A stretch of 64,000 nucleotides of DNA from Levilactobacillus fuyuanensis (GTDB lineage: Bacteria > Bacillota > Bacilli > Lactobacillales > Lactobacillaceae): positions 1 through 64,000 of the forward strand of contig NZ_RHNZ01000005.1 of NCBI RefSeq assembly GCF_003946395.1. Direction: 5' to 3'. Below are positions 1 through 64,000 of the stretch, piece by piece; position 1 is the stretch's first letter, and each line of letters opens with the position of its first letter. The translations under genes and the position numbers were made by a program. A model generated the notes under the pieces. That model searched no databases. It saw only the letters and a program-made list of their open reading frames with translations, and was not told the origin of the DNA.

Positions 1-46
1 GCGCCTTGAGACGCTGGCCAGTAACCCAGGGCTTATAGCCCTCGAG

Positions 47-76
47 AAAACCACCCGTTCAACGGGTGGTTTTTAT
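47..76. terminator. Strong hairpin terminator, usable in both directions
   Basis: The arms AAAACCACCCG and CGGGTGGTTTT pair perfectly around a five-base loop and are followed by T residues on both strands. On the minus strand it would end transcription of the YhgE-like gene. On the plus strand it would end whatever lies left of the window. The 46 bases before it contain a second small GC-rich hairpin (GGGCTTATAGCCC) and no reading frame. Confidence 0.8.
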
Positions 77-94
77 TTGAGGATTTGACGGCAG

Positions 95-130
95 AGTCCT
101 CACTATTGGCTGGAGCTAATAGTGGAGACT
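95..130. repeat. Inverted repeat downstream of the YhgE-like gene
   Basis: The arms AGTCCTCACTATT and AATAGTGGAGACT pair with about two mismatches around a ten-base spacer. No T-run follows on either strand, so it is more likely an RNA 3'-end stem than a terminator in its own right. Confidence 0.45.
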
Positions 131-139
131 TTGGAGAAA

Positions 140-1534
140 CTAATTAGCTAATGGATCGCGTTTGAGTAGCAGATGGAACCTTAGGATGATGAGTAAATTG
201 AAGCCAATAATCATGAGTAGAATCAATCCCCAAGCCGTGTTGGTATCAACATTGGTGGAGATTGCAGAACGAAGCAAGTCAATGAGATAGGTCATGGGTA
301 GCCATGGATTGAGATGCTGTGCTAGGGAACTCACGAGTGCTGTGGGATAGAGACCACCAGAGCTGGCCAATTGGAGAACGAGTACGATTGAAATCAGCCA
401 TGTGCCGAACCCGCCCAAGAGAATTCGGAGGCAAAAGATTAGTGACAGGAAGAGCAGTGATCCTAGGAGAATGGCACAGAATAGAGCCGCCTGAGATTGA
501 ACCTTTAAGTTATTGGCTAAACGTAGCGTACCAAACAAGAGACTACTTTGAATCAGAGCGACACCCCCAATAATAGCGGCTTTACTCCCCCACCAGGTAA
601 TCGCCAGTTGAGGTTTGCGGTGCCATTCGCCAGCATCGTACATTGTGCCAAGCGCGATGCCACCGACGTAGAGACCAATGGCGATGGCAAATGGTGCCAT
701 ACCAGTTCCGTTGTTGGGAACCTTAGCGATGTCATGACTAGTGGACGTGACAGGTTGGGCAATGGCATTGGCGTTCGTAGAGGACGTGTGGTTTGCTTGT
801 AAATGGGTACTTCCGAGACTTAACGCGGTTGCTAAGGTGGAGGCACCCAATTGAATATGATTGAGACCGGCACCTGTGGTAAACAAACCTTTTGTTAAGG
901 GAACGTTGGAAATGGATGTCATTGCGGCTTGTAATCGTTGGTTGCCTTGCTGGAGCTGTTGCGTTCCTTGAACCAACTGCGTGTTTCCTCGTGCGGCATG
1001 ACGCATACCAACGCTAGCGTTGTGAAGCGCTGTGAGTAAAATTTGACTATTCAAACGGATAACGTCACGATTGATTTTGGTGGTGATAGCACTCGCTATG
1101 CCAGTGGTCATCTTAGACACAATGAAATTTTGGCCAGAATTCAAACTGTAGTGTAGTTGCATGCGTTGGGGATGCTGTGTGAGTAGAGTTATTGCGTTAT
1201 GAGAAAAATCAGCTGGAATTGTGACGACGAGGTAGAGCCTGCCAGATTTTAAATGATCATGGGCGGTAGCAGCTGAAAGTTTGTGGAAGTCTAAGTCTTT
1301 AGTATGCTTCAAGTTGGTAGTCAGTCTTTGTCCAATGGCAATTGTTTGGCCGTGGGCGTGGACAGCACGATCGTGGTTGACGATGGCTACTGGAATATCA
1401 TCGGTATGGCCGTAGGTATTCCACATAGATGACAGATAAAGGTAACAGTAGATTGCCGGAATTAAGGCAATCATGACGAGCACCACTAAGCTTATTTTAT
1501 GGCGTAGTAGGTAATGCCATTCACTCATTAACAT
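140..1534 (-). CDS. YhgE/Pip-like multipass membrane protein
   Basis: A 464-residue membrane protein. There is one transmembrane helix near the N-terminus (after MLMSEWHYLLRHK), a long extracytoplasmic region (about residues 45-270) with a Gln-rich coiled-coil-like stretch, and five or so hydrophobic helices at the C-terminus. This is the layout of the YhgE/Pip and ABC-2 permease-like family, whose members act in export or as phage-infection receptors; the exact substrate is unknown. The start at 1534 is chosen because AAGGGGGAG lies seven bases upstream of the ATG, whereas a longer frame has no ribosome site. It is divergent from a TetR gene (1787), the usual partner and likely repressor. 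Family confidence is good, function is low. Confidence 0.75.
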   Translation of the reverse strand: MLMSEWHYLLRHKISLVVLVMIALIPAIYCYLYLSSMWNTYGHTDDIPVAIVNHDRAVHAHGQTIAIGQRLTTNLKHTKDLDFHKLSAATAHDHLKSGRLYLVVTIPADFSHNAITLLTQHPQRMQLHYSLNSGQNFIVSKMTTGIASAITTKINRDVIRLNSQILLTALHNASVGMRHAARGNTQLVQGTQQLQQGNQRLQAAMTSISNVPLTKGLFTTGAGLNHIQLGASTLATALSLGSTHLQANHTSSTNANAIAQPVTSTSHDIAKVPNNGTGMAPFAIAIGLYVGGIALGTMYDAGEWHRKPQLAITWWGSKAAIIGGVALIQSSLLFGTLRLANNLKVQSQAALFCAILLGSLLFLSLIFCLRILLGGFGTWLISIVLVLQLASSGGLYPTALVSSLAQHLNPWLPMTYLIDLLRSAISTNVDTNTAWGLILLMIIGFNLLIILRFHLLLKRDPLAN

Positions 1535-1786
1535 TGAAATCTCCCCCTTATCAACGACCTGTTGATTGAACGTCCTCAGAATACGAAAATGTAAAAGGTA
1601 ATTCAATCGACAGTTTGATGACAGTTGTCGGGAGGCAGCGATCAAAATTACTCTGAAAAGCCAGTAAAGACCAAACTAAGGTTACTCAGATAACTAGCGA
1701 CAGAATCAAGAGTTATGTTGATTGTCGTCGAGGCCAAGAAGTTTTTTAATGGGAGGGTAATCAACAAACTGTTGAGGTGATGGAAA

Positions 1787-2368
1787 ATGGAAACGAGCAC
1801 GAAGCGTTTGGAAACGGAAGTTAAGTTACAACGGGCGTTTATTAAAGTGATGACACGTGTTGGCTTCGAGCGACTGACCGTGCAATTACTGACACGAGAA
1901 GCCCAAATTAATCGTGGAACCTTCTATCTACATTATGTGGATAAGTTCGATCTGTTAGCGCATTATGAAAATGAAATTGTTGCGCAGATTCGGACGATAT
2001 TTAGTCAGTATCCGAAGCCGGTGTTGGGAATAATGGCCGAACCGATGCCGAATGCTTTTGAGCGCTTATTTGCGTATCTCTATCGACAACGAACGCTCGT
2101 CGCTATCCTCTTTCAGAGTCCCGCGTCACAATTGGATCAACAAGTGAAACAGTTGATCATGGAAGTTCTCGGTCCGGTCACGGGGCAGCCTGATAGAGAA
2201 GTCCCAACAGATTTTGCTCAAGAACTCGTGGCGCAGGGCGTCCTCGATTACGTTGTCTATTGGCTGGGCCAACCAGCAATTCTGTCACCTGCTGAGGCTT
2301 ACGCGCTCTTTACCCGAACGCGCCAGTTGTCGCCGCAACAGCTGATGCACGGAACGGCTAATGACTGA
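1787..2368 (+). CDS. TetR-family transcriptional regulator
   Basis: A 193-residue regulator. The N-terminal helix-turn-helix reads LTVQLLTREAQINRGTFYLHY (split here: LTVQLLTREA, then QINRGTFYLHY), a typical TetR recognition segment at about residues 27-47. The rest is an all-helical ligand domain with no recognisable effector signature. GAGGTGA lies upstream of the ATG. The gene is divergent from the YhgE-like membrane protein with a 252-base gap, so it probably represses that gene and itself. The gap holds a 7-base inverted repeat (GTTGATT at 1718 and AATCAAC at 1759) that could be part of an operator; this is weak evidence. Confidence 0.85.
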   Translation: METSTKRLETEVKLQRAFIKVMTRVGFERLTVQLLTREAQINRGTFYLHYVDKFDLLAHYENEIVAQIRTIFSQYPKPVLGIMAEPMPNAFERLFAYLYRQRTLVAILFQSPASQLDQQVKQLIMEVLGPVTGQPDREVPTDFAQELVAQGVLDYVVYWLGQPAILSPAEAYALFTRTRQLSPQQLMHGTAND

Positions 2369-2392
2369 GTGAAAGTTCTGCAGCGTTTCGGT

Positions 2393-2406
2393 TGTAAACG
2401 GTTATG
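2393..2406 (+). promoter_or_regulatory. Putative cre site upstream of ackA
   Basis: TGTAAACGGTTATG matches the cre consensus TGWAANCGNTNWCA at 12 of 14 positions and sits about 55 bases before the ackA start. CcpA activation of ackA through an upstream cre is established in Bacillus subtilis; here it is inferred from position and sequence. Confidence 0.45.
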
Positions 2407-2459
2407 GGGTTCGCTAAACTGTGAGTGTTAAGATATAAATCACGCTTGGGAGGCGGCTC

Positions 2460-3647
2460 ATGGCTAAAGTATTGGCAATTAATGCGGGAAGTTCCACACT
2501 GAAATGGAAACTATTTTCGATGCCTGAGGAGCAAGTGATTGCTTCGGGGATGGTTGACCGGTTAAATTTACCGGGATCGTTGTTTAAAGTTAAACTGGCC
2601 AACGGTGAGAAATTCACGGAAACGCAGGACAACATTACCAATAAATTGGCTGCGGCAATGGTGTTAACACGTTTAAAGTCGTATGGCATCTTGTCGCACC
2701 TGAGCGAAATTACGGGCGTGGGTCACCGGATCGTTGCGGGCGGTGAAGTCTTCAAGGATTCTGCCGTTATCACGCCAACTGTGTTACGGCAAATCAAGGC
2801 ACTCAAGGATTACGCACCGCTGCATAACCCGGTACAAGCTTATTATATTGAAGTGTTTACACAGCTGTTGCCGAGGGCTCAACAAGTGGCGGTCTTTGAT
2901 ACTTCGCTGTATGCGCAGATGCCAGCTGTGAATTATATGTACAGTATTCCCTATGATTACTATGAAAAATTTGGTGCGCGAAAGTATGGGGCTCACGGAA
3001 CCAGCCATCGGTACGTGGCAATGCGAACGGCGGAGTTGTTAGACAAACCATTATCTGACTTGAAACTGATTACGCTCCATTTGGGCTCTGGTTCGTCCAT
3101 CACGGCGTTTGATCATGGTAAGGCTCTGGATACGTCGATGGGCTTTACCCCGCTCGCAGGCGTCATGATGGGGACACGTTCAGGCGACATTGATGCCTCA
3201 CTGGTGGCCTTCTTAGCTGAGAAGTTACAGAAGACAATGCCAGAAATGATTACGATTTTGAACAATAAATCTGGCCTATTGGGTATATCAGAATTGTCGT
3301 CGGATCAACGTGACTTGGAACAAACACAGGCTGACCGACCCAAATCCAAACTAGCTCTCGATATGTTCGTGAGTCGTGTGGTTCAGTACGTGGGGAGCTA
3401 TATTGCTGAGCTGGGTGGTGTAGATGCAATTGTCTTTACTGCAGGATCGGGTGAGAATGGAATCGAAATGCGACAGGCCATTGTGGACAAGTTGGCTTAC
3501 TTTGGTATTACAATTGATCCGACTAAGAACGACTGTCGGGGCAAAGAACGGGTTGTTAGTCCTGAGGGGAGTCCAGTTCAGGTGCTCGTGGTGCCAACGA
3601 ATGAAGAACTTATGATTGTTCGTGATGTTACACGGTTAACAACTTAA
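2460..3647 (+). CDS. ackA: Acetate kinase
   Basis: A 395-residue cytoplasmic acetokinase-family enzyme that converts acetyl phosphate and ADP to acetate and ATP. The N-terminal INAGSSTLKWKLF, the VGHRIVAGGE arginine motif, FDTSLYAQMP, GAHGTSHRYV, the TPLAGVMMGTRSGDIDASL loop and the late FTAGSGENG motif are all present in order. The length equals the usual 395-400 residues. GGAGGCGG lies just before the ATG. In this organism it takes the acetyl phosphate made by the phosphoketolase encoded at 39321, so it is the ATP-yielding end of the heterofermentative route. It is monocistronic, with its own terminator and a possible cre upstream. Confidence 0.96.
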   Translation: MAKVLAINAGSSTLKWKLFSMPEEQVIASGMVDRLNLPGSLFKVKLANGEKFTETQDNITNKLAAAMVLTRLKSYGILSHLSEITGVGHRIVAGGEVFKDSAVITPTVLRQIKALKDYAPLHNPVQAYYIEVFTQLLPRAQQVAVFDTSLYAQMPAVNYMYSIPYDYYEKFGARKYGAHGTSHRYVAMRTAELLDKPLSDLKLITLHLGSGSSITAFDHGKALDTSMGFTPLAGVMMGTRSGDIDASLVAFLAEKLQKTMPEMITILNNKSGLLGISELSSDQRDLEQTQADRPKSKLALDMFVSRVVQYVGSYIAELGGVDAIVFTAGSGENGIEMRQAIVDKLAYFGITIDPTKNDCRGKERVVSPEGSPVQVLVVPTNEELMIVRDVTRLTT

Positions 3648-3654
3648 TAAGTGT

Positions 3655-3679
3655 GAGTCCGCTTAATGGCGGACTTTTT
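3655..3679 (+). terminator. Terminator of ackA
   Basis: The AGTCCGC / GCGGACT stem with a short loop is followed by TTTTTG, directly after the ackA stop codon. Confidence 0.85.
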
Positions 3680-3709
3680 GTATTAGGGTAACGGTTATGG
3701 GTAAAGGAA

Positions 3710-3753
3710 TCCCCGTATCATGACGTGGACTAAGAGCCAAGATGATACGAGGA
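3710..3753. repeat. Inverted repeat in the ackA-exporter gap
   Basis: The arms TCCCCGTATCAT and ATGATACGAGGA pair with one mismatch around a 20-base loop, and TTTTG follows on the plus strand. It may be a backup terminator for ackA or an RNA stem. The rest of the gap (3754-3984) is very AT-rich and I see no gene in it. Confidence 0.5.
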
Positions 3754-3984
3754 TTTTGCCTATGGGATGGCATAGACCCAGCATAACTGATTGCTACCGA
3801 AAATACGACAACAATTTCATTATTCTATTTAGGGGTTTAGATGATCCTAATTTAAATATAAATTGCATAGAAATAGCCGCTTGAACGACAAGTATTATAA
3901 TATCCAAATATAAATAATATTATGAACAATTAACCCTTGCTATCATGCGTAAAAACCCGTATGCTTAGTCTACCAAAACAAGCA

Positions 3985-4020
3985 AAATAAAAACGGAATC
4001 CAACTGTGAGGATTCCGTTC
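3985..4020 (-). terminator. Terminator of the ABC exporter operon
   Basis: Read on the minus strand, AACGGAATCC pairs with GGATTCCGTT around a short loop and is followed by a T-run. It lies about 25 bases past the stop codon of the permease gene. Confidence 0.85.
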
Positions 4021-4042
4021 GCTAATATTGCAGAATTGAAAG

Positions 4043-5683
4043 TTAACTCATGTGTAGATCGCGTCGGCGATAGCCCCACCAACCAAGTAGAATCAGCGCT
4101 AGGCTGAGTGTTAACATCCAGCTGAAGTTGGCCCATTCCACATCGTGGGTTGGGACTTTATTGGTTGGGACTTTATTCATCCAACCGAGCGGGGACAGGT
4201 GCTGCGCCCACTTTGGCAGCTTGAGCATGCCACCCATGTAAATGCTAATGAAGCCGAGTCCCAAGTACAGCCAGTTCAGGGAACGAATCCGTGGCCACCA
4301 ACCAATGATAGTGACGGCAATACCGATAAAGACCAAGATTGCTGGCAATTGTCCCCAGATAGACTGCCAGAATTCAAACATCGTCAAGCCATCTTTAGGA
4401 TGATCAAGCGTTGCATTTCCAACGAAAATCAGGCTACTGATGGCACCAACAAAGGTAACGAGACTACTCAGAATACCAGTGATCACGTAGCTGAAGAAAA
4501 GGCGGGTTCGTGAGAGCGGCCGCGCATATAGGGATTCTAACCAGCCATTCGTTTCATCACTGTAAAGCTTGTAAACGAGCTGAATACCAGGAATAGCGGC
4601 CACCGCGGCCATTAGAACGACTAACGTTGATGTGAAGTTGACTAACATCGCATGATTGGCTTCGTGTAAGACATTGGCACCAAATACCTGTTGCATTGTC
4701 GGATTGGTTTTCAGCATATCACCAACAGTGTTGTAGATACTACCGTAGGTCATACCAAGAACAGCGATACCGATGATCCACCCGATAATAACGTTGTGTT
4801 CGCGCCGCCACAGTAGCGAAGCAGGGTCCCGTAGAAAGCTAGATGCCGTGCGCCGACCTGGTCGTGTTGCCAGAGCACCAGCGTTAAGGTCACGATTCAG
4901 GTTGATACTTGCCGCGAGAAAGAAAAGGATTATGGCGGTGACTAGAGATAAGGCGATGGGTAACCAGTTGAGATGATAGAAGGGTGATATTTTTTCGACC
5001 CAACCAAGTGGTGACCACCAGGTGTAATCGGGATTCTGAACATCGGTCATCATCCGGACGATGTAGGCCAGACCGAACAATCCGTAGGTTAGTCCCGTAG
5101 CACTAGCGGAATGATCGGCGAGCTGTGCGGCGACCAATCCTAGTAGTCCAAAGACGAGACTGACAGCGGCTAGTCCGATTCCCACGGCCCAGTTACCGGC
5201 AGTCGTCATGCCATGCATTCCGGAGAACCCTAAGCCGGCGCCATAGATGACGGCGATAATCGCATTTACGATGATAAGTTCTAAGGCCGCAGCACTCAAT
5301 GGTGCCAGTTGCCCCACAGCTCGTGAGCGAACTAACTCGGTAATGCCTTGATCTTCTTCGCCCCGTGTTGCGTGAATGCCAAGCATAATGTTCATGATGA
5401 TTTGTGCAATTGCCATGAAGACGACCATTTCGGTAGAGAAGATCTGCGCAGTCGATGGATTGTTTGTAAATTTAAATGCCCCCAACAACGCGACCATGGC
5501 AGGACTCTTCAGCGTGTCCTTGATGGCTGCAATCTCATGTTGCGTGCCAAAAATATCGGTAAATTTGTAAGCCACACCCACCATAAGACCAGCGAGAACT
5601 AGAATCCAAATGAGAATCTTAAAGCGGTCACGGCGTAGGGCCAGTCCGGTTAAGCGACCGGTACGGGAAAAATGAGTTGTCAT
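4043..5683 (-). CDS. ABC-2 type exporter permease (two-half, tetronasin/polyketide-exporter type)
   Basis: A 546-residue integral membrane protein with about twelve hydrophobic helices in two similar halves, the second beginning near FLRDPASLLWRREHNVIIGW. This is the organisation of the single-chain permeases that pair with one ATPase in drug and antibiotic exporters. The start at 5683 (MTTHFS) is preferred because AAGGAG lies eight bases upstream; a GTG nine bases earlier has no room for a ribosome site. It follows the ATPase gene with the ATPase stop just upstream, so the two are translationally coupled. It is probably controlled by the divergent TetR gene at 6763. The substrate cannot be told from sequence. 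Confidence 0.85.
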   Translation of the reverse strand: MTTHFSRTGRLTGLALRRDRFKILIWILVLAGLMVGVAYKFTDIFGTQHEIAAIKDTLKSPAMVALLGAFKFTNNPSTAQIFSTEMVVFMAIAQIIMNIMLGIHATRGEEDQGITELVRSRAVGQLAPLSAAALELIIVNAIIAVIYGAGLGFSGMHGMTTAGNWAVGIGLAAVSLVFGLLGLVAAQLADHSASATGLTYGLFGLAYIVRMMTDVQNPDYTWWSPLGWVEKISPFYHLNWLPIALSLVTAIILFFLAASINLNRDLNAGALATRPGRRTASSFLRDPASLLWRREHNVIIGWIIGIAVLGMTYGSIYNTVGDMLKTNPTMQQVFGANVLHEANHAMLVNFTSTLVVLMAAVAAIPGIQLVYKLYSDETNGWLESLYARPLSRTRLFFSYVITGILSSLVTFVGAISSLIFVGNATLDHPKDGLTMFEFWQSIWGQLPAILVFIGIAVTIIGWWPRIRSLNWLYLGLGFISIYMGGMLKLPKWAQHLSPLGWMNKVPTNKVPTHDVEWANFSWMLTLSLALILLGWWGYRRRDLHMS

Positions 5684-5688
5684 CGCCC

Positions 5689-6588
5689 TCACTCCTTTTC
5701 CGTTGTGTAGTAGTGCATGAAGAGATCTTCTAGGGTTGGTGGCGTACTTTGCAGAGCCATGATATGGTGTTCCGTTAAGGCCGCCATGACTGCGGGAAGA
5801 GACTTAGCTTCGACTGAAAATTGCCATTCATTTGGATGCTGTCCGGCTTCAACGTTGTGAACGCCTGCAAGTTGAGTCAAATCAAGTGGTGTCTTCAAGG
5901 TAACGTTGATGACAGTTCGCGTCAGATGCCGCATTTCAGCAAGACTTCCCGTTTCAATGATCGTGCCCTCACGAATGATGGCAATGCGGTCACACATGCG
6001 TTCAACTTCTGAAAGAATGTGACTGGATAGGAGAACAGCCTTACCCTGTTGCTTCAGATTAAGAACGGCCATTTGGAATTGTCGTTCATTCAGCGGATCA
6101 AGGCCGGACGTGGGTTCATCGAAAATGTAAAAGTCTGCGTCCTGGGAAAAGGCGGCAATCAGTGCTACCTTTTGGCGATTTCCTTTGGAGTAAGTCCGGG
6201 CCTTCTTGGTCGGGTCTAAACCAAACTGTTTGATTAGCTCATCAGTTCTAGAGGAATGCTGTGTGCCATTCACCTTTAGCAGGAGGTCAATAATTTCCCC
6301 ACCGGTGAGATTAGGCCAGAGGTAGACGTCTCCAGGAACGTATGCTAAGCGGCGATGAATCGCGACACTGTTCGACCAAACGTCTTGGCCGAAGATTGTG
6401 GCATTTCCGTCGGTTGCCCGGATGAGACCGAGTAAGACCCGAATGGTGGTCGACTTACCAGCACCGTTTGGTCCGATAAAGCCAAATACCTCTCCGGCGT
6501 GGACATCGAAGGTAATATTCTTTAAGGCCTCAAAGTGGCCGAATTTTTTTTGAAGATGATTAATTTGTAAGACTGGTTCGTTCGTCAT
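5689..6588 (-). CDS. ABC exporter ATP-binding protein
   Basis: A 299-residue ATPase of the DRA/CcmA-like drug-export class. Walker A is GPNGAGKST (about residues 38-46), the signature is the degenerate YSKGNRQKVAL, Walker B is FYIFDEPTSGLDP, and the H-loop is LLSSHILSEVE. A roughly 80-residue C-terminal domain of the kind found in ABC-2 exporters ends with LEDLFMHYY. AGGAGG lies about eight bases before the start. It is the first gene of the exporter operon and overlaps the permease ribosome site. It powers the permease encoded at 4043. Confidence 0.93.
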   Translation of the reverse strand: MTNEPVLQINHLQKKFGHFEALKNITFDVHAGEVFGFIGPNGAGKSTTIRVLLGLIRATDGNATIFGQDVWSNSVAIHRRLAYVPGDVYLWPNLTGGEIIDLLLKVNGTQHSSRTDELIKQFGLDPTKKARTYSKGNRQKVALIAAFSQDADFYIFDEPTSGLDPLNERQFQMAVLNLKQQGKAVLLSSHILSEVERMCDRIAIIREGTIIETGSLAEMRHLTRTVINVTLKTPLDLTQLAGVHNVEAGQHPNEWQFSVEAKSLPAVMAALTEHHIMALQSTPPTLEDLFMHYYTTEKE

Positions 6589-6622
6589 ATAAATCCCTCC
6601 TCACGGTTTCTAAATCGCTATC

Positions 6623-6651
6623 ATCGTAAGCCCCCGTCTACTGGAAGTCAA
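6623..6651 (-). promoter_or_regulatory. Promoter of the ABC exporter operon
   Basis: On the minus strand TTGACT (6646-6651) and TACGAT (6623-6628) are separated by 17 bases. The TetR-type palindrome at 6659-6685 lies just upstream of this -35 box. Confidence 0.6.
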
Positions 6652-6658
6652 TAGAAAA

Positions 6659-6685
6659 GTGAACTATTTTTCTAAAATAGTTCAC
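6659..6685. promoter_or_regulatory. Perfect 12-3-12 palindrome, likely TetR operator
   Basis: GTGAACTATTTT, three bases, then AAAATAGTTCAC: a perfect inverted repeat in the divergent promoter region between the exporter operon and the tetR gene. Its size and position fit an operator for the TetR regulator encoded at 6763, controlling both directions. Confidence 0.75.
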
Positions 6686-6762
6686 TAAAATTAAAAACTC
6701 TTCTGAAATGAGGTATGCTAAAATTAACAGCAGTAAATGTTTTAAAAAGGGTGGTGAAAAAT

Positions 6763-7410
6763 GTGGCGACGAATCAACAGCGACGAGAACAGCAGCGACA
6801 AAATATCTTAAAAGCGGCCGGCAAGTTGTTTATGCGGGATGGTTTTAAGGTGACCCACATTAAGGATGTGGCGGCAGAGGCGCAGGTTTCTCAGGTGACT
6901 TTATATAAGTATTTTGATAGCAAGTTAACCTTGGGACATCAAGTCGTCTTGGCACTGATTGAGACCGGATACGCCGACTATCAGCGTATGGTCGATGATC
7001 ATTCACGGTCGTTTCGGGAGTTGATTCAGCTCATGATTACCACGAAGACTACCTATGCTGGTGAGATGAGCGATGACTTTTATCAATTCGTTGCGGATGA
7101 TATGGGCGGCCGATTGGGTAACGATGAGGCGTATCAAGCCTACCAGGATGGTAAACAACGTTTTTGGGACAGCGTTATTTCTCGCGGTCGTGCGGCGGGG
7201 ATGATTGCGCCGTCACTGACCGATAAAGCCCTGATCATGTATTTGGATATGTATGTGCAATACTTTAGCGCACCGACGAGTCATCCACTGGTCGGCAGCG
7301 CCACGGAGTACAAGAAGTATGCGGATCAACTCATGCACTTGTTTTTCTATGGCTTTATTGGCGATCCACCTGCCAATGACGATGAACCCACAAAGGAGCA
7401 GACTAACTGA
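6763..7410 (+). CDS. TetR-family regulator of the ABC exporter
   Basis: A 215-residue regulator with a TetR helix-turn-helix (ILKAAGKLFMRDGF, then IKDVAAEAQVSQVTLYKYFD) at about residues 15-55, followed by a helical ligand-binding domain. The GTG start at 6763 is chosen because GGGTGGTG lies six bases upstream. A longer frame would start at 6715 inside the probable -10 box TATGCT, so it would not be on the transcript. The gene is divergent from the ABC exporter operon with a perfect palindrome between them, so it most likely represses that operon and itself. Its stop codon is immediately followed by the HD hydrolase gene, which should be co-transcribed. Confidence 0.85.
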   Translation: MATNQQRREQQRQNILKAAGKLFMRDGFKVTHIKDVAAEAQVSQVTLYKYFDSKLTLGHQVVLALIETGYADYQRMVDDHSRSFRELIQLMITTKTTYAGEMSDDFYQFVADDMGGRLGNDEAYQAYQDGKQRFWDSVISRGRAAGMIAPSLTDKALIMYLDMYVQYFSAPTSHPLVGSATEYKKYADQLMHLFFYGFIGDPPANDDEPTKEQTN

Positions 7411-7411
7411 T

Positions 7412-8071
7412 ATGACAGAAGTAGAAATTTTAAATGCCGTTAAAGAGTTTTCGCAGGCCAAAATGGGAGATGATGAGACCGGCCACGGTTTCGATCATAT
7501 CCAACGGGTCGTGGGACTAGCAGATCGCTTGGTACAGTACTATCCTGAAGCCAACCGAGTGGTAACGGTGACGGCGGCCTATCTCCACGATGTCATCGAT
7601 GAAAAATTGGTTGCCGATACGGCCCAGGCTAGTCAAGAAGTACGATATTTCTTGGCCCAGCAGGGGTTTACAACCGCTCAAGTCGATATGATCTTCTTGA
7701 TCATGGATAACATGTCTTACCACAAAACGTTAGATGGCACGGCCAAGCCACTACCAATCGAGGGCCAAATCGTTCAGGATGCAGATCGACTAGATGCCAT
7801 TGGTGCTATTGGAATTTCTCGTGCCATCTACTTCGGTGGCCATTTTGGCGAGAAAATTTATGATCCAGACGTTAAGCCCCGGACCGAGATGACGCATGCC
7901 GAATACCGTAATCTAAATAACGAAACCATTATTAATCATTTTTACGAGAAGTTACTCACGCTGAAGGACCTCATGAACACGTCAGCGGCTAAAGATGTTG
8001 CCGAACACCGGCAACAGGTGATGTTAGACTTTTTAGCAGAGTATAAAGCAGAATGGAACGCGGAGGCATAG
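7412..8071 (+). CDS. HD-domain phosphohydrolase (YpgQ/YedJ-like)
   Basis: A 219-residue HD-superfamily protein. The metal-binding residues are visible as HGFDHIQRV near residue 28, AAYLHDVID near residue 60 (the HD pair) and QDADRLDAIG near residue 125. This order matches the YpgQ/YedJ subfamily of small metal-dependent phosphohydrolases, some of which hydrolyse nucleotides; the substrate here is unknown. The start at 7412 follows the tetR stop by one base. AAGGAG lies 13 bases upstream inside the end of tetR, which is somewhat far but supports coupling. It shares the tetR transcript and may have nothing to do with export. Confidence 0.85.
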   Translation: MTEVEILNAVKEFSQAKMGDDETGHGFDHIQRVVGLADRLVQYYPEANRVVTVTAAYLHDVIDEKLVADTAQASQEVRYFLAQQGFTTAQVDMIFLIMDNMSYHKTLDGTAKPLPIEGQIVQDADRLDAIGAIGISRAIYFGGHFGEKIYDPDVKPRTEMTHAEYRNLNNETIINHFYEKLLTLKDLMNTSAAKDVAEHRQQVMLDFLAEYKAEWNAEA

Positions 8072-8085
8072 GCTTTCGCGTTTTT
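8057..8085 (+). terminator. Terminator overlapping the HD-hydrolase stop codon
   Basis: AACGCG and CGCGTT pair across a loop that contains the end of the gene, and TTTTTA follows. The stem is only six bases plus two inner pairs, so efficiency may be moderate. Confidence 0.55.
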
Positions 8086-8111
8086 ATTTGCCGGGAAGTC
8101 AAAGTTAGGGA

Positions 8112-8140
8112 TTTAAAGATTCTATAGCAAGTGATATACT
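8112..8140 (+). promoter_or_regulatory. Putative distal promoter P1 of uxuB
   Basis: TTTAAA (8112-8117) and TATACT (8135-8140) are 17 bases apart. A LacI-type palindrome lies just downstream at 8154. The transcript would have a leader of over 300 bases before uxuB. Confidence 0.4.
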
Positions 8141-8153
8141 ATGACTGTACGCA

Positions 8154-8169
8154 ATGTTCACGTTAACAT
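8154..8169. promoter_or_regulatory. Putative LacI-family operator, uxuB region
   Basis: ATGTTCACGTTAACAT is a near-perfect 16-base palindrome with the central CG typical of LacI-family operators. Related sequences occur at 23744, 28168, 28303 and 34701. It lies just after the predicted start point of P1. Confidence 0.6.
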
Positions 8170-8186
8170 TTTGATGAGGATTGAAT

Positions 8187-8200
8187 TGGTAGCGCTAACT
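8187..8200 (+). promoter_or_regulatory. Weak cre-like site
   Basis: TGGTAGCGCTAACT matches 11 of 14 cre positions and has the palindromic AGCGCT core. A second, weaker AGCGCT core lies at 8393-8406 near promoter P2. Confidence 0.3.
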
Positions 8201-8329
8201 TAAACGCGTACATAACTAATGTACTAGATATTTTCGTGCCAAAGAAATATTTTCAAGACGTAAACTTTACAATTTTTCTTGAAGATGCGGTGTAATAAGG
8301 TTAAACCCACTTTAGTTAAATTGAAATAG

Positions 8330-8357
8330 TTGACAATTCCTGAGAATATTGTATTAT
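8330..8357 (+). promoter_or_regulatory. Main promoter P2 of uxuB
   Basis: TTGACA (8330-8335) and TATTAT (8352-8357) with a 16-base spacer. The GntR-type operator at 8378 falls about 14 bases past the expected start point, a position suited to blocking. Confidence 0.7.
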
Positions 8358-8377
8358 GAAATCGGTTACACTGTCAT

Positions 8378-8391
8378 ACTAGTATATTAGT
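8378..8391. promoter_or_regulatory. Putative GntR operator upstream of uxuB
   Basis: ACTAGTATATTAGT is an almost palindromic 14-mer. Variants recur at 14580, 15960 and 22888, each in a promoter region of this catabolic island, one of them in front of the FadR-type gntR gene itself. Confidence 0.6.
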
Positions 8392-8467
8392 TGGACAGCG
8401 CTGATGGGTTCGACCATTAGTTGAATTTGACAGTTCGAGACTTTGACAAATGAAAGGGCGGTTTCAG

Positions 8468-10096
8468 ATGGTTAAATTAACGGATGATTACTTAAACAAC
8501 AAGGCGGCTTTTGCGGCAGCCGGAATTACGGTTCCTACTTATGATCAAGACAAATTACGGACGGCAACAAACGAACACCCACGTTGGGTTCACTTTGGTG
8601 GGGGTAACTTGTTCCGGGCATTCCATGCATCCATCGCCAACACTTTAATTGAAAAAGGCGAATTGGATTCTGGTGTTATCGTAGCTGATACCTACGATGA
8701 CTCAGTTGTTGATGGTGTCTACAAGCCATTCAACGACCGGATCTTACGGGTCGTTACTAAGGCTGATGGTAACTTTGACAAAGAATTGTTTGCCTCAGTT
8801 ACTGAAGCATTGTTCGCTACGCCAGCTCGTGAAGCTGACTGGAAACGGATGCAAGAAATCTTCAAGGCACCTTCACTGCAAGTTGTTTCCTTCTCTATTA
8901 CTGAAAAGGGTTACAACTTAAAGACGGTTGCTGGTGACTTGAATGACATCACCAAGGCTGACTTGGCCGCTGGTCCAGCAGCACCTAAGGGGAACATGGC
9001 TGGCTTAGTTGCCTTACTGTTAGGTCGTTTCCAAAACGGCGCAACGCCATTGACTCTGATGAGTACTGATAACTTCTCCAACAATGGGGATAAGTTAAAG
9101 GACAGTGTCTTGACGATTGCCAAGGGCTGGAAAGAAAATGGCTTCGTGGGCCAAGACTTCTTAGACTACTTACAAGACAGCAAGAAGATTAGCTTCCCAC
9201 TTTCCATGATCGACCGGATCACGCCAAACCCATCTGAAACAGTTAGTGCTAAGTTGAAAGACTCTGGCTTCGATGACTACAAGATCATCCATACACCAAA
9301 GCACACCAACATTGCACCATTCACCAACACTGAAGAAGTCCACTACTTAGTTGTTGAAGACAACTTCCCTAATGGTCGTCCAAAGTTTGAAGACGCCGGT
9401 GTGATCTTAACTGACCGTAAGACGGTTGGCGAAGCTGACGAAATGAAGGTTACGACCTGCTTGAACCCACTGCACACGTCCTTAGCTATCTTTGGTAGTG
9501 TTCTGCAATTCAAGTCAATCTCTGACGAATTACAAAACAAGGACCTGGTCGGTGTTATCAAGCAAATCGGTTACGTTGAAGGTTTACCAGTTGTTACGGA
9601 TCCTAAGGTTATCAACCCTAAGGAATTCATCGACCAATTGGTTACGAAGCGTTTGCCTAACCCTTACATTCCTGATACGCCACAACGGATCGCTACCGAT
9701 ACGTCACAGAAGATTCCAGTTCGTTACGGGGTAACCATCAAGCAATACGTTGACCGCGACGGCTTTGATCCTTCGACTTTGGAATTCATTCCATTGACGA
9801 TTGCCGGCTGGTTCCGTTACCTGATGGCTGTCAACGATGAAGGTGAAGCCTTCGAACCAAGTCCAGATCCTATGATGGATGACTTGAAGAAGTACGTTGG
9901 TGACATCAAGTTAGGCGAACCTACTGACGTTCACGCCCACTTGAAGGATGTCTTGAACAACACGTCTATCTTCGGTCAAGACCTTTACGCTGTTGGTTTG
10001 GGTGAAAAAGTTGAAAACTACTTCAGCCAAATGATCGCTGGTAAGGGTGCTATCGTTAAGACCATCGAAGACGCCTTAGCAAAGCACGCTAAATAA
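8468..10096 (+). CDS. uxuB: Fructuronate reductase (mannitol dehydrogenase family)
   Basis: A 542-residue NAD-dependent polyol dehydrogenase that should reduce D-fructuronate to D-mannonate in the cytoplasm. The family nucleotide-binding motif is WVHFGGGNLFRAF at about residues 40-52. The length fits the long UxuB type (about 540) better than mannitol 2-dehydrogenase (about 490). AAAGGGCGG precedes the ATG at 8468; an in-frame start six codons earlier lacks a ribosome site. The product feeds mannonate dehydratase, encoded at 24913. Transcription probably comes from P1 and P2, with LacI, GntR and cre-like sites. Codon choice is strongly biased, as in highly expressed genes. Altronate/tagaturonate oxidoreductase is a possible alternative, but a uxaE gene nearby makes UxuB more likely. 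Confidence 0.85.
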   Translation: MVKLTDDYLNNKAAFAAAGITVPTYDQDKLRTATNEHPRWVHFGGGNLFRAFHASIANTLIEKGELDSGVIVADTYDDSVVDGVYKPFNDRILRVVTKADGNFDKELFASVTEALFATPAREADWKRMQEIFKAPSLQVVSFSITEKGYNLKTVAGDLNDITKADLAAGPAAPKGNMAGLVALLLGRFQNGATPLTLMSTDNFSNNGDKLKDSVLTIAKGWKENGFVGQDFLDYLQDSKKISFPLSMIDRITPNPSETVSAKLKDSGFDDYKIIHTPKHTNIAPFTNTEEVHYLVVEDNFPNGRPKFEDAGVILTDRKTVGEADEMKVTTCLNPLHTSLAIFGSVLQFKSISDELQNKDLVGVIKQIGYVEGLPVVTDPKVINPKEFIDQLVTKRLPNPYIPDTPQRIATDTSQKIPVRYGVTIKQYVDRDGFDPSTLEFIPLTIAGWFRYLMAVNDEGEAFEPSPDPMMDDLKKYVGDIKLGEPTDVHAHLKDVLNNTSIFGQDLYAVGLGEKVENYFSQMIAGKGAIVKTIEDALAKHAK

Positions 10097-10145
10097 TAGA
10101 TAATTAATGATCGCCACACATAGAACACATGAGGAGTGAATTTTT

Positions 10146-11027
10146 ATGATCACCATTCAAAACAGTCGCTTTCGGGTTGCGATTAATGAAGTTGGAGCCG
10201 AGTTAACCCATTTTGTAGATCAGACTACAGGTCGTGATTTAATGTGGAACAACGATCTCTGGCCAAAACATGCGCCGGTATTATTCCCGGCAATTGGTCG
10301 TTCAAACGAAGACAGCTACTTGATTGATGGCAAGAAATTCGAAATGCCTCAACATGGGTTCGTTAGTGGCTTGACTTTCGCCGTTCTGGATCAAACTGAC
10401 TCGGCTGTGACCTTGTCAGCCCGGGCAACCGACGAAACGAAAAAAATGTATCCCTTTGATTTTGAACTGCAAGTGACCTTTAGCTTAACGGCCGATGGCT
10501 TACACTTGAAGTTCGACGTCAAGAACCATGATTCGAAGGACCTTTCCTTCTCACTCGGTTCTCACCCAGCATTCAACGTTCCATTCGCAGATGGCGAGAA
10601 GTTTACGGACTACCAAGTTGCGTTAACGCCGGCACCTAAAGACTTAACCAACTTTGAAATCGTAAAAACGCCAAATCCATTCCGGAGCGGCAAGAGTTTA
10701 CCGTTCAAGAATGAAGATGGCGTGATTGATTTGACCTATCCGATGTTTGATGCCGGTTTGATTATCCTGAACGCACCAGGCCTGGAACATGTGACGTTAC
10801 GGTCTAAGGTCAGCGGCCAATCCATTACTTTGGATGTCCAAGACTTTGACTACGTGACGCTCTGGACCAAGGAAGGTGCCAACGCACCATTCCTCTGTGT
10901 TGAACCATTCAATGGTTTGCCAGATGTTTCAGGGGACTTACGTGAGCTGAAGAGTAAGGAAGGCAACCATCACGTGGCTGCTGGTGAAACGGCAACCATG
11001 GCATACACCATGCATATCAAGGCTTAA
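10146..11027 (+). CDS. Aldose 1-epimerase family protein (LacX-like mutarotase)
   Basis: A 293-residue galactose-mutarotase-like protein. The opening ITIQNSRFRVAINEVGAELT, the FGFSGLTF-like segment (here QHGFVSGLTF), SLGSHPAFNVPF (the histidine likely used for ring opening) and CVEPFNGLPD are characteristic of the LacX/YihR branch. It would interconvert alpha and beta anomers of a sugar or sugar acid in the cytoplasm. It lies 49 bases after uxuB with a TGAGGAGTG ribosome site, so it is probably in the same operon and works on the same sugars. Its stop codon overlaps that of the convergent phosphatase gene by four bases, leaving no room for a classical terminator. Confidence 0.85.
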   Translation: MITIQNSRFRVAINEVGAELTHFVDQTTGRDLMWNNDLWPKHAPVLFPAIGRSNEDSYLIDGKKFEMPQHGFVSGLTFAVLDQTDSAVTLSARATDETKKMYPFDFELQVTFSLTADGLHLKFDVKNHDSKDLSFSLGSHPAFNVPFADGEKFTDYQVALTPAPKDLTNFEIVKTPNPFRSGKSLPFKNEDGVIDLTYPMFDAGLIILNAPGLEHVTLRSKVSGQSITLDVQDFDYVTLWTKEGANAPFLCVEPFNGLPDVSGDLRELKSKEGNHHVAAGETATMAYTMHIKA

Positions 11028-11695
11028 TTAACGCGGTTGTAGGCAGTGACCTTGCCGGTAAAACCAGCATCCGTTCCCTGTGCGACTAGGGTGGTAATCC
11101 CACCATTGGCCGGGTAATTGCCGAGGGCGTCAAAGTCCGGACCATACCGCAGCACCAGCGAGCGAATCAAGGTGCCGTGGGTCACCACGAGGAGGCGGTC
11201 GCCGTCGTGAGCTTCAGTGAGTAATTCCTGAATCCCGCGGTCGACGCGACTGCTGAACGTGGCGCCGTCTTCTGAAAGATGACGGGGGTCCGCGGCGTGC
11301 ATGGCATCTCGGGCAACGTCAAACGAGTATCTCTGGATGATTTCGGCTTGGGTCTTGCAGCCTAGCTGCTGATCCTTGCCGACTGCCATCCAGGCTTGGT
11401 GAAAGTCCAAGCCCTCATAGGAACCAAAGAATACTTCACGAAAATCTTCGTGTTGTTCGGGTTCTGTCTGAAGGAAGTGATTCGGTTGGATGATATGTTT
11501 AGCCGTATCAATGGCGCGTTTGAGGTCGGATGAATGGTAGCTTTGATACTTGGTATCTTGCAACAATTGACCGACTTGATCGGCAGTTGCGATGCCGTCC
11601 GCCGTTAGCGGTGAATCAGCCCAACCTTGGAGTTTATCCATGGTGTTGAAGATGGTTTGACCGTGGCGAACGAAGTCGATAGTGATGGTTTTCAT
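11024..11695 (-). CDS. Histidine phosphatase family protein (phosphoglycerate mutase-like)
   Basis: A 223-residue member of the branch-1 histidine phosphatase superfamily. The catalytic FVRHGQTIFN lies at residues 8-17, the SSDLKRAIDTA arginine region at about 56-66, and the second histidine in VVTHGTLIRSL near residue 175. This places it with the cofactor-dependent PGM-like broad-range phosphatases common in lactobacilli rather than glycolytic GpmA. The substrate is unknown. It is transcribed alone, convergent to the mutarotase gene, and starts back-to-back with the dehydrogenase gene at 11797. Confidence 0.88.
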   Translation of the reverse strand: MKTITIDFVRHGQTIFNTMDKLQGWADSPLTADGIATADQVGQLLQDTKYQSYHSSDLKRAIDTAKHIIQPNHFLQTEPEQHEDFREVFFGSYEGLDFHQAWMAVGKDQQLGCKTQAEIIQRYSFDVARDAMHAADPRHLSEDGATFSSRVDRGIQELLTEAHDGDRLLVVTHGTLIRSLVLRYGPDFDALGNYPANGGITTLVAQGTDAGFTGKVTAYNRVN

Positions 11696-11796
11696 AATTA
11701 GCCTCCTAGCAGATGTCTATCAATATTATACGCATCTTTGGAAGCTACAGGTGTAAGATTGAATTTGAATTTAATTATTTTGGAGGTTTTTGGAAA

Positions 11797-12789
11797 ATGG
11801 CACAATATAAAATTGCGGTGGTTAACTCAAGTAGTTTTGGACAAGTCTTCAAGGAACACTGGCAACAAATCGAAGAAATCGGTGAAGTTAAGCGTTTCAT
11901 GCTTCCAACCGACATCGATGGTAAGTCATTAGCTAAGGAACTCGATGGCTACAACATTATCATCGCTTCCGTTACGCCAATGTTTAACAAGGAATTCTTC
12001 GACAACAAGGACGAAACCTTATTGATCTCCCGTCACGGGATTGGTTTCAACAACGTTGATATCAAGGCCGCTAAGGAACACGGGACTAAGGTGGCTATCG
12101 TGCCACAATTGGTTGAACGTGACTCCGTTGCCGAAAACGAATTGGCTAACTTGATGACCTTAGTTCGTCGGACGGTTCAATCCGCAGAACGCGAACGTGA
12201 TGACCGTTACGAAGACCGTGCTGAATTCATGGGTAATGAATTATCTGGCAAGACCTTCGGGGTTATCGGCTGTGGGAACATTGGTAGCCGGGTTGCTGAA
12301 TTATTCAGTGTCTTCGGTGGTCCTATTCTGGTTAACGATCCAGATCCTAAGGCCCCAGCTGGCTGGTTGAAGAGCCACAACGTTGAACGCGTTGACTTGG
12401 ATACTTTGTTGGAAAAGGCTGACTACATTTCTTTGAATGCTTCTTTGAACGATGGTAACTACCATTTGATCGATGCTAAGAAGATCGCCAAGATGAAGAA
12501 GGGTGTTTACCTGTGCAACAACGCGCGTGGTGCCCTCATCGACGAAACGGCCCTCTTAGACGGGATCAAGTCTGGTAAAGTTGCTGGTTACGCTGCTGAT
12601 GCTGTTGAAGTTGAACCTGTTCGTGCAACCTCACCATTACTGCAAAACGACCGCGTCTTATTGACGCCACATACCTCCGCTTACACCTACGAATGTCTTC
12701 ACGGTATGGGTGAAAAGTGTGTCAGCGATGTGAAGAATATTGTTGCCAACAAGCCGTTGGTTCGTGAATTAACGAGTACTTTAGCCTAG
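11797..12789 (+). CDS. D-isomer specific 2-hydroxyacid dehydrogenase
   Basis: A 330-residue NAD(P)-dependent dehydrogenase. The Rossmann motif is GVIGCGNIGSRVAELF (about residues 150-165). The catalytic Arg is likely in CNNARGALIDE, the acid in the ADAVEVEP segment, and the His in LTPHTSAYTYE. The protein has the D-LDH/phosphoglycerate dehydrogenase fold. Its place beside gluconokinase and 6-phosphogluconate dehydrogenase suggests reduction of a keto-gluconate to gluconate (as GhrB does in E. coli), but this is inference from neighbours; D-lactate dehydrogenase-like activity is an alternative. The start at 11797 follows TTGGAGG; a frame extending to 11713 lacks a ribosome site. Codon bias is strong. 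Confidence 0.8.
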   Translation: MAQYKIAVVNSSSFGQVFKEHWQQIEEIGEVKRFMLPTDIDGKSLAKELDGYNIIIASVTPMFNKEFFDNKDETLLISRHGIGFNNVDIKAAKEHGTKVAIVPQLVERDSVAENELANLMTLVRRTVQSAERERDDRYEDRAEFMGNELSGKTFGVIGCGNIGSRVAELFSVFGGPILVNDPDPKAPAGWLKSHNVERVDLDTLLEKADYISLNASLNDGNYHLIDAKKIAKMKKGVYLCNNARGALIDETALLDGIKSGKVAGYAADAVEVEPVRATSPLLQNDRVLLTPHTSAYTYECLHGMGEKCVSDVKNIVANKPLVRELTSTLA

Positions 12790-12790
12790 T

Positions 12791-12846
12791 AAACAGGCGG
12801 AACGGGACCATGTGCTGCTAATCAGTGGGCACGTGGCCCTGTTTAT
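12791..12846 (+). terminator. Hairpin after the hydroxyacid dehydrogenase gene
   Basis: A long imperfect stem with outer arms AAACAGG and CCTGTTT and inner arms CCATGTGC and GCACGTGG. The T-run is short (GTTTAT), so it may only weaken transcription into the gluconokinase gene. Confidence 0.5.
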
Positions 12847-12965
12847 ATCCTGAAGTTATACACTATGTGCTGATTATCGGCTATGTCTAAATGGCCGGTC
12901 GCCATCGGGCAGACGTAAATATTGTGAAATCCAAAAATCGCCAAAATAAAAGGAAGCTGAAAATT

Positions 12966-14504
12966 ATGGATTATTTAATCGGAATTGACGTTGGTACCAC
13001 GAGTACCAAGGCCGTACTGTACAACACTGACGGGGAAATCTTTGGCTATGCCAACAAGCTTTACCCCTTGATTCAAGACAACCCCGACATGGCTGAAGAA
13101 GACCCAGACGTTATCTTTGACGCCTCCGTTGAAGCTTTGAAGGAAGTTACGGCCAAGGCCGACCCTAAGGAAGGTAAGATCTTAGGGGTTTCCTGGTCAA
13201 CCCAACAACACAGTTTGGTGGGGATGGATGCCGATTACAAGCCAACGACGCGGGCTATTACGTGGGCCGACAACCGTTCTGAAAAGGTTGCTTCACGTAT
13301 GGCTAAAGACGGTAGTGGTCTGGAACTTTACAAGCGGACTGGTTTGCCAACCCACCCAATGGGTGTCGTTTACAAGTTACTCTGGATCAAGGAACAACAC
13401 CCAGATATCTACAAGAAGACCCAATACTGGGTTGGCTTGAAGGAATACCTGTTGTACCGGTACTTTGGGCAGCTCAAGGAAGAAACCAACATGGCTTCTA
13501 CCACAGGTCTCTTCAATATCCACACGATGGATTGGGACGAAGAATCCATGAAGTTGACGGGAATTACCCGCGACCAATTGCCAGAACTCGTTGACACCAC
13601 TTATCAAATGAAGGGCCTGCACCCAGAAATTGCCAAGAAGATTGGTTTCTCTGCTGACACGCCATTCATCATGGGTGGGACTGACGGTGCGCTCTCTGAA
13701 ATTGGTTTAGGTGCTATTAACAAGGGCGAGGTGGCTGTTACGATCGGTACCTCTGGCGCTGTCCGGACTTTCGTTGACAAGCCGCAAATCGACCCTAAAG
13801 GCCGGATTTACTGCTACCCAGTTATGCAGGGTAAGTGGATCATTGGTGGCCCAGTGAATAACGGTGGGATCGTCTTCCGTTGGGTTCGGGATAACCTCTT
13901 TGCTCCTGAAAAGGAACAAGCCAAAAAGGAAGGTAAGGATCCATACGACTTACTGACTGAAATTGCTAGCAAGGTACCAGCCGGTTCTGATGGTTTGATC
14001 TTCCACCCATTCTTAGGTGGTGAACGGGCCCCAATCTGGGACGGTAACGCGCGGGCTTCTTACTTCGGTTTGACCCGTCAACACAACCGTTCACACATGG
14101 TTCGGGCCGCACTGGAAGGGATTGTTTACAACCTCTACACCGTTGAATTAGCGTTGAAGGAAGCCATGGAACCAACTGCTATCTTGGCTGCCGGGGGCTT
14201 TGCCCGCTCACCACTATGGCGTCAAATGTTGGCTGATATCTTTGAAGAACCCGTCACGATTCCAGAAGCCTTTGAAAGTGGTTGCTTGGGTGCCATGGTG
14301 ATTGCGCAGATCAGTTTAGGCTTGGCCGACGACCTGTCAGTTGTTAAGAAGTTTATCGGGAAGATGAACACTTACGAACCAAACCCAGAAACTTTCGAAA
14401 ACTACCGCGAAATTATGCCAATCTACATTCGCCTGGGTCGGAAGCTGCAAACTGAGTACAATAGTATCGCAGAATATCAACGGAAACGCGCACCAAAGGA
14501 ATAA
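12966..14504 (+). CDS. gntK: Gluconokinase (FGGY family)
   Basis: A 512-residue FGGY sugar kinase expected to phosphorylate D-gluconate to 6-phosphogluconate. The ATP/sugar motifs are present: IGIDVGTTSTKAVLYN at the N-terminus, WSTQQHSLVG, TWADNR, GGTDGALSEIG, TIGTSGAVRTF and the C-terminal AAGGFARSPLWRQMLAD. Length and motifs match Gram-positive gluconokinases rather than xylulokinase, and the gnd gene follows directly, which supports the call. The start at 12966 follows AAGGAAG; a frame extending 25 codons upstream has no ribosome site. The product is used by Gnd (14621). Xylulokinase is a weaker alternative. Confidence 0.88.
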   Translation: MDYLIGIDVGTTSTKAVLYNTDGEIFGYANKLYPLIQDNPDMAEEDPDVIFDASVEALKEVTAKADPKEGKILGVSWSTQQHSLVGMDADYKPTTRAITWADNRSEKVASRMAKDGSGLELYKRTGLPTHPMGVVYKLLWIKEQHPDIYKKTQYWVGLKEYLLYRYFGQLKEETNMASTTGLFNIHTMDWDEESMKLTGITRDQLPELVDTTYQMKGLHPEIAKKIGFSADTPFIMGGTDGALSEIGLGAINKGEVAVTIGTSGAVRTFVDKPQIDPKGRIYCYPVMQGKWIIGGPVNNGGIVFRWVRDNLFAPEKEQAKKEGKDPYDLLTEIASKVPAGSDGLIFHPFLGGERAPIWDGNARASYFGLTRQHNRSHMVRAALEGIVYNLYTVELALKEAMEPTAILAAGGFARSPLWRQMLADIFEEPVTIPEAFESGCLGAMVIAQISLGLADDLSVVKKFIGKMNTYEPNPETFENYREIMPIYIRLGRKLQTEYNSIAEYQRKRAPKE

Positions 14505-14539
14505 ATTGTTAGTTTTGATGATTTATTTACAAAAACCGC

Positions 14540-14568
14540 TTGAAATTTGTAAAAGTTTTTCATATAAT
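14540..14568 (+). promoter_or_regulatory. Promoter of gnd
   Basis: TTGAAA (14540-14545) and a perfect TATAAT (14563-14568), 17 bases apart, in an A+T-rich gap between gntK and gnd. Confidence 0.8.
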
Positions 14569-14579
14569 AGAAGTCGTTA

Positions 14580-14593
14580 ACTGATATATTACT
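14580..14593. promoter_or_regulatory. Putative GntR operator in front of gnd
   Basis: ACTGATATATTACT starts about six bases after the expected transcription start. The identical 14-mer is found at 15960 in front of the GH31 gene. Confidence 0.65.
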
Positions 14594-14620
14594 TTTTTCA
14601 AGCAGAGAGGAACTTATACC

Positions 14621-15523
14621 ATGAAGATTGGATTAGTTGGATTAGGTAAGATGGGTAGCAACTTAGCTCAAAATATGATGGACAACGGTCACGAAGTTGT
14701 TGGATTTGATTTGAACAAAGATTTTGTTAAAGAAGTTGCTGGGTTTGGCGCAGAAGCAGCTACGTCACTGGAAGACTTGCTTAGCAAGCTGCCTTCACCT
14801 AAGATTGTTTGGTTGATGTTGCCAGCTGGCAAGCCAACTGAATCAACTGTTGCAACGCTGACTGAGGTATTAAGTGCTGGCGACTACATCGTTGATGGCG
14901 GGAACTCCTTCTGGCAGAATTCCGTTGAAGATGCCAAGAAGGCTGAAGCCAAGGGTATCAACTTCTTCGATTGTGGGACGTCCGGTGGTCAATCAGGTGC
15001 CCGTCATGATGGGAACTTTATGATCGGTGGGACCAGCGCCGAAGCTTTTGAAACGTTGAAGCCAATCTTCGAAGGCATTGCCCAAAAGAATGGTTACCTG
15101 TACACCGGCGCTGCTGGTTCAGGTCACTACTTGAAGATGGTGCACAACGGTATTGAATATGGGATGATGGAAGCTATCGGTGAAGGGTTCGATGTCCTGG
15201 AACACAGTGATTTCGATTACGATAACGAAGCCGTCGCTCAACTCTGGAACTCCGGTTCTGTTGTCCGTTCATGGCTCATGGAATTGGCTCAAGAAGCCTT
15301 CTCCAAGGATGCCAACCTTGAAGAAATTCGTGGGACGATGCACAGTTCTGGTGAAGGTAAGTGGACGTTACAAGAAGCCCTCAATCAAGAAGTTCCCGTT
15401 CCCGTTATCAGCTTAGCTTTGATGATGCGTTACCGGTCAATGGAAAACGATACCTTTACGGGTAAAGTTGTTTCAGCTTTGCGGAATGGTTTTGGTGGCC
15501 ATGCGGTCGACAAGATCAAATAA
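14621..15523 (+). CDS. gnd: 6-phosphogluconate dehydrogenase, decarboxylating (short type)
   Basis: A 300-residue enzyme that oxidises and decarboxylates 6-phosphogluconate to ribulose 5-phosphate. The nucleotide motif GLVGLGKMGSNLAQNM is at the N-terminus, the substrate motif is CGTSGGQSGARHDGNF, and the catalytic Lys-containing HYLKMVHNGIEYGMM follows. At 300 residues it is the short GndA/YqeC type, not the 470-residue dimeric enzyme; short forms often prefer NAD. AGAGAGGAAC precedes the ATG. It has its own strong promoter, a GntR-type operator and a terminator, so it can be induced separately from gntK. Ribulose 5-phosphate goes on to the phosphoketolase branch. Confidence 0.93.
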   Translation: MKIGLVGLGKMGSNLAQNMMDNGHEVVGFDLNKDFVKEVAGFGAEAATSLEDLLSKLPSPKIVWLMLPAGKPTESTVATLTEVLSAGDYIVDGGNSFWQNSVEDAKKAEAKGINFFDCGTSGGQSGARHDGNFMIGGTSAEAFETLKPIFEGIAQKNGYLYTGAAGSGHYLKMVHNGIEYGMMEAIGEGFDVLEHSDFDYDNEAVAQLWNSGSVVRSWLMELAQEAFSKDANLEEIRGTMHSSGEGKWTLQEALNQEVPVPVISLALMMRYRSMENDTFTGKVVSALRNGFGGHAVDKIK

Positions 15524-15551
15524 GTCTAAATTTTAAAACGGTGAAAACCGG

Positions 15552-15583
15552 AAGCTCAGGATGAAAATTCCTGAGCTTTTTTT
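15552..15583 (+). terminator. Terminator of gnd
   Basis: AAGCTCAGGA and TCCTGAGCTT form a perfect ten-base stem with a TTTTTTT run. Confidence 0.92.
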
Positions 15584-15915
15584 GTAGTGGTCTAGGACAC
15601 TGGTAAATGGACGTAAGGTATTTGGAGATTGGGATGTCGCGATATGAGCCTGTGAAAATTTTGGATTGGTAAAGGAACAGTAAAACTGGTATTTAAGTCT
15701 AGGGAATTGGAACGAATTAGTTTCATATTTTTTGACGTAATGAACTAATATAAGGCGTAAAAGTCTATGTGAAGGTCATGTTTTCACGTGATTTCAGGTT
15801 CCAAATTAATTTATTTTTCTAAAATAACAAATTGCCATTATTAAATTAATGTTGATATGTCGGGCTTTCAAGCAGTTATGATCTGGCGGTACTATAGAAG
15901 AAGAGGAAACATCCG
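15584..15915. other. Intergenic region without a gene
   Basis: No reading frame with a ribosome site is visible. It becomes AT-rich toward the right. TTTTCACGTGATTT at about 15781 loosely resembles the LacI-type palindrome of this window, but the match is poor. Confidence 0.5.
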
Positions 15916-15944
15916 TTGACAGCGCTTTCACTAACTAGTAAGAT
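15916..15944 (+). promoter_or_regulatory. Promoter of the GH31 operon with overlapping cre
   Basis: TTGACA (15916-15921) and TAAGAT (15939-15944) with a 17-base spacer. TGACAGCGCTTTCA at 15917-15930 matches cre at 13 of 14 positions and covers the -35 box, so CcpA should repress this operon when preferred sugars are present. Confidence 0.75.
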
Positions 15945-15959
15945 ATGGGTGTTGGCAGA

Positions 15960-15973
15960 ACTGATATATTACT
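15960..15973. promoter_or_regulatory. Putative GntR operator in front of the GH31 operon
   Basis: ACTGATATATTACT, identical to the site in front of gnd, about nine bases downstream of the expected start point. Confidence 0.65.
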
Positions 15974-16056
15974 ATTTCAATTGTTAGGTCCCATTACTGA
16001 GAATTGTTGACATATATCGGGCACAAGACAGTTTTTTTGGACAAGGAGTGAGATTA

Positions 16057-18552
16057 ATGAAGTTAAGCAGCAAGATTCAATCCGTGGAAAACTGCGGCGA
16101 CTATTTGGCCATCAAGACCAATGGCGCCCAGTTCCAAGTTTACCTGCTGGATAACGATATTATCCGGATGCGGGGGACTTTCAAGGATGAATTTGCTCCA
16201 GAAGCGTCATATGCTCTAGTCAAGACTGCGTGGGCAGATAAGACGGATGATTTAATGGCGGGTGAACGGCAACGTGTTAAGCCGCTGCCACTCGATCTCA
16301 AGGAAGACGCGGACAGCTACTCAGTCTCAACGGCGAACTTAACCTTGAAGATCAACCGGAATCCGTTTGGGTTCGAGGTTCTTGATAAGGCGGGTAACGT
16401 GTTACATAAAGATTTGCCAAAGCGTTCCTTCCTACAAGATGATTTGGGCCGGTCGTACCATTACAGTACGATGGGTGACCACAACTTCTTCTACGGATTT
16501 GGTGAAAAATCTGGGGAACTCAATAAGTTTAAGCGTCGGATGCGGATGCACAACACGGATTCTTTAGGGTGGAATGCCTCTAAATCCGATCCCCTCTACA
16601 AGATGATTCCGTTCTATATCGATTTCGATAGTGAAATGGACATCGCTTCGGGGCTCTATTACAACAATTCTAATGACTCCACGTTCGATATGGACAGCGA
16701 GCACAGTAACTACTGGCACCGTTACAGCTATTTTGAATGTGACGGTGGCGACCTGGATGTCTTCTTTATTGCCGGACCAACCATTAAAGACGTGGTTAAA
16801 CACTACACGGACTTAACCGGGAAGACGGCGATGATGCCTAAAGCTTCGCTAGGTTACATGGGGTCAACCATGTACTACACGGAACTGGATAAGGACGCCG
16901 ACCAAGCGATCTTAGACTTTGTCGACACCTGCAAGAAGAACGATATTCCTTGTGACGGCTTCTTCATGTCATCCGGCTACACGACCGGTGATGATGGCAA
17001 ACGGTACGTCTTCAACTGGAACAAGGATCGTTTCCCTAATCCGCAAGACTTTGTGGATAAGCTGAAGGAAAAGGGTGTCTTACTGGCACCAAACGTTAAA
17101 CCAGGGATGTTAGTCACCCATCCATTTGCCAAGGACTTTGCCGACGCTGACGCCTACATCAAGACGCCGGATGGCAAGGCCGACCAGGAAGACCAATACT
17201 GGGGTGGCGCAGCGCACTTCGTTGACTTCACCAGTGAAAGTGGCCGGGCAACGTGGTCGAAATTTATGACGAAACAGCTGTTATCGTTGGGGATCACTAG
17301 TATCTGGAACGATAACAACGAGTATGAAATTAATGAAACCGCCGCCAAAGTTGATGCGGATGGCGTTCACGCAACCATTGGTGAAGTAAAGCCAATCATG
17401 CCAACGATGATGGCCAAGACGGCGCAAAAGGCAATCGCCGATTATGACCCTAATGTGCGGCCATATCTGATCAACCGAGCCGGTTTTGCCGGGATTCAAC
17501 GGTATGCGCAGACCTGGGCCGGTGATAACCGGACGAGTTGGACAAACGTGAAGTACAACATCCCAACGATCTTAGGAATGGGACTCTCCGGGGTCGCCAA
17601 CCAAGGATGTGATATTGGTGGGTTCGATGGCCCAGCGCCAGAACCAGAGCTGTTCGTCCGGTGGGTTCAAAACGGAATCTTCCAGCCACGGTTCTCAATT
17701 CACTCCTCGAATGATGACAACACGGTCACGGAACCATGGATGTACCCGAGCTACACCAAGTACATTCGCGATGCCATTCAGTTGCGTTACCAATTGATTC
17801 CTTACTTCTACTCACTGTTGCATGAAGCATCAGTGTCAGGGGCACCAATCATGCGGCCACTGGTTTACGAATTCCAAAATGATCCGAAGACTTTCGAAGA
17901 AAGCTTTGAGTTCATGTTGGGGTCATCATTACTGGTTGCAAACGTGGTTGATAAGGGTCAAACGACCAAGGAAGTATACCTACCAAAAGGTGCCGATTGG
18001 TATGATTTAACGACTTATCACTACTACAATGGGGGTCAAACCATCGAAGTTCCCGTCGACCTTGGGAGTATTCCAATGTTCTTGCGGACCGGGAGTATTA
18101 TTCCTGAAAGCAAGGGCCTCATGAATATTCACAACGATACGGTAGAGAACTTGGATGTCTTAGTTGAGCCAACAACGGCGAGCGACTTCCAGTTGTATGA
18201 AGATGATGGGAAGACGATGAGCTACAAGCAAGGGGAATTCTTGACCACTGATATTTCGGTTAAGCCAAGTAAGCACCAAACGTTAATTAACTTGCATAAG
18301 CAAGGAACTTACGATTCCAAGCTGAAGAGTTACACGTTCCGTGTTTGTTGCCCAGACATTGCCCCATTAACGATTGAACTTCAAGGCAAACCGTTGGCGC
18401 AATTCCTTAAGTTTGACAAGTTCAATGCCGCCACTGAAGGCTGGTTCTTCGATGGCGAAAAGCGTCAAGTTATCATTAAATTTAATAATGTAAGCGATTC
18501 AGACATTGAGCTGAGTATTGAGTCTAGTGTAAAGGACTTAATCTCAATCTAA
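16057..18552 (+). CDS. Glycoside hydrolase family 31 protein (alpha-glucosidase/alpha-xylosidase type)
   Basis: An 831-residue cytoplasmic GH31 enzyme; no signal peptide is seen. The (beta/alpha)8 barrel holds the likely nucleophile Asp419 in SIWNDNNEYEI and the likely acid/base Asp490 in WAGDNRTSWTN. A C-terminal beta domain (about residues 640-831) follows. The start at 16057 is eight bases after AAGGAG. It heads an operon with a GPH symporter and uxaC, so it probably releases a uronate or a sugar next to one from an imported oligosaccharide. Substrate cannot be fixed: the nucleophile motif has Asn-Asn-Glu rather than the Met-Asn-Glu of common alpha-glucosidases or the Phe-Gly-Glu of YicI-type alpha-xylosidases. 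Confidence 0.85.
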   Translation: MKLSSKIQSVENCGDYLAIKTNGAQFQVYLLDNDIIRMRGTFKDEFAPEASYALVKTAWADKTDDLMAGERQRVKPLPLDLKEDADSYSVSTANLTLKINRNPFGFEVLDKAGNVLHKDLPKRSFLQDDLGRSYHYSTMGDHNFFYGFGEKSGELNKFKRRMRMHNTDSLGWNASKSDPLYKMIPFYIDFDSEMDIASGLYYNNSNDSTFDMDSEHSNYWHRYSYFECDGGDLDVFFIAGPTIKDVVKHYTDLTGKTAMMPKASLGYMGSTMYYTELDKDADQAILDFVDTCKKNDIPCDGFFMSSGYTTGDDGKRYVFNWNKDRFPNPQDFVDKLKEKGVLLAPNVKPGMLVTHPFAKDFADADAYIKTPDGKADQEDQYWGGAAHFVDFTSESGRATWSKFMTKQLLSLGITSIWNDNNEYEINETAAKVDADGVHATIGEVKPIMPTMMAKTAQKAIADYDPNVRPYLINRAGFAGIQRYAQTWAGDNRTSWTNVKYNIPTILGMGLSGVANQGCDIGGFDGPAPEPELFVRWVQNGIFQPRFSIHSSNDDNTVTEPWMYPSYTKYIRDAIQLRYQLIPYFYSLLHEASVSGAPIMRPLVYEFQNDPKTFEESFEFMLGSSLLVANVVDKGQTTKEVYLPKGADWYDLTTYHYYNGGQTIEVPVDLGSIPMFLRTGSIIPESKGLMNIHNDTVENLDVLVEPTTASDFQLYEDDGKTMSYKQGEFLTTDISVKPSKHQTLINLHKQGTYDSKLKSYTFRVCCPDIAPLTIELQGKPLAQFLKFDKFNAATEGWFFDGEKRQVIIKFNNVSDSDIELSIESSVKDLISI

Positions 18553-18618
18553 TAATTTGCTAAATTTGCGGAATCTCACTTTAAAAATTATCTAGGCAAT
18601 TCGCCGGAGGTTGGAAAA

Positions 18619-20016
18619 ATGGATACACAAAAAACAAGTATTGATCGTTCAAAGCCGTTTGGTTGGGCTGACCGTTTTGGTTACGCTCTTGGGGATGTTG
18701 GGAACAACTTCTCATTCGCTGTTGTGAATACCTTCTTGATGATCTTCTACACCAACGTGTTGGGATTGTCAGGGGTGACCGTGGGACTCTTGTTCCTGAT
18801 TGCCCGGTTTATTGATGCCATTGCTGATATCACTGTTGGTCGGTTGGTCGATAGTAGTAAGCTCCACAAGAGTGGTCGATTCATTCCGTGGATTGCCCGC
18901 TTCAAGTACCCACTACTCATCGCGACCATCTTGGTTTTTGTGCCATTCGTTAAAGATTTGGCGTTTCCAATCAAGATAACTTATGTCTTTATCACTTACT
19001 TACTCTGGGGGATTTTCTACTCCACGGTTAACATTCCTTATGGCTCCATGGCGTCCGCGTTAAGCGATTCGCCCAATGACAAGACCTCCCTGTCCACTTG
19101 GCGGAGTTTAGGGTCGGCAACGGGGAGTGCCATCGTCAGTTTCGTTGTGCCAATCTTCATGTACGTTGGCGCTACGCAAAGAATTGACGGTGTGCGTTTC
19201 TGGTTAGTCGCCTCCGTCATGGCAATCTTAGGGTTTGGCTGTTACATCCTGACCAGTAAGCTGCCAACGGAACGGGTGCGGACCCAACGAAGCGAGTCGG
19301 TGCCACTGGGAACGGTCATGAAGGATATGTTTACGGACCGCGCCTTAGTTATCCTGGTTGTCTTAGATATCATTCTGGTCATCAATCAGAACCTGTCCGG
19401 GACCAACATTTCTTACCTGTTTAACGACTACTTTAAGAACAGTAGTGCCATGTCGATCGCGTTGATTTTCAACTTTGCGACGGTGCTGTTGCTTGCGCCA
19501 TTCGCCCAATACTTTACGAAGAAGTTTGGCCGTAAGGAAGTAACGGTAGTTTCTCTGTTCTTTGCCAGCATCGTGTACGGTGCCTTGGTCTTTATCCACA
19601 CCAGTAGTGCCATGGTTTACCTGGTCTTCCTGTTCTTCGGGAGCTTGGGGGCAGCGATGTTTAACCTGATGGTCTGGGCCTTCATCACCGATGTTATCGA
19701 TAACCAACAGGTCACGACCGGGATTCGTGAAGACGGGACGATCTATGGGGTGAATTCCTTCGCTCGGAAAGTCGCCCAAGCCTTAGGTGGAAGTTTCGGG
19801 GCCTTCATGTTGACCATGATCGGCTACGTTTCCTCCACGTCTGGTGGGGCCGAACAATCCCAGCAAGTTATTGACCGCATCTACTACTTGGCATCAGGGA
19901 TTCCAGCTGTCTGCTGTGGGCTGGCCGCAATCGTGATGCTGTTCTTCTACCCACTGAACAAGAAGCGGGTTGAAAGTAACGCGGCAATTTTACGGGAAAA
20001 GAATGCTAAGAATTAA
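18619..20016 (+). CDS. GPH-family sugar:cation symporter (MelB-like)
   Basis: A 465-residue transporter with about twelve transmembrane helices. The N-terminal DRFGYALGDVGNNF and DAIADITVGRLVDSS, the IPYGSMASALSDS loop and the GIREDGTIYGV loop are typical of the glycoside-pentoside-hexuronide symporters (MelB, UidB, XynB). It lies 66 bases after the GH31 gene with a GGAGG site and is followed by uxaC, so it probably imports a uronic-acid-containing oligosaccharide or glycoside that the GH31 enzyme cleaves. The cation and the exact substrate are unknown. Compared with the second GPH gene at 28375 it is clearly diverged, which suggests different substrates. Confidence 0.9.
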   Translation: MDTQKTSIDRSKPFGWADRFGYALGDVGNNFSFAVVNTFLMIFYTNVLGLSGVTVGLLFLIARFIDAIADITVGRLVDSSKLHKSGRFIPWIARFKYPLLIATILVFVPFVKDLAFPIKITYVFITYLLWGIFYSTVNIPYGSMASALSDSPNDKTSLSTWRSLGSATGSAIVSFVVPIFMYVGATQRIDGVRFWLVASVMAILGFGCYILTSKLPTERVRTQRSESVPLGTVMKDMFTDRALVILVVLDIILVINQNLSGTNISYLFNDYFKNSSAMSIALIFNFATVLLLAPFAQYFTKKFGRKEVTVVSLFFASIVYGALVFIHTSSAMVYLVFLFFGSLGAAMFNLMVWAFITDVIDNQQVTTGIREDGTIYGVNSFARKVAQALGGSFGAFMLTMIGYVSSTSGGAEQSQQVIDRIYYLASGIPAVCCGLAAIVMLFFYPLNKKRVESNAAILREKNAKN

Positions 20017-20098
20017 CGTTTCTCAATGACTACAAGAGAACAATTGTAATCAGAAGTAATGACCAATAATTTTAAAAAAATTAAAGGAGACTTTTGAA

Positions 20099-21529
20099 AT
20101 GGCTTTATTGAACGAAGACTTTTTACTCACTAATGAACCAGCTAAGAAATTATTCCACGAACACGCAGAAAAGATGCCAATCATTGACTATCACTGTCAT
20201 CTAGACCCTAAGGATATCTACGAAAACAAGAACTATCCTAACATTACGCGAATCTGGCTGAACGATGGCAACGCCGGTGACCACTACAAGTGGCGTCTGG
20301 AACGGGCTAACGGTGTTCCCGAAGAATTGATCACTGGTGACGGTGACGAATACCAGAAGTTCTTGGCTTGGGCTAAGACAATCGACCGGGCTATTGGGAA
20401 CCCACTCTACGAATGGACCCACCTGGAACTGAAGCGCTTCTTCGGTATCGACGAAGTCTTCAACGAGAAGAGTGCGCCAGCCATCTGGAAGAAGGCCAAC
20501 GCCTTACTCCAAACCGATGACTTCAAGCCACGGAGCTTGATCAGAAACGCCAACGTTAAGGTTGTTTGCACGACGGATGACCCCGCTTCTGACTTGCACT
20601 ACCACAAGCTGTTAAAGGCTGAAGAAAAGGAAAATGGCTTCAAGGTCTTACCAGCAATGCGGCCAGACAACTTAGTTCGTATCAACCAAGGTAACTTTGG
20701 CGAATACATGGACAAGTTGAGCGACGTCTCTGGCGTTCAAATCAGTGACTTGGCTTCCTTGACTAAGGCTCTGGAACAACGCTTTACCTTCTTCGCCTCA
20801 ATGGGTGGACGCCTGTCTGACCATGGTCTGAACACGTACCACTATGCCGAAGCAACCGATGACGAATTCAACGCCATCATGGCTAAGGCGCGCAAGGACA
20901 ACTCACAACTGACTGATGACGAAATCAACAAGTACCAAACGAAGTTGTTGAAGGTCTTGATGCGCTTGAACCAAAAGTTTGGCTGGACGATGCAATACCA
21001 CATGAATGTCCTGCGTAACGCCAACGGCCCAATGTTCCGTAAGTTAGGTGCCGATACTGGCTGGGACTCCATGGGTTCACAACCAGGTATCGCCGGTGAA
21101 ATGATGAAGTTGATGAGTGCAATGTCCGAAGAAGACGGCATTCCTAAGACAATCTTCTACTCCACGAACCCTAACGACTGGATGGAATTGGCTACTGGGA
21201 TGCAAAGCTTCCAAGGCGACGGCGTTCAAAAGCTACAATTGGGCTGTGCATGGTGGTTCAACGATACCCGTGATGGGATGCATGATCAATTGAACATCTT
21301 GGCCCAACAAAGCTTATTGCCAAACTTCGTGGGGATGCTGACCGATTCTCGGAGCTTCCTGTCTTACACGCGACACGAATACTTCCGTCGGGTACTCTGC
21401 AACCTAATCGGCGAATGGGTCACGACTGGTCAAGTACCAGAAGACTACGATTACCTGGGTAAGATTGTTGAAGACATCTCTTACAACAACGCCCACGACT
21501 ACTTTGGTTTCTTCGACAAGAAGGACTAG
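20099..21529 (+). CDS. uxaC: Glucuronate/galacturonate isomerase, copy 1
   Basis: A 476-residue uronate isomerase of the amidohydrolase superfamily. It converts D-glucuronate to D-fructuronate and D-galacturonate to D-tagaturonate. The metal motif is [12 protein letters not shown] at about residues 24-35. Other conserved parts are [11 protein letters not shown] and [19 protein letters not shown] near the C-terminus. AAAGGAG precedes the ATG. It is last in the GH31-GPH-uxaC operon and ends in a strong terminator. A second copy at 31568 is similar along its whole length; the two differ mainly in the middle and the C-terminal tail. This copy is likely tied to uptake of oligosaccharides. Confidence 0.95.
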
Positions 21530-21556
21530 GGTTAACTGAATAAAAATAATTTTATA

Positions 21557-21600
21557 AACGTGATGTACCCTCCTTTTGGGAGGTGCACCACGTTTTTTTG
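21557..21600 (+). terminator. Terminator of the GH31-GPH-uxaC operon
   Basis: A long stem (AACGTG / CACGTT outer, ACCCTCC / GGAGGT inner) is followed by TTTTTTTG. Confidence 0.9.
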
Positions 21601-21628
21601 TTTCTGAAAACGTTGTGGTGATGAGCTG

Positions 21629-21662
21629 AAATACCGAACAATGAAAAAATAGTTCGGTATTT
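21629..21662. repeat. Perfect inverted repeat, 11-base arms
   Basis: AAATACCGAAC and GTTCGGTATTT are separated by a 12-base A-rich loop. No T-run follows, so it may be an operator or an RNA stem rather than a terminator. The remaining gap up to the aquaporin gene holds no gene. Confidence 0.55.
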
Positions 21663-21813
21663 ACAGTTTTTGACCAAGTGACTGGCGTAATTAATGGCTA
21701 ATTTTAGAATAAATTTTCAATTATAGCTCGAAATCATGAAAATATTGCTGAAAGCAGGCTGCGATAGGGGTATGATATTAATGCTGCTGTTTTCTAAGCG
21801 TTGATTGCATTGG

Positions 21814-21829
21814 GAATAAACGTGAACAT
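21814..21829. promoter_or_regulatory. Half-conserved LacI-type site before the aquaporin gene
   Basis: GAATAAACGTGAACAT keeps one arm of the 16-base palindrome (ACGTGAACAT) and matches about 12 of 16 positions. It would link the channel gene to the LacI regulon; weak on its own. Confidence 0.35.
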
Positions 21830-21876
21830 TTACGGCAGGTATAGAAGAGAAAATATTATTAGTGAGGTATGAATTC

Positions 21877-22596
21877 ATGCATTATTCTTTATTCGTTCGG
21901 TGTATGGCCGAATTGATCGGGACAGCCGTCATGGTGGCCCTGGGTAACGGGTCGGTTGCCAACGTTGAGTTGAAGGGCACCAAAGGGTATCATGGTGGCT
22001 GGATTTTAATCGGGTTCGGGTATGGCATCGGGGTGATGATTCCAGCCTTGATGTTTGCCACGATTTCGGGCGCACAGATCAATCCAGCCATGACGGTAGC
22101 CATGGCCGTGACCGGAAGCTTCCCCTGGCAAGAGGTCGTGCCGTACATCTTGGCACAGACGGTAGGGGCAATCATTGGTCAGTTGGTCATTGTACTGGCT
22201 TATAAGCCATACTACGACCGGACAACGGACACGGAGGCTATCCTGGGAACGTTCTCCACCATTGACGCCGCTAATAGCCAATTGAACGGGTTTATTAACG
22301 AATTTGTGGGAACGTTCTTGCTGGTACTGGGCGCTGTTAGTATGACGGTCGACAAGATCGATCCCCGTGCCGATTTTATTGGGTTAGGATTCTTAGTGAT
22401 GTGTTTGGTCATTTCCTTCGGGGGACCAACTGGACCTGCGCTGAACCCAGCCAGAGATATCGGACCACGACTGCTTCATGCCGTTTGGCCATTTCCACAT
22501 AAGGGGAGTTCCCAATTTAACTATAGTTGGGTGCCAATCGTTGCCCCAACTGCCGGCGCAATTGCCGCAGCAGTGTTGTATAAACTAGTGTTTTAA
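21877..22596 (+). CDS. MIP-family channel, glycerol-facilitator type
   Basis: A 239-residue aquaporin-family channel with six helices and two pore loops: SGAQINPAMTVA and GPALNPARDIGPR. The Asp directly after NPAR is the mark of glyceroporins as opposed to water channels. In lactic acid bacteria such channels also pass lactic acid and dihydroxyacetone. The start at 21877 follows GTGAGGT by eight bases. It sits alone between the uxaC terminator and its own terminator, so it is monocistronic, but it lies within the uronate island and has a possible LacI half-site upstream. Its job there is unclear; release of small neutral acids or polyols is a guess. Confidence 0.9.
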   Translation: MHYSLFVRCMAELIGTAVMVALGNGSVANVELKGTKGYHGGWILIGFGYGIGVMIPALMFATISGAQINPAMTVAMAVTGSFPWQEVVPYILAQTVGAIIGQLVIVLAYKPYYDRTTDTEAILGTFSTIDAANSQLNGFINEFVGTFLLVLGAVSMTVDKIDPRADFIGLGFLVMCLVISFGGPTGPALNPARDIGPRLLHAVWPFPHKGSSQFNYSWVPIVAPTAGAIAAAVLYKLVF

Positions 22597-22617
22597 TTGC
22601 ATAAATGCTTAAAAATG

Positions 22618-22651
22618 GATGCCTTCATGCAGAGTATGAGGGCATTTTTTT
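22618..22651 (+). terminator. Terminator of the aquaporin gene
   Basis: ATGCCTTCAT pairs with ATGAGGGCAT around a short loop and runs into TTTTTTT. Confidence 0.85.
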
Positions 22652-22789
22652 AGTCGTGATTCGAGGGTGTTGCGCAAAAGTAATCGAATTGTTTAGTAGT
22701 CTTTAACTGATTTAGGTAAGTGAACTGAAACATTAAGATGTTAGTAAAATCGGCTCAATTAAATATTTTTTACTAAATGTACATTAAAA

Positions 22790-22803
22790 TGAAAGCGTAT
22801 TCT
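22790..22803 (+). promoter_or_regulatory. Putative cre site upstream of gntR
   Basis: TGAAAGCGTATTCT matches 12 of 14 cre positions, about 130 bases before the gntR start. Confidence 0.4.
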
Positions 22804-22887
22804 ACGGACGAGTCAATCGTTTTACCTAGATATTTCGGGGAAGTGGCCAGCTAAAAAGCAAGAGAAATGCGAGTGAACCTGTGTTAA

Positions 22888-22901
22888 ACTAATATACAAG
22901 T
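22888..22901. promoter_or_regulatory. Putative autoregulatory GntR operator
   Basis: ACTAATATACAAGT is the reverse form of the 14-mer found at 8378, 14580 and 15960. It lies 32 bases before the gntR start codon, close to the likely -10 region, and suggests autoregulation. Confidence 0.6.
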
Positions 22902-22933
22902 AAATGAGAGGTAAGCAAGGAGGTGTAGTTGAG

Positions 22934-23638
22934 ATGCAACAAATGACGAAGAATATGCGGAATGAGGCGTACTCTGAGCTTCGCTATCGGATTATGCATA
23001 ATAAGTTTATTCCCGGCCAGAAAATCTCTGAGAAGACGATTTCTGAGGAGTTAGGAATTGGCCGGACGCCGGTGCGGGAAGCTATTATTCGAATCGAACG
23101 GGATGGCTTGATTGATGTGATTCCGCAAAGTGGGACGTATATTTCCCAGATCGATATGGAAAAAGCTAAAGATGCACGTTTCGTGCGGCAGAACGTTGAA
23201 GTTGAAATCATGCTGGAAGCTACAGCAAAGATGACGGACGCGGCGTATCGGGAACAGAAGGTAAACTTGCGTGAACAGGCGGTTGCAATTCAGAAGGAGG
23301 ATCCGGATACCTTCTTTGATCTCGATGAGGCCTTCCACCGTCAGTTTTATATGATTGCCGATCGCGATAATATTTGGGATTGGTTACAGACGGTCAATAT
23401 GCAATTGAACCGGTTCCGGTGGATTCGCTTGAAGGTCAACGGCCTGAATTGGCAAACGATTTTACAGCAGCATGAAAGCTTACTGGATGTTGTGTATCGC
23501 CGGGATTTAGAGGATGTACGCTTCCAGACCACGGCCCACTTACGGCTGATGTTACAGGAACGTAAGTACTTGCTGGATAAGTTCCCGGGGTACTTTATGA
23601 ACGTTAGTCCGAGTGATAAAACAGACCTGGATATTTAA
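22934..23638 (+). CDS. FadR-type GntR regulator of the uronate island (UxuR/ExuR-like)
   Basis: A 234-residue regulator. The N-terminal winged helix contains KISEKTISEELGIGRTPVREAI (quoted in parts: KISEKTISEELG, then IGRTPVREAI) at about residues 30-52. The C-terminal helical FCD domain (about 90-215) contains DLDEAFHRQFYMIAD with its metal-binding pattern. FadR-type GntR proteins with FCD domains bind carboxylic acid ligands, and E. coli UxuR and ExuR belong here; a uronate ligand is therefore likely. The start at 22934 is eight bases after AAGGAGGTG. The 14-mer operator repeated in front of this gene and of uxuB, gnd and the GH31 operon is its probable target. Confidence 0.85.
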   Translation: MQQMTKNMRNEAYSELRYRIMHNKFIPGQKISEKTISEELGIGRTPVREAIIRIERDGLIDVIPQSGTYISQIDMEKAKDARFVRQNVEVEIMLEATAKMTDAAYREQKVNLREQAVAIQKEDPDTFFDLDEAFHRQFYMIADRDNIWDWLQTVNMQLNRFRWIRLKVNGLNWQTILQQHESLLDVVYRRDLEDVRFQTTAHLRLMLQERKYLLDKFPGYFMNVSPSDKTDLDI

Positions 23639-23646
23639 ATCATAGA

Positions 23647-23692
23647 GTCGTTGGCATTGATGAGTACGTTCATCAGTGCCGACGACTTTTTT
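23647..23692 (+). terminator. Terminator of gntR
   Basis: A 17-base stem (GTCG..GGCA..TGATGA with TCATCA..TGCC..CGAC) followed by TTTTTT. Confidence 0.92.
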
Positions 23693-23739
23693 GGCGCCAT
23701 GGGATAGGGGCGTGACTGGAAAAAGGTCATTGAATTTAT

Positions 23740-23781
23740 TATAATGAACACGTTAACATTTATTGATGAATACGTTTACAA
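23740..23781 (+). promoter_or_regulatory. kduI promoter region with tandem LacI-type operators
   Basis: A perfect -10 box TATAAT (23740-23745) overlaps ATGAACACGTTAACAT (23744-23759), a 14/16 match to the site at 8154. A weaker copy, ATGAATACGTTTACAA, lies at 23766-23781, 22 bases on. No strong -35 box is seen. The rest of the roughly 250-base leader up to the start codon shows no gene. Confidence 0.6.
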
Positions 23782-24037
23782 CCCAATGAGCATGCATGTT
23801 CCATAAACGCGATGGTTAAAGGGCTGACTGGACTTTCAACAGGCTTCATTTCCTTGTTCAAACGTGAAAGTTATTACAAGCCGGCTATGATTAGGTTTAT
23901 CAGCCGTCTCAGCCGGTGATATATGAAGGGGAATTTTCCCTGGCATGTGCTAAACTGGTAGCTGGGAACGTAAGACATACAGATTGAGAGAAACGGGTTC
24001 ATTAGTAGATTAATAAATTACATATGGAGGTAATACC

Positions 24038-24883
24038 ATGGCATTCAACATGACCACGCAGTACGCACACAGTCCTGAGGATATTGACCATTACAATACG
24101 GATCAGATGCGCGAACAATTCTTAATGGAAAAGATTTTTAGTCCGGACGATATTTTATTGACTTACACCTACAATGACCGGATGATCTTTGGTGGGGTAA
24201 CGCCCGTGCATGCACCATTGGAAATTAAGCTGGATAAGGAGCTTGGTGTGAAGTTCTTCTTGGAACGCCGCGAATTAGGCTTTATCAACATCGGGGGTGC
24301 CGGGACAGTCACGATTGATGGCGATGAGAGTGCGATTGCACCGCATGATGGCTTCTACATCGGTATGGGGACGCAACATGTGGTCTTCAATTCCATCGAT
24401 CCTGCCAATCCTGCTAAGTTCTACGTCGTTTCGACGCCAGCGCACAAGACCTACCCCAATAAGAAGCTGGTCTATAAGGACGCGATTGCCATGCCTAAGG
24501 GTGATCAAGAACATATGAACAAGCGGGTCATTCACAAGTATATTGACGCCTCAACCATGCAGACGTGTCAGCTGCAGATGGGCTACACCGTCTTGGAACC
24601 AGGTAATTCCTGGAACACCATGCCAGCGCACACCCACGCACGGCGGATGGAAACGTATCTGTATTGCGAATTTGGCGCCGCTGATACTCGGGTTTCTCAC
24701 TTTATGGGGACTCCAGAAAACACCAAGCATATCTGGATGAAGCAGGACCAAGCCGTTGTGAACCCAAGCTACTCCATTCACTGTGGGGTCGGGACAACGA
24801 ACTACGCTTTCATCTGGGCAATGTGTGGTGAAAACCAGACCTACGATGACATGGATCAAGTTGCCATGGGTGATCTGCGTTAA
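24038..24883 (+). CDS. kduI: 5-keto-4-deoxyuronate isomerase
   Basis: A 281-residue KduI-family cupin that isomerises 4-deoxy-L-threo-5-hexosulose uronate to 3-deoxy-D-glycero-2,5-hexodiulosonate. The zinc-site histidines are visible in MPAHTHARRMETYLY (about residues 195-209) and SIHCGVGT (about 248-255). GGAGGTAAT precedes the ATG. It heads the kduI-uxuA-kdgK operon. KduI normally acts on unsaturated uronates from pectin or glycosaminoglycan lyases, followed by KduD. No lyase or clear kduD is present in this window, so either kduD lies elsewhere or the enzyme has another isomerase role in uronate breakdown. Confidence 0.93.
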   Translation: MAFNMTTQYAHSPEDIDHYNTDQMREQFLMEKIFSPDDILLTYTYNDRMIFGGVTPVHAPLEIKLDKELGVKFFLERRELGFINIGGAGTVTIDGDESAIAPHDGFYIGMGTQHVVFNSIDPANPAKFYVVSTPAHKTYPNKKLVYKDAIAMPKGDQEHMNKRVIHKYIDASTMQTCQLQMGYTVLEPGNSWNTMPAHTHARRMETYLYCEFGAADTRVSHFMGTPENTKHIWMKQDQAVVNPSYSIHCGVGTTNYAFIWAMCGENQTYDDMDQVAMGDLR

Positions 24884-24912
24884 TTACCGCAATTAAAAGG
24901 AGAGACTAAGAG

Positions 24913-25980
24913 ATGGAAATGGGATTTCGCTGGTACGGCCCTGATGAGGACGCCGTTAAGCTCCAAGATATTCGGCAGATTCCGGGGGCTAAGCAGGTCG
25001 TCGGGGCGCTCTTTGACGTGCCGGTCGGGGAAGTATGGCCGCTGGCTAAGATCAAGGCCCTGAAGGCTCAGATTGAAGCTGCTGGGCTGAAATTTACGAT
25101 TGTCGAGTCCGTCAATATTCACGATGACATTAAGATTGGGTTGCCAACGCGTGACCGGTACATTGAAAATTACCAACAGACCATTCGAAACCTCGCACAA
25201 GTTGGGGTCAAAACGATTTGCTACAATTTCATGCCAATCTTTGACTGGATTCGGACCGACCTGCATTTCCAGCTGGCCGATGGTTCTAAGGTGTTGGCGT
25301 TCCAAGAACGCTATACGGCTGAAGACCCGCAAGTTTTGATCCAGAAGATTCAGCAGGGCGACAATGGCTTTAGCTTGCCAGGGTGGGAACCCGAGCGGCT
25401 GGCAAAGGTTCAGGAGCTCTTTAAAGCCTATGCGGACGTTGATGCGTCTCGGTTGAGGGCCAATCTCAAGTACTTTCTGGATGCGATTCTCCCCGTTTGC
25501 GAGGCGTGTCACATCCAGATGGCCATCCATCCCGATGATCCGCCAATGCCGTTATTCGGTTTGCCACGGATCTTCAAAAATGCGGCTGATATGCGGTCGA
25601 TTGTCGCAATGAACCCGTCATTGGCTAACGGATTCACGATTTGTACGGGCAGTCTGGGTGAGAATCCGGACAATGATATTCCGGCGATTATTCGTGAGTT
25701 CGTTGTGCAGGGTCGTGTGCCATTTGTCCACGCTCGAAACATCAAGTATGCTGAGCATGGTCGCGATTTCCGTGAGGCAGCTCATCTCTCCAGCGAAGGA
25801 TCACTAGATATGTATGAAATTATGAAAGCTCTTCATGATACCGGTTTTGATGGCGTTATCCGTCCCGACCACGGTCGAGACATCTGGGGTGAAGCTGGTC
25901 GACCCGGTTATGGGCTATATGACCGGGCCCTGGGGCTAACGTATCTGAATGGTCTTTGGGAAGCAATCAGCAAGTCTTAG
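24913..25980 (+). CDS. uxuA: Mannonate dehydratase
   Basis: A 355-residue UxuA-family enzyme that dehydrates D-mannonate to 2-keto-3-deoxygluconate. The N-terminal FRWYGPDED, the [17 protein letters not shown] segment, [19 protein letters not shown] with metal-binding His and Asp, and the C-terminal [12 protein letters not shown] are family hallmarks. It follows kduI by 29 bases with an AAGGAGAG site and precedes kdgK by 15 bases, so the three are one operon. It links UxuB (8468) and KdgK. Length is typical of the Gram-positive form. Confidence 0.96.
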
Positions 25981-25995
25981 AGGGAAGGTGACGAG

Positions 25996-26955
25996 ATGGG
26001 AGAGATCCTAACGATTGGGGAACCCATGGTGGTTTTCGAAGCGCAAGAGAGCGATGTTGATCTGGCCAAAGCGCAGAAGTTCCAAAAATTTTCTGCCGGT
26101 GCCGAACTCAACGTTGCTATTGGGATGGCCCGTCTCGGTCACCCAGTCGACTATGTTTCGGCGGTCGGTGCCGATCCATTTGGCGTGTATCTACGCCATG
26201 TCTTGCGGACCGATGGTGTGGCTGATGCAGCGATGCTAACGAAGCCGGGATTACCCACAGGTTTTTATTTGAAACAACGTGTTAGCCATGGCGACCCAGC
26301 TGTAGCGTATTTTCGGCAAGGGTCGGCAGCAGCCAATTACCAGCCGGAGGACCTCCAGACGGTGAGTCTGACTGGCGTGCGTTTCGCCCACCTCTCTGGC
26401 ATTTTCGCGGCGCTTTCGCCGAACTGCTTAGCGGCATACCGACAGTTGAACGCCGACTTGGTGTATAACCGGATTCCGGTGACGTTTGATCCGAATCTGC
26501 GGCCAACGCTATGGGATTCCCAAGCCGAGATGGTGCGGGTAACCAACGATTTGGCACGCTACGGAACGATCGTGATGCCCGGACTCAGTGAAGGACGAAC
26601 GTTGACTGGCAAGCAGGATCCCGAGGAGATTGCTGACTTTTACCTACAACGTGGGGTCACGACAAAAGCAGTGGTCGTCAAGTTGGGAGCAGCAGGAGCA
26701 TTCGCTAAGTTGGCAGATGGGCGAAAGTTTTCGGTTCCGGGATTTACCGTACCACGGGTGGTTGATACTGTGGGAGCGGGGGATGGATTTGCGGTTGGCT
26801 TGATTTCTAGCTTGCTAGAAGGGCAACCGCTTCCAGCCGCCTTGCAACGCGCTAATGTCATTGGTGCCTTGGCTGTTCAGAGCCCGGGTGACAACGATGG
26901 TTACCCAACCAGACCGCAACTAGACCAATTTTACGCAGATCATGGATTAGTATAA
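25996..26955 (+). CDS. kdgK: 2-keto-3-deoxygluconate kinase
   Basis: A 319-residue PfkB-family kinase that phosphorylates 2-keto-3-deoxygluconate to KDPG. The start GEILTIGEPMVVFEA, the FSAGAELNVAIGMARLG substrate motif and the catalytic VVDTVGAGDGFAVG (base Asp) at about residues 253-266 are present. A GGAAGGTGA ribosome site lies just ahead of the ATG. It is the last gene of kduI-uxuA-kdgK. The aldolase that should follow (kdgA/eda) is not in this operon or elsewhere in the window. Confidence 0.93.
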   Translation: MGEILTIGEPMVVFEAQESDVDLAKAQKFQKFSAGAELNVAIGMARLGHPVDYVSAVGADPFGVYLRHVLRTDGVADAAMLTKPGLPTGFYLKQRVSHGDPAVAYFRQGSAAANYQPEDLQTVSLTGVRFAHLSGIFAALSPNCLAAYRQLNADLVYNRIPVTFDPNLRPTLWDSQAEMVRVTNDLARYGTIVMPGLSEGRTLTGKQDPEEIADFYLQRGVTTKAVVVKLGAAGAFAKLADGRKFSVPGFTVPRVVDTVGAGDGFAVGLISSLLEGQPLPAALQRANVIGALAVQSPGDNDGYPTRPQLDQFYADHGLV

Positions 26956-26965
26956 ATTAAGATAA

Positions 26966-27004
26966 ATCGTCGGCCAAAACAATGTATTTGGCTGACGGTT
27001 TTGT
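26966..27004 (+). terminator. Terminator of kduI-uxuA-kdgK
   Basis: CGTCGGCCAAA and TTTGGCTGACG pair with one mismatch and are followed by GTTTTGTT. Confidence 0.8.
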
Positions 27005-27031
27005 TATAGTAGGTTTATCAGGCAGTCTAGA

Positions 27032-27047
27032 TAGATAACGTTAACAC
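27032..27047. promoter_or_regulatory. Partial LacI-type site before lacI
   Basis: The sequence contains ACGTTAACAC, one conserved arm of the palindrome, about 95 bases before the lacI start. This suggests autoregulation, but the other arm is poor. Confidence 0.35.
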
Positions 27048-27139
27048 CTTAGAAAGTCGCAAGGCGTACTTAAGTTAGCCCGTTTAACTGCAAAAATAGA
27101 GAGTCGAGCAATTGATGATCGTAACAGGAGGCAACGACA

Positions 27140-28147
27140 TTGGAAGAAGTAACGATTTTGACGATTGCTAAGCGTGCTAACGTCTCACACACCACGGTTT
27201 CACGTGCGTTGAACGATAGTCCCTTAGTCAAAGAAGAAACGAAACGGAAGATTCGCAAGATTGCGGACGACTTGGGCTACGTGCCAAACATTAATGCCAA
27301 GGGGCTCGTTGAGAAACGCTCCTTCATTATTGGCATCTTCTTTTCTGAACTGGATACCGGGACCTCACCTAGTTTCTTAGTGGATGTTATCAATCGCTCA
27401 AAGGAAGCCTTACCGGAAGGCTATTCGATTTCTATTGATAGTATCGAAGCCCTCGACGGAACGAGCGCAGTGAGCCGTCATCAGTACGATGGGGCTATTG
27501 TGGTCAGTCAAAGTGTTAACGATGACGCGTTTATCAACATGATGATTGAGCGGGGCTTGCCCGTGGTCATTTTGAACCGAAAGATTGCCAGAGAAGATGT
27601 GTCGAACTTTACGACGGATGACTATTTGGGTGCACGGAAGTTAATGGAATATGCTGTGCGGATGGGCCATCAGAAGTTTGGCTTGATCAAAGGGGCTAGC
27701 GACTTCGTGTCGTCTCACGATCGGCAACAGGCCTTTGTGGACGTTACGGCGGCTAGTGACGCCATTGTTAAGCCGGAATGGGTCCAAGAAGGGACCTACC
27801 TGCCAGACAGCGGATACGAGGCTATGCGCAACATTCTCGGCGCAATCGAGACCCCAACGTGTGTCTTCGCCTCCAACGACGATATGGCGGCCGGGGCTGT
27901 CCGGGCCTGTCAAGACCTGGGGTATTCTGTACCCGATGATGTGTCGATCATCGGCTATGATGATATGAGTTATGCGAAATATTTAGTGCCACGTTTGACG
28001 ACGGTACGCAAACCAACCGATGATATCGTTCAAGAAGGAATCGATGCTTTGACGAAATTATTGGATGGATCGATGACGGATCCAATAAAAAAAGTGATTG
28101 TCCCAACGTTGATAGTACGGGATTCCGTGAAGGATTTGAGAAAATAA
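27140..28147 (+). CDS. LacI-family regulator of uronate genes (KdgR/ExuR-like)
   Basis: A 335-residue LacI/GalR regulator. The helix-turn-helix and hinge are at the N-terminus (TILTIAKRANVSHTTVSRAL, about residues 5-24), followed by a periplasmic-binding-protein-like sensor domain ending in TLIVRDSV. The TTG start at 27140 is eight bases after ACAGGAGG. It lies between kduI-uxuA-kdgK and the GPH-uxaE-uxaC operon, and 16-base palindromes with a central CG flank both. In Bacillus, KdgR and ExuR of this family control the same pathway, so a role as uronate or KDG-responsive repressor is likely; the ligand is inferred. Confidence 0.88.
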   Translation: MEEVTILTIAKRANVSHTTVSRALNDSPLVKEETKRKIRKIADDLGYVPNINAKGLVEKRSFIIGIFFSELDTGTSPSFLVDVINRSKEALPEGYSISIDSIEALDGTSAVSRHQYDGAIVVSQSVNDDAFINMMIERGLPVVILNRKIAREDVSNFTTDDYLGARKLMEYAVRMGHQKFGLIKGASDFVSSHDRQQAFVDVTAASDAIVKPEWVQEGTYLPDSGYEAMRNILGAIETPTCVFASNDDMAAGAVRACQDLGYSVPDDVSIIGYDDMSYAKYLVPRLTTVRKPTDDIVQEGIDALTKLLDGSMTDPIKKVIVPTLIVRDSVKDLRK

Positions 28148-28157
28148 TCCTTTTTTT
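28130..28157 (+). terminator. Terminator overlapping the lacI stop
   Basis: AAGGATT and AATCCTT form a seven-base stem across the stop codon, and TTTTTTT follows. Confidence 0.6.
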
Positions 28158-28167
28158 ATTAAAAAAA

Positions 28168-28318
28168 TTGTTAACGTGTGCATGACTTTGTGATAGTATA
28201 GACATTGTTAAAGGAAAGCGCTTACTAGTACATAGCTTAAGCCCTGACGTTTAACAAATAATTCAGAAGTCAGCGAGCAGTAGCGAAGCCACACTAATAA
28301 TTGTGTTAACGTGTGTAT
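28168..28318 (+). promoter_or_regulatory. Control region of the GPH-uxaE-uxaC operon: two LacI-type sites and a cre
   Basis: TTGTTAACGTGTGCAT (28168-28183) and GTGTTAACGTGTGTAT (28303-28318) are reverse-orientation copies of the 16-base palindrome. GGAAAGCGCTTACT (28213-28226) matches cre at 12 of 14 positions. A likely -10 box TATAGA lies at 28197-28202, so the first operator falls over the -35 region and the cre just past the start point. Two operators 135 bases apart would allow looping. Confidence 0.6.
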
Positions 28319-28374
28319 CGAAATTGTAAGCGATTTCTCTTAAAGGTTCGTAGCAGATTCAAGGAGGTGCTCGA

Positions 28375-29859
28375 ATGAGTGAAGAGGCAGCAACAAGTCC
28401 AAAACCCGCTGTAAAAGATGGGGAAATGATGAATGACTCGTCTAAGCGGATTCCTACCCGTGAAAAAATTGCTTATGGGTTTGGGGACTTTGGTAACGGC
28501 TTCATGTTTGACCTTGGGCAGGCATACCTGACTAAGTTCTGGATCGATGCTTGTGGTATCGGTGCCGGAGCTGTCGCTGGGATTTTCGCCTTCACCAAGA
28601 TTTTCGATGCGTTTATGGATCCTATCGCCGGTTCAGTAATTGATAACCGGAAGAATATCGGTAAACGTGGTAAGTTCCGTCCGGTCATGATGATTTCAGC
28701 CATCATTTTAGGGATTATGACCGTCGTAACGTTTACGATGCCATCTGGTCTTACCGGTGTCCAAAAGATTATCTACGCATATGCTGCATACATGATCTGG
28801 GGCCTGGTTTATTCATTTACCAATGACCCGTACGGTTCTTTAGCTTCCGTTATGTCCCGGAATTCGCAAGACCGGAGCTTCATGGCGACTTCTCGTCAAG
28901 TTGGTTCTGTCGGTGCCCAATTCATTGCCGGGGTTGCATTTATTCCTTTGATGGGTTTGATTGCTAACGGGAACACTGGTGTCAAAGAAGAACATGGTTA
29001 CTTCTGGGCAGCCGCAGTCTTCGCTGTTATCGGGATCTGTATGTTTGCCGTATGTTACTTAGGTACTAAGGAAAACGTTAAGGTCCACCGTGCTACTGGT
29101 GAAGCAGCTAAAAAGGAAGGTTTCAAAGATTACATCAAAGTTATCTTCAAGAACGGTCCTTTAGGTGCCTTGATTCTGATGACCTTGTTTACCATCTCTG
29201 CCATGAACACGAACAACCAAATGATGGTGTTCTACGCACAATACAACTTAGGTAACATTGGTCTTCAGCCAATCATTAACGCCGTTATGATGGGTTGCTC
29301 AATCGTCGGGGTCTTCATGATTCCTACGTTAACTAAGCACTTTGGTCAAAAGCGTACCGCAATGTGGAGTTTCGTTGTTGGTGCCGTGGCTAACCTGTTG
29401 AACTACTTCTTGCCTTCAAACGTGATTACATTCGTTGTCTTAGTTACCATTGGTTACACGGCTTTAGCTATTCCTAACGGGATTACTTGGGCCATGGTTT
29501 CCAACGCTATCGACTTCGGTGAATGGCGTTCAGGTGTCCGTAAGGAAGCTATTACATACGCTGCATTTAACTTCTCACGGAAGATTGCACAATCACTGGC
29601 TGCTTTAGTTAGTGCCGGTGTCTTGGCCTTAACGGGTTACGTTGCCAATGCAACGCAAACTCCTCGTGCCTTAAATGGTATCAAGGCCGCTATGACGTTG
29701 TATCCTGGCCTTTGCTTAATCATTGCTGCTATTGTAATCGGTTTCTTATACAAACTGGATGACAAGCGCTTCGGCGAAATTGCCAATGACCTTGACCATG
29801 GTCGTTGGGAAGGCGGCAAGATCGGTGAAAGCAAAGCTACCGACAAGGATAAGAACTAG
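28375..29859 (+). CDS. GPH-family symporter, probable hexuronate transporter
   Basis: A 494-residue protein with about twelve transmembrane helices and a 30-residue polar N-terminal tail. EKIAYGFGDFGNGFMFDLG, DAFMDPIAGSVIDNRKN, NDPYGSLASVMSRNS and the GEWRSGVRKEAITYA loop identify the glycoside-pentoside-hexuronide family. AAGGAGGTG precedes the ATG. It is the first gene of the operon with uxaE and uxaC, so free galacturonate and/or glucuronate is the most likely cargo. Transcription is probably controlled by the LacI-type sites and cre just upstream. Codon bias is strong. Confidence 0.88.
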   Translation: MSEEAATSPKPAVKDGEMMNDSSKRIPTREKIAYGFGDFGNGFMFDLGQAYLTKFWIDACGIGAGAVAGIFAFTKIFDAFMDPIAGSVIDNRKNIGKRGKFRPVMMISAIILGIMTVVTFTMPSGLTGVQKIIYAYAAYMIWGLVYSFTNDPYGSLASVMSRNSQDRSFMATSRQVGSVGAQFIAGVAFIPLMGLIANGNTGVKEEHGYFWAAAVFAVIGICMFAVCYLGTKENVKVHRATGEAAKKEGFKDYIKVIFKNGPLGALILMTLFTISAMNTNNQMMVFYAQYNLGNIGLQPIINAVMMGCSIVGVFMIPTLTKHFGQKRTAMWSFVVGAVANLLNYFLPSNVITFVVLVTIGYTALAIPNGITWAMVSNAIDFGEWRSGVRKEAITYAAFNFSRKIAQSLAALVSAGVLALTGYVANATQTPRALNGIKAAMTLYPGLCLIIAAIVIGFLYKLDDKRFGEIANDLDHGRWEGGKIGESKATDKDKN

Positions 29860-29932
29860 TCGTCATACTAAATAATTTGGGATCACGGTTTTTAAAAACT
29901 TTATCAAACTTACATTATGGAGGGTTATATCA

Positions 29933-31516
29933 ATGGACTTACAAAAGTTAGTTTCAGATGTCTATGAGATTATCGCTGCCCAAGGCAATTATGACAGCTT
30001 ATCAGATAAAGAAGTTTATGCACCTTCAATTCAAGTGGATCGCCGCAACGTCTACTTCATCTTGCATGAAACCGTTAACAAGCAAACTGCCAAGACTTTG
30101 GTTGTTTACGAAGATCGCGACGACGTCAAAGACTTTGACGCCAAGGAAAGCATTGTTGACCACAACAAGACTTTAATTACTGGTGATTTAAACGAAATCA
30201 ACTGGCGTGCACTTGCTAAGCGCTTTGCTTGGATCAAGCCTACTTCACGTCATGGTTACAAGTACACCTTTGGTTTAGGTGACCGTTTAGGCAACGCTTC
30301 TAACGCTCACTTACGTTTGTTCAAAGGCCGTGGCATTGTCCCAGTCTTAGCACAACAATCAATTCGTGAGTTACTATTGATGAACCGTACCGAAACCGAT
30401 GTCTTATTGGATGCCGGCTGGGCTGTCTTTGAAGAAGGTTACACTGATGGCTGGGTTGACGATGGTGACCACGTTAAGAATCCTCATGAAGTTGACTACG
30501 CCGTTAAGGCCGGTTGCACCATGATTACTTTGGATGCTACTGAAAAGATTCATAACGAAGTTGCTAAGTTCTCTGATGAAGAATTGGACACTAAGTTCAA
30601 CGCTTTGGATGACGACTTAGTAGAACGCTTCAACAAGACTTACTTGGACAAGACGTTCCAAATCAGCGACGATGCTTCCGTTCACTTCTCCAAGCGTGAC
30701 GTTGAAGAATCAGTTCTGATCTTCTATGGAGCTGTTAAGTACGCTATCTTCATCTACCACAAGTTCATCGTACCTTACAACTTGGACTTCGAAATTTCTA
30801 TGGATGAAACGATTGTTCCTACGACGCCTGCAAACCACTACTTCTTTGCTAACGAATTACATCGCGAAGGTATCACTCCTGAAACCATTGCACCTAAGTT
30901 CTATGGTGAATTCCAGAAGGCTATTGACTACATCGGTGATGTAAAGCGCTTCGAACGTGAATACGTTGTACATGAAGCTATTGCTGAAAAGTTTGGTTAC
31001 AAGTTGAGTATTCACTCAGGTTCCGACAAGCTTTCTGTATACGAAATCATTGGCCGGATCTCCAAGCAACATGGCTGGCACGTTAAGACCGCTGGGACTA
31101 ACTGGTTGGAAGCTCTCCGTGTTATTGCCCATGTCGATCCTAAGTTCATGGTTCAACTTTACAAGTTTGCTTACGAAAACTTGGATGACGTTGCATCATT
31201 CTACGTATTCAACGCCCAAACCGATGGAACTGCTCCAAAGCCAGAAACGATCAACGAATCCAATGTTATGAGTTTGCTTGATGGTGATGACTCACGGCAA
31301 GTTCTTCACACGATGTATGGTTCACTCTTGAACGCTCAAAAGAGCTACAAGTACGTATACCGTGACAAGTTCTTCAAGATCTTGAAGGAAAACCAAGACC
31401 TTTATGACAAGTACTTGAACATTCACATTTCAGAACATCTCGACTTACTCCAAGGTTTGGCTAAGTCCAAGGCTGAAGTTCAAGCTAAGTACGAACCAAA
31501 GATCAACGAAGACTAA
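29933..31516 (+). CDS. uxaE: Tagaturonate 3-epimerase (UxaE family)
   Basis: A 527-residue protein of the UxaE family, first defined in Thermotoga, which interconverts D-tagaturonate and D-fructuronate. The family motif GLGDRLG is at residues 114-120, followed by a TIM-barrel-like region with acidic and His metal ligands (for example EEGYTDGWVDDGDH, PTTPANHYFF and LSIHSGSDKLS). It is flanked by a hexuronate symporter and uxaC. It therefore joins galacturonate breakdown to the fructuronate branch and replaces the UxaB-UxaA altronate steps, whose genes are absent from the window. TGGAGGG precedes the ATG. Activity is inferred from family and context. Confidence 0.85.
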   Translation: MDLQKLVSDVYEIIAAQGNYDSLSDKEVYAPSIQVDRRNVYFILHETVNKQTAKTLVVYEDRDDVKDFDAKESIVDHNKTLITGDLNEINWRALAKRFAWIKPTSRHGYKYTFGLGDRLGNASNAHLRLFKGRGIVPVLAQQSIRELLLMNRTETDVLLDAGWAVFEEGYTDGWVDDGDHVKNPHEVDYAVKAGCTMITLDATEKIHNEVAKFSDEELDTKFNALDDDLVERFNKTYLDKTFQISDDASVHFSKRDVEESVLIFYGAVKYAIFIYHKFIVPYNLDFEISMDETIVPTTPANHYFFANELHREGITPETIAPKFYGEFQKAIDYIGDVKRFEREYVVHEAIAEKFGYKLSIHSGSDKLSVYEIIGRISKQHGWHVKTAGTNWLEALRVIAHVDPKFMVQLYKFAYENLDDVASFYVFNAQTDGTAPKPETINESNVMSLLDGDDSRQVLHTMYGSLLNAQKSYKYVYRDKFFKILKENQDLYDKYLNIHISEHLDLLQGLAKSKAEVQAKYEPKINED

Positions 31517-31567
31517 TCTAAGTCAAATTGCTTAGTTAGCACTAACTCTCAAAGGAGGAATATCCTG

Positions 31568-33031
31568 ATGGCTTTATTGGACGACAATTTCTTACTCGGC
31601 AACGACATGGCCAAGAGACTTTTCAATGACTATGCCAAGGGTATGCCAATCATTGACTTCCATTGTCACTTGAACCCAAAGGAAATTTATGAAAACAAGA
31701 ACTACCCTAACATTACGCGGATTTGGTTAAACGAAGGCGTTTATGGCGATCACTACAAGTGGCGTCAAGAACGGACCAACGGGGTTCCTGAAGAATTAAT
31801 CACCGGTGACGGCGATGAATATCAGAAATTCTTGGCCTGGGCTGAAACGATTGAAAGTGCTTTGGGGAACCCACTCTACGAATGGACTCACCTGGAACTC
31901 AAGCGTTTCTTCCACATCGATGAAGTATTAAGCCGGAAGACCGCACCAGATATTTGGAAGAAAGCTAACGCTGAACTCCAAACTGATGCCTTCAAACCAC
32001 GGAATTTAATCAAGAACTCCAACGTTAAGGCTGTTTGCACCACCGATGACCCTGCTTCTGACTTGCACTACCACAAACTGTTGAAGGAAACTGAAGCTGA
32101 AAACGGCTTCCGTACCTTACCAGCTATGCGGCCTGACAAGTTGATCCAAGTTGATCGTGATGGCTTCGCTGACTACCTAAAGGAATTGGGTGACATCTCT
32201 GGTGTCAAGATCACTTCATTCAAGACGATGATCGATGCTGTTAAGCAACGGTTTGAATTCTTTAATGAAATGGGTGGCCGCCTGTCTGACCATTCTCTGT
32301 TGACTTACCACTTCATTGAAGCTTCAGACAGCGAGCTGAATGCTATCTTTGATAAAGGTGTTAACAACGAAGAATTGTCACCTAAGGAAGTCGACCAATA
32401 CTTGACCGCCTTATTGGAAAACTTAATGAAGTTGAACAAGGAATTTGATTGGACGATGCAGTTCCATATCAACTCTATCCGTGACCTTAACCGGCCAATG
32501 TTCGACAAGTTAGGTGCTGATACCGGTTATGATGCCGTTGGGACACAACCTGATATTGCTGACCAAATTGCTAAACTTTACACTAAGATGCAAATCACTC
32601 ATGACATTCCAAAGACGATCTTCTACTCTTTGAATGACAATGACTGGATGCAATTAGCTACGATGATGGGTGCCTTCCAAGAGGGTGGCAAACAACGCTT
32701 ACAACTTGGTGCCGGCTGGTGGTTCAACGATACTGCCGAAGGTATGAACGAACAATTGCGGGTCTTTGCTGAAGAAAGTCTGTTGCCTAACTTTGTTGGG
32801 ATGCTGACTGACTCACGGAGCTTCCTGTCATACCCACGTCATGAATACTTCCGTCGGGTTCTCTGCAACTTCTATGGGAACTTGGTAGAACAAGGTCGGG
32901 TACCAGACGACGAAGAAATGTTGGGTAAGGTTGTACAAAATATTTGCTACAACAATGCTTACAACTTCTTCAAGTTCTTCCCAGACAAGACGCCAGATGA
33001 GATTTTCGGTAAGTTAACCGTCAATAACTAG
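31568..33031 (+). CDS. uxaC: Glucuronate/galacturonate isomerase, copy 2
   Basis: A 487-residue uronate isomerase, paralogous to the gene at 20099. The metal motif is [12 protein letters not shown], with the same [11 protein letters not shown] and [19 protein letters not shown] segments. It is 11 residues longer, with a C-terminal tail [17 protein letters not shown] missing from copy 1. It lies 51 bases after uxaE with an AAAGGAGG site and ends the symporter-uxaE-uxaC operon. With UxaE next to it, it may favour galacturonate to tagaturonate, while copy 1 may serve glucuronate from oligosaccharides; this division is a guess. Confidence 0.95.
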
Positions 33032-33041
33032 GCGAATGAAA

Positions 33042-33087
33042 GAGTCTCGCATGAACTTCCGTTTGGGAGTCCTGCGGGGCTTTTTGT
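33042..33087 (+). terminator. Terminator of the GPH-uxaE-uxaC operon
   Basis: A two-part stem with inner arms ACTTCC / GGAGT and outer AGTCTCGC / GCGGGGCT, followed by TTTTTG. Confidence 0.75.
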
Positions 33088-33167
33088 TTCTAAATTTTCT
33101 TGTGTAAGGCATCATGACCGCCTAAGATAAAACTAAGCATCTGATTTTACGAGAGGACTCTGAGAAT

Positions 33168-34418
33168 ATGAATGAAAATCCGTTAAACATTCTACACACG
33201 ATTGGTTTCGATCAACTCTATCCAATGATTCGTTGCCAGTTGAAGTTTGAAATGCCAATCGATAGTGATCGGCTCATCAAGGCCGTCAACTTGACTGCTA
33301 AAGTTGTGCCGGAACTATTCTGTCGCTATGAAATGCGAGACAACAGCTGGCAATCAGCGGTTAAGGATGCCAGTGAAGTTGTCAAAACGGTTGATGCTGA
33401 TGCGGATGTTGATGAAACGCCAGATTGGGAGAAAAATGCGCAAATTCGGTTTGATATTCAAGCCGATGGTCGGGGCAATAAGGTGACTATCACTATGAGC
33501 CATATTTTAACCGATGGTAGCGGGTTTAAGCAGTACCTCTACTTACTCAGTGATTGCTACAATCGTGGTGCAGAGGCCATTACAGGGGTCGAGAACGTGG
33601 TCAAGTTGGATTGGTTGGAAGACTTGTTAAAGTCCCATCCGGCCGCAGCCAAGCATGGCGACGTGGATCATCCGGCCAAACCGTTGGCCTTACCGCAGTT
33701 AACGAATGAAACCGGTGAACAACCGCGGCATAATGTCAGCGGTTGGCAGTTAACGCCAGAGTTGACAAAGACATTGATTCAAGCAACTCACAGTCAGGGT
33801 GTTACGGTCAATGATGTTTGTCTGACAACCTTTGGGAAAGCCGTTCAAGCCTATGATCGCGATGGGGATGAGTTAGCCATTCCGTGTCCAACTGATATGC
33901 GGCAGAAGATTGGTAAGGAACATGCAGCGTTGCGGATTGCTAACCATACAGCTCGGTTTAACCCAGCTATTCACTCACCACAGGACGAGCCAATTACCAC
34001 AGCTATTGCCAAGATGCACGTTGAAATGCAGCGACTAAAGGATCATGATCAATTCTTGGATTCAGTACGGTCACTGATGGCTCAGTACAAGTCGGAGCCT
34101 ATTGAGAAGCTGCAACAAATTGTGGAAGACAATTACCACGTCCGGGCAATTGCCTTCACGAACTTCGGCATCATTGACGATTCACGGTTAGTCTTTGAAG
34201 GTGCGCCGGTAACGGACTGCTTAATGACGGGATCCTTCCGTTATGCACCAATGTTCCAGGTGGCTTGCAGTACATTCAAAGGGCAATTGAATCTTGGGTT
34301 TAACATGATTGGGACGACCGATGAGGTTCAGGTTGGTCGGGTCGTCATTCATGATATGATTTCACGCATCAAGGACTTCATTGCTGAAGCTGCGATTGGT
34401 GCCACAGTTATCGAATAA
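33168..34418 (+). CDS. Condensation/acyltransferase-domain protein (HxxxDG)
   Basis: A 416-residue protein of the CoA-dependent acyltransferase superfamily (condensation domains, alcohol O-acetyltransferases, PapA-like). The catalytic motif MSHILTDGSG, that is His-x-x-x-Asp-Gly, is at about residues 108-117, and the C-terminal half has the matching second subdomain with TNFGIIDDSRL. It stands alone, with no carrier protein or NRPS module nearby, so it is more likely a free-standing acyltransferase or ester synthase than an NRPS part. GAGAGGA is upstream. It ends in a strong bidirectional terminator. Substrates are unknown. Confidence 0.75.
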   Translation: MNENPLNILHTIGFDQLYPMIRCQLKFEMPIDSDRLIKAVNLTAKVVPELFCRYEMRDNSWQSAVKDASEVVKTVDADADVDETPDWEKNAQIRFDIQADGRGNKVTITMSHILTDGSGFKQYLYLLSDCYNRGAEAITGVENVVKLDWLEDLLKSHPAAAKHGDVDHPAKPLALPQLTNETGEQPRHNVSGWQLTPELTKTLIQATHSQGVTVNDVCLTTFGKAVQAYDRDGDELAIPCPTDMRQKIGKEHAALRIANHTARFNPAIHSPQDEPITTAIAKMHVEMQRLKDHDQFLDSVRSLMAQYKSEPIEKLQQIVEDNYHVRAIAFTNFGIIDDSRLVFEGAPVTDCLMTGSFRYAPMFQVACSTFKGQLNLGFNMIGTTDEVQVGRVVIHDMISRIKDFIAEAAIGATVIE

Positions 34419-34440
34419 TTTATAAAAGGTATTGTAAAAG

Positions 34441-34475
34441 AAAAGCTCTCCCGAAAACTTCGGGGGAGCTTCTTT
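34441..34475. terminator. Bidirectional terminator
   Basis: AAGCTCTCCCGAA and TTCGGGGGAGCTT form a 13-base stem with a three-base loop and T-rich flanks on both strands. It serves the acyltransferase gene on plus and the small secreted peptide gene on minus. Confidence 0.9.
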
Positions 34476-34487
34476 CGTAAAACCGAA

Positions 34488-34667
34488 CTACTTAAGAGGT
34501 TCAGTTTGCTTTTGGATTAATTGTTGGTAAGCACTCGTTAAGGTTTGGTGCGTTGCAACACCGTCAGGGTTTGACGTGGTAGAAGCAATGGCTTGGGTAG
34601 CGAAGACGCCTGAACCAAATACGGCAACAGCAGCGACGACAGCTAAAACTCGATTGAATACATGCAT
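34488..34667 (-). CDS. Small secreted peptide precursor, 59 residues
   Basis: A short gene with a clear signal peptide: MHVFNRVLAVVAAVAVFG starts it and a cleavage site lies near ATQAIA-S (residue 28). This leaves a mature peptide of about 31 residues rich in Thr, Ser and Gln and without Cys. AGAGGT precedes the ATG. It has its own promoter (TTGACT and TATACT, about 15 bases apart on minus) and a terminator. A perfect TGTTCACGTGAACA palindrome sits right after the -10 box and resembles the LacI-type sites of the uronate genes. No exporter with a double-glycine peptidase is nearby, so Sec export is expected. Function unknown; I do not recognise the family. Confidence 0.7.
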   Translation of the reverse strand: MHVFNRVLAVVAAVAVFGSGVFATQAIASTTSNPDGVATHQTLTSAYQQLIQKQTEPLK

Positions 34668-34700
34668 TATATAAGTACCTCTTTCTTTTTCTCTTCTCTT

Positions 34701-34740
34701 TTGTTCACGTGAACATAGTATAATTTTCTGAAAGCAGAGT
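34701..34740 (-). promoter_or_regulatory. Promoter and palindromic operator of the secreted peptide gene
   Basis: On minus, TTGACT (about 34736-34741) and TATACT (about 34715-34720) precede TTGTTCACGTGAACAT (34701-34716). The 14-base core TGTTCACGTGAACA is a perfect palindrome and fits the LacI-type consensus of this window at 15 of 16 positions if a symmetric site is assumed. Confidence 0.6.
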
Positions 34741-34911
34741 CAAGGGGTGAAACTCAATGTAATGGTTTTCATTGAAAACTTTTTTATTTTTTTGTCAAAT
34801 AGCTGGTATTTAGGGTCTCTGTAACCGATTTAATGGCATTTTACCCATGAAAATAATTTTGAAAGTGAGTATGATAGAACATAGAAAGTTTTATGAAAGT
34901 GAGATGTTCAA

Positions 34912-36318
34912 ATGACACAGGTACAAAATGACCCGGATAAAATTTCACGGCAGAACTTAATTGCCATTTTCGCGGTCGCCATGATGGCCTTCCTAGGAAT
35001 TTTAGTAGAGACCTCCATGAATGTTACTTTTCCAACATTAATGAAGACGATGCATGTTTCTTTAAGCACTGTTCAGTGGATTACGACGGGATATCTATTG
35101 ACGGTGGCATTGCTGATGATCACGTCAGCCTTCCTGAAGCAACGGTTTACGAACCGGAAACTCTTTGTGGCCGGAGCGTCACTTTTTATCCTGGGTGACT
35201 TGATCTGTGCGCTGGCACCGGTTTTTCCAGTGTTATTATTTGGGCGGCTGGTTCAGGCTGGTTGTGCTGGTATTGCCATTCCATTGATGTTTAATGTTGT
35301 CTTGGAAAGTGTGCCACGTTCTCGTCTTGGTTTTTACATGGGGATGGCTGGTCTGATTTTGATGATTGCCCCAGCTAGTGGGCCAACCTTTGGGGGAATC
35401 ATGGCGTCGTTAGGCAACTGGCGGTTGATCTTTTGGTCTACCTTACCAGTAGAAGCAATTATTTTACTTTTAGGTTTTGGTGTGATGAAGCAATTCTCAC
35501 CGGTTAAAAAGGTTTCGTTCGTCTGGGGGCAATTTGCTCTTTTGGCGGTATCATTTGTGAGCTTTACGATGGGACTAAACAGCTTGACAACGGCAGGGTG
35601 GCTAAGCTGGCAGTTCTTGGGTGGCTTAATTCTGGCAGCACTGACGCTGACTGGCTATATTCAGGTATCTAAGCACAGTGAAAATCAGTTACTGAAACTT
35701 GAGATCTTTCGAAATCCGGTTTTCACGTTTAGCTTTGTGGCTTACGTAATTCTGCAGTTCTGTAATATCGGAATCAACTTTGCCTTGCCAAATTATGCGC
35801 AAATCGTTGTTGGTGCAAGTTCACTATTCGGTGGGCTGATGTTGTTCCCGGGGAGCCTGGTAACGGCACTCCTACAGCCGTGGTTCGGTCATCTACTGGA
35901 CGAACATGGTGCACGATTGCCAATCCTGTTAGGAAGTAGTTTGTTCTTTGTCGCGGCGCTGTGTTTCACCGTGATTGGGCAACGGTTGACGGTCATTATT
36001 ATTGCCGCACTGTATGTGGTTTTCAGTATCGGTCGTTCGATGGCGTTTGGGAATACCATGACTAATGGGCTGAAGGAAGTTGACTTTAGTCAGCGGGCCG
36101 ATGCCAATGCCATCTATAATACGGGACAGCAGTTCGCGGGGTCGGTCGGGACGACAATCCTGGCTGCACTGATGTCCTCGGTCAAAATCCATGGGATGTC
36201 CTATGCCCAGGAGACCGCGATTGGGAGTCGGTTAGCGTTTGGACTAATTCTGACGTTAAGTGTCATCAACTTTGGTCTCTACTTTATTGTGTTCCATTAT
36301 CAAAAGACTGATAAATAG
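34912..36318 (+). CDS. MFS multidrug efflux transporter (DHA2/EmrB-like)
   Basis: A 468-residue transporter with 12-14 helices. The opening AFLGILVETSMNVTFPTL and the STVQWITTGYLLTVALLMI motif, then GRLVQAGCAGIAIPLMF, are those of the DHA2 drug:H+ antiporters such as LmrB/EmrB. The ribosome site is weak (GTGAG eight or so bases before the ATG). No regulator is adjacent. It ends at a hairpin terminator. The substrate is unknown. It is not similar enough to the MFS gene at 47591 to be a recent duplicate, although both belong to DHA2. Confidence 0.88.
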   Translation: MTQVQNDPDKISRQNLIAIFAVAMMAFLGILVETSMNVTFPTLMKTMHVSLSTVQWITTGYLLTVALLMITSAFLKQRFTNRKLFVAGASLFILGDLICALAPVFPVLLFGRLVQAGCAGIAIPLMFNVVLESVPRSRLGFYMGMAGLILMIAPASGPTFGGIMASLGNWRLIFWSTLPVEAIILLLGFGVMKQFSPVKKVSFVWGQFALLAVSFVSFTMGLNSLTTAGWLSWQFLGGLILAALTLTGYIQVSKHSENQLLKLEIFRNPVFTFSFVAYVILQFCNIGINFALPNYAQIVVGASSLFGGLMLFPGSLVTALLQPWFGHLLDEHGARLPILLGSSLFFVAALCFTVIGQRLTVIIIAALYVVFSIGRSMAFGNTMTNGLKEVDFSQRADANAIYNTGQQFAGSVGTTILAALMSSVKIHGMSYAQETAIGSRLAFGLILTLSVINFGLYFIVFHYQKTDK

Positions 36319-36319
36319 T

Positions 36320-36350
36320 GGGTTTCGTCGATGTCGGCGAAGCCTTTTTA
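36320..36350 (+). terminator. Terminator of the MFS gene
   Basis: GGTTTCG and CGAAGCC form a seven-base stem with TTTTTATTTT behind. It overlaps the end of the convergent antitoxin-like gene. Confidence 0.75.
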
Positions 36351-36563
36351 TTTTGGATGATTCAGTTGCGATATAATTGGCGCAAGCGTTCCGGCAGACC
36401 AGAGGTAGTTAAGCTCCAGCAACTGCTCGTAACGTTGCTTGCTGAGAACGATGACGCTCTGATGGGGATGAACAGTGATCTCCAGCGTATGATTGGTTTG
36501 AATGACCTGCGTGAAGAGGCGTTTAGGATTGGTGTGGAGTTGCGTAAATGGGTAAGTTTTCAT
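36348..36563 (-). CDS. Phd/YefM-like antitoxin-type protein, no visible toxin partner
   Basis: A 71-residue protein starting MKTYPFTQLHTNPKRLF and containing SVIVLSKQRYEQLLELNYL. The pattern of an N-terminal beta-rich DNA-binding part followed by a VILSxxxYExLLE helix is that of the Phd/YefM antitoxin family. GGAGG lies six bases before the ATG. No RelE, YoeB or Doc-like toxin gene is adjacent: the next minus-strand gene downstream is absent and the MFS gene ends there. Upstream, at 36637, is a LexA-type box near its promoter. It may be an orphan antitoxin or a stand-alone regulator. Family assignment is moderate. Confidence 0.55.
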   Translation of the reverse strand: MKTYPFTQLHTNPKRLFTQVIQTNHTLEITVHPHQSVIVLSKQRYEQLLELNYLWSAGTLAPIISQLNHPK

Positions 36564-36608
36564 TGAATTCCTCCAGGCTGAAAGTGGCATGACTTAAGCA
36601 GTAATCGT

Positions 36609-36650
36609 AGTATAGCAGGTCTGATGAAAAATAGATAGAACAAATGTTCG
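36609..36650 (-). promoter_or_regulatory. Promoter with LexA/DinR-like box
   Basis: On minus, CGAACATTTGTTCT (36637-36650) matches the Bacillus SOS box CGAACNNNNGTTCG at all but the last base of the arms. It lies upstream of a -10 box TATACT (36609-36614), covering or abutting the -35 region of the antitoxin-like gene. Confidence 0.55.
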
Positions 36651-36721
36651 TATTAAAATTTTGATGGCGTCTTCCTCCAGGTGTCCACTGACTCGGGGGC
36701 AATTTAAATAAATATTTCAAT

Positions 36722-36762
36722 AAAAAAGCCAGCACCCAACGGAAAGTTAAGTGCTGACAAGT
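36722..36762 (-). terminator. Terminator of the ybaK / membrane protein operon
   Basis: On minus, CAGCAC pairs with GTGCTG around a loop and is followed by TTTTTTAT. Confidence 0.75.
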
Positions 36763-36770
36763 GTAACCAG

Positions 36771-37574
36771 CTAATGTTCCTTGATTTGGAAGGCTAGTCG
36801 GATGACTAGGTTCGTCAACAGAGAAACCAAGAGTGCATATCCTAAAATTAAGGCCAATAGAATTACGGCCGCTGTGATCACACGCAGGTAGCCCGCAGCG
36901 ATATTGCCCATGGTTAGGAGCACAGTCAAAGCAACGATCACAATAATAAAGCCAATCAGTCCAATTCGCGAATTAGCAAAGTCGGCTGCACTGAGATCAA
37001 AGCCACCAATACTGACGTTAAGAGACAGTAAAATCATAATGCTCCAGCGAATCCAGGGATAATTATCGCCGCCCAGAGCTGCGGCAAAACCAGTCCAATT
37101 AAGATTGAACGGGTCAGCAACGAGTGCCAGCATGCCATTGAATAGGCTGGGAATCAAAAGAGCTGTTAGTGCTAACAGGACCAGAGCGCAACCAAATATT
37201 GGGGCTACCCCAATAAATAGGTTGCCAGTCGTCTGGTACCAATTGCGTTGATTCCAGGTGTGATTGACGTAGCCTAGGGTCAAGTCTGGCTTCCCATCTG
37301 CACCTATCCGAGCAGGGTGTGGCCGTTTAAGCAGACGGACCCGCGCGATACGATGACCGAAGAGAATGGCCATCAGCAGGTGACTGAGCTCGTGGAGAAA
37401 AATACCAATAAAGCCCAAATAGAGCTCACTGTTTAAGCCAAGGCCATTTGCCAAGTATTTTTTAGTATCACGATTCAGGTAGGTCAGCAGGGTTACAAAG
37501 ATAAAGGGAATAACCAAGAGGTCCAAACCCACGATACCGAGATTTTTAAAAATCAGGGTGAGGTTAGTATTCAT
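36771..37574 (-). CDS. M50-like membrane protein with HExxH motif
   Basis: A 267-residue protein with about six hydrophobic helices. GIFLHELSHLLMAILFGH (around residue 55-72) carries His-Glu-x-x-His inside a helix, as in site-2-protease-like M50 metallopeptidases, and GNLFIGVAPIFGCALV resembles the conserved second motif region. An NPDG/LDG motif with a third ligand is not clear, so activity is uncertain. It starts three bases after the ybaK stop, so the two genes are co-transcribed. The substrate is unknown. Confidence 0.65.
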   Translation of the reverse strand: MNTNLTLIFKNLGIVGLDLLVIPFIFVTLLTYLNRDTKKYLANGLGLNSELYLGFIGIFLHELSHLLMAILFGHRIARVRLLKRPHPARIGADGKPDLTLGYVNHTWNQRNWYQTTGNLFIGVAPIFGCALVLLALTALLIPSLFNGMLALVADPFNLNWTGFAAALGGDNYPWIRWSIMILLSLNVSIGGFDLSAADFANSRIGLIGFIIVIVALTVLLTMGNIAAGYLRVITAAVILLALILGYALLVSLLTNLVIRLAFQIKEH

Positions 37575-37577
37575 CGT

Positions 37578-38081
37578 CTACTCCAGTAGGTCGGTGAAGG
37601 TACCGTGGACCAAGTTAGCTAGATCCGTAGCATCTAATTCAACTGAGCGACCAATTTGCCCGGAAGAAACAAGAATTGTTCCCTGTTCCTTGGCAGTGTT
37701 GTCAAAATAAATGGGAAAGTGATTCTTCTCCCAGATACCAACGGGGGTGTTGGCGCCATGTTCATAGCCCGTGGTCTTCACTAAGTTCTTGAGTGGGACC
37801 ATATCAACTTTTTTATTCCCAGAGGCTTTTGCCAATTTTTTCTCGTTCAGGTGTTCGTCGATGGGCAGAACCCCAACGACTGGACCGGTCGTCGGGCCGC
37901 TCAACACCAACGTTTTATAGATGTGATGTTCGTCAACATCTGCGTGATCAACGTCCATTTGGGCAACGTCACCCTGAACGTGAGTTGCAAATTCAAACTG
38001 TTTATAGGCAACCTTGTTCTTATCTAAAATCTGTTCAACCAAGGTTTTGTGAAGCCGTTTGCCTTTCTTTTTCTTAGCCAT
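37578..38081 (-). CDS. ybaK: YbaK/EbsC-family Cys-tRNA(Pro) deacylase
   Basis: A 167-residue editing domain. The conserved IYKTLVLSGP-type strand, GVLPIDEHLNEKKLAKA with the catalytic Lys region and TTGYEHGANTPVG are typical of YbaK, which hydrolyses Cys-tRNA(Pro) made by prolyl-tRNA synthetase. The N-terminal MAKKKKGKRLHKT is basic. AAAGGTGAG precedes the start. It is first in a two-gene operon with the M50-like membrane protein and divergent from a GntR gene. Confidence 0.92.
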   Translation of the reverse strand: MAKKKKGKRLHKTLVEQILDKNKVAYKQFEFATHVQGDVAQMDVDHADVDEHHIYKTLVLSGPTTGPVVGVLPIDEHLNEKKLAKASGNKKVDMVPLKNLVKTTGYEHGANTPVGIWEKNHFPIYFDNTAKEQGTILVSSGQIGRSVELDATDLANLVHGTFTDLLE

Positions 38082-38233
38082 TTAACTCACCTTTCACCAT
38101 CAAAATTAATAATTGGACCGCACTTTAAAAACAAATGGAACGGTTGTTTCCTGATAAAAAGCAGACACCGCCGCCAAAACCTGTTATACTCTATCACAGT
38201 AGAAGTCAAGTTGAAGAGTTATGAGGAGATATC

Positions 38234-38959
38234 ATGGCAGATTTAGTTTATCGACAGGTAATGCGGGATTTAAAACAACGCATCCATCAAAATGAATTTC
38301 CCAATAAGCGGCTGCCTGATGAACGGAGCTTGAGCGAAGCGTACGGGGTAAGTCGTAGCTCAGTTAAGCGGGCCCTCAGTGTGCTCGCCAACCAGGGGAT
38401 TATTTTTAAAAAGCGTGGTTCAGGAACCTTCATTAACCCATTATATATGAAAAACCAATCAATTTTTCAATATGAGGGCTCAAATTTAGGAATTACTGAC
38501 AGTATGAAGTCAGCAGGGACGACACCGGGTATTCGTTTGCTCAAATTCGATGTTATTCCAGCTAGCAAGGAAATCCAACAGGATCTTTTCTTGGCTGAGG
38601 GCGACTTTGTTTACGAGATTAAGCGGCTACGATTGTTTGAGGACAAACCCTTTATGATCGAAACGGGTTATATCCCCATCAAAATTGCACCAAACTTATC
38701 TCAGAAGACCGTTGCCGATTCCATTTTTAATTATTTGGAATCACAGGGTAAAGTCGTGACCAAGTCCTTCATGTCCATTCGTACCCAGCCTTCGACAGCA
38801 GACGATCAGAAGCTCTTACATCTGAAACCTGTTGAGCCCGTTGGTATTATGGAAGGGGTCTTCTTCCTGGATGATGGGACACCGTTTGAAGTTTCTAACA
38901 TGCGATTACACTATCAGTATTTGAACTATAACACCTTTGTTTCATTAGATGAAGAATAA
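38234..38959 (+). CDS. GntR regulator, HutC/UTRA type
   Basis: A 241-residue regulator. The N-terminal winged helix reads RLPDERSLSEAYGVSRSSVK (residues about 27-46), and the C-terminal UTRA domain (about 90-235) contains VYEIKRLRLFEDKPFMIETGYIP. This type senses sugar phosphates or amino sugars. AGGAGA precedes the ATG. The gene is monocistronic and sits 360 bases upstream of xpkA, so it could regulate the phosphoketolase or act elsewhere. I see no repeated operator to decide. Confidence 0.88.
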   Translation: MADLVYRQVMRDLKQRIHQNEFPNKRLPDERSLSEAYGVSRSSVKRALSVLANQGIIFKKRGSGTFINPLYMKNQSIFQYEGSNLGITDSMKSAGTTPGIRLLKFDVIPASKEIQQDLFLAEGDFVYEIKRLRLFEDKPFMIETGYIPIKIAPNLSQKTVADSIFNYLESQGKVVTKSFMSIRTQPSTADDQKLLHLKPVEPVGIMEGVFFLDDGTPFEVSNMRLHYQYLNYNTFVSLDEE

Positions 38960-38967
38960 AGAATTTT

Positions 38968-39000
38968 AGATGACGCTCATCGTGGGCGTCATCTTTTTTT
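38968..39000 (+). terminator. Terminator of the UTRA-GntR gene
   Basis: AGATGACGC and GCGTCATCT form a nine-base stem followed by TTTTTTT. Confidence 0.9.
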
Positions 39001-39101
39001 GAACGCATAATCTGAAAAGCCGAACAATGCCATTGTATTTACTTATGTTGTCATAATTTATACCACTGATATTCACAAATCAAGGATTGACATTCGGATA
39101 T

Positions 39102-39216
39102 TTAAAGCGCTTTAACTATTGTTATATCAATGTTTGATAATGAGGTCCTATTTTTATAATAATTGATACGGTCCAATTTATAAAAAGGTTGACTTTTATA
39201 TTAAAAACGTTATGAT
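39102..39216 (+). promoter_or_regulatory. xpkA promoter region with cre-like palindrome
   Basis: TTGACT (39189-39194) and TATGAT (39211-39216) are 16 bases apart. TTAAAGCGCTTTAA (39102-39115), a perfect palindrome, matches cre at 12 of 14 positions about 75 bases upstream of the -35 box. A further TTGACA lies at 39088. The gap holds no gene. Confidence 0.65.
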
Positions 39217-39320
39217 AGAACTGTAAAAATCATCCCGGTATTCATTACGAGATAAATTTTACAACATTTTCTATCAACTAGATTGTGCAGTTACGAATTC
39301 AAAGAAGGAGTGTTAATTAC

Positions 39321-41705
39321 ATGGCAAATGCAGACTTCGACTCCAAGGCATACTTGGAAGGCGTTGACAAGTACTGGCGTGCAGCAAATTACCTGTCAGT
39401 TGGTCAGTTATTCTTGCGTGACAACCCATTATTGAAGCGTGACTTAACCTCTGACGATGTTAAGATTAAGCCTATTGGTCACTGGGGAACTATCGTTTCT
39501 CAAAACTTCATTTATGCCCACTTAAACCGGGCTATCCTGAAGTATGACTTGAACATGTTCTATATTGAAGGTTCAGGTCACGGTGGCCAAGTTATGGTTT
39601 CTAACTCATATCTTGATGGTAGCTACAGTGAAATTTATCCTAACATCTCCCAAGATGAAGAAGGCTTGAAGCGCTTATTCAAGCAATTCTCCTTCCCAGG
39701 TGGCGTTGCATCCCATGCCGCACCTGAAACCCCAGGTTCTATCCACGAAGGTGGGGAACTTGGTTACAGCCTTTCACACGGTACTGGTGCTATCTTAGAT
39801 AATCCAGACGTTATTGCCGCTGTTGAAATTGGTGATGGGGAATCTGAAACTGGCCCACTGGCTGCTTCATGGTTCTCTGACAAATTTATTAACCCAATCA
39901 AAGATGGTGCTGTTTTACCAATCATCAACATGAACGGGTTCAAGATTTCTAACCCAACTATCCTGTCACGGATGTCCGACGAAGACTTAACGAAGTACTT
40001 CGAAGGTATGGGCTGGGATCCTCACTTTGTTGAAATTGAAGTCGGTGACACTGACTTCATGCGTGTTCACGAAGACATGGCTAAGACGATGGACGAAGTC
40101 ATTGGTAAGATCAAGGCTATTCAAAAGAATGCCCGTGAAAACAATGATGAAACGTTGCCTAAGTGGCCAATGATCATCTTCCGTTCACCTAAGGGCTGGA
40201 CTGGTCCAAAGGCTGACTTGGATGGTAACCCTATTGAAGGCTCATTCCGTGCTCACCAAGTGCCAATTCCTGTTGCCGCTGGCGACATGGAACACGCCGA
40301 CATGTTGGTCGACTGGTTGAAGTCTTACAAGCCAGAAGAATTATTCAACGAAGATGGTTCTGTTAAGCAAGAAGTCCGTGACATGGCACCTAAGGGTGAA
40401 CAACGGATGGCTATGAACCCTATCACTAATGGTGGGATCAAGCCACAACCATTGAAGTTGCCTGACTACAAGAAGTACGCCGTTGATACGACTGAACACG
40501 GCAAGACGATTGCTCAAGATATGTTAGTATGGTCCGATTACTTGGCTGATGTCATGAAGTTGAACCCAGAAACATTCCGTGGCTTTGGTCCTGACGAAAC
40601 GAAGTCTAACCGTCTGTACGCTGCCTTGGATTATGGTAAGCGTCAATGGATGGAAGGTATCAAAGAACCTAACGATGAAAACATGGCTCACGAAGGCCGG
40701 ATCATCGATTCTCAACTTTCAGAACATCAAGCTGAAGGTTGGTTGGAAGGTTACGTTCTGACTGGTCGTCATGGTTACTTTGCAACTTACGAATCATTTG
40801 GTCGGGTCGTGGATTCTATGTTGACCCAACACTTCAAGTGGTTGCGTAAGGCTGCGGAACAAGAATGGCGTCATGATTACCCATCCTTGAACTTCGTTGA
40901 CACGTCAACTGTCTTCCAGCAAGACCATAACGGTTACACCCACCAAGATCCTGGGATGTTGACCCACTTGGCTGAAAAGAAGCCAGCGTTCATCCGTGAA
41001 TACTTGCCAGCCGATGCTAACACCTTGTTAGCCGTTGGTGACGTTGCATTCCGGAGTCGCGAAAAGATCAACTTGATCGTTACGTCTAAGCACCCACGTC
41101 CACAATGGTTCTCCATTGATGAAGCCACTAACCTGGTCCACAATGGTTTGGGCTACGTTGACTGGGCATCTACTGACCAAGGTCAAGAACCTGACGTTGT
41201 CTTCGCTGCCGCTGGTACTGAACCAACTTGGGAATCATTAGCCGCAATTTCATTATTGCACGACGAATTCCCAGACATGAAGATTCGCTTCATCAACGTG
41301 GTTGACCTGTTGAAGTTGCGTTCTCCTAAGTTGGACCCTCGTGGTATCTCCGATGACGAATTTGACCGTCTCTTCACGACGGACAAGCCTGTTATCTTTG
41401 CCTTCCATGGCTTTGAAGGCTTAGTTAAGGACTTATTCTTCGACCGTCATAACCACAACTTACACGTTCATGGTTACCGTGAAAACGGTGATATCACCAC
41501 GCCATTTGACATGCGTGTCCTGAACCACTTGGACCGTTACCACTTGGCTAAGGAAGCCGTTGATGACATCGATGCATACGCTGTTAAGGGCGCATACTTC
41601 GCACAACGGATGGACGACATGGTTGCTAAGCACAATGCTTACATCCGTGAAGTTGGGACTGACTTGCCAGAAGTTAACGCTTGGCAATGGAAGCCATTGA
41701 AGTAG
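39321..41705 (+). CDS. xpkA: Xylulose-5-phosphate/fructose-6-phosphate phosphoketolase
   Basis: A 794-residue thiamine-diphosphate enzyme that splits xylulose 5-phosphate with phosphate into glyceraldehyde 3-phosphate and acetyl phosphate. [43 protein letters not shown], the ThDP motif [13 protein letters not shown] and the C-terminal [16 protein letters not shown] are all present, and the length is the usual 790-800. The start at 39321 follows AAGGAGTG. It is monocistronic with strong codon bias, as expected for the central enzyme of heterofermentation. It receives pentose phosphate made by Gnd and supplies acetyl phosphate to AckA. Confidence 0.97.
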
Positions 41706-41746
41706 TCCTAGATTACTTTAATCGGTGATTAATCCGAATTAAAATG

Positions 41747-41790
41747 GAGCGCCAATCTGACTCATTAGAGTTGGATTGGCGTTCTTTTTG
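41747..41790 (+). terminator. Terminator of xpkA
   Basis: GAGCGCCAATC and GATTGGCGTTC pair (one wobble), extended by ACTC / GAGT inside, and TTTTTG follows. Confidence 0.85.
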
Positions 41791-41796
41791 TGACGA

Positions 41797-41830
41797 AAAG
41801 GGACCGTTTCTGATGGGGAATGGTCCCTTT
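41797..41830 (-). terminator. Probable terminator of the liv operon
   Basis: AAAGGGACC and GGTCCCTTT pair perfectly; on minus the stem runs into TTTTCGTC. It lies about 150 bases past the last gene of the operon. Between them I see no gene. Confidence 0.65.
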
Positions 41831-41980
41831 AGTTAGTGGGAAACTGTTATTAAAATAGTTGTTGCGGCCAGTGACTACTTACGGGGTAGGTACGATACTT
41901 CTGACGATTTTCGGAAAACTAAGGTAATCGGTAGACGTTTCCTGTAGTATGGGTCAAAAGAAAGTGGAAGCGTGAAACTG

Positions 41981-42604
41981 CTAAATAACGTTGAAGCCGG
42001 CAGTTGCTAACACCTGATTCACGGTCGTTGCTTGGTCACTGTCAATGTGGAGCTCAATGACACGCTCCTGATGTTCGCGAACCACCATTAACGTTTGAAT
42101 ACTGAGATCGTGTTCGGCTAGGACTTGGCCGATACGGAAGATGACCCCCGTGTGGTCGTGGTCGACCTTAACCCGACAAACAACGCCGGGTTCACCGTAA
42201 CCTGAAATGTTGAGAAAGGCGTCGAGAATGTCGTTATTGGTGATGATGCCCACCACTTGTTCAGCTTGTATTACCGGTAACACGCCAATTTTGTGTTGGC
42301 GCATTTGATAGATGGTATCCTCCAGCTGGGCGGTGGCGGGGATGGTCTGAACGTGGCGTTCCATGATACTTGCGACGGTCGTTTTAGCCAGTAAATAATT
42401 GGTTTCGTAAACCGACAAGCTGGTGGCTTGCGACGGTAGCGCGCGGGCGATAATACCTTGGGTCACGATACCGACTAAGGTGCTGCCATCGAGGACGGGA
42501 AGCCGGTGAATATCATTTGTTTTCATCAATTCGACTGCAACACTAACCGTGGTTTGCGGCGTAATGACGACTAATTTGGTGCTCATGTAATCTGCTACAC
42601 TCAT
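41981..42604 (-). CDS. CBS-pair and ACT domain protein (AcuB-like)
   Basis: A 207-residue protein with two CBS motifs (about residues 1-60 and 72-130; DYMSTKLVVITPQTTV, then SIMERHVQTIPATAQL) and a C-terminal ACT domain (about 138-207) starting VVCRVKVDHDHTGVIFRIG. CBS pairs bind adenosyl ligands and ACT domains bind amino acids, so it may sense branched-chain amino acids and energy state. It starts two bases after the livF stop, last in the operon. In lactobacilli and related Firmicutes such proteins often lie beside liv genes; the molecular role is unknown. Confidence 0.85.
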   Translation of the reverse strand: MSVADYMSTKLVVITPQTTVSVAVELMKTNDIHRLPVLDGSTLVGIVTQGIIARALPSQATSLSVYETNYLLAKTTVASIMERHVQTIPATAQLEDTIYQMRQHKIGVLPVIQAEQVVGIITNNDILDAFLNISGYGEPGVVCRVKVDHDHTGVIFRIGQVLAEHDLSIQTLMVVREHQERVIELHIDSDQATTVNQVLATAGFNVI

Positions 42605-42606
42605 AG

Positions 42607-43311
42607 TTAACCTCCTAAGTAGGCCTTTTGTACGGCCGTATTGGCCAACAATTCCTGACCGGTGCCACTGAGTTTGATTTCGCCGGACGCGAGGACGTAA
42701 CCGCGATTAGCGATAGAAAGGGCTTTGTTAGCATTTTGCTCGATCAATAGAACCGTGGTTCCAGCAGCGTTGATGGCTCGGATAATGTCGAAAATTTCGT
42801 TAATGAAGATGGGGGCTAAGCCCATCGAGGGTTCATCGAGCAACATCAGTTTCGGTGCGGCCATTAGGGCACGGCCCATGGCCAACATCTGTTGTTCTCC
42901 CCCGGATAGCGTGGCTGCGTCCTGGTGGCGCCGTTGCTTGAGAACGGGAAAGTAGTTGTAGACGTCTTCGTAGGCTTGCGCGATGTTGCGCCGGTCTTTG
43001 CGGAGAAAGGCCCCCATCTGTAGATTTTCCTGTACGGAGAGTCCAGGGAAGATATGGCGACCCTCGGGAACCTGGGAAATGCCGGCTTGAACGATCTTAG
43101 GCGCTGAAACCTTTTGAATCTGACGATCTAAGTAAGTGACTTGACCACTGACAGGTCGCATGATGCCGGAAATGGTATGGAGAATCGTGGATTTGCCAGC
43201 ACCATTTGCACCAATCAAGGTCACGATTTCGCCGGTGTGAATTTCGAAGCTCACCTTTTTGATAGCCTGAATGGCGCCGTAGTTAACAACAAGATCTTTG
43301 ACTGACAACAT
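42607..43311 (-). CDS. livF: Branched-chain amino acid ABC transporter ATPase LivF
   Basis: A 234-residue ATPase with Walker A GANGAGKST, signature LSGGEQQMLAMGRAL and Walker B KLMLLDEPSMGLAP; the SMGLAP form is typical of LivF. The start codon overlaps the livG stop by one base. It pairs with LivG to drive import through LivH and LivM. Confidence 0.95.
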   Translation of the reverse strand: MLSVKDLVVNYGAIQAIKKVSFEIHTGEIVTLIGANGAGKSTILHTISGIMRPVSGQVTYLDRQIQKVSAPKIVQAGISQVPEGRHIFPGLSVQENLQMGAFLRKDRRNIAQAYEDVYNYFPVLKQRRHQDAATLSGGEQQMLAMGRALMAAPKLMLLDEPSMGLAPIFINEIFDIIRAINAAGTTVLLIEQNANKALSIANRGYVLASGEIKLSGTGQELLANTAVQKAYLGG

Positions 43312-44093
43312 TAAGCTTCATCTCCTAAGTAGGCCTTAATAACGGCGGGGTTGTGTTGAATTTCGTTGGGGGTACCCTCAGCCAATAGTGCACCGTGTTC
43401 CAATACGTAGAGGCGTTCGACGACGTTCATGACCAGGGACATATCGTGTTCGATCAGGACGATCGTGATGTGAAAATCACGCTGAACCTGGCGAATCAAG
43501 CGCGTCAAGTCGGCGGTTTCTTCTGGATTCATTCCGGCAGCCGGTTCGTCCAAGAAAAGTAGTTTGGGTTTCGTCGCCAGGGCACGGACGATTTCTAGTC
43601 GCCGCTGGATCCCATAGGGCAGGTTCTTTGCCGGTTGGTCGGCGACGCTGGTTAAGTCAAAGATGGCAAGCAGTTTCTGTGCGGCAAGCGTCATGTCGGC
43701 TTCAGTGCGATAGAACTTGGGGACGCGAAAGATACTGGCGAGGAATCCTTCTTGGTAGTGATTGGTCATGGCAATGCGCACATTGTCGAGGACGCTGAGT
43801 TCTTTGAACAAACGAATATTTTGAAAGGTTCGTGAGAGGCCGGCCTGTGCAATTTCGGCGGGCCGCTTGCCGTTTAAGGATTGAACACCCTGATCGGTGT
43901 AGAGGCTGATGGCGCCGGAGGTCACGGGGGTAACACCGGTGAGCAGATTAAACAGGGTCGTTTTTCCCGCGCCATTGGGGCCAATCAGACCGATGAGTTC
44001 GTTTTGGTCGAAGTGGACCGAGACATTGGCAACGGCAGTCAGACCGCCAAAGTTCTTCACGATTTGTTGTGCGGTTAGTAAGGGACTACTCAT
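43311..44093 (-). CDS. livG: Branched-chain amino acid ABC transporter ATPase LivG
   Basis: A 260-residue ATPase. Walker A is GPNGAGKTT, the signature region is NLPYGIQRRLEIVRAL and Walker B is LLFLDEPAAGMNP; the AAGMNP sequence is the LivG hallmark. Its start overlaps the end of livM by eight bases, showing tight coupling. Confidence 0.95.
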   Translation of the reverse strand: MSSPLLTAQQIVKNFGGLTAVANVSVHFDQNELIGLIGPNGAGKTTLFNLLTGVTPVTSGAISLYTDQGVQSLNGKRPAEIAQAGLSRTFQNIRLFKELSVLDNVRIAMTNHYQEGFLASIFRVPKFYRTEADMTLAAQKLLAIFDLTSVADQPAKNLPYGIQRRLEIVRALATKPKLLFLDEPAAGMNPEETADLTRLIRQVQRDFHITIVLIEHDMSLVMNVVERLYVLEHGALLAEGTPNEIQHNPAVIKAYLGDEA

Positions 44094-45045
44094 GAATGGA
44101 TTGCTCCTTTCGTTGATGGATGCCGAGATGCTTGAAGGACAGTTCCCAGTTACCTAAGAGACCCGATGGTTTGAAAATCATAATCAGAATTAAGGCCAAC
44201 GAATAGATGATCATTCGTAGCGTGCCAAAGTTCTGCAGAATGGTATCGAGGGCCCCGAGAACAATGGCGGCAACGAAGGTTCCCGTGATGCTACCGACAC
44301 CGCCGAGGACCACGATAATCAGGATGGCGATGGAGGCCATGATGTTGAAATCACCAGGGGCAATCGTTTGGATGTAGGCGGCGTGGAGCGAGCCACCGAT
44401 AGCGGCGGTGGCGGCTCCAAAGACGAAGGCGGCTAGCTTCCAGCGCGTGGGATTGATGCCCATGGCTTCGGCGGCAATCTCATCTTCACGGACTGACATG
44501 ATGGCGCGGCCATTGCGGCTGTGGATGAAGTTGACCGTCACAATCGTGGTGAGACACATCAGAACGTAGACGGTTGCCCAGGTCACTAGTGGGGGGATGT
44601 TAAAGAGTCCTGCCGCACCATTTGTGATTTTTAAGTTGTTGATTAGGATGCGAATGATTTCGGCAGCCCCCATGGTCGCAATTGCTAAGTAGTCACCACG
44701 AAGTCGTAGCGTAGGAATCCCCACGATTAGGGCGGCAATCATAGCGATGACGATACCGATGACCATTGAGAGGTAGAAGCCCAAGGGTGTGGCGATAGTT
44801 TGGGTCATGATTCCGGTCGCGTATGCCCCAATCGCCATAAAACCAGCGTGACCGAGTGAAAATTGTCCAGAGAAACCAATAATTAAATTTAAGCCAGTTG
44901 CTAGAATAATATTGATACCGATGGTGACCAGCATGTTTTCGATAAAGGTGTTGATGATCCCGAGAAATTCGCAGGCATCAATCGCCACAAACCCGATAAC
45001 CATGACTGCTAGCCAGGAAATATTGTATTTGAAATTTGCTTTCAT
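44086..45045 (-). CDS. livM: Branched-chain amino acid ABC permease LivM
   Basis: A 319-residue permease with about nine or ten helices. GFSGQFSLGHAGFMAIGAYA and the ALRVREDE-type cytoplasmic loop (here RAIMSVREDEIAAEAMGIN) are LivM signatures. The start at 45045 (MKANFK) follows TAGGTG; a longer frame reaching into livH is rejected because it overlaps that gene by about 60 bases. Confidence 0.93.
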   Translation of the reverse strand: MKANFKYNISWLAVMVIGFVAIDACEFLGIINTFIENMLVTIGINIILATGLNLIIGFSGQFSLGHAGFMAIGAYATGIMTQTIATPLGFYLSMVIGIVIAMIAALIVGIPTLRLRGDYLAIATMGAAEIIRILINNLKITNGAAGLFNIPPLVTWATVYVLMCLTTIVTVNFIHSRNGRAIMSVREDEIAAEAMGINPTRWKLAAFVFGAATAAIGGSLHAAYIQTIAPGDFNIMASIAILIIVVLGGVGSITGTFVAAIVLGALDTILQNFGTLRMIIYSLALILIMIFKPSGLLGNWELSFKHLGIHQRKEQSIHE

Positions 45046-45055
45046 GATGGTACAC

Positions 45056-45934
45056 CTACACTTTCTCTTTCGTCTTTTTCCCGAAAATTCCGGCTGGCAA
45101 GACCAGTAGAATGACAATCAGGACGAAGTAGACCACGGCGTCCTTGTAGGCTGATAGGCCAATGGCTTGAACGCCGGTCTCTAGCAGACCAATTAGGAAG
45201 CCACCGACTGACGCGCCGGGCACCGAACCGATACCACCGATGACGGCGGCGACGAAAGCTTTGATGCCGGGGGTCATCCCCATCAATGGGTCAATGGAAT
45301 TGTAGTACAGCCCGATCAGAACGCCGGCGGCACCCGCCATCGCGGATCCCAGGGCAAACGTAAAGGAAATCGTGTGATTGATGTTGATCCCAACCAATTG
45401 CGCGGCTTCAGGATCGACCGATACCGCCCGCATGGCGCGGCCCATCTTGGTGCGTTTGATGATTAGCTCGAGAAGTAACATCAAGAGGCAGGCGGTACCC
45501 AGAATCAGAAGCTGGATGTTGGAGATGCGCAGGCCGCCAAGGTGATAAGTCACGGTTTTGATGACCTGTGGAAAGCTTCGGGTGTTGGCCGTAAACAGAT
45601 AGGTCATGCCATTCTCCAACAGGAAGGAAACCCCAATTGCTGTAATTAGCGCGGTAATCCGGGGAGAGTGACGGAGTGGCCGATAGGCGAAGTATTCAAT
45701 GATGACGCCGAGTAGGGCGCAGAAGACCATGGCGGAAAGCATGGCCCAAATGAAATTAAAGTGTAACTGATTGATGACGTAGTAGCCCCAGAAGGCACCC
45801 AGCATATAGATGTCACCGTGAGCGAAATTGATCAACTTGATGATGCCGTAAACCATGGTGTAACCCAATGCCAGCAGGGCATAAATACTGCCGAGTGAGA
45901 GGCCGTTGATCAATTGTTGTCCGAATGTCTGCAT
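45056..45934 (-). CDS. livH: Branched-chain amino acid ABC permease LivH
   Basis: A 292-residue permease with about eight helices. GLSLGSIYALLALGYTMVYG and KLINFAHGDIYMLGAF at the N-terminus and the MRAVSVDPEAAQLVGIN loop (the EAA-like ATPase contact) identify LivH. It follows livJ by 23 bases and precedes livM by ten. Confidence 0.94.
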   Translation of the reverse strand: MQTFGQQLINGLSLGSIYALLALGYTMVYGIIKLINFAHGDIYMLGAFWGYYVINQLHFNFIWAMLSAMVFCALLGVIIEYFAYRPLRHSPRITALITAIGVSFLLENGMTYLFTANTRSFPQVIKTVTYHLGGLRISNIQLLILGTACLLMLLLELIIKRTKMGRAMRAVSVDPEAAQLVGININHTISFTFALGSAMAGAAGVLIGLYYNSIDPLMGMTPGIKAFVAAVIGGIGSVPGASVGGFLIGLLETGVQAIGLSAYKDAVVYFVLIVILLVLPAGIFGKKTKEKV

Positions 45935-45957
45935 GGAATCCCTCCGTATCTAGTTGG

Positions 45958-47154
45958 TTATTTAATGGTGTATGCCTGTGAAACCGCCCCGTCGGTCAAC
46001 TTTTCGATAGTCATTGATTTTTCGGGATTGTGGTTCTTATTCATGGTGATGGTTCCCGTGACACCCTTGAAATCGGTGATCTTAGCCAAACCAGCGGTGA
46101 TTTTCACGGAGTTGGCGGACTTTTCACTTTCAATCGCGGACTTGATCATGTAGACGGAGTCGTAAGCGAGTGCGGAGAAAGTTGGGGCTGTGGTGTGGTA
46201 CTTAGCCTGATACGTCTTCAAGAAGGCTGCCGCAAGGGTGTTGGTCTCGCCGGACTTCGTTGAAAATGGCGTGGTGTAGTAAACGTTGTTGGTATTTGAA
46301 TTCCCAGCAATCTTGGCCAACTTGGCATCGGCCATGCCGTCACTCCCAACGATTGGAACATTGATACCGGCTTGGCGAGCTTGTTTGATGATCAATCCCA
46401 ATTCTGAGTAGTAACCGGGCGCGTAAATGGCATCGATCTTCTTGTGCTTCAGTGACGTCAGGATGGCGTTGAAATCTTTATCGCCCTCTTGGAAGGTCTG
46501 ACTGCTGACGACTTTGCCGGTGTAAGTCTTCTTGAATGCCTTGGTCAGTCCGGTACCATAGTCGCTAGAGTTATCCGTCAGAATGGCGACATTCTTAGCT
46601 TTCAAATTGCTGGTCATGAATTTCGCTGCGGATGAACCTTGGAAGTTGTTCTGGAAGCAAGCCCGGAAAATGTATTTCTGAACATCCCCGTTCTTCTGCA
46701 ACGTATAACCGGGATCGGTTGCGGAGGGACTAACGGATGGGACCTGCGCCTTGGTCATGTTGGGAATCGATGCAGTGCCGGCGTTGGTTGCTGCTGGGCC
46801 AACCACGGCGACGACCTTGTCATTATTAACCAGTTGGGCGGCGACCGATGCGGCGGTGGTGTTGGACGTCTTGTTGTCACGCACCACCAATTGAATCTTC
46901 TTTTTGGTGTTACCGACCTTGATACCACCGGTTTTGTTGATCTTATTGACGGCTAATTGAATCCCTTGTTTCTGTTGTTGACCATAGCCAGCGGCTGAGC
47001 CGGAAAGTTCCATGTTGACTCCGATTTTGATCGTTTTACCGGGATTGTTGCCTTGCCCACTACCGTTAGATTTGGCGGTGCTACAACCTGCGAGGGCCAG
47101 AACGATTGTTGCGAGGGCCCCGATTTTTACCATGTTTTTCTGCCATTTGATCAT
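45958..47154 (-). CDS. livJ: Branched-chain amino acid binding lipoprotein LivJ
   Basis: A 398-residue extracellular binding protein. The signal peptide ends in the lipobox LALAGC at about residue 24, which anchors it to the membrane. A type-1 periplasmic-binding fold follows, with IKIGVNMELSGSAAGYGQQQ at its start and VVGPAATNAGTAS in the ligand region. It is the first gene of livJHMGF-CBS/ACT. A transcription attenuator with a Leu-rich leader peptide lies directly upstream (47223-47430), so expression probably responds to leucine or branched-chain aminoacyl-tRNA. Confidence 0.94.
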   Translation of the reverse strand: MIKWQKNMVKIGALATIVLALAGCSTAKSNGSGQGNNPGKTIKIGVNMELSGSAAGYGQQQKQGIQLAVNKINKTGGIKVGNTKKKIQLVVRDNKTSNTTAASVAAQLVNNDKVVAVVGPAATNAGTASIPNMTKAQVPSVSPSATDPGYTLQKNGDVQKYIFRACFQNNFQGSSAAKFMTSNLKAKNVAILTDNSSDYGTGLTKAFKKTYTGKVVSSQTFQEGDKDFNAILTSLKHKKIDAIYAPGYYSELGLIIKQARQAGINVPIVGSDGMADAKLAKIAGNSNTNNVYYTTPFSTKSGETNTLAAAFLKTYQAKYHTTAPTFSALAYDSVYMIKSAIESEKSANSVKITAGLAKITDFKGVTGTITMNKNHNPEKSMTIEKLTDGAVSQAYTIK

Positions 47155-47222
47155 ATGTAATTCCCACTTTCTAAATTGTGTTTTGATGGTGCAAGCTGGC
47201 TAACGATCCTCCTTCGGACTAA

Positions 47223-47301
47223 CAAAAAGACCTCATCCACTGGGTGAATGAGGTCTTACACGTGTACCGAGCCCTCATTACCACACGGGAAAGAAGGGCT
47301 C
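47223..47301 (-). promoter_or_regulatory. Transcription attenuator of the liv operon
   Basis: On minus three mutually exclusive stems are visible. A hairpin of GAGCCCT (47295-47301) with AGGGCTC (47269-47275) comes first. The alternative antiterminator pairs AATGAGG (47273-47279) with CCTCATT (47247-47253). The terminator pairs AAGACCTCAT (47248-47257) with ATGAGGTCTT (47227-47236) and runs into TTTTTG. The AATGAGG segment overlaps the first hairpin, and CCTCATT is the terminator 5' arm, so only one state can form. Confidence 0.8.
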
Positions 47302-47331
47302 AGAACTTGAATTTTGAGTATTAGCTCAAGG

Positions 47332-47430
47332 TCAAGTAACCGGGTCCTTCTTCGTTAATAATAAGGCTGCATTTTGAATAGCGAGGGTCTTCATCATTTT
47401 GGTTGGTTGTTTTGTTTGCATTGTCATCAT
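47332..47430 (-). CDS. Leader peptide of the liv operon, 32 residues
   Basis: A short frame begins with ATGATG after a GCGAGGG ribosome site and encodes a peptide containing TLAIQNAALLLTKKDPVT at its end. It has Leu16, Ile18, three consecutive Leu codons (TTA TTA TTA, residues 23-25) and Val31. It ends 31 bases before the attenuator stems. Stalling at the Leu codons would alter which stem forms, as in the classical ilv and leu leaders. It is too short for standard gene callers. Confidence 0.75.
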   Translation of the reverse strand: MMTMQTKQPTKMMKTLAIQNAALLLTKKDPVT

Positions 47431-47482
47431 GAAAATCCCTCGCTTTCAAAAAAGTTTTGTTTTGGTTTAGTTGATGTGTCTT

Positions 47483-47525
47483 ACAATAATTAAAATTAGA
47501 TGAGATGTCAAGCCTAATTTTAATT
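47483..47525 (-). promoter_or_regulatory. liv promoter inside a 12-base inverted repeat
   Basis: On minus, TTGACA (47506-47511) and TATTGT (47483-47488) are 17 bases apart. AATTAAAATTAG and CTAATTTTAATT (plus coordinates 47488-47499 and 47514-47525) form a perfect repeat with a 14-base gap that encloses the -35 box, probably an operator. Confidence 0.7.
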
Positions 47526-47590
47526 TAATATTTAACGGTATTCTGTAGGTGCCGTCATATCAGGCATTAGCACGTCATTGAATTTTGAGA

Positions 47591-48973
47591 TTAATGTCTA
47601 ACTTTTCCGTGACTCAGGAACCAAGCCGGAATAGCAGTGGCCACGATGAAGCCGACAGACCACATGAAGGCGGTTTGATAAGCGGCGTTCATCCCCACAT
47701 GTGGAGCTTCGTGTTGAATAATCGTGGCGAGCACGGCGGTTCCCATGGCCCCACCAATGTTTTGCAGCATGCGCGTGGCCGTTGTGGCTTCGGCAATCAA
47801 GGGCTTGGGAACGCCCGTGTAACTGTCGGCCATCACTGGAATCGTCAGACCACCCTGGCCAATGCCCCGCACGAAGAGGGCAATTAAAATCCACCATACG
47901 TTAGTCGTGGCCGTGAAGTAGACGAATGGTAGTGTCCCAACCACGGCAATCGCAATGGAACCGAGAACCACCCACCGGGCGCCGATGCTATCAGTCAGCT
48001 TGCCAATTTGACTTCGAGAGACCAATAGGCCAACTCCCTGAGCGATGAGATAGGTTCCCGACCAGACCACACTCAATCCGCGACTATTTTGCAGGTAGAG
48101 GGGGAGTAAGAACATCGCACCATTGACCGCGATTCCAGAGAGCATCAGGATGATGACCGAGGCGTCAAACGTTGGTGATTTGAATAATTGAAGGCTAACC
48201 AGGGCCTTAGTTGGTCGGTAGGTGGCGTAGAGCACGTAGACTACGAGGCAGGTGAGCGCCACAATCAACGGCATCAATACCTTGGTCGAGGTCAGACCGT
48301 CTCCGGTACTGAAACGCGTGATGCCGATGATGGCAAAGATGAAGAGGCCGGCGAGTAGTGCCAGGCTGGGAAAGTCGAGTCGTTTGCCCCGCTTGGGTGC
48401 CGGAAAGGCGGGCATTTTCCAGGTCAATAATACTAAAGCAATCAGAACTAGCGGGATATTGATGAAGAAGATCCAGTGCCAGTTGAGTGCTTGAATCAAG
48501 TAACCGCCAATGGTTGGGCCCAAGATAGGGATGAGGACGGCGGGCATGCCAACGACAGCCATTAACTTTCCCAGGCCACCGCTACCGGCGACTTGGACGA
48601 CTAGGGTCGTAATCAATGGAATAATCACACCGGCGGCGGCCCCTTGGACGATCCGACCGATGACTAGCAGGGGCAACGTTGATGCCCAGCCAGACAGCAC
48701 TGAACCGATAAGAAAGATGACCAGTGCCCCTAGATAGAGGTATTTGCCATCGAACCAGTTGCTGGCCCAACCGGCAACTGGTACGGCGATTCCTAAGGCT
48801 AAGACGTAACTTGTCGTGACCCACTGAACGGCGTTGACGGAAACCCCCAAGGACTTCATAATGGTATCTAAGGCAACGTTGGTCATAGTGGTGTCTAGTA
48901 GGGGCGCAATGGCTCCGACGACCAGGAACAGCGCGATTTGAATAACGTTTTGCGTTGATTTTTGAGTGGACAT
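47591..48973 (-). CDS. MFS drug efflux transporter (DHA2 family)
   Basis: A 460-residue transporter with 12-14 helices. LLDTTMTNVALDTIM, SVNAVQWVTTSYVLALGIAVP and GRIVQGAAAGVIIPLIT are motifs of DHA2 antiporters (EmrB, LmrB). It is divergent from a TetR gene, and a perfect palindrome lies in its promoter between the -35 (TTGACT) and -10 (TCTAAT) boxes, so it is almost certainly repressed by that TetR protein. Substrate unknown. Confidence 0.92.
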   Translation of the reverse strand: MSTQKSTQNVIQIALFLVVGAIAPLLDTTMTNVALDTIMKSLGVSVNAVQWVTTSYVLALGIAVPVAGWASNWFDGKYLYLGALVIFLIGSVLSGWASTLPLLVIGRIVQGAAAGVIIPLITTLVVQVAGSGGLGKLMAVVGMPAVLIPILGPTIGGYLIQALNWHWIFFINIPLVLIALVLLTWKMPAFPAPKRGKRLDFPSLALLAGLFIFAIIGITRFSTGDGLTSTKVLMPLIVALTCLVVYVLYATYRPTKALVSLQLFKSPTFDASVIILMLSGIAVNGAMFLLPLYLQNSRGLSVVWSGTYLIAQGVGLLVSRSQIGKLTDSIGARWVVLGSIAIAVVGTLPFVYFTATTNVWWILIALFVRGIGQGGLTIPVMADSYTGVPKPLIAEATTATRMLQNIGGAMGTAVLATIIQHEAPHVGMNAAYQTAFMWSVGFIVATAIPAWFLSHGKVRH

Positions 48974-48996
48974 GGAATCACCTGAATTCTATAATT

Positions 48997-49012
48997 AGAT
49001 ACGGCCGTATCT
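48997..49012. promoter_or_regulatory. Perfect 16-base palindrome, TetR operator
   Basis: AGATACGGCCGTATCT lies between the MFS and tetR genes. On minus it occupies the spacer between TTGACT (49016-49021) and TCTAAT, where a bound repressor would block RNA polymerase. Confidence 0.8.
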
Positions 49013-49066
49013 TATAGTCAAGAATACTACACCCACTCACAGCAAAAAACAAGGAGATTGACGGTA

Positions 49067-49657
49067 ATGGCAGAAAAAAAGACCCGGCGTCGAGGGCAGG
49101 ATTTGGTGGATGCGATCCTTGCAGCGACGTGGGAACAGCTACAGGCTAAGGGCTATCGGGCGCTAACCATTGAGGGCGTAGCGCGGGCGGCAGCAACGAC
49201 CAAGACTGTCCTGTATCGTCGCTGGCCAGATAAGGCGCATTTGGTGTTGGCTGCCTTGAGTAAGTATGATAACTTTACGGGCTACGTGGTCCCGGACACC
49301 GGTACCCTGCGAACGGACCTCTTGGATCTCATGGGGCAAATTGCGGACTTTCTCGAGAAATTAAAGGGTGAGACCTTCCGAGGACTACTGGCGGAACGCC
49401 TTCAACATTTGGAGCTGGATAAGCTGATGTCTCGAGCCAATGGCAACGCGGCTATCCGCGGCATCATGCAGCCGATGCTTGACCGTGCGGCTGAACGGGG
49501 CGAGATTACCCGGACGGATTGGCCGGATCGGGTCATTAATTTGGTCGGAATTCTCCTCATCAATGAAGTTGTGAGCCGCCAAGAGTTGAGTCAGACGGCG
49601 CGTAATGAGATGGTGGATGATATTTTACTCCCCGTGTTCCAATCAGCGGGGGAATAA
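49067..49657 (+). CDS. TetR-family repressor of the MFS gene
   Basis: A 196-residue regulator with the helix-turn-helix ALTIEGVARAAATTKTVLYR (about residues 31-50) and the C-terminal domain of the TetR_C_11-like class (for example RGLLAERLQHLELDKLM). The start at 49067 follows AAGGAGATT; a TTG three codons earlier overlaps that site. It is divergent from the MFS transporter with a perfect palindrome between them. It probably senses a drug-like or cell-derived compound. Confidence 0.9.
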   Translation: MAEKKTRRRGQDLVDAILAATWEQLQAKGYRALTIEGVARAAATTKTVLYRRWPDKAHLVLAALSKYDNFTGYVVPDTGTLRTDLLDLMGQIADFLEKLKGETFRGLLAERLQHLELDKLMSRANGNAAIRGIMQPMLDRAAERGEITRTDWPDRVINLVGILLINEVVSRQELSQTARNEMVDDILLPVFQSAGE

Positions 49658-49681
49658 CCGCGAATATTTTTGACCACACCA

Positions 49682-49730
49682 AAAGACTGCTGAGAATCGT
49701 TTTGGACGATTCCAAGCAGTCATTTTTTAA
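49682..49730. terminator. Bidirectional terminator between tetR and greA
   Basis: GACTGCT..ATCGT pairs with ACGAT..AGCAGTC; TTTTTT follows on plus and TTTT on minus. It serves both convergent genes. Confidence 0.9.
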
Positions 49731-49750
49731 ATGGTATAATGTGATTAATA

Positions 49751-50230
49751 TTATTCGGGCTGGTGGCGGGTAACGGCAATGAGTTGCACCTGGTAGCTGG
49801 TGTTGGGCGCCTGAATGGTGACGGTCTCGCCGGGGCGATGTCCCAATAAGGCCTTACCTAATGGCGAGACCTGCGTGATTTTGCCGGCATCCAGGTCGGC
49901 TTCTTGGGTTCCGACCAGCTGGTAGCTCACCTGATCGTCATCATCCATGAACTTGACGGTGACCCATTTTCCCAATTCAACTTTGTCGTCCTTGCTGGGT
50001 TCCACAACTTTGGCGTACTGCAACTGTTTATTGAAGAAGCGCAATTGGCTCTCCAAGTGACGCAGATCCCGTTTGGCCGCCGAGTATTCGGCGTTTTCCG
50101 AAAGGTCTCCGTGGGCCCGGGCTTCCGCGAGAATTGCGATTTTCTCCGGTCGGTCAGCCTCCAACACGGCAATCTTTGCTTGTAAATCGTGATAACCCGC
50201 TGCCGTGATGGGATTAAAATCTCCTGCCAT
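49751..50230 (-). CDS. greA: GreA-family transcription elongation factor
   Basis: A 159-residue Gre factor that helps backtracked RNA polymerase by stimulating transcript cleavage. The N-terminal coiled coil (about residues 8-78) carries the tip motif ARAHGDLSENAEYSAAK with the catalytic acids, and the C-terminal FKBP-like domain contains SPLGKALLGHRPGETVTI. It is a monocistronic gene. Lactobacilli commonly have two GreA-type proteins; the lone context without mltG or udk suggests this may be the second paralogue, which cannot be decided from the window. Confidence 0.9.
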   Translation of the reverse strand: MAGDFNPITAAGYHDLQAKIAVLEADRPEKIAILAEARAHGDLSENAEYSAAKRDLRHLESQLRFFNKQLQYAKVVEPSKDDKVELGKWVTVKFMDDDDQVSYQLVGTQEADLDAGKITQVSPLGKALLGHRPGETVTIQAPNTSYQVQLIAVTRHQPE

Positions 50231-50305
50231 GGTTTAACACCTCGTTCCCTTAGAATTTACCCCCAATTTTACCAATTTTTGCGAAAAAGAAAAGGAGTTC
50301 TCCCC

Positions 50306-50725
50306 ATGAAATTATCCGTACGGTACTGGTTACGGCAGGCGGGCATTGGCTTAGTCTTTGCCCTAGTCATCGCCACGTTCGGTCACTTAAATTACACACA
50401 ATGGCGTTTACTACTTGGCATGACCGGTGCTGACTGGTATTTTCTATTCAGTTGGCTGTGCTTCCCGTTCGCCAAATGGGTGATCCTAGAAGACAAGCGT
50501 GACGTCAAGGCACCCACGATTCGGCGGAAACGGAAACGCCGGGCGGCTGACCAGACGGCGTCCGTGTACGAGCAAATGCAGCAACCTAAGCGCGAGCCAC
50601 GGCTTGAGGCTGCGCCCAAAGCGCCGCTAAAGTGGTACTGGCGCGGTTTGATCGACATTGTTCTGGTCTTCGTTGGGCCCCTAATCTTAGGCGGATTCGT
50701 CACTTATTCGCTACGACACAATTAA
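50306..50725 (+). CDS. Small membrane protein of unknown function
   Basis: A 139-residue protein with hydrophobic segments at about residues 12-28, 40-55 and 113-132, and a highly basic central loop (RRKRKRR near residue 75) that should lie in the cytoplasm. AAGGAG is found ten bases before the ATG at 50306. I do not recognise the family. It is divergent from greA and followed by a long noncoding region (50726-51286). Confidence 0.7.
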   Translation: MKLSVRYWLRQAGIGLVFALVIATFGHLNYTQWRLLLGMTGADWYFLFSWLCFPFAKWVILEDKRDVKAPTIRRKRKRRAADQTASVYEQMQQPKREPRLEAAPKAPLKWYWRGLIDIVLVFVGPLILGGFVTYSLRHN

Positions 50726-50746
50726 ATTGTGCTGATTTTTACTGCT

Positions 50747-50815
50747 TTAACGTGCAAATATTGACGTTTTTGCGACTTAACGCCTGATAAACCGAAATCA
50801 TGTTAAAGTTATAAC
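50747..50815 (+). promoter_or_regulatory. Putative activator-dependent promoter of the upstream structured RNA
   Basis: A -10-like TATAAC lies at 50810-50815 with no good -35 box. TTAACG occurs at 50747-50752 and 50777-50782, 30 bases apart; on the other strand each reads CGTTAA, the half-site core known for LytTR plantaricin regulators. The second half-site ends just before the -35 position. Suggestive only. Confidence 0.35.
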
Positions 50816-50821
50816 AGTTGG

Positions 50822-51158
50822 AAGGGGTCAGTTTTCACAGGACTGATGTTGCGAATCAACTAATTAAAGTATGCGTAGTTAAGGTCACACTTTGGGGGAG
50901 ACCTTAACCGGATTCGTACCCCGAGATTATCTAATCAAGAGGTCAGCTTGGCAGAATAGAATTGGTCGGAAACTTTAGGACGACTAGTAGCAAGAATTTC
51001 AGCGATCGGCTGAAGAGTAAGCGCACGAAACGGGTTATTTCGGAATACCTAAGGCTTTCACGACTTAATTAGAACTTGGGGGAGTGCTAATTTAGCCAGC
51101 ACCGGTAATTAAATAATCCAATTAAAGGAGAATCATCTGAGGGGATGGTTCTTTTTTT
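50822..51158 (+). ncRNA. Structured noncoding RNA upstream of the LytTR regulator
   Basis: About 337 bases without a credible reading frame, rich in hairpins and ending in a clear terminator. Stems seen: TCAGT / ACTGA at 50828; GTTAAGGTC / GACCTTAAC at 50878-50908; TTCAGC / GCTGAA near 50998-51014; AATTAG / CTAATT at 51067-51092. The 50878 and 51067 hairpins share the same loop sequence, ACTTTGGGGGAG and ACTTGGGGGAG. It does not show the conserved cores of tmRNA, RNase P RNA, SRP RNA or T-box leaders. It may be an independent RNA or a leader attenuated ahead of the regulator gene. Confidence 0.55.
51129..51158 (+). terminator. Terminator of the upstream structured RNA
   Basis: AGAATCATC and GATGGTTCT pair over nine positions (two wobbles) and TTTTTTT follows, 129 bases before the regulator start. 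Confidence 0.85.
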
Positions 51159-51286
51159 ATGGACAAAAACGATTGCAACCGTCCGGAAATCAAGGTACAT
51201 TAATGAGTGATAGGGTTACGGTATAATTGAGTTGTGACAGTAACATTTTTTTAATTACGGGAAAATTAATGAGAGGACGTGATTCG

Positions 51287-52042
51287 GTGTTAGCCGTGTA
51301 TCTTTGTGAAGATAATCAGGAACAATTGGCGCACTATACGGACGTGGTGAAGCGCTACATCATGATCAATGATTATGATATGGAAATTCGATTGGCTACG
51401 CCCAGTCCACAGGCATTATTAAAGGACTTGGCGGACAATCCACCGGAGTATGCCCTGTTCTTTCTCGACATTGAATTCCCAGCCGAGGACACGACGGGAC
51501 TAGAAACGGCCATTGCCATTCGTCGGCAACTCGGGTTTGCGGAGATCGTCTTCGTCACGACCCACTCCGAAATGGCATTACTGACCTTCGAACGGAAAGT
51601 GGAGCCGATGGACTTCGTGGTTAAGGACCTGGGCCGCGCACAGATCGATCAGAAATTACGGGAGAATGTTGACTACGGGTATCAACGCTATACCGATTAC
51701 TTAGGGAATACTGAAAATTTATTTAGCTATAATATTGGCGGTCGCACCTTCAGCCTGCCCATGGGCGACGTTTATTTTGTGGCGACCGCGGAAACGCCTC
51801 ACAAGGTTACGGTGCATGCGGCCAGTCAGCTGGTTGAGTTTCCGGGATTTTTGAAGGATATCGCCGATCAATATCCGGAACTGTATCGAACGGATAAGAG
51901 CTTTCTCGTTAATCTAGATAATGTTAGTGGCATTGATGAATCGACGCGGCGGTTAGTTTTCCCAAATGGAGACACCACCGATGTTGCTACTCGTCGTTTT
52001 CATGAGGTCAAAACCTTGGTTCAAAAACATTTAAAGTCCTAA
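51287..52042 (+). CDS. LytTR response regulator (AgrA/PlnC-like)
   Basis: A 251-residue regulator. The receiver domain (about residues 1-130) has the acidic pocket Glu8-Asp9 and the phosphoacceptor Asp61 in FFLDIEFPAED; a LytTR DNA-binding domain follows (about 148-250, RTDKSFLVNLDNVSGID near its middle). The GTG start at 51287 is chosen because AGAGGA lies nine bases upstream. A longer frame would begin inside the -10 box TATAAT (51222-51227), so it cannot be on the transcript. It heads an operon with two AgrC-like kinases. LytTR regulators of this class bind paired direct repeats and usually serve peptide quorum sensing, but no peptide gene is visible here. Confidence 0.9.
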   Translation: MLAVYLCEDNQEQLAHYTDVVKRYIMINDYDMEIRLATPSPQALLKDLADNPPEYALFFLDIEFPAEDTTGLETAIAIRRQLGFAEIVFVTTHSEMALLTFERKVEPMDFVVKDLGRAQIDQKLRENVDYGYQRYTDYLGNTENLFSYNIGGRTFSLPMGDVYFVATAETPHKVTVHAASQLVEFPGFLKDIADQYPELYRTDKSFLVNLDNVSGIDESTRRLVFPNGDTTDVATRRFHEVKTLVQKHLKS

Positions 52043-52057
52043 GAGGGTGCACAAAAA

Positions 52058-53389
52058 ATGATGGTGGACTTACTTCAAATCTTTGGTCGACATTTCTGGG
52101 TAAACCTAGCCTTGGCCGTGACCATGCAGTGGTTCATCACGCTGTGGGTCGGGGTCATTCGGCCGCAGAACTGGAAATTACCACTCAAGTGGATCGGTTG
52201 GGGTCTGATTCCAGCCTTTATCGGGGAATCGTGGGCCCTCCTGATTCCACCGATCAGTGCATTAACGTATCTGATTCATCACCGACGGAAATCAACATTG
52301 ATCTTCGTCAACGCCACCATCGTGATTTTTCTCGTGGTGGTGTTGATCAACGATGTCTGTCGTCAGGTTTTTATTGAGCTGTGGGGGTTGACCTTTACCA
52401 ACAGCGTTTCCGGGTTGACGGCCCGGTTAATTTTTCAGTTCTTTATTTACATCTTAATCTCGGTCGGCGTTTCTGGGATGCGGGTGCAACCCGGAAATTT
52501 AGACGCGTTGGAATTCAGCCGCAAGGAACAGTGGACCGTCATGGCGCTATTGGGAAGCCTCGCCGTTCTAGCGGAAATGTCTTCACTGATTATTCACCAC
52601 CTGCAGATCACGCACGCCATGTTGACCTTTTCCCTGAGTATTGAATTGGTGATGATCTTGTTGATTACGGTCAGCTTATTTGCCTTTTTCCAAAGTTTCT
52701 TTCACCGGCAGCGGGTCCGCGCCAATTATCAAGAGAGCCTAATCAGAACGCGCTATGATCGACGCATGTCCGATCAAGTGCGGGCCATTCGCCAATTTAA
52801 ACAAAACTATCAAAAGCAGATGCTGCGACTCGGCGATTATCTAGACGCTGAAGACTATGAGGGCTTGGCGATCTATTACGAAACGCTGAGTTCCCGCTGG
52901 TCGGCGACCCACCACCTGGTTGGTATTGAAGCCGATGGGCTGCAGCAGTTAAACGATCCACCGTTAAAGAGTCTCTTGTTTCAGAAATTATTGGCGGCCC
53001 AAAATAAAGATCGTGATATACGATTGGAAATTCCCACGCCGGTCAAGACGTTACCCATGAATAGCATGGAGCTTCTGCGTATCATGGGAATTCTGTTGGA
53101 CAATGCGATTGAAGCGCCGGCCGTTGGGGATAATTCCACAATCTACTGCGCCATTCTAGACTATCCCGATGCCGTCGAATTGGCCGTTGCCAATCCCGTT
53201 TCACGAGAGAATCCGCCACAGATCAATCAATTCATGCGGGCGGGTTACACCACTAAAGGCGGTAGCCATGGTCTTGGATTGAGTACGGTCCACGAAATCG
53301 TTGACCATACAGAGAACGCCGCACTACAGATTGCGATTAAGCGCGGTCGCTTGTATTTCACAGTGATTCTGACGAAGCCGGGGAGGTGA
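52058..53389 (+). CDS. AgrC-like sensor kinase A: ATP-binding domain intact, phosphoacceptor His missing
   Basis: A 443-residue HPK10-type kinase with about six transmembrane helices (residues 1-212), a dimerisation helix region (about 220-290) and a C-terminal GHKL ATPase domain. The N box GILLDNAIEA (Asn349) and the G box TTKGGSHGLGLSTV (about 398-411) are intact. The dimerisation motif that should read FxHDYxN is FKQNYQKQM, with Gln249 in place of His. It aligns with FSHDYQNML in the next gene, so the position is secure. GAGGGTG precedes the ATG; the gene starts 15 bases after the regulator. It can probably bind ATP but not autophosphorylate. Confidence 0.88.
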   Translation: MMVDLLQIFGRHFWVNLALAVTMQWFITLWVGVIRPQNWKLPLKWIGWGLIPAFIGESWALLIPPISALTYLIHHRRKSTLIFVNATIVIFLVVVLINDVCRQVFIELWGLTFTNSVSGLTARLIFQFFIYILISVGVSGMRVQPGNLDALEFSRKEQWTVMALLGSLAVLAEMSSLIIHHLQITHAMLTFSLSIELVMILLITVSLFAFFQSFFHRQRVRANYQESLIRTRYDRRMSDQVRAIRQFKQNYQKQMLRLGDYLDAEDYEGLAIYYETLSSRWSATHHLVGIEADGLQQLNDPPLKSLLFQKLLAAQNKDRDIRLEIPTPVKTLPMNSMELLRIMGILLDNAIEAPAVGDNSTIYCAILDYPDAVELAVANPVSRENPPQINQFMRAGYTTKGGSHGLGLSTVHEIVDHTENAALQIAIKRGRLYFTVILTKPGR

Positions 53390-53393
53390 GCAT

Positions 53394-54719
53394 GTGATTA
53401 CGGTAAATGCGGTTAGTTTTGGTTTGGCGGATTTTTCGTTGGTCTTTTGGTTTGTCTACTTTCAATATTACTGGTTTCCAGGCTTGCACGTGAAGAACAA
53501 GTTCTTACTTTACTGTGCGTTGGCTGGGTTGGGCTTCATGGCGCTGGATCTGTTGAATCCCTTCACGGCGACCAGTAAGCTTCTCGGCATGTTGCCAATT
53601 ATCGTGCTCCTGGTCCTAGAGGTTGGACTGCTGGCAGTTCAAAATAACTGGCAGTTCTTACCGGCCTTCATAGACGTGTCGATTCTCGCCTATCTGCTGA
53701 CGGAATTCGTGGATATGCTGGTTATTGCTGGGACGATTCGGTTGACCAGTGTCCGGTTTGCGGCTAGTGTTTGGGGAACCCTTACTGAGCTGACTATCGA
53801 TAGTGTGATTTTTGCGATGATTGCGATGGGTATCTGGTTCACGCGGGCGCCGATGGAAAATTTGATTCAGTCCATGCTGGGGCGGACTACGGAGTACCTC
53901 TTTCTCATCTTCATGGCGGTCTTGGGGCTGATATACATTCTCTTCGAATATTCACTACAGAGTTTAGCGGATTCCGATCACTACCTGATTTTTTTGGCAG
54001 GAATTTCTGGAACGCTACTCATTGGGTTAACGCTGAGCACATACATGCTGATGCAGACCCATTTACAAGAGGAACACACGCAACTTCAGACGCAACAACA
54101 GGCCTTTCGGGAGCAGTATACGACCGAACTCAATCGGCAGCTGGCCACCGTGCGTAAATTCAGTCACGACTATCAAAATATGTTGTTGGGACTGGGCGGT
54201 TACCTGGAGGATAAGGATTACGATGGTTTTCGGCAACTCTACATCGACATTCGTTCCGGCTGGGAAACTAGCAATGCGGCCGAATTGACGATTGACGACT
54301 TGTCCAACATTCCCAGTTCAAGTCTCCGTTACGGCCTCTATCACAACTATCTGATGGCGCGTGATCAGGGGGTCCAGCTCTTTGTGAAGGTGCCAGAACC
54401 GTTGACGGCTACCGTGGCAACGCTCAAGGAAATGGCTGCGGCAATCGACAAGACGTTACCACCAATTATTCCATCGATTAGCCATATCACACCATCAATG
54501 ATCACGCTGGAATTGGCGGAGACTACCCAGTCCTTGCGCCTATCACTGACTTTTCCAGTGCCACTGGACGCCAAGGTCGACGGTAGGAACCGTGTCGTCG
54601 CTGAACGGGGGATGCTAGATTTCTCCAAACTCCAGCGTTCGTTACCTCAAACAGCGACCAGTACGCTAAAAATCAAGTTGCACTGGGGTCAGCTCATTAT
54701 TGCGTTACCAAAAGGGTAG
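53394..54719 (+). CDS. AgrC-like sensor kinase B: phosphoacceptor His present, ATP-binding boxes lost
   Basis: A 441-residue membrane protein with six or seven transmembrane helices (residues 1-220), then a dimerisation helix with the HPK10 motif VRKFSHDYQNMLLGLGGYL; His258 is the likely phosphoacceptor. Where the N box should be there is AAAIDKTLPPII, and no G box is present in the degenerate C-terminal domain (about 310-441). The GTG start follows GGGAGGTGAG, four bases after the end of kinase A. It can accept phosphate but not bind ATP in the normal way. Together with kinase A it could form a complete heteromeric kinase. No terminator follows directly; RNA2 has its own promoter downstream. 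Confidence 0.85.
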   Translation: MITVNAVSFGLADFSLVFWFVYFQYYWFPGLHVKNKFLLYCALAGLGFMALDLLNPFTATSKLLGMLPIIVLLVLEVGLLAVQNNWQFLPAFIDVSILAYLLTEFVDMLVIAGTIRLTSVRFAASVWGTLTELTIDSVIFAMIAMGIWFTRAPMENLIQSMLGRTTEYLFLIFMAVLGLIYILFEYSLQSLADSDHYLIFLAGISGTLLIGLTLSTYMLMQTHLQEEHTQLQTQQQAFREQYTTELNRQLATVRKFSHDYQNMLLGLGGYLEDKDYDGFRQLYIDIRSGWETSNAAELTIDDLSNIPSSSLRYGLYHNYLMARDQGVQLFVKVPEPLTATVATLKEMAAAIDKTLPPIIPSISHITPSMITLELAETTQSLRLSLTFPVPLDAKVDGRNRVVAERGMLDFSKLQRSLPQTATSTLKIKLHWGQLIIALPKG

Positions 54720-54797
54720 TTCAACCATTGGAAGTTTCACAAAGTTTGTTTGATGAAACAATTAACTAAAAAGTAATGTTAGCAATAAGGCCCTTCC

Positions 54798-54834
54798 TGA
54801 AAACGCTTGCAATTCTACTGCCATCTGATATACT
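54798..54834 (+). promoter_or_regulatory. Promoter with cre overlapping the -35 box
   Basis: TTGCAA (54807-54812) and TATACT (54829-54834), 16 bases apart. TGAAAACGCTTGCA (54798-54811) matches cre at 13 of 14 positions and covers the -35 box. It drives the noncoding region that follows. Confidence 0.75.
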
Positions 54835-54840
54835 GGGACA

Positions 54841-55107
54841 TGTAATACCAATCAATCTTTCAGAGAATTCCGAATAATCCGGCAGTTTGACGGGTTCTCG
54901 ACTTTGTGAAAGTAGCTCTTATCGTAAGGATTAGAGTTACCTTTGCAGACTGAGTTAGTGACCCAGACTGGCTCAATCAGGTTGCTCAATAAACTACATA
55001 TTGAGATTATGGCTAAGCTGAGTAAACAGCGTTTTCCTGACTACACCTCGAGGATGTTGTAAAACTCAATGATGCTGGGAACCGGAGTTGGTTACTCCGG
55101 TTTTTTT
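54841..55107 (+). ncRNA. CcpA-linked structured noncoding RNA downstream of the kinases
   Basis: About 267 bases with a promoter, no credible reading frame and a strong terminator. Hairpins: GAGAATTCC with GGGTTCTC; GTAGCTCT-ATC with GGAT-AGAGTTAC (about 54911-54940); CTCAATA with TATTGAG (about 54985-55006, perfect). It does not resemble 6S, tmRNA, SRP or RNase P cores. The cre over its promoter predicts repression by CcpA on good sugars. Its place after an agr-like operon recalls RNAIII, but sequence similarity to RNAIII was not seen. Confidence 0.65.
55080..55107 (+). terminator. Terminator of the downstream RNA
   Basis: AACCGGAGT and ACTCCGGTT form a perfect nine-base stem with a five-base loop, then TTTTTTT. 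Confidence 0.92.
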
Positions 55108-55119
55108 GTGTAGAGAGTG

Positions 55120-55304
55120 GAGCAAGGCGATTAGGTTCTGAGCATTAGGGAGCTAAGGTCTTCTGTTCGGCTTTGCCGGACAGGAGGACTTAGATTTCTA
55201 AGCGGAAGAACCTGCCTTGCGTAACTCGTTTCAAAGGTCGCATATTTCCCAAGTAATCTGGCGAGAGTGAGTTTAACTCTCTAAGCCGAAGTAGCCAGTA
55301 ACAA
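55120..55304. repeat. Structured repeat unit A
   Basis: First full copy of a roughly 180-base element. The outer stem AGGTTCT (55133-55139) pairs with AGAACCT (55207-55213), extended by CAAGG / CCTTG. Inside, GAGCATTA and TAAGCGGA flank a 19-base hairpin (55153-55193). A second hairpin follows (GAGAG / CTCTC within CTGGC / GCCAG, about 55258-55298). Coding strand unknown; no reading frame. Confidence 0.65.
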
Positions 55305-55307
55305 CTC

Positions 55308-55370
55308 ATGCCGGACAGGAGTTCCTTATTTTGCTAAGCGGAAGAATCTGGCTTGCGGAACTCGTTTCAA
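55308..55370. repeat. Structured repeat unit B, partial
   Basis: A truncated copy: GCCGGACAGGAG, then GCTAAGCGGAAGAATCTG and CTTGCGGAACTCGTTTCAA match the 3' half of the first stem domain of unit A. The 5' half is missing, so it cannot fold like A. Confidence 0.6.
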
Positions 55371-55384
55371 CTAGAGTGTGAAGG

Positions 55385-55560
55385 CGGGCGGTAGGTCCTG
55401 AGCATTAACGTAGATAAGTGCCCGCTTGGCGGAGCCGAGCCGGTGCTTATCTGGGTTAAGCGCAGGGACCTGCCCGACTGAACACGTTTCGGAGGCCGCA
55501 AGTTTTCGAACATCTTGGCGAGAGCAAATTCAATGCTCCAAACCAGAGTGATCACTAGTA
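55385..55560. repeat. Structured repeat unit C
   Basis: Second full copy, diverged in sequence but not in folding. AGGTCCT (55393-55399) pairs with AGGGACCT (55464-55471); the inner hairpin AGATAAG..CTTATCT (55412-55452) differs from the one in A, yet pairs over about 18 positions. GAGCATTA and TAAGCG are conserved. The second hairpin keeps GGCGAGAG and pairs GAGC with GCTC. Confidence 0.65.
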
Positions 55561-55765
55561 GTTAAACCGAAATAGTCAGTAATTTCAGTAGTACTGGTCA
55601 ATAGGTCTTCAATCCATGCTGTACGCACCAACTCCCGCTAACGGAGGATATCCCTACACTTACTACTAATGTAAAAATCCCAAAATGAGTCGCACAAATC
55701 CGCCAAATCCAATAAAATCTTAAACATTTCCCAATAGCCGCAACCAGCTTACACAGCCCTAGACA

Positions 55766-55815
55766 ACAAAAAACATCGCGTAACCCCGGCCGCATCCAGA
55801 GTTACGCGATGTTAA
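55766..55815 (-). terminator. Terminator of the small membrane peptide gene
   Basis: GTTACGCGATGT pairs with ACATCGCGTAAC over 12 bases; on minus TTTTTTGTTG follows. The region between repeat unit C and this terminator shows no gene. Confidence 0.9.
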
Positions 55816-55831
55816 ACTTTATCAAACGATA

Positions 55832-55918
55832 CTAACTTAAGTTGACTAATCCCCAAATCAATAAGATGGCCAACATCCCCGCAAGAATGATTAGGGCTAG
55901 TTTTTGTTGCCAGCGCAT
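55832..55918 (-). CDS. Small membrane peptide, 28 residues
   Basis: A short frame begins MRWQQKLALIILAGML and ends LLIWGLVNLS. It is a single hydrophobic helix with a basic N-terminus, so it should insert in the membrane. A very strong ribosome site (AGGGGGG) lies a few bases before the ATG, and a long terminator follows within 20 bases of the stop. A -10-like TATACT lies upstream on minus. Such a set of signals supports a real small gene. It could be a regulatory membrane peptide or a type I toxin; no antisense RNA promoter was identified. Confidence 0.6.
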   Translation of the reverse strand: MRWQQKLALIILAGMLAILLIWGLVNLS

Positions 55919-56036
55919 CAAATCCCCCCTAGCCATATCAACTGACTACAGTATAGCTGGATTCAATGATTAACAACCACAAACGTCCTCATCGTGGAAA
56001 AATTGACGTTTACGAGTTTGTTAGTGTCACGGGGGA

Positions 56037-56927
56037 TTACTTCTCCGAGAACACGGCAAAATCAGCCGGTACGGGCGCCGTCACGGTCGTTAGAGGCCCA
56101 TCTACGGTAAATGGCTGTGGAAAGGTTAAACGCCAGCAGTGAAGCCGTAAGCGGTCCTGACTGGCGGGGGCGTATAGCGGGTCGCCAATCAAGGGATGTC
56201 CCACGGCCGCCAAGTGCACACGTAGTTGGTGCGTCCGGCCCGTTTCCAACCAAAGTTTGACCAGCGTTGCATTGGCCTGGTGGTCGACGGCTTCATAGTG
56301 GGTCACGGCGGATTGGGCATTCAGCCCGTTCACCTGACGCTTACGTTTGTCGTGGGGATCACGGCCGATGGGGTCGGTAAAGGTGCCATTACCCGTGAGC
56401 TGGCCGTGAACCCAGGCCAGGTAGGTTCGTTGCACGCGTTTCTCGGCAATGTTGCGAACCATGATGGGGACCACGGCGGGCGTCTTCGTCATCATCAGGG
56501 CACCGGTGGTCTCCTGATCCAGCCGACTCAGAATGTAGGGCCCCGGTTCGTCGTCGCCCAGGTAAGCGGCTACGTGATTGAGGGTGGTTCCGCGCTCGCC
56601 GGGCTGGTTGGGGTGGGTCTTACTGCCGCGAGTTTTGTTGATGATGAGCAGGTCGGCCGTCTCATAAAGAACTGCGACCGTTGCTGCGCTGTCCGGGTCC
56701 ACATTGGGAAAGGGTTCAGCGAAGTCGGCCGGCAGAAAGGTTAGATGAACGATGTCTCCAGCTATGACGAGTTGATTCATCGAGCGGTAGGCACCGTTCA
56801 CCAGCACCCGTTGGCTGATGCGCAAGTCGTGAATCAAGTGTTTGGGAATCAGCCAGGCACTCAGGAGTTGCCGCAGGGGCAGCGATGCCTGACTATTGGG
56901 AATGGCGATGGTGTAAGTCCAGTCCAT
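56037..56927 (-). CDS. RluA/RluD-family pseudouridine synthase
   Basis: A 296-residue synthase. The catalytic Asp is in YILSRLDQETTGALMM (about residue 141), with the earlier NKTRGSKTHPN segment and the late HQLRVHLAAVGHPLIGDPLY motif. A short S4-like N-terminal domain (about 10-75) is present. The start at 56927 follows AAAGGAG; a longer frame lacks a site. It modifies uridines in rRNA or tRNA, but which ones cannot be told. Lactobacilli have several paralogues. Confidence 0.92.
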   Translation of the reverse strand: MDWTYTIAIPNSQASLPLRQLLSAWLIPKHLIHDLRISQRVLVNGAYRSMNQLVIAGDIVHLTFLPADFAEPFPNVDPDSAATVAVLYETADLLIINKTRGSKTHPNQPGERGTTLNHVAAYLGDDEPGPYILSRLDQETTGALMMTKTPAVVPIMVRNIAEKRVQRTYLAWVHGQLTGNGTFTDPIGRDPHDKRKRQVNGLNAQSAVTHYEAVDHQANATLVKLWLETGRTHQLRVHLAAVGHPLIGDPLYAPASQDRLRLHCWRLTFPQPFTVDGPLTTVTAPVPADFAVFSEK

Positions 56928-56984
56928 GGGAAGCTCCTTTCTAAAAAAGTCGGCAGTCGACTTGAAAATGCAGTCTGACCAGAC

Positions 56985-57017
56985 AAAATGACCCACCGCA
57001 AAAGCGGCGGGCCATTT
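56985..57017 (-). terminator. Terminator of uspA
   Basis: On minus GGCCCGCCGC pairs with GCGGTGGGTC (wobble allowed) and TTTTG follows. Confidence 0.8.
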
Positions 57018-57028
57018 TAAGTTAGCTG

Positions 57029-57484
57029 TTATTTCGTAAGTTCTGGTTTGACGATCAGCACGTCGCAGATAGCGGAACGGCTGACGTAGTTGGTAACTGA
57101 GCCGACCATTAACCGTTCAACGGCGGTCAGACCAGTTGAGCCGATCACGATTAATTCTGAACCGTGGTCCGCAGGGAATTCCCGCGCAATAACTGGCTTA
57201 GGATTTCCGAAACGCACGTGAATGCTGACATCGGGAACACCGGCGTTGATTGCTTGTTGCTTCAAGCTTTCCAACCGGTCTTGAACGTCTTGTGAGAGCT
57301 TGTAAATGACATCGCCACTCACAGCGCCACCATAAGTATCGCTGAATTGGTTAACTTCGAGGACGTTTAAGATATCAAGATGTGTTTGGTTACGTTTAGC
57401 GACTTCGATTGCTTTTTCTAAAACTGGTTGGGTTGCCTTAGAACCGTCAACGGGAACCAGAATGTTCTTGTATTGTTGTAACAT
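57029..57484 (-). CDS. Universal stress protein UspA family
   Basis: A 151-residue UspA domain. ILVPVDGSKATQPVLEKA starts the fold and the ATP-binding G-2x-G-9x-G(S/T) motif is seen as GSTGLTAVERLMVGSVTNYV (about residues 122-141). The start at 57484 follows AAGGGGTGG by eight bases; a frame nine codons longer is not supported. Upstream, TTACAC and TATAGT with 16 bases between form a likely promoter. It probably has a stress role; no partner gene is nearby. Confidence 0.93.
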   Translation of the reverse strand: MLQQYKNILVPVDGSKATQPVLEKAIEVAKRNQTHLDILNVLEVNQFSDTYGGAVSGDVIYKLSQDVQDRLESLKQQAINAGVPDVSIHVRFGNPKPVIAREFPADHGSELIVIGSTGLTAVERLMVGSVTNYVSRSAICDVLIVKPELTK

Positions 57485-57639
57485 AAAGAATGCCACCCCT
57501 TCACGAGACATGTTGATACTTTACCTATACTATATCATTTATTGGCGAATGTGTAAGCACTTAATTGCACGTCCCGCAGTGAAAGGACGTGAAAAAGCCG
57601 CAATTAAGGGGGTTGACGGATTGTAAAAAAATCTGCCGC

Positions 57640-57875
57640 TCACAATTGAAAATGCGTGGCGATACTTTTCCGCTGATTTGGTCGTAATAACCAGAAGACG
57701 GCAGCCAGTTCGACGAGAAATTCAAGGGTACTAAAATTGATGGTAAATCAGTTGGGTGCGGTCTGAACGACAGATCCCGTTCCCGCTAAAATGATGAAAT
57801 CGTTGGCGAAATGACACCTAGCATACCAAGCCATACGAGAAGCGTGGTGGAAATTGACGCACGTTTTATCTTCAT
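57640..57875 (-). pseudogene. Decayed small membrane protein
   Basis: On minus a reading begins MKIKRASISTTLLVWLGMLG and runs to ISPTISS. After a one-base shift it continues with IILAGTGSVVQTAPN, a TGA stop, then FTINFSTLEFLVELAAVFWL and RPNQRKSIATHFQL before a final stop. Joined, it would be a protein of about 78 residues with two hydrophobic helices. One frameshift and one in-frame TGA (where TGG would restore Trp) mark it as broken. The original family is not recognised. Confidence 0.5.
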
Positions 57876-57900
57876 CGGGATAGCTTCTTTCGTGACAGAG

Positions 57901-58866
57901 TTAGACGCGGTCACGCGGTACGACCATCAGAGCCGTTGCGGCCACGTTGAAGCGGTGCTGCATGACGCCATCAATCTGGCGGGTCAGGTCGTAAATCGTG
58001 GCGGCCGTCATCTGCGGATCGACGGCAACCGTGACGCTGACCATGATGAGGTTGCCATCGTAGTAGGCTTTGAGAAAGACTACCGAGCGGACGCCTGGGA
58101 AGGCAGCAATCTGTTGGCGGTAACGGTGCTCCAATTGCGGATCGAAGTAGTCGACGAGGTTTAGGCTGCTGGTTCGAAAAATTTTAATTCCGGTATATAG
58201 AATGTAGCAGCCCAGAATCAGACTGGCCAGGCCATCGAGCCAAGTCGCCCGCAACCACGCCACACTGATGATGGTCAGGACGGTCACGGCACTAGTCAAC
58301 GCGTCCGTCAGGGAATCTCGCGCCGCCGCTGTTAACGCAGTATTGGCGAGTACCTTGGCTCAGTGGCGGTTGGAGAGCCACAACCCAGTCAATAGAATTC
58401 CGGAAATCAGGGCGCCAACGATGGCAACGCCTTGTTCTAGGTGGTAGGTCGGGCGCTGAATCAAGACGAGCAGGGCCTTGTAAATGATATCGGCGGCGAT
58501 GATCACCATGACTAGACCGGCAATCAACGTGTAGATCGTTTCAAAGCGGAAGCGAGACTGCTGAATGCGGGGCCCCAAGGTAGTCTGTTCCTCCTTGGAA
58601 ATGGGCGCGCCCCAGAGGTCATCGTCCTTGGTCTTAGCGGCGATGTACAGCCCGGTCATGAGGAGACCCGTGGAGAAGATGCCAGAGAGGTTATTGAAGG
58701 CATCGGCCTGGAGCACTTGAGAGTGGCCAACCTGTGCGCAGAAAAATTCCACGGTGAAGAGGCTGAGGTAGATGCTGACGTTCTCCCAGAGGTGATGGTG
58801 GGCGCGGCGCAAGCGGTCAACGGCAGCGTGTTGAATTTGGTCCCAGTGGGGATTGGCAGTAGTCAT
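57901..58866 (-). pseudogene. CDF cation efflux protein interrupted by one in-frame TGA
   Basis: A cation diffusion facilitator read in one frame of 322 codons. The first 168 residues (four helices, with metal-site VLQADAFNNLSGI) end at a TGA at 58360. The same frame continues past it with AKVLANTALTAAARDSLTDA, which carries the second metal-site Asp pair, and the C-terminal cytoplasmic domain ending VVPRDRV. Nothing else is broken. The position of the stop falls between helices IV and V, where the metal-site helix begins, so the truncated product cannot work. It is either a recent nonsense mutation or a sequencing error. Confidence 0.8.
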
Positions 58867-59110
58867 GGTAACATCTCCCGTCTAGTTAAAAGTAGCCCTA
58901 GTATCGAACCTAACAGGTGCTAGCGCCATTCTGGTGACTAGGTTGGGGAAGTAGGCTAACTGATGGCAGGTACTATAACAAAATAAATATCGGGGTGGTA
59001 TTTCAGCGGGATAATTTGAGATTTGCTGGTTAGTGCCCCGTGACTTTCAGCGTTATTAAAATGCTTATAAAGGCCGATGCGGCGGAGATTTAATGCTTGG
59101 TGTTTGTCGG

Positions 59111-59134
59111 GTATTCGCGTATAGTGGCGAATAC
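59111..59134. repeat. Inverted repeat, 8-base arms
   Basis: GTATTCGC and GCGAATAC are separated by eight bases in the gene-free stretch 58867-59483. It may be an operator or part of a lost element. Confidence 0.4.
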
Positions 59135-59189
59135 AGAAGCTGAGATAGGAGGAGAAGAAAGCTGTTACAACATGTATGGCGATTGTGAT

Positions 59190-59480
59190 AATTGAGGAGT
59201 GGCGTGTATCGGCATAGAGATAGAGATGCCCCATTTGGTGCTGTTGTCCTTAGGGTTAAAGCTAACGTATCCGGAGGAGGCCAGGGATGCAGTCAGCTGT
59301 GTCGATGTTGTTAGGCCGGGCGATTGGTTCTCCCCGGTCTTACAACATGGGATGACCTTGAGGACACGTGGGTTTTGCGTGGCTTCAAGGCAAGCCGGAA
59401 GCCTGCTCTTCAGGCTGAAGGCGGTCCCCACAGCAGACGGAATCCCTGGCAGCCGCAGGCGACAATCTCCTAACCGTAAG
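59190..59480 (+). pseudogene. Possible remnant of an IS200/IS605-type tnpB 3' end
   Basis: GAGGAGTGGCG is followed in a shifted frame by codons for HRDRDAPFGAVVLRVKA, which loosely resembles the HDRDxNAAxNI end of TnpB. It is followed by several GC-rich hairpins (for example AGCCTG / CAGGCT near 59398-59420), as at the right ends of such elements where the guide RNA scaffold lies. Several indels would be needed. This is a weak call; the whole stretch 58867-59483 otherwise has no gene. Confidence 0.22.
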
Positions 59481-59483
59481 GAC

Positions 59484-59518
59484 AACAAAACCGCCGCCTC
59501 CCGAAGGAAGCGACGGTT
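59484..59518 (-). terminator. Terminator of the opp operon
   Basis: On minus AACCGTCGCTTCC pairs with GGAGGCGGCGGTT (wobble and one mismatch) and TTTTG follows, 26 bases past the oppA stop. Confidence 0.85.
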
Positions 59519-59543
59519 CCAGTGAACCTAACGATACATTAGC

Positions 59544-61370
59544 TTACTTCATGCTTGAAGAAGTTAATGACAGGTTAGTCCAGAAGTTGTTGTTAGCAGC
59601 GCCCATGTCAAAGCCCTTAACCCGCTTGTTGACAGGACCCCAGTTGTAACTGAAGGAACCTGGTGCAACGGCAGCTTGTTCGTTCATGTACTTCTGCCAT
59701 TGCTTGAAGGCCTTAGCACGGTAAGCATCGTTCCAAGACTTACTGTTGTTCATGTTAGCCATCAATTGCGTATTCTTCTTGGATACGAAGTGACCCATGT
59801 TGTAAACAGCGTCTTCACCGTAGATTTGCGTAGGGGTAGGTTCGGATGATAAGCCCCAAGCAGCGGCGTAGACATCAATCTTGCTTTGCTTTGGTGCTTG
59901 CAGAGTGGAGTAGAAACTGTTCATTTCCATCGTCTTACCACCGGTAAACTTAACGTTCAAGCCAACCTTGTGCCATTGTTGCAGGTAGTCTTGGTATTCA
60001 GCAGCTTGGGCGGAAGTCCCAGTCATGGCACCGAAGTAGATGGTTAACTTCTTGCCATTAGGATCAGTACGCCACTTGCTACCGTCACGCTTCTTGTAAC
60101 CGGCGTCAGTCAGTAACTTGTTAGCCTTCTTGATGTTCAGAGGGTAACCCTTTGATGAAGAATCCCAGTACTTGCCGAAGATTGGTGGAATCAAGGTGTT
60201 GGCACGCCAAGTAACCCCGTTCCCAAACTTCTTGCTGATAGCATCGAGGTTCAAGGCGTACATCATAGCTTGACGCAAGCTCTTGTTAGCCATCTTGCTG
60301 TTCTTGTCCATGACGTTCTTTTGGGTCTTGGTGTCGTAGTGACCGACGTTAAAGCCAAAGTAGTCGTATGACAAGGCAGGTTGACCGACAATCTTGTAGT
60401 TCTTGACGCTCTTCAATTGCTTGTAGTCAGTCCCATGCATGACACTGTTAGGCACAGTGAAGTCGTACTTGTTGGATTGGATAGCCTTGTCGATGTTGTT
60501 GGAAGAAACCACGTTGATCGAAATGTGCTTGACCTGTGGTGTCTTGCCATAGTAGTACTTGTTAGGTGACCAAGTCGTGGATTCACCTTCGACAACCTTA
60601 TCCAGCTTGTAAGGACCCGTGAAGAGTGGGTTCTTCCGAACTTGTGTGGATGAAGCTAACTTGGCAATTGGTACGTTCTTGATGTATTCATAAGGTTCAA
60701 CGGAACTCCAGATAAATGAGTTACCAACGTACTTCATGGCAGGGGTGACCTTGGTTAAGTGAATAACGGCAGTCCGACCCTTTTGACCATCGGGGAAGGT
60801 GATCCCAGAGATGGTCTTGGCGCTACCAGTATGGTAGGCGGCCATCCCTTTGATGGCGTTGTAGTCAGCGGAGTATTGTTGAGAAGTCGTCTTCTTGTTA
60901 GCGATAACTTCATATGGATATTCAATATCCTTAGCGGTTACAGCAGAACCGTTTGACCACTTGGCGTCTTTACGCAAGGTAATCGTAACGGTCTTAGCCT
61001 TCCGGTTGATGGTTTGGTTAGCCAGCCCACCCTTGATGATCTTGAAGTTCTTATCGGTGTGGAACAGACCATTGATGCTACCAGGTTGGTCACCACCAGG
61101 TGAGAAGACGTCGGCATCTTCAGCGTTGGTCGACAGAACGGGATCAGCAATCCCTTGGAACGGCGAGTCGTTTGGTTCGGCAAGCTTTAATGTACTGTTC
61201 TTCGTCGCAGTCTTGTCGGTTGCCTTAGTGTTCTTGTAGGCAGCCTTTAATTGAACGGAAGCACCACTGGTTCCGCTCTTAGAACTGGATGAACTTTTGC
61301 TGGAACATGCTGCGAGGCTAACGGTTGCGAGGACCGCCATCGCAGACAATGCGAGCTTTTTCTTATCCAT
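59544..61370 (-). CDS. oppA: Oligopeptide-binding lipoprotein OppA
   Basis: A 608-residue extracellular binding protein of the SBP_bac_5 family. The signal peptide MDKKKLALSAMAVLATVSLA leads to the lipobox LAAC with the lipid-modified Cys near residue 22, then a Ser-rich linker. The fold includes the family segment ITLRKDAKWSNGSAVTAKD (about residues 130-150). It binds peptides and delivers them to OppBC. It is the last gene of the operon, after oppC with a 144-base gap that holds a TTTGAG/CTCAAA stem and may adjust its level. Strong codon bias suggests high expression. Confidence 0.95.
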   Translation of the reverse strand: MDKKKLALSAMAVLATVSLAACSSKSSSSSKSGTSGASVQLKAAYKNTKATDKTATKNSTLKLAEPNDSPFQGIADPVLSTNAEDADVFSPGGDQPGSINGLFHTDKNFKIIKGGLANQTINRKAKTVTITLRKDAKWSNGSAVTAKDIEYPYEVIANKKTTSQQYSADYNAIKGMAAYHTGSAKTISGITFPDGQKGRTAVIHLTKVTPAMKYVGNSFIWSSVEPYEYIKNVPIAKLASSTQVRKNPLFTGPYKLDKVVEGESTTWSPNKYYYGKTPQVKHISINVVSSNNIDKAIQSNKYDFTVPNSVMHGTDYKQLKSVKNYKIVGQPALSYDYFGFNVGHYDTKTQKNVMDKNSKMANKSLRQAMMYALNLDAISKKFGNGVTWRANTLIPPIFGKYWDSSSKGYPLNIKKANKLLTDAGYKKRDGSKWRTDPNGKKLTIYFGAMTGTSAQAAEYQDYLQQWHKVGLNVKFTGGKTMEMNSFYSTLQAPKQSKIDVYAAAWGLSSEPTPTQIYGEDAVYNMGHFVSKKNTQLMANMNNSKSWNDAYRAKAFKQWQKYMNEQAAVAPGSFSYNWGPVNKRVKGFDMGAANNNFWTNLSLTSSSMK

Positions 61371-61514
61371 ACTATGTTTCCCCCTTGATTTTAAAAATCC
61401 TCTTATGAGACAGGCGGGTAATTCTCCTCAGGATCACTCGTCACTACTACGCTGGGCTACAAAGGCACTGTTTGAGTGGACACCATCTCCTCAAATGGGA
61501 TATGACTTTTAAGA

Positions 61515-62465
61515 CTAGTTGACGGAACCTTGCCGTTGTGAAGAATCCGCAGCGCGACGCAGAACTTGGCCAACGTAACTAATTGATAAACAAAGAATAA
61601 TGATTTCGAGTGCGGCCGGTAACCACGTCCACCAGTACTGCGTGATGTTGTTAGGGTCGTTGGCGTTGGCAATCATGGTCCCTAGGGAAGGCGTCTGGCT
61701 TGGCAGCCCGAAGCCCAGGTAGGAAAGCCCAGTTTCAACCCCGATGTTTTCGGCGAAGGATAGGGTACAATCCACGATGATCAGCGACGAAATGTTCGGC
61801 ATAATTTCTCTAAAGATAATCTTCCAATGACTGGTCCCGGAAGCTTTAGAGGCGGCCACGTAATCCTTTTCCGATTCGGCTAAAGTCCGTGATCGGATCA
61901 GCCGTGACGTTCCTTCCCAGTAGAAGATGGAGAAGATGAACGTTAAGGTGACGGAGTTGTAGTGCGGGATGATAGTGACCAGAACGATGATCATCATCGT
62001 CATTGGCAACATCATCATGAAGTCGTAGATCCGTTGCATCCCCCAGTCGATGTAACCGTTGAAGTACCCGGAAATCAGGCCCCAACAGATCCCGAAGGTG
62101 GATGAGATGACCGTCAAACCAATGGCGATCCCGATTGAGTTCCGTGAACCGACGATCAATTGCTTAGCAACCGAACGACCAGCGGAATCGGCACCGAGCC
62201 AGAAGTCTGCGGTAAAGGGTTGGTTGAAGTAACCCATGATGTTGGTCTCCATCATTTTCGGGGTATTGATGAACAAAGCCCCAATCATGACGAAGAGGAT
62301 GAAGCCGACAATGATAATGAGTGCTGCCATGGCGGGTTTGTCCGCCTTGAATTCACTCCAGATGATTTTAGCCGTTGAAGGGGTGGCTTCCGCCTGAGCC
62401 TCTTGCGTCAGCCGGGCTAAATCAGCTGCGGAAATGTCTGAGTGTTGTTCGAAATTTTCTGCCAT
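61515..62465 (-). CDS. oppC: Oligopeptide ABC permease OppC
   Basis: A 316-residue permease with a cytoplasmic N-terminal tail, six helices, and the EAA-type loop EKDYVAASKASGTSHWKIIF (about residues 208-227) that contacts the ATPases. WLGADSAGRSVAKQL is typical of the DppC/OppC branch. It follows oppB by 16 bases. Confidence 0.95.
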   Translation of the reverse strand: MAENFEQHSDISAADLARLTQEAQAEATPSTAKIIWSEFKADKPAMAALIIIVGFILFVMIGALFINTPKMMETNIMGYFNQPFTADFWLGADSAGRSVAKQLIVGSRNSIGIAIGLTVISSTFGICWGLISGYFNGYIDWGMQRIYDFMMMLPMTMMIIVLVTIIPHYNSVTLTFIFSIFYWEGTSRLIRSRTLAESEKDYVAASKASGTSHWKIIFREIMPNISSLIIVDCTLSFAENIGVETGLSYLGFGLPSQTPSLGTMIANANDPNNITQYWWTWLPAALEIIILCLSISYVGQVLRRAADSSQRQGSVN

Positions 62466-62481
62466 TCTGTTTTAGCCTCCT

Positions 62482-63441
62482 TTACTGGATTCGAATTCGT
62501 GGATCGACAATGCTGAGAATAATATCTGAAAGTAACGTCCCAATCAGGTTCAAGATCCCGTAAATCAGGACCAGTGCGGTAATAACCGTGTAGTCCCGGT
62601 AGCTGATGGAGTTCACGAAGAGCAAGCCCATCCCGGGGTAAGAGAAGACCGTTTCGGTAAAGATCGACCCGTTTAACAAACCGGTGATCGAGTAACCAGC
62701 GAAAGCGGCGATTGGAAGTAAGGAATTCCGGAAGATATGGTGACGGTAGATGTCTTTGCTTGGGACACCCTTTGAACGCGCCGTCCGTACATAGTCGGAA
62801 TGCTTGGAATCAATAACTTCGGAACGCAAGTACTGGACAATGTTGACGGTCCCGAACAAGGCACCGAGAAGACCAGGTAACAGAATATGGTAGAAACGCG
62901 ATCCGAAGGTATGTAGCCAACCGGTTGCGTCCGACGATATTGATCCGGTCGTGGGGAACCAACCCAGAACGTAACCAAAGATCCAAATTCCGATAACTAA
63001 GATAACGAAGAATGGAATACAGTAGGTGACGTAGGTGTAGACCCGGATGATGGTGTCGGGTAATTTACCTTCATGCCGACCGGCGTAGACACCCATTGGT
63101 AAGGCGAAGGCGTAGGTCAGAATCATGGTAAAGAGGGCCAGCCATAAGGTGTTGGCAGCCCGGCCACCAATCAGACGGGTGACGGGTTCCTGGTATTGGT
63201 AACTGTTCCCTAAGTTTCCGTGGAACAAGTGAACGACCCAGTTCCAGTATTGTTGGTACCAAGGGTCGTACAACCCATTGATTTTCATTAAATGATGAAT
63301 CTGTGCGGGGTCCGCCTTAGGGTTAATGGAGCCGGTAAATGGGTCACCGGGCATCGCCTTGGCCAAGAGGAAGACCAGAATACTTAGGACAATGACTTCG
63401 GGAATCATGATCAAGAAACGCCGTAGAATCGTTTTCCACAT
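62482..63441 (-). CDS. oppB: Oligopeptide ABC permease OppB
   Basis: A 319-residue permease with six helices. The N-terminal TILRRFLIMIPEVIVLSILV, GDPFTGSINPKADP and the EAA loop SDYVRTARSKGVPSKDIYRH match OppB/DppB. Its ATG overlaps the stop codon of the preceding ATPase gene (TAATG), so the two are coupled. Confidence 0.95.
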   Translation of the reverse strand: MWKTILRRFLIMIPEVIVLSILVFLLAKAMPGDPFTGSINPKADPAQIHHLMKINGLYDPWYQQYWNWVVHLFHGNLGNSYQYQEPVTRLIGGRAANTLWLALFTMILTYAFALPMGVYAGRHEGKLPDTIIRVYTYVTYCIPFFVILVIGIWIFGYVLGWFPTTGSISSDATGWLHTFGSRFYHILLPGLLGALFGTVNIVQYLRSEVIDSKHSDYVRTARSKGVPSKDIYRHHIFRNSLLPIAAFAGYSITGLLNGSIFTETVFSYPGMGLLFVNSISYRDYTVITALVLIYGILNLIGTLLSDIILSIVDPRIRIQ

Positions 63442-64000
63442 TAGGCCTGCACCTCCCCTTCCTGGCTAGCGAGTTGTTGCGCGATAGTTTGTGGTAAGGC
63501 CACGGCGTGCGTTGGGGTGACCTGCACCAAAGGGTAGGCCGCACCGTTATCGTCGTAGTACTTACTCTGTTGATCCTGGTAGACCTGTTCAACGGCTAGC
63601 CGAGAAGCCCGGTGGGCCTCACGCGAGTTGACGTCGGTTTCAGGGATGGCAGCCAAGAGACGCTTGGTGTAGATGTGGAGGGGATGGTTGTAAATATCAT
63701 CCCGGGTCCCAATCTCGACCAGCCGACCGCGGTTCATGATGGCAATGTTATTACACATGTGCCGCACGACCCCTAAGTCATGGGAAATGAATAAGTAGGA
63801 GATACCGAATTCCCGTTGAATCTTTTTCATGAAGTTCAACACCTGAGCTTGAACGGAAAGGTCCAACGCGGAGACGGGTTCGTCGGCGATAATCAGCTTA
63901 GGGTTGGTAGCCACCGCACGGGCAACCCCGATCCGTTGCCGTTGTCCACCGGAGAATTGGTGAGGGTACTTATAGAGTGCATCGGCATCCAGCCCGACGA
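63441..64000 (-). CDS. oppF: Oligopeptide ABC transporter ATPase, C-terminal part (window edge)
   Basis: The gene runs off the right edge; about 186 codons are seen. The signature HQFSGGQRQRIGVARAVA, Walker B PKLIIADEPVSALDLSVQA and the H-loop LFISHDLGVVRHM are present, then the oligopeptide/dipeptide ATPase C-terminal region (HPLHIYTKRLLAAIPETD). Walker A lies outside the window. Order next to oppB suggests OppF, but OppD cannot be excluded. Confidence 0.88.
   Translation of the reverse strand, partial: VGLDADALYKYPHQFSGGQRQRIGVARAVATNPKLIIADEPVSALDLSVQAQVLNFMKKIQREFGISYLFISHDLGVVRHMCNNIAIMNRGRLVEIGTRDDIYNHPLHIYTKRLLAAIPETDVNSREAHRASRLAVEQVYQDQQSKYYDDNGAAYPLVQVTPTHAVALPQTIAQQLASQEGEVQA

Follow-up and report, generated by a model that had tools for sequence, protein, structure and literature searches.

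Two adjacent AgrC-type sensor genes of Levilactobacillus fuyuanensis have undergone complementary losses: the first protein (kinase A) retains the ATP-binding boxes of a histidine kinase with an altered phosphoacceptor site, and the second (kinase B) retains the phosphoacceptor histidine without the ATP-binding boxes. Histidine kinases are usually homodimers that perform all of the steps themselves. Judging from the sequences and from the analogy with the Fas system of streptococci, we consider it likely that this locus instead encodes a split kinase of the AgrC type, in which A would phosphorylate His258 of B, and B would pass the phosphate to Asp61 of the neighbouring response regulator. Because each protein has lost the half that the other has kept, A and B very probably work only as a pair. 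This split-kinase reading is well supported by the comparisons described below.

The window, that is, the whole stretch of 64,000 nucleotides that was analysed, comes from a genome of 2.72 Mb. Its B protein is 94% identical to that of L. parabrevis and 96% identical to that of one unclassified assembly. The open reading frames of A and B have the positions and frames given by an earlier sequence-only reading of this DNA. The features of the locus, in window coordinates, are as follows.

51287..52042, + strand: LytTR response regulator, 251 amino acids, from the GTG start at 51287
51227-52042, + strand: longest open reading frame of the regulator, 271 amino acids, from an alternative start
52058..53389, + strand: kinase A (ATP-half), 443 amino acids
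52796..52819, + strand: altered phosphoacceptor site of A, F-K-Q-N-Y-Q-K-Q, residues 247-254, from the alignment of 34 A proteins
53394..54719, + strand: kinase B (His-half), 441 amino acids, GTG start
54159..54179, + strand: phosphoacceptor site of B, F-S-H258-D-Y-Q-N, residues 256-262, with His, Asp and Asn in 41 of 41 B proteins
54798..54811, + strand: cre-like site TGAAAACGCTTGCA, overlapping the -35 element of the small RNA, from the sequence and its conservation in 34 loci
54807-54812 and 54829-54834, + strand: small-RNA promoter, in the window -35 TTGCAA and -10 TATACT separated by 16 bases; a promoter is conserved at this place in 34 loci
54841..55109, + strand: putative structured small RNA, with its start placed from the promoter and its end at a terminator hairpin and T run, present in all 34 loci

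The ribosome-binding site of B, GGGGAGGTGA, overlaps the 3' end of A, which suggests that translation of the two genes is coupled. Upstream of the operon, positions 50740-51157 hold a second conserved non-coding stretch, in which GAACTTGGGGGAGTGC is almost invariant and which has a terminator of its own. It may be another small RNA or a leader; the operon promoter (TTGCAA ... TACATT) stands after it. Downstream of the small RNA, positions 55130-55555 contain direct repeat families of 46, 34, 16 and 13 nt. A similar GAGCATTA element also occurs upstream of the regulator in L050, so these repeats may belong to a dispersed family.

Both ATP-binding motifs are present in kinase A, as an N box (LLDNAIEA) and a G box (GGSHGLGLSTV). 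The protein is recognised by Pfam HATPase_c_5 (E 6.5e-11), and it reaches E 5e-39 with the NCBIfam AgrC model, below the curated equivalog cut-off. Its phosphoacceptor region reads F247-K248-Q249-N250-Y251, with Lys253 at the Asn position, confirming the initial observation that Gln249 replaces the histidine in a protein with both boxes. Across the 34 Levilactobacillus A proteins, the N and G boxes are intact without exception. The histidine position is occupied by Gln in 24, Arg in 5 and His in 5, the last group comprising four close relatives with F-T-H-N-Y and one protein with F-K-H-T-Y. The proposed lack of a histidine in A therefore stands for the window's protein but extends to only 29 of the 34 in the genus; what is absent throughout is the Asp, replaced by Thr, Asn, Ile, Leu, Gln or Arg (Asp or Glu in 0/34), and the Asn at position 253 (0/34). 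The full His-Asp-x-x-Asn site expected of an HPK10 kinase that is active as a single protein is thus found in none of the 34. A is most likely an ATP-binding subunit that lacks a proper phosphoacceptor site, with a putative helical, membrane-type N terminus.

The five A proteins with a histidine at the site could point to a different arrangement, in which A phosphorylates itself elsewhere and drives the regulator alone, leaving B as a decoy, a phosphatase or a pure sensor; for group A Streptococcus, a role for a second FasB histidine, H284, was likewise left open by the Fas study (PMC12675982). We regard such an arrangement as very unlikely, given that the Asp and Asn of the site are gone from every A while the site of B is complete in 41/41, and that the alignment of 34 A proteins revealed no alternative conserved His column in the helical domain (the best, at position 286, has His in 16/34).

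Kinase B matched no Pfam family at E <= 1, but its residues 95-377 match the NCBIfam AgrC model (E 7.1e-14, below the curated equivalog cut-off). The retention of the His258 site and the loss of both ATP boxes, as first described for the window's protein, extend to all 41 B copies: His, Asp and Asn are always kept, and a motif check found N and G boxes in none, leaving B without the ATP boxes of an HPK10 kinase that is active as a single protein. Over an alignment of 250 residues, the two kinases share 24% identity, and Gln249 of A faces His258 of B, in agreement with the earlier statement that they align well around this site. The N terminus of B is also putatively helical and of membrane type. 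In seven loci (L057-L063, from G018, G023, G034, G017, G001, G024 and G033), a tandem pair of B genes accompanies one A. In each tandem, the two copies retain the His site without the ATP boxes. The first copy in G017 (L060) is interrupted, the only broken frame among the 41 B. Two observations lead us to think that B probably also carries sensing: it is B rather than A that has been doubled in these seven species, and sensing was assigned to FasC in the Fas study (PMC12675982).

The A-B pair is present in 34 of 35 Levilactobacillus genomes, the exception being an assembly that is 72% complete. A lies directly ahead of B in all 34 loci, with the regulator gene ahead of A in 33 (in G019, the contig ends before that point), and the ATP site and the phosphoacceptor are split over A and B in each of the 34. 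A genome search for conserved neighbouring pairs, proposed by the sequence-only reading, thus returned the same split every time, and found no homologous pair that keeps both functions in one protein, the pattern that would have indicated recent decay. The comparisons show purifying selection: whole-gene dN/dS was 0.03-0.08 in 10 of 14 comparisons, several of these ten being near dS saturation, and synonymous change was saturated in the remaining four. Isolated broken frames do occur (the first B of G017 and the regulators of G005 and G024). Even so, recent pseudogene decay, a sequencing error or a misread frame has a negligible probability and is refuted by the recurrence of the same losses in 34/34 genomes together with the low dN/dS; the original assertion that the swap is not a misreading is borne out in all 34 neighbourhoods that carry B.

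The related kinases read from other Lactobacillaceae genera and from an order-wide search are complete. At E <= 1e-30, the B profile matched 25 of 397 sampled family genomes, all of them Levilactobacillus (1 of 40 genera). Related kinases from other Lactobacillaceae genera have the His site and the ATP boxes in one protein in 35 of 35 cases read; this set includes three pairs that are identical over the aligned part and one fragment, and leaves out L100, which is cut by a contig end, and L155, where no such protein was found. An order-wide search gave complete kinases in 24 of 24 read, the best of 68 matching genomes outside Levilactobacillus, and the two sets overlap. In the window's own genome, the A profile matches only A and B, even at E <= 1; within the A-profile family, A thus lacks an alternative acceptor and B an alternative donor.

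A donor from another family could nevertheless be imagined, as the genome contains four other HATPase_c_5 matches, three of them over the cut-off. B would then be fed by an unrelated kinase, and A would be a regulatory pseudo-partner that tunes B, for example as an anti-kinase or a phosphatase. This appears improbable, since none of the four proteins matches the A profile at E <= 1, both ATP boxes of A are preserved under purifying selection in 34/34, and A stands beside B in 34/34. Moreover, in the published Fas work, complementation required the ATPase domain of FasB in the construct (PMC12675982), which argues against a merely modulatory A.

The regulator matches Pfam LytTR (E 4.5e-14); its receiver domain (Pfam E 7e-7) falls just under the cut-off, and the match to NCBIfam AgrA (E 5.8e-35) is below its own. 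Asp61, the residue named as phosphoacceptor at the outset, keeps that number when translation starts at GTG 51287, but becomes Asp81 in the longest open reading frame. The acidic pair, Asp, Thr and Lys of the receiver are retained in 33/33 regulators, a set that includes two taken as the longer piece of a broken frame. The regulator gene is split in two in G005 (L033) and frame-broken in G024 (L062), and about 2 kb separate it from A in G030 (L052). Pseudokinase sensors exist, and one could suppose that neither A nor B is active and that an A-B receptor controls the regulator without phosphate. We give this little credence: it leaves unexplained why exactly one ATP site and one phosphoacceptor have been kept, and why the receiver Asp, Thr and Lys persist in 33/33. 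Phosphotransfer from A through B to the regulator remains the reading that we favour.

We also compared predicted structures. AlphaFold2 models were built for B from a 39-row alignment (mean pLDDT 73.5) and for A from a 34-row alignment (mean pLDDT 64.4, low confidence). The best PDB matches of both models are the AgrC structures 6e52, 6e95 and 4bxi; together with the NCBIfam AgrC matches, these place A and B as relatives of AgrC/HPK10 by descent. The B model matches 4bxi with a TM of 0.73 by target length at 10% identity, so an ATPase-like fold seems to persist in the C-terminal part of B although the boxes are lost. Spo0B (1f51), the rank 31 match of the B model, is a soluble phosphotransferase with an inactive ATPase-like domain that is fed by a response regulator in a relay. 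It resembles B in that its helical His domain precedes an ATPase-like domain without kinase function, and differs in being soluble, in being fed by a response regulator and in having no ATP-half partner. With the AgrC-AgrA system of Staphylococcus and related HPK10 kinases, the locus shares its domain order and its LytTR regulator. AgrC, however, is complete in one protein and is accompanied by agrB and agrD, whereas a search of the window's genome for AgrB (PF04647) gave no match at E <= 1. On this ground, we rejected quorum sensing of the Agr type with its own peptide-making protein. No peptide gene was recognised beside the operon among open reading frames of at least 40 amino acids.

Split histidine kinases as such are already known. 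In Rhodobacter sphaeroides, neither CheA3 nor CheA4 labels itself, and together one labels the other (PMC3591291); phosphoacceptor and catalytic domains are located on two proteins, as in A and B, but the CheA proteins are chemotaxis kinases without whole domains, whereas A and B are membrane AgrC-type paralogues with lost motifs. Hik36-Hik43 of Synechocystis likewise forms a split histidine kinase that serves one response regulator, Rre6; it differs in being cyanobacterial, and its published abstract mentions no linked small RNA (PMC7656254). By their motifs, A and B belong with these systems, in that an ATP site and a phosphoacceptor are carried by two incomplete proteins.

Fas provides an AgrC-type case. 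FasB and FasC of group A Streptococcus act as a complementary pair according to genetics and two-hybrid data reported in October 2025 (PMC12675982), which overtakes the initial remark that no natural AgrC-type pair of this kind was known. The FasBCAX system of S. pyogenes has two adjacent AgrC-type sensors, FasB corresponding to A (ATPase) and H246 of FasC to His258 of B. It also has a single ComE-like regulator in which an Asp is required and, beside the operon, FasX as a separate small RNA. The gene order differs (fasB-fasC-fasA-fasX as opposed to regulator-A-B-small RNA). On sequence grounds, the Levilactobacillus locus has the same putative components: two incomplete sensors, a LytTR regulator and an adjacent, separate small RNA. 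Among our Streptococcus loci, the two proteins of L241 are 448 and 427 residues long; the longer has His241 and His284, besides His214 and His294, and the shorter has His246. As the lengths and His numbers match those of published FasB and FasC, L241 is probably the fasB/fasC locus. Its FasB-like protein has F-Q-S-D-Y, with Ser at the phosphoacceptor site and H241 and H284 elsewhere, which supports FasC as the acceptor. The FasC-like protein has kept the N box and lost the G box, whereas B has neither. No literature account of the Levilactobacillus pair was recognised among the matches listed; as far as our searches show, what is new here is that the pair is fixed across the genus, that the motifs are complementary in both groups and that there is evidence for independent origins.

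Complementary neighbouring pairs, defined as one His-less protein with N and G boxes next to a protein with the His and no G box, occur in at least 17 of 118 sampled Streptococcus genomes. They were present in 18 of 20 selected neighbourhoods, a proportion that is not a rate because the neighbourhoods were picked for two or more close matches, or in one case (G742:C15) for a strong single match. The other two hold a His-less and a complete kinase (L249), or two His-less kinases and a distant complete one (L258). Both gene orders are found among the Streptococcus pairs, and the N box is still present in the His-halves of five. Four sensor genes in a row form two complementary pairs of opposite order in L246, L247 and L251. 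The last His-half match in G738 contains stop codons. In L257 and L260, the His-half is a 301-residue frame in which no ATPase domain was matched, beside an ATP-half and further degenerate copies.

To place the two groups, which were defined by the split and not by the trees, we used 13 of 34 A, 17 of 41 B and 8 of 33 Levilactobacillus regulators; a Streptococcus regulator was readable in 9 of 17 split loci tried. In a tree of 61 regulators, the nine from Streptococcus pairs group as a single clade within the streptococcal regulators (99/94). The eight from Levilactobacillus likewise form a single clade (100/99), which lies among Lactobacillaceae regulators that belong to complete kinases. AU tests rejected a single clade for both split groups with the regulators (p 6e-45) and with the ATP-halves plus complete kinases (74 rows, p 2.5e-7). 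The His-halves gave a weaker result (p 0.028, 134 columns), and those of Streptococcus are not one clade. The Levilactobacillus pair thus looks independently evolved, and we infer at least two separate origins of the split from complete kinases. Descent from Fas is rejected by the regulator and ATP-half trees, the His-half tree being weaker on this point. In separate trees, the nearest complete kinase is L131 of G077, both with A (100/97) and with B (99/96). At L158 of G077, the complete kinase closest to A and B is a lone one next to its regulator, beside apparent fatty-acid synthesis genes; it is likely a picture of the unsplit state. In a joint tree, A and B are not sisters; the branch concerned is poorly supported (87/29) and the stem of B is long.

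Directly behind B, or behind the second B where there are two, a conserved stretch with a promoter and a terminator is present in 34/34 loci. Of 98 genomes searched, 34 have the putative small RNA, and these are all Levilactobacillus (1 of 48 genera); a search of the window at Rfam gathering scores gave no match. Its RNAalifold consensus fold reaches -31.1 kcal/mol, compared with -4.4 +/- 2.6 kcal/mol in shuffles, of which 0/100 were as low. Changes on both sides are seen in 20 of 44 base pairs (11.1 in shuffles), and 95.3% of cells are paired, compared with 30.5-48.4% in slid versions and 89.7% in column shuffles; 0/500 column shuffles reached any of five measures. The first helix of the fold, which covers the -10 element, is probably not real. 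No regulator binding site was recognised before the small RNA, where the promoter holds instead the site named cre-like for its resemblance to the cre consensus, and inspection by eye with a repeat search yielded no convincing direct repeat for the regulator before either the operon or the small RNA. Control of FasX by FasA has been published (PMC12675982). By analogy, the small RNA is a candidate output of the regulator, its likeness to FasX being positional.

In the mechanism that we propose, A would hold ATP as the catalytic subunit of a mixed membrane complex with B, most simply an A-B dimer formed through the helical domains. A would phosphorylate His258 of B, B would hand the phosphate to Asp61 of the LytTR regulator, and the regulator may control the small RNA behind B. 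A more tentative suggestion, which we hold to be somewhat less probable than its opposite, is that a complete Fas-like circuit has evolved independently in this harmless food genus, and that A is the shared catalytic partner of a single sensor/phosphotransfer subunit or, in seven species, of two. Sensing and catalysis would then be modules of the AgrC family that can be separated.

The fixation of the pair throughout the genus, together with an apparent independent second origin in streptococci, suggests that splitting of AgrC-type kinases is a repeatable evolutionary route and no mere oddity of a single pathogen. The Levilactobacillus pair would offer a non-pathogenic model for FasB/FasC, and the Ser at the FasB site predicts that FasB is not the phosphoacceptor. 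Modelling of split kinases is claimed to yield switch-like or two-state responses (PMC3591291), and such claims would become testable in a food bacterium.
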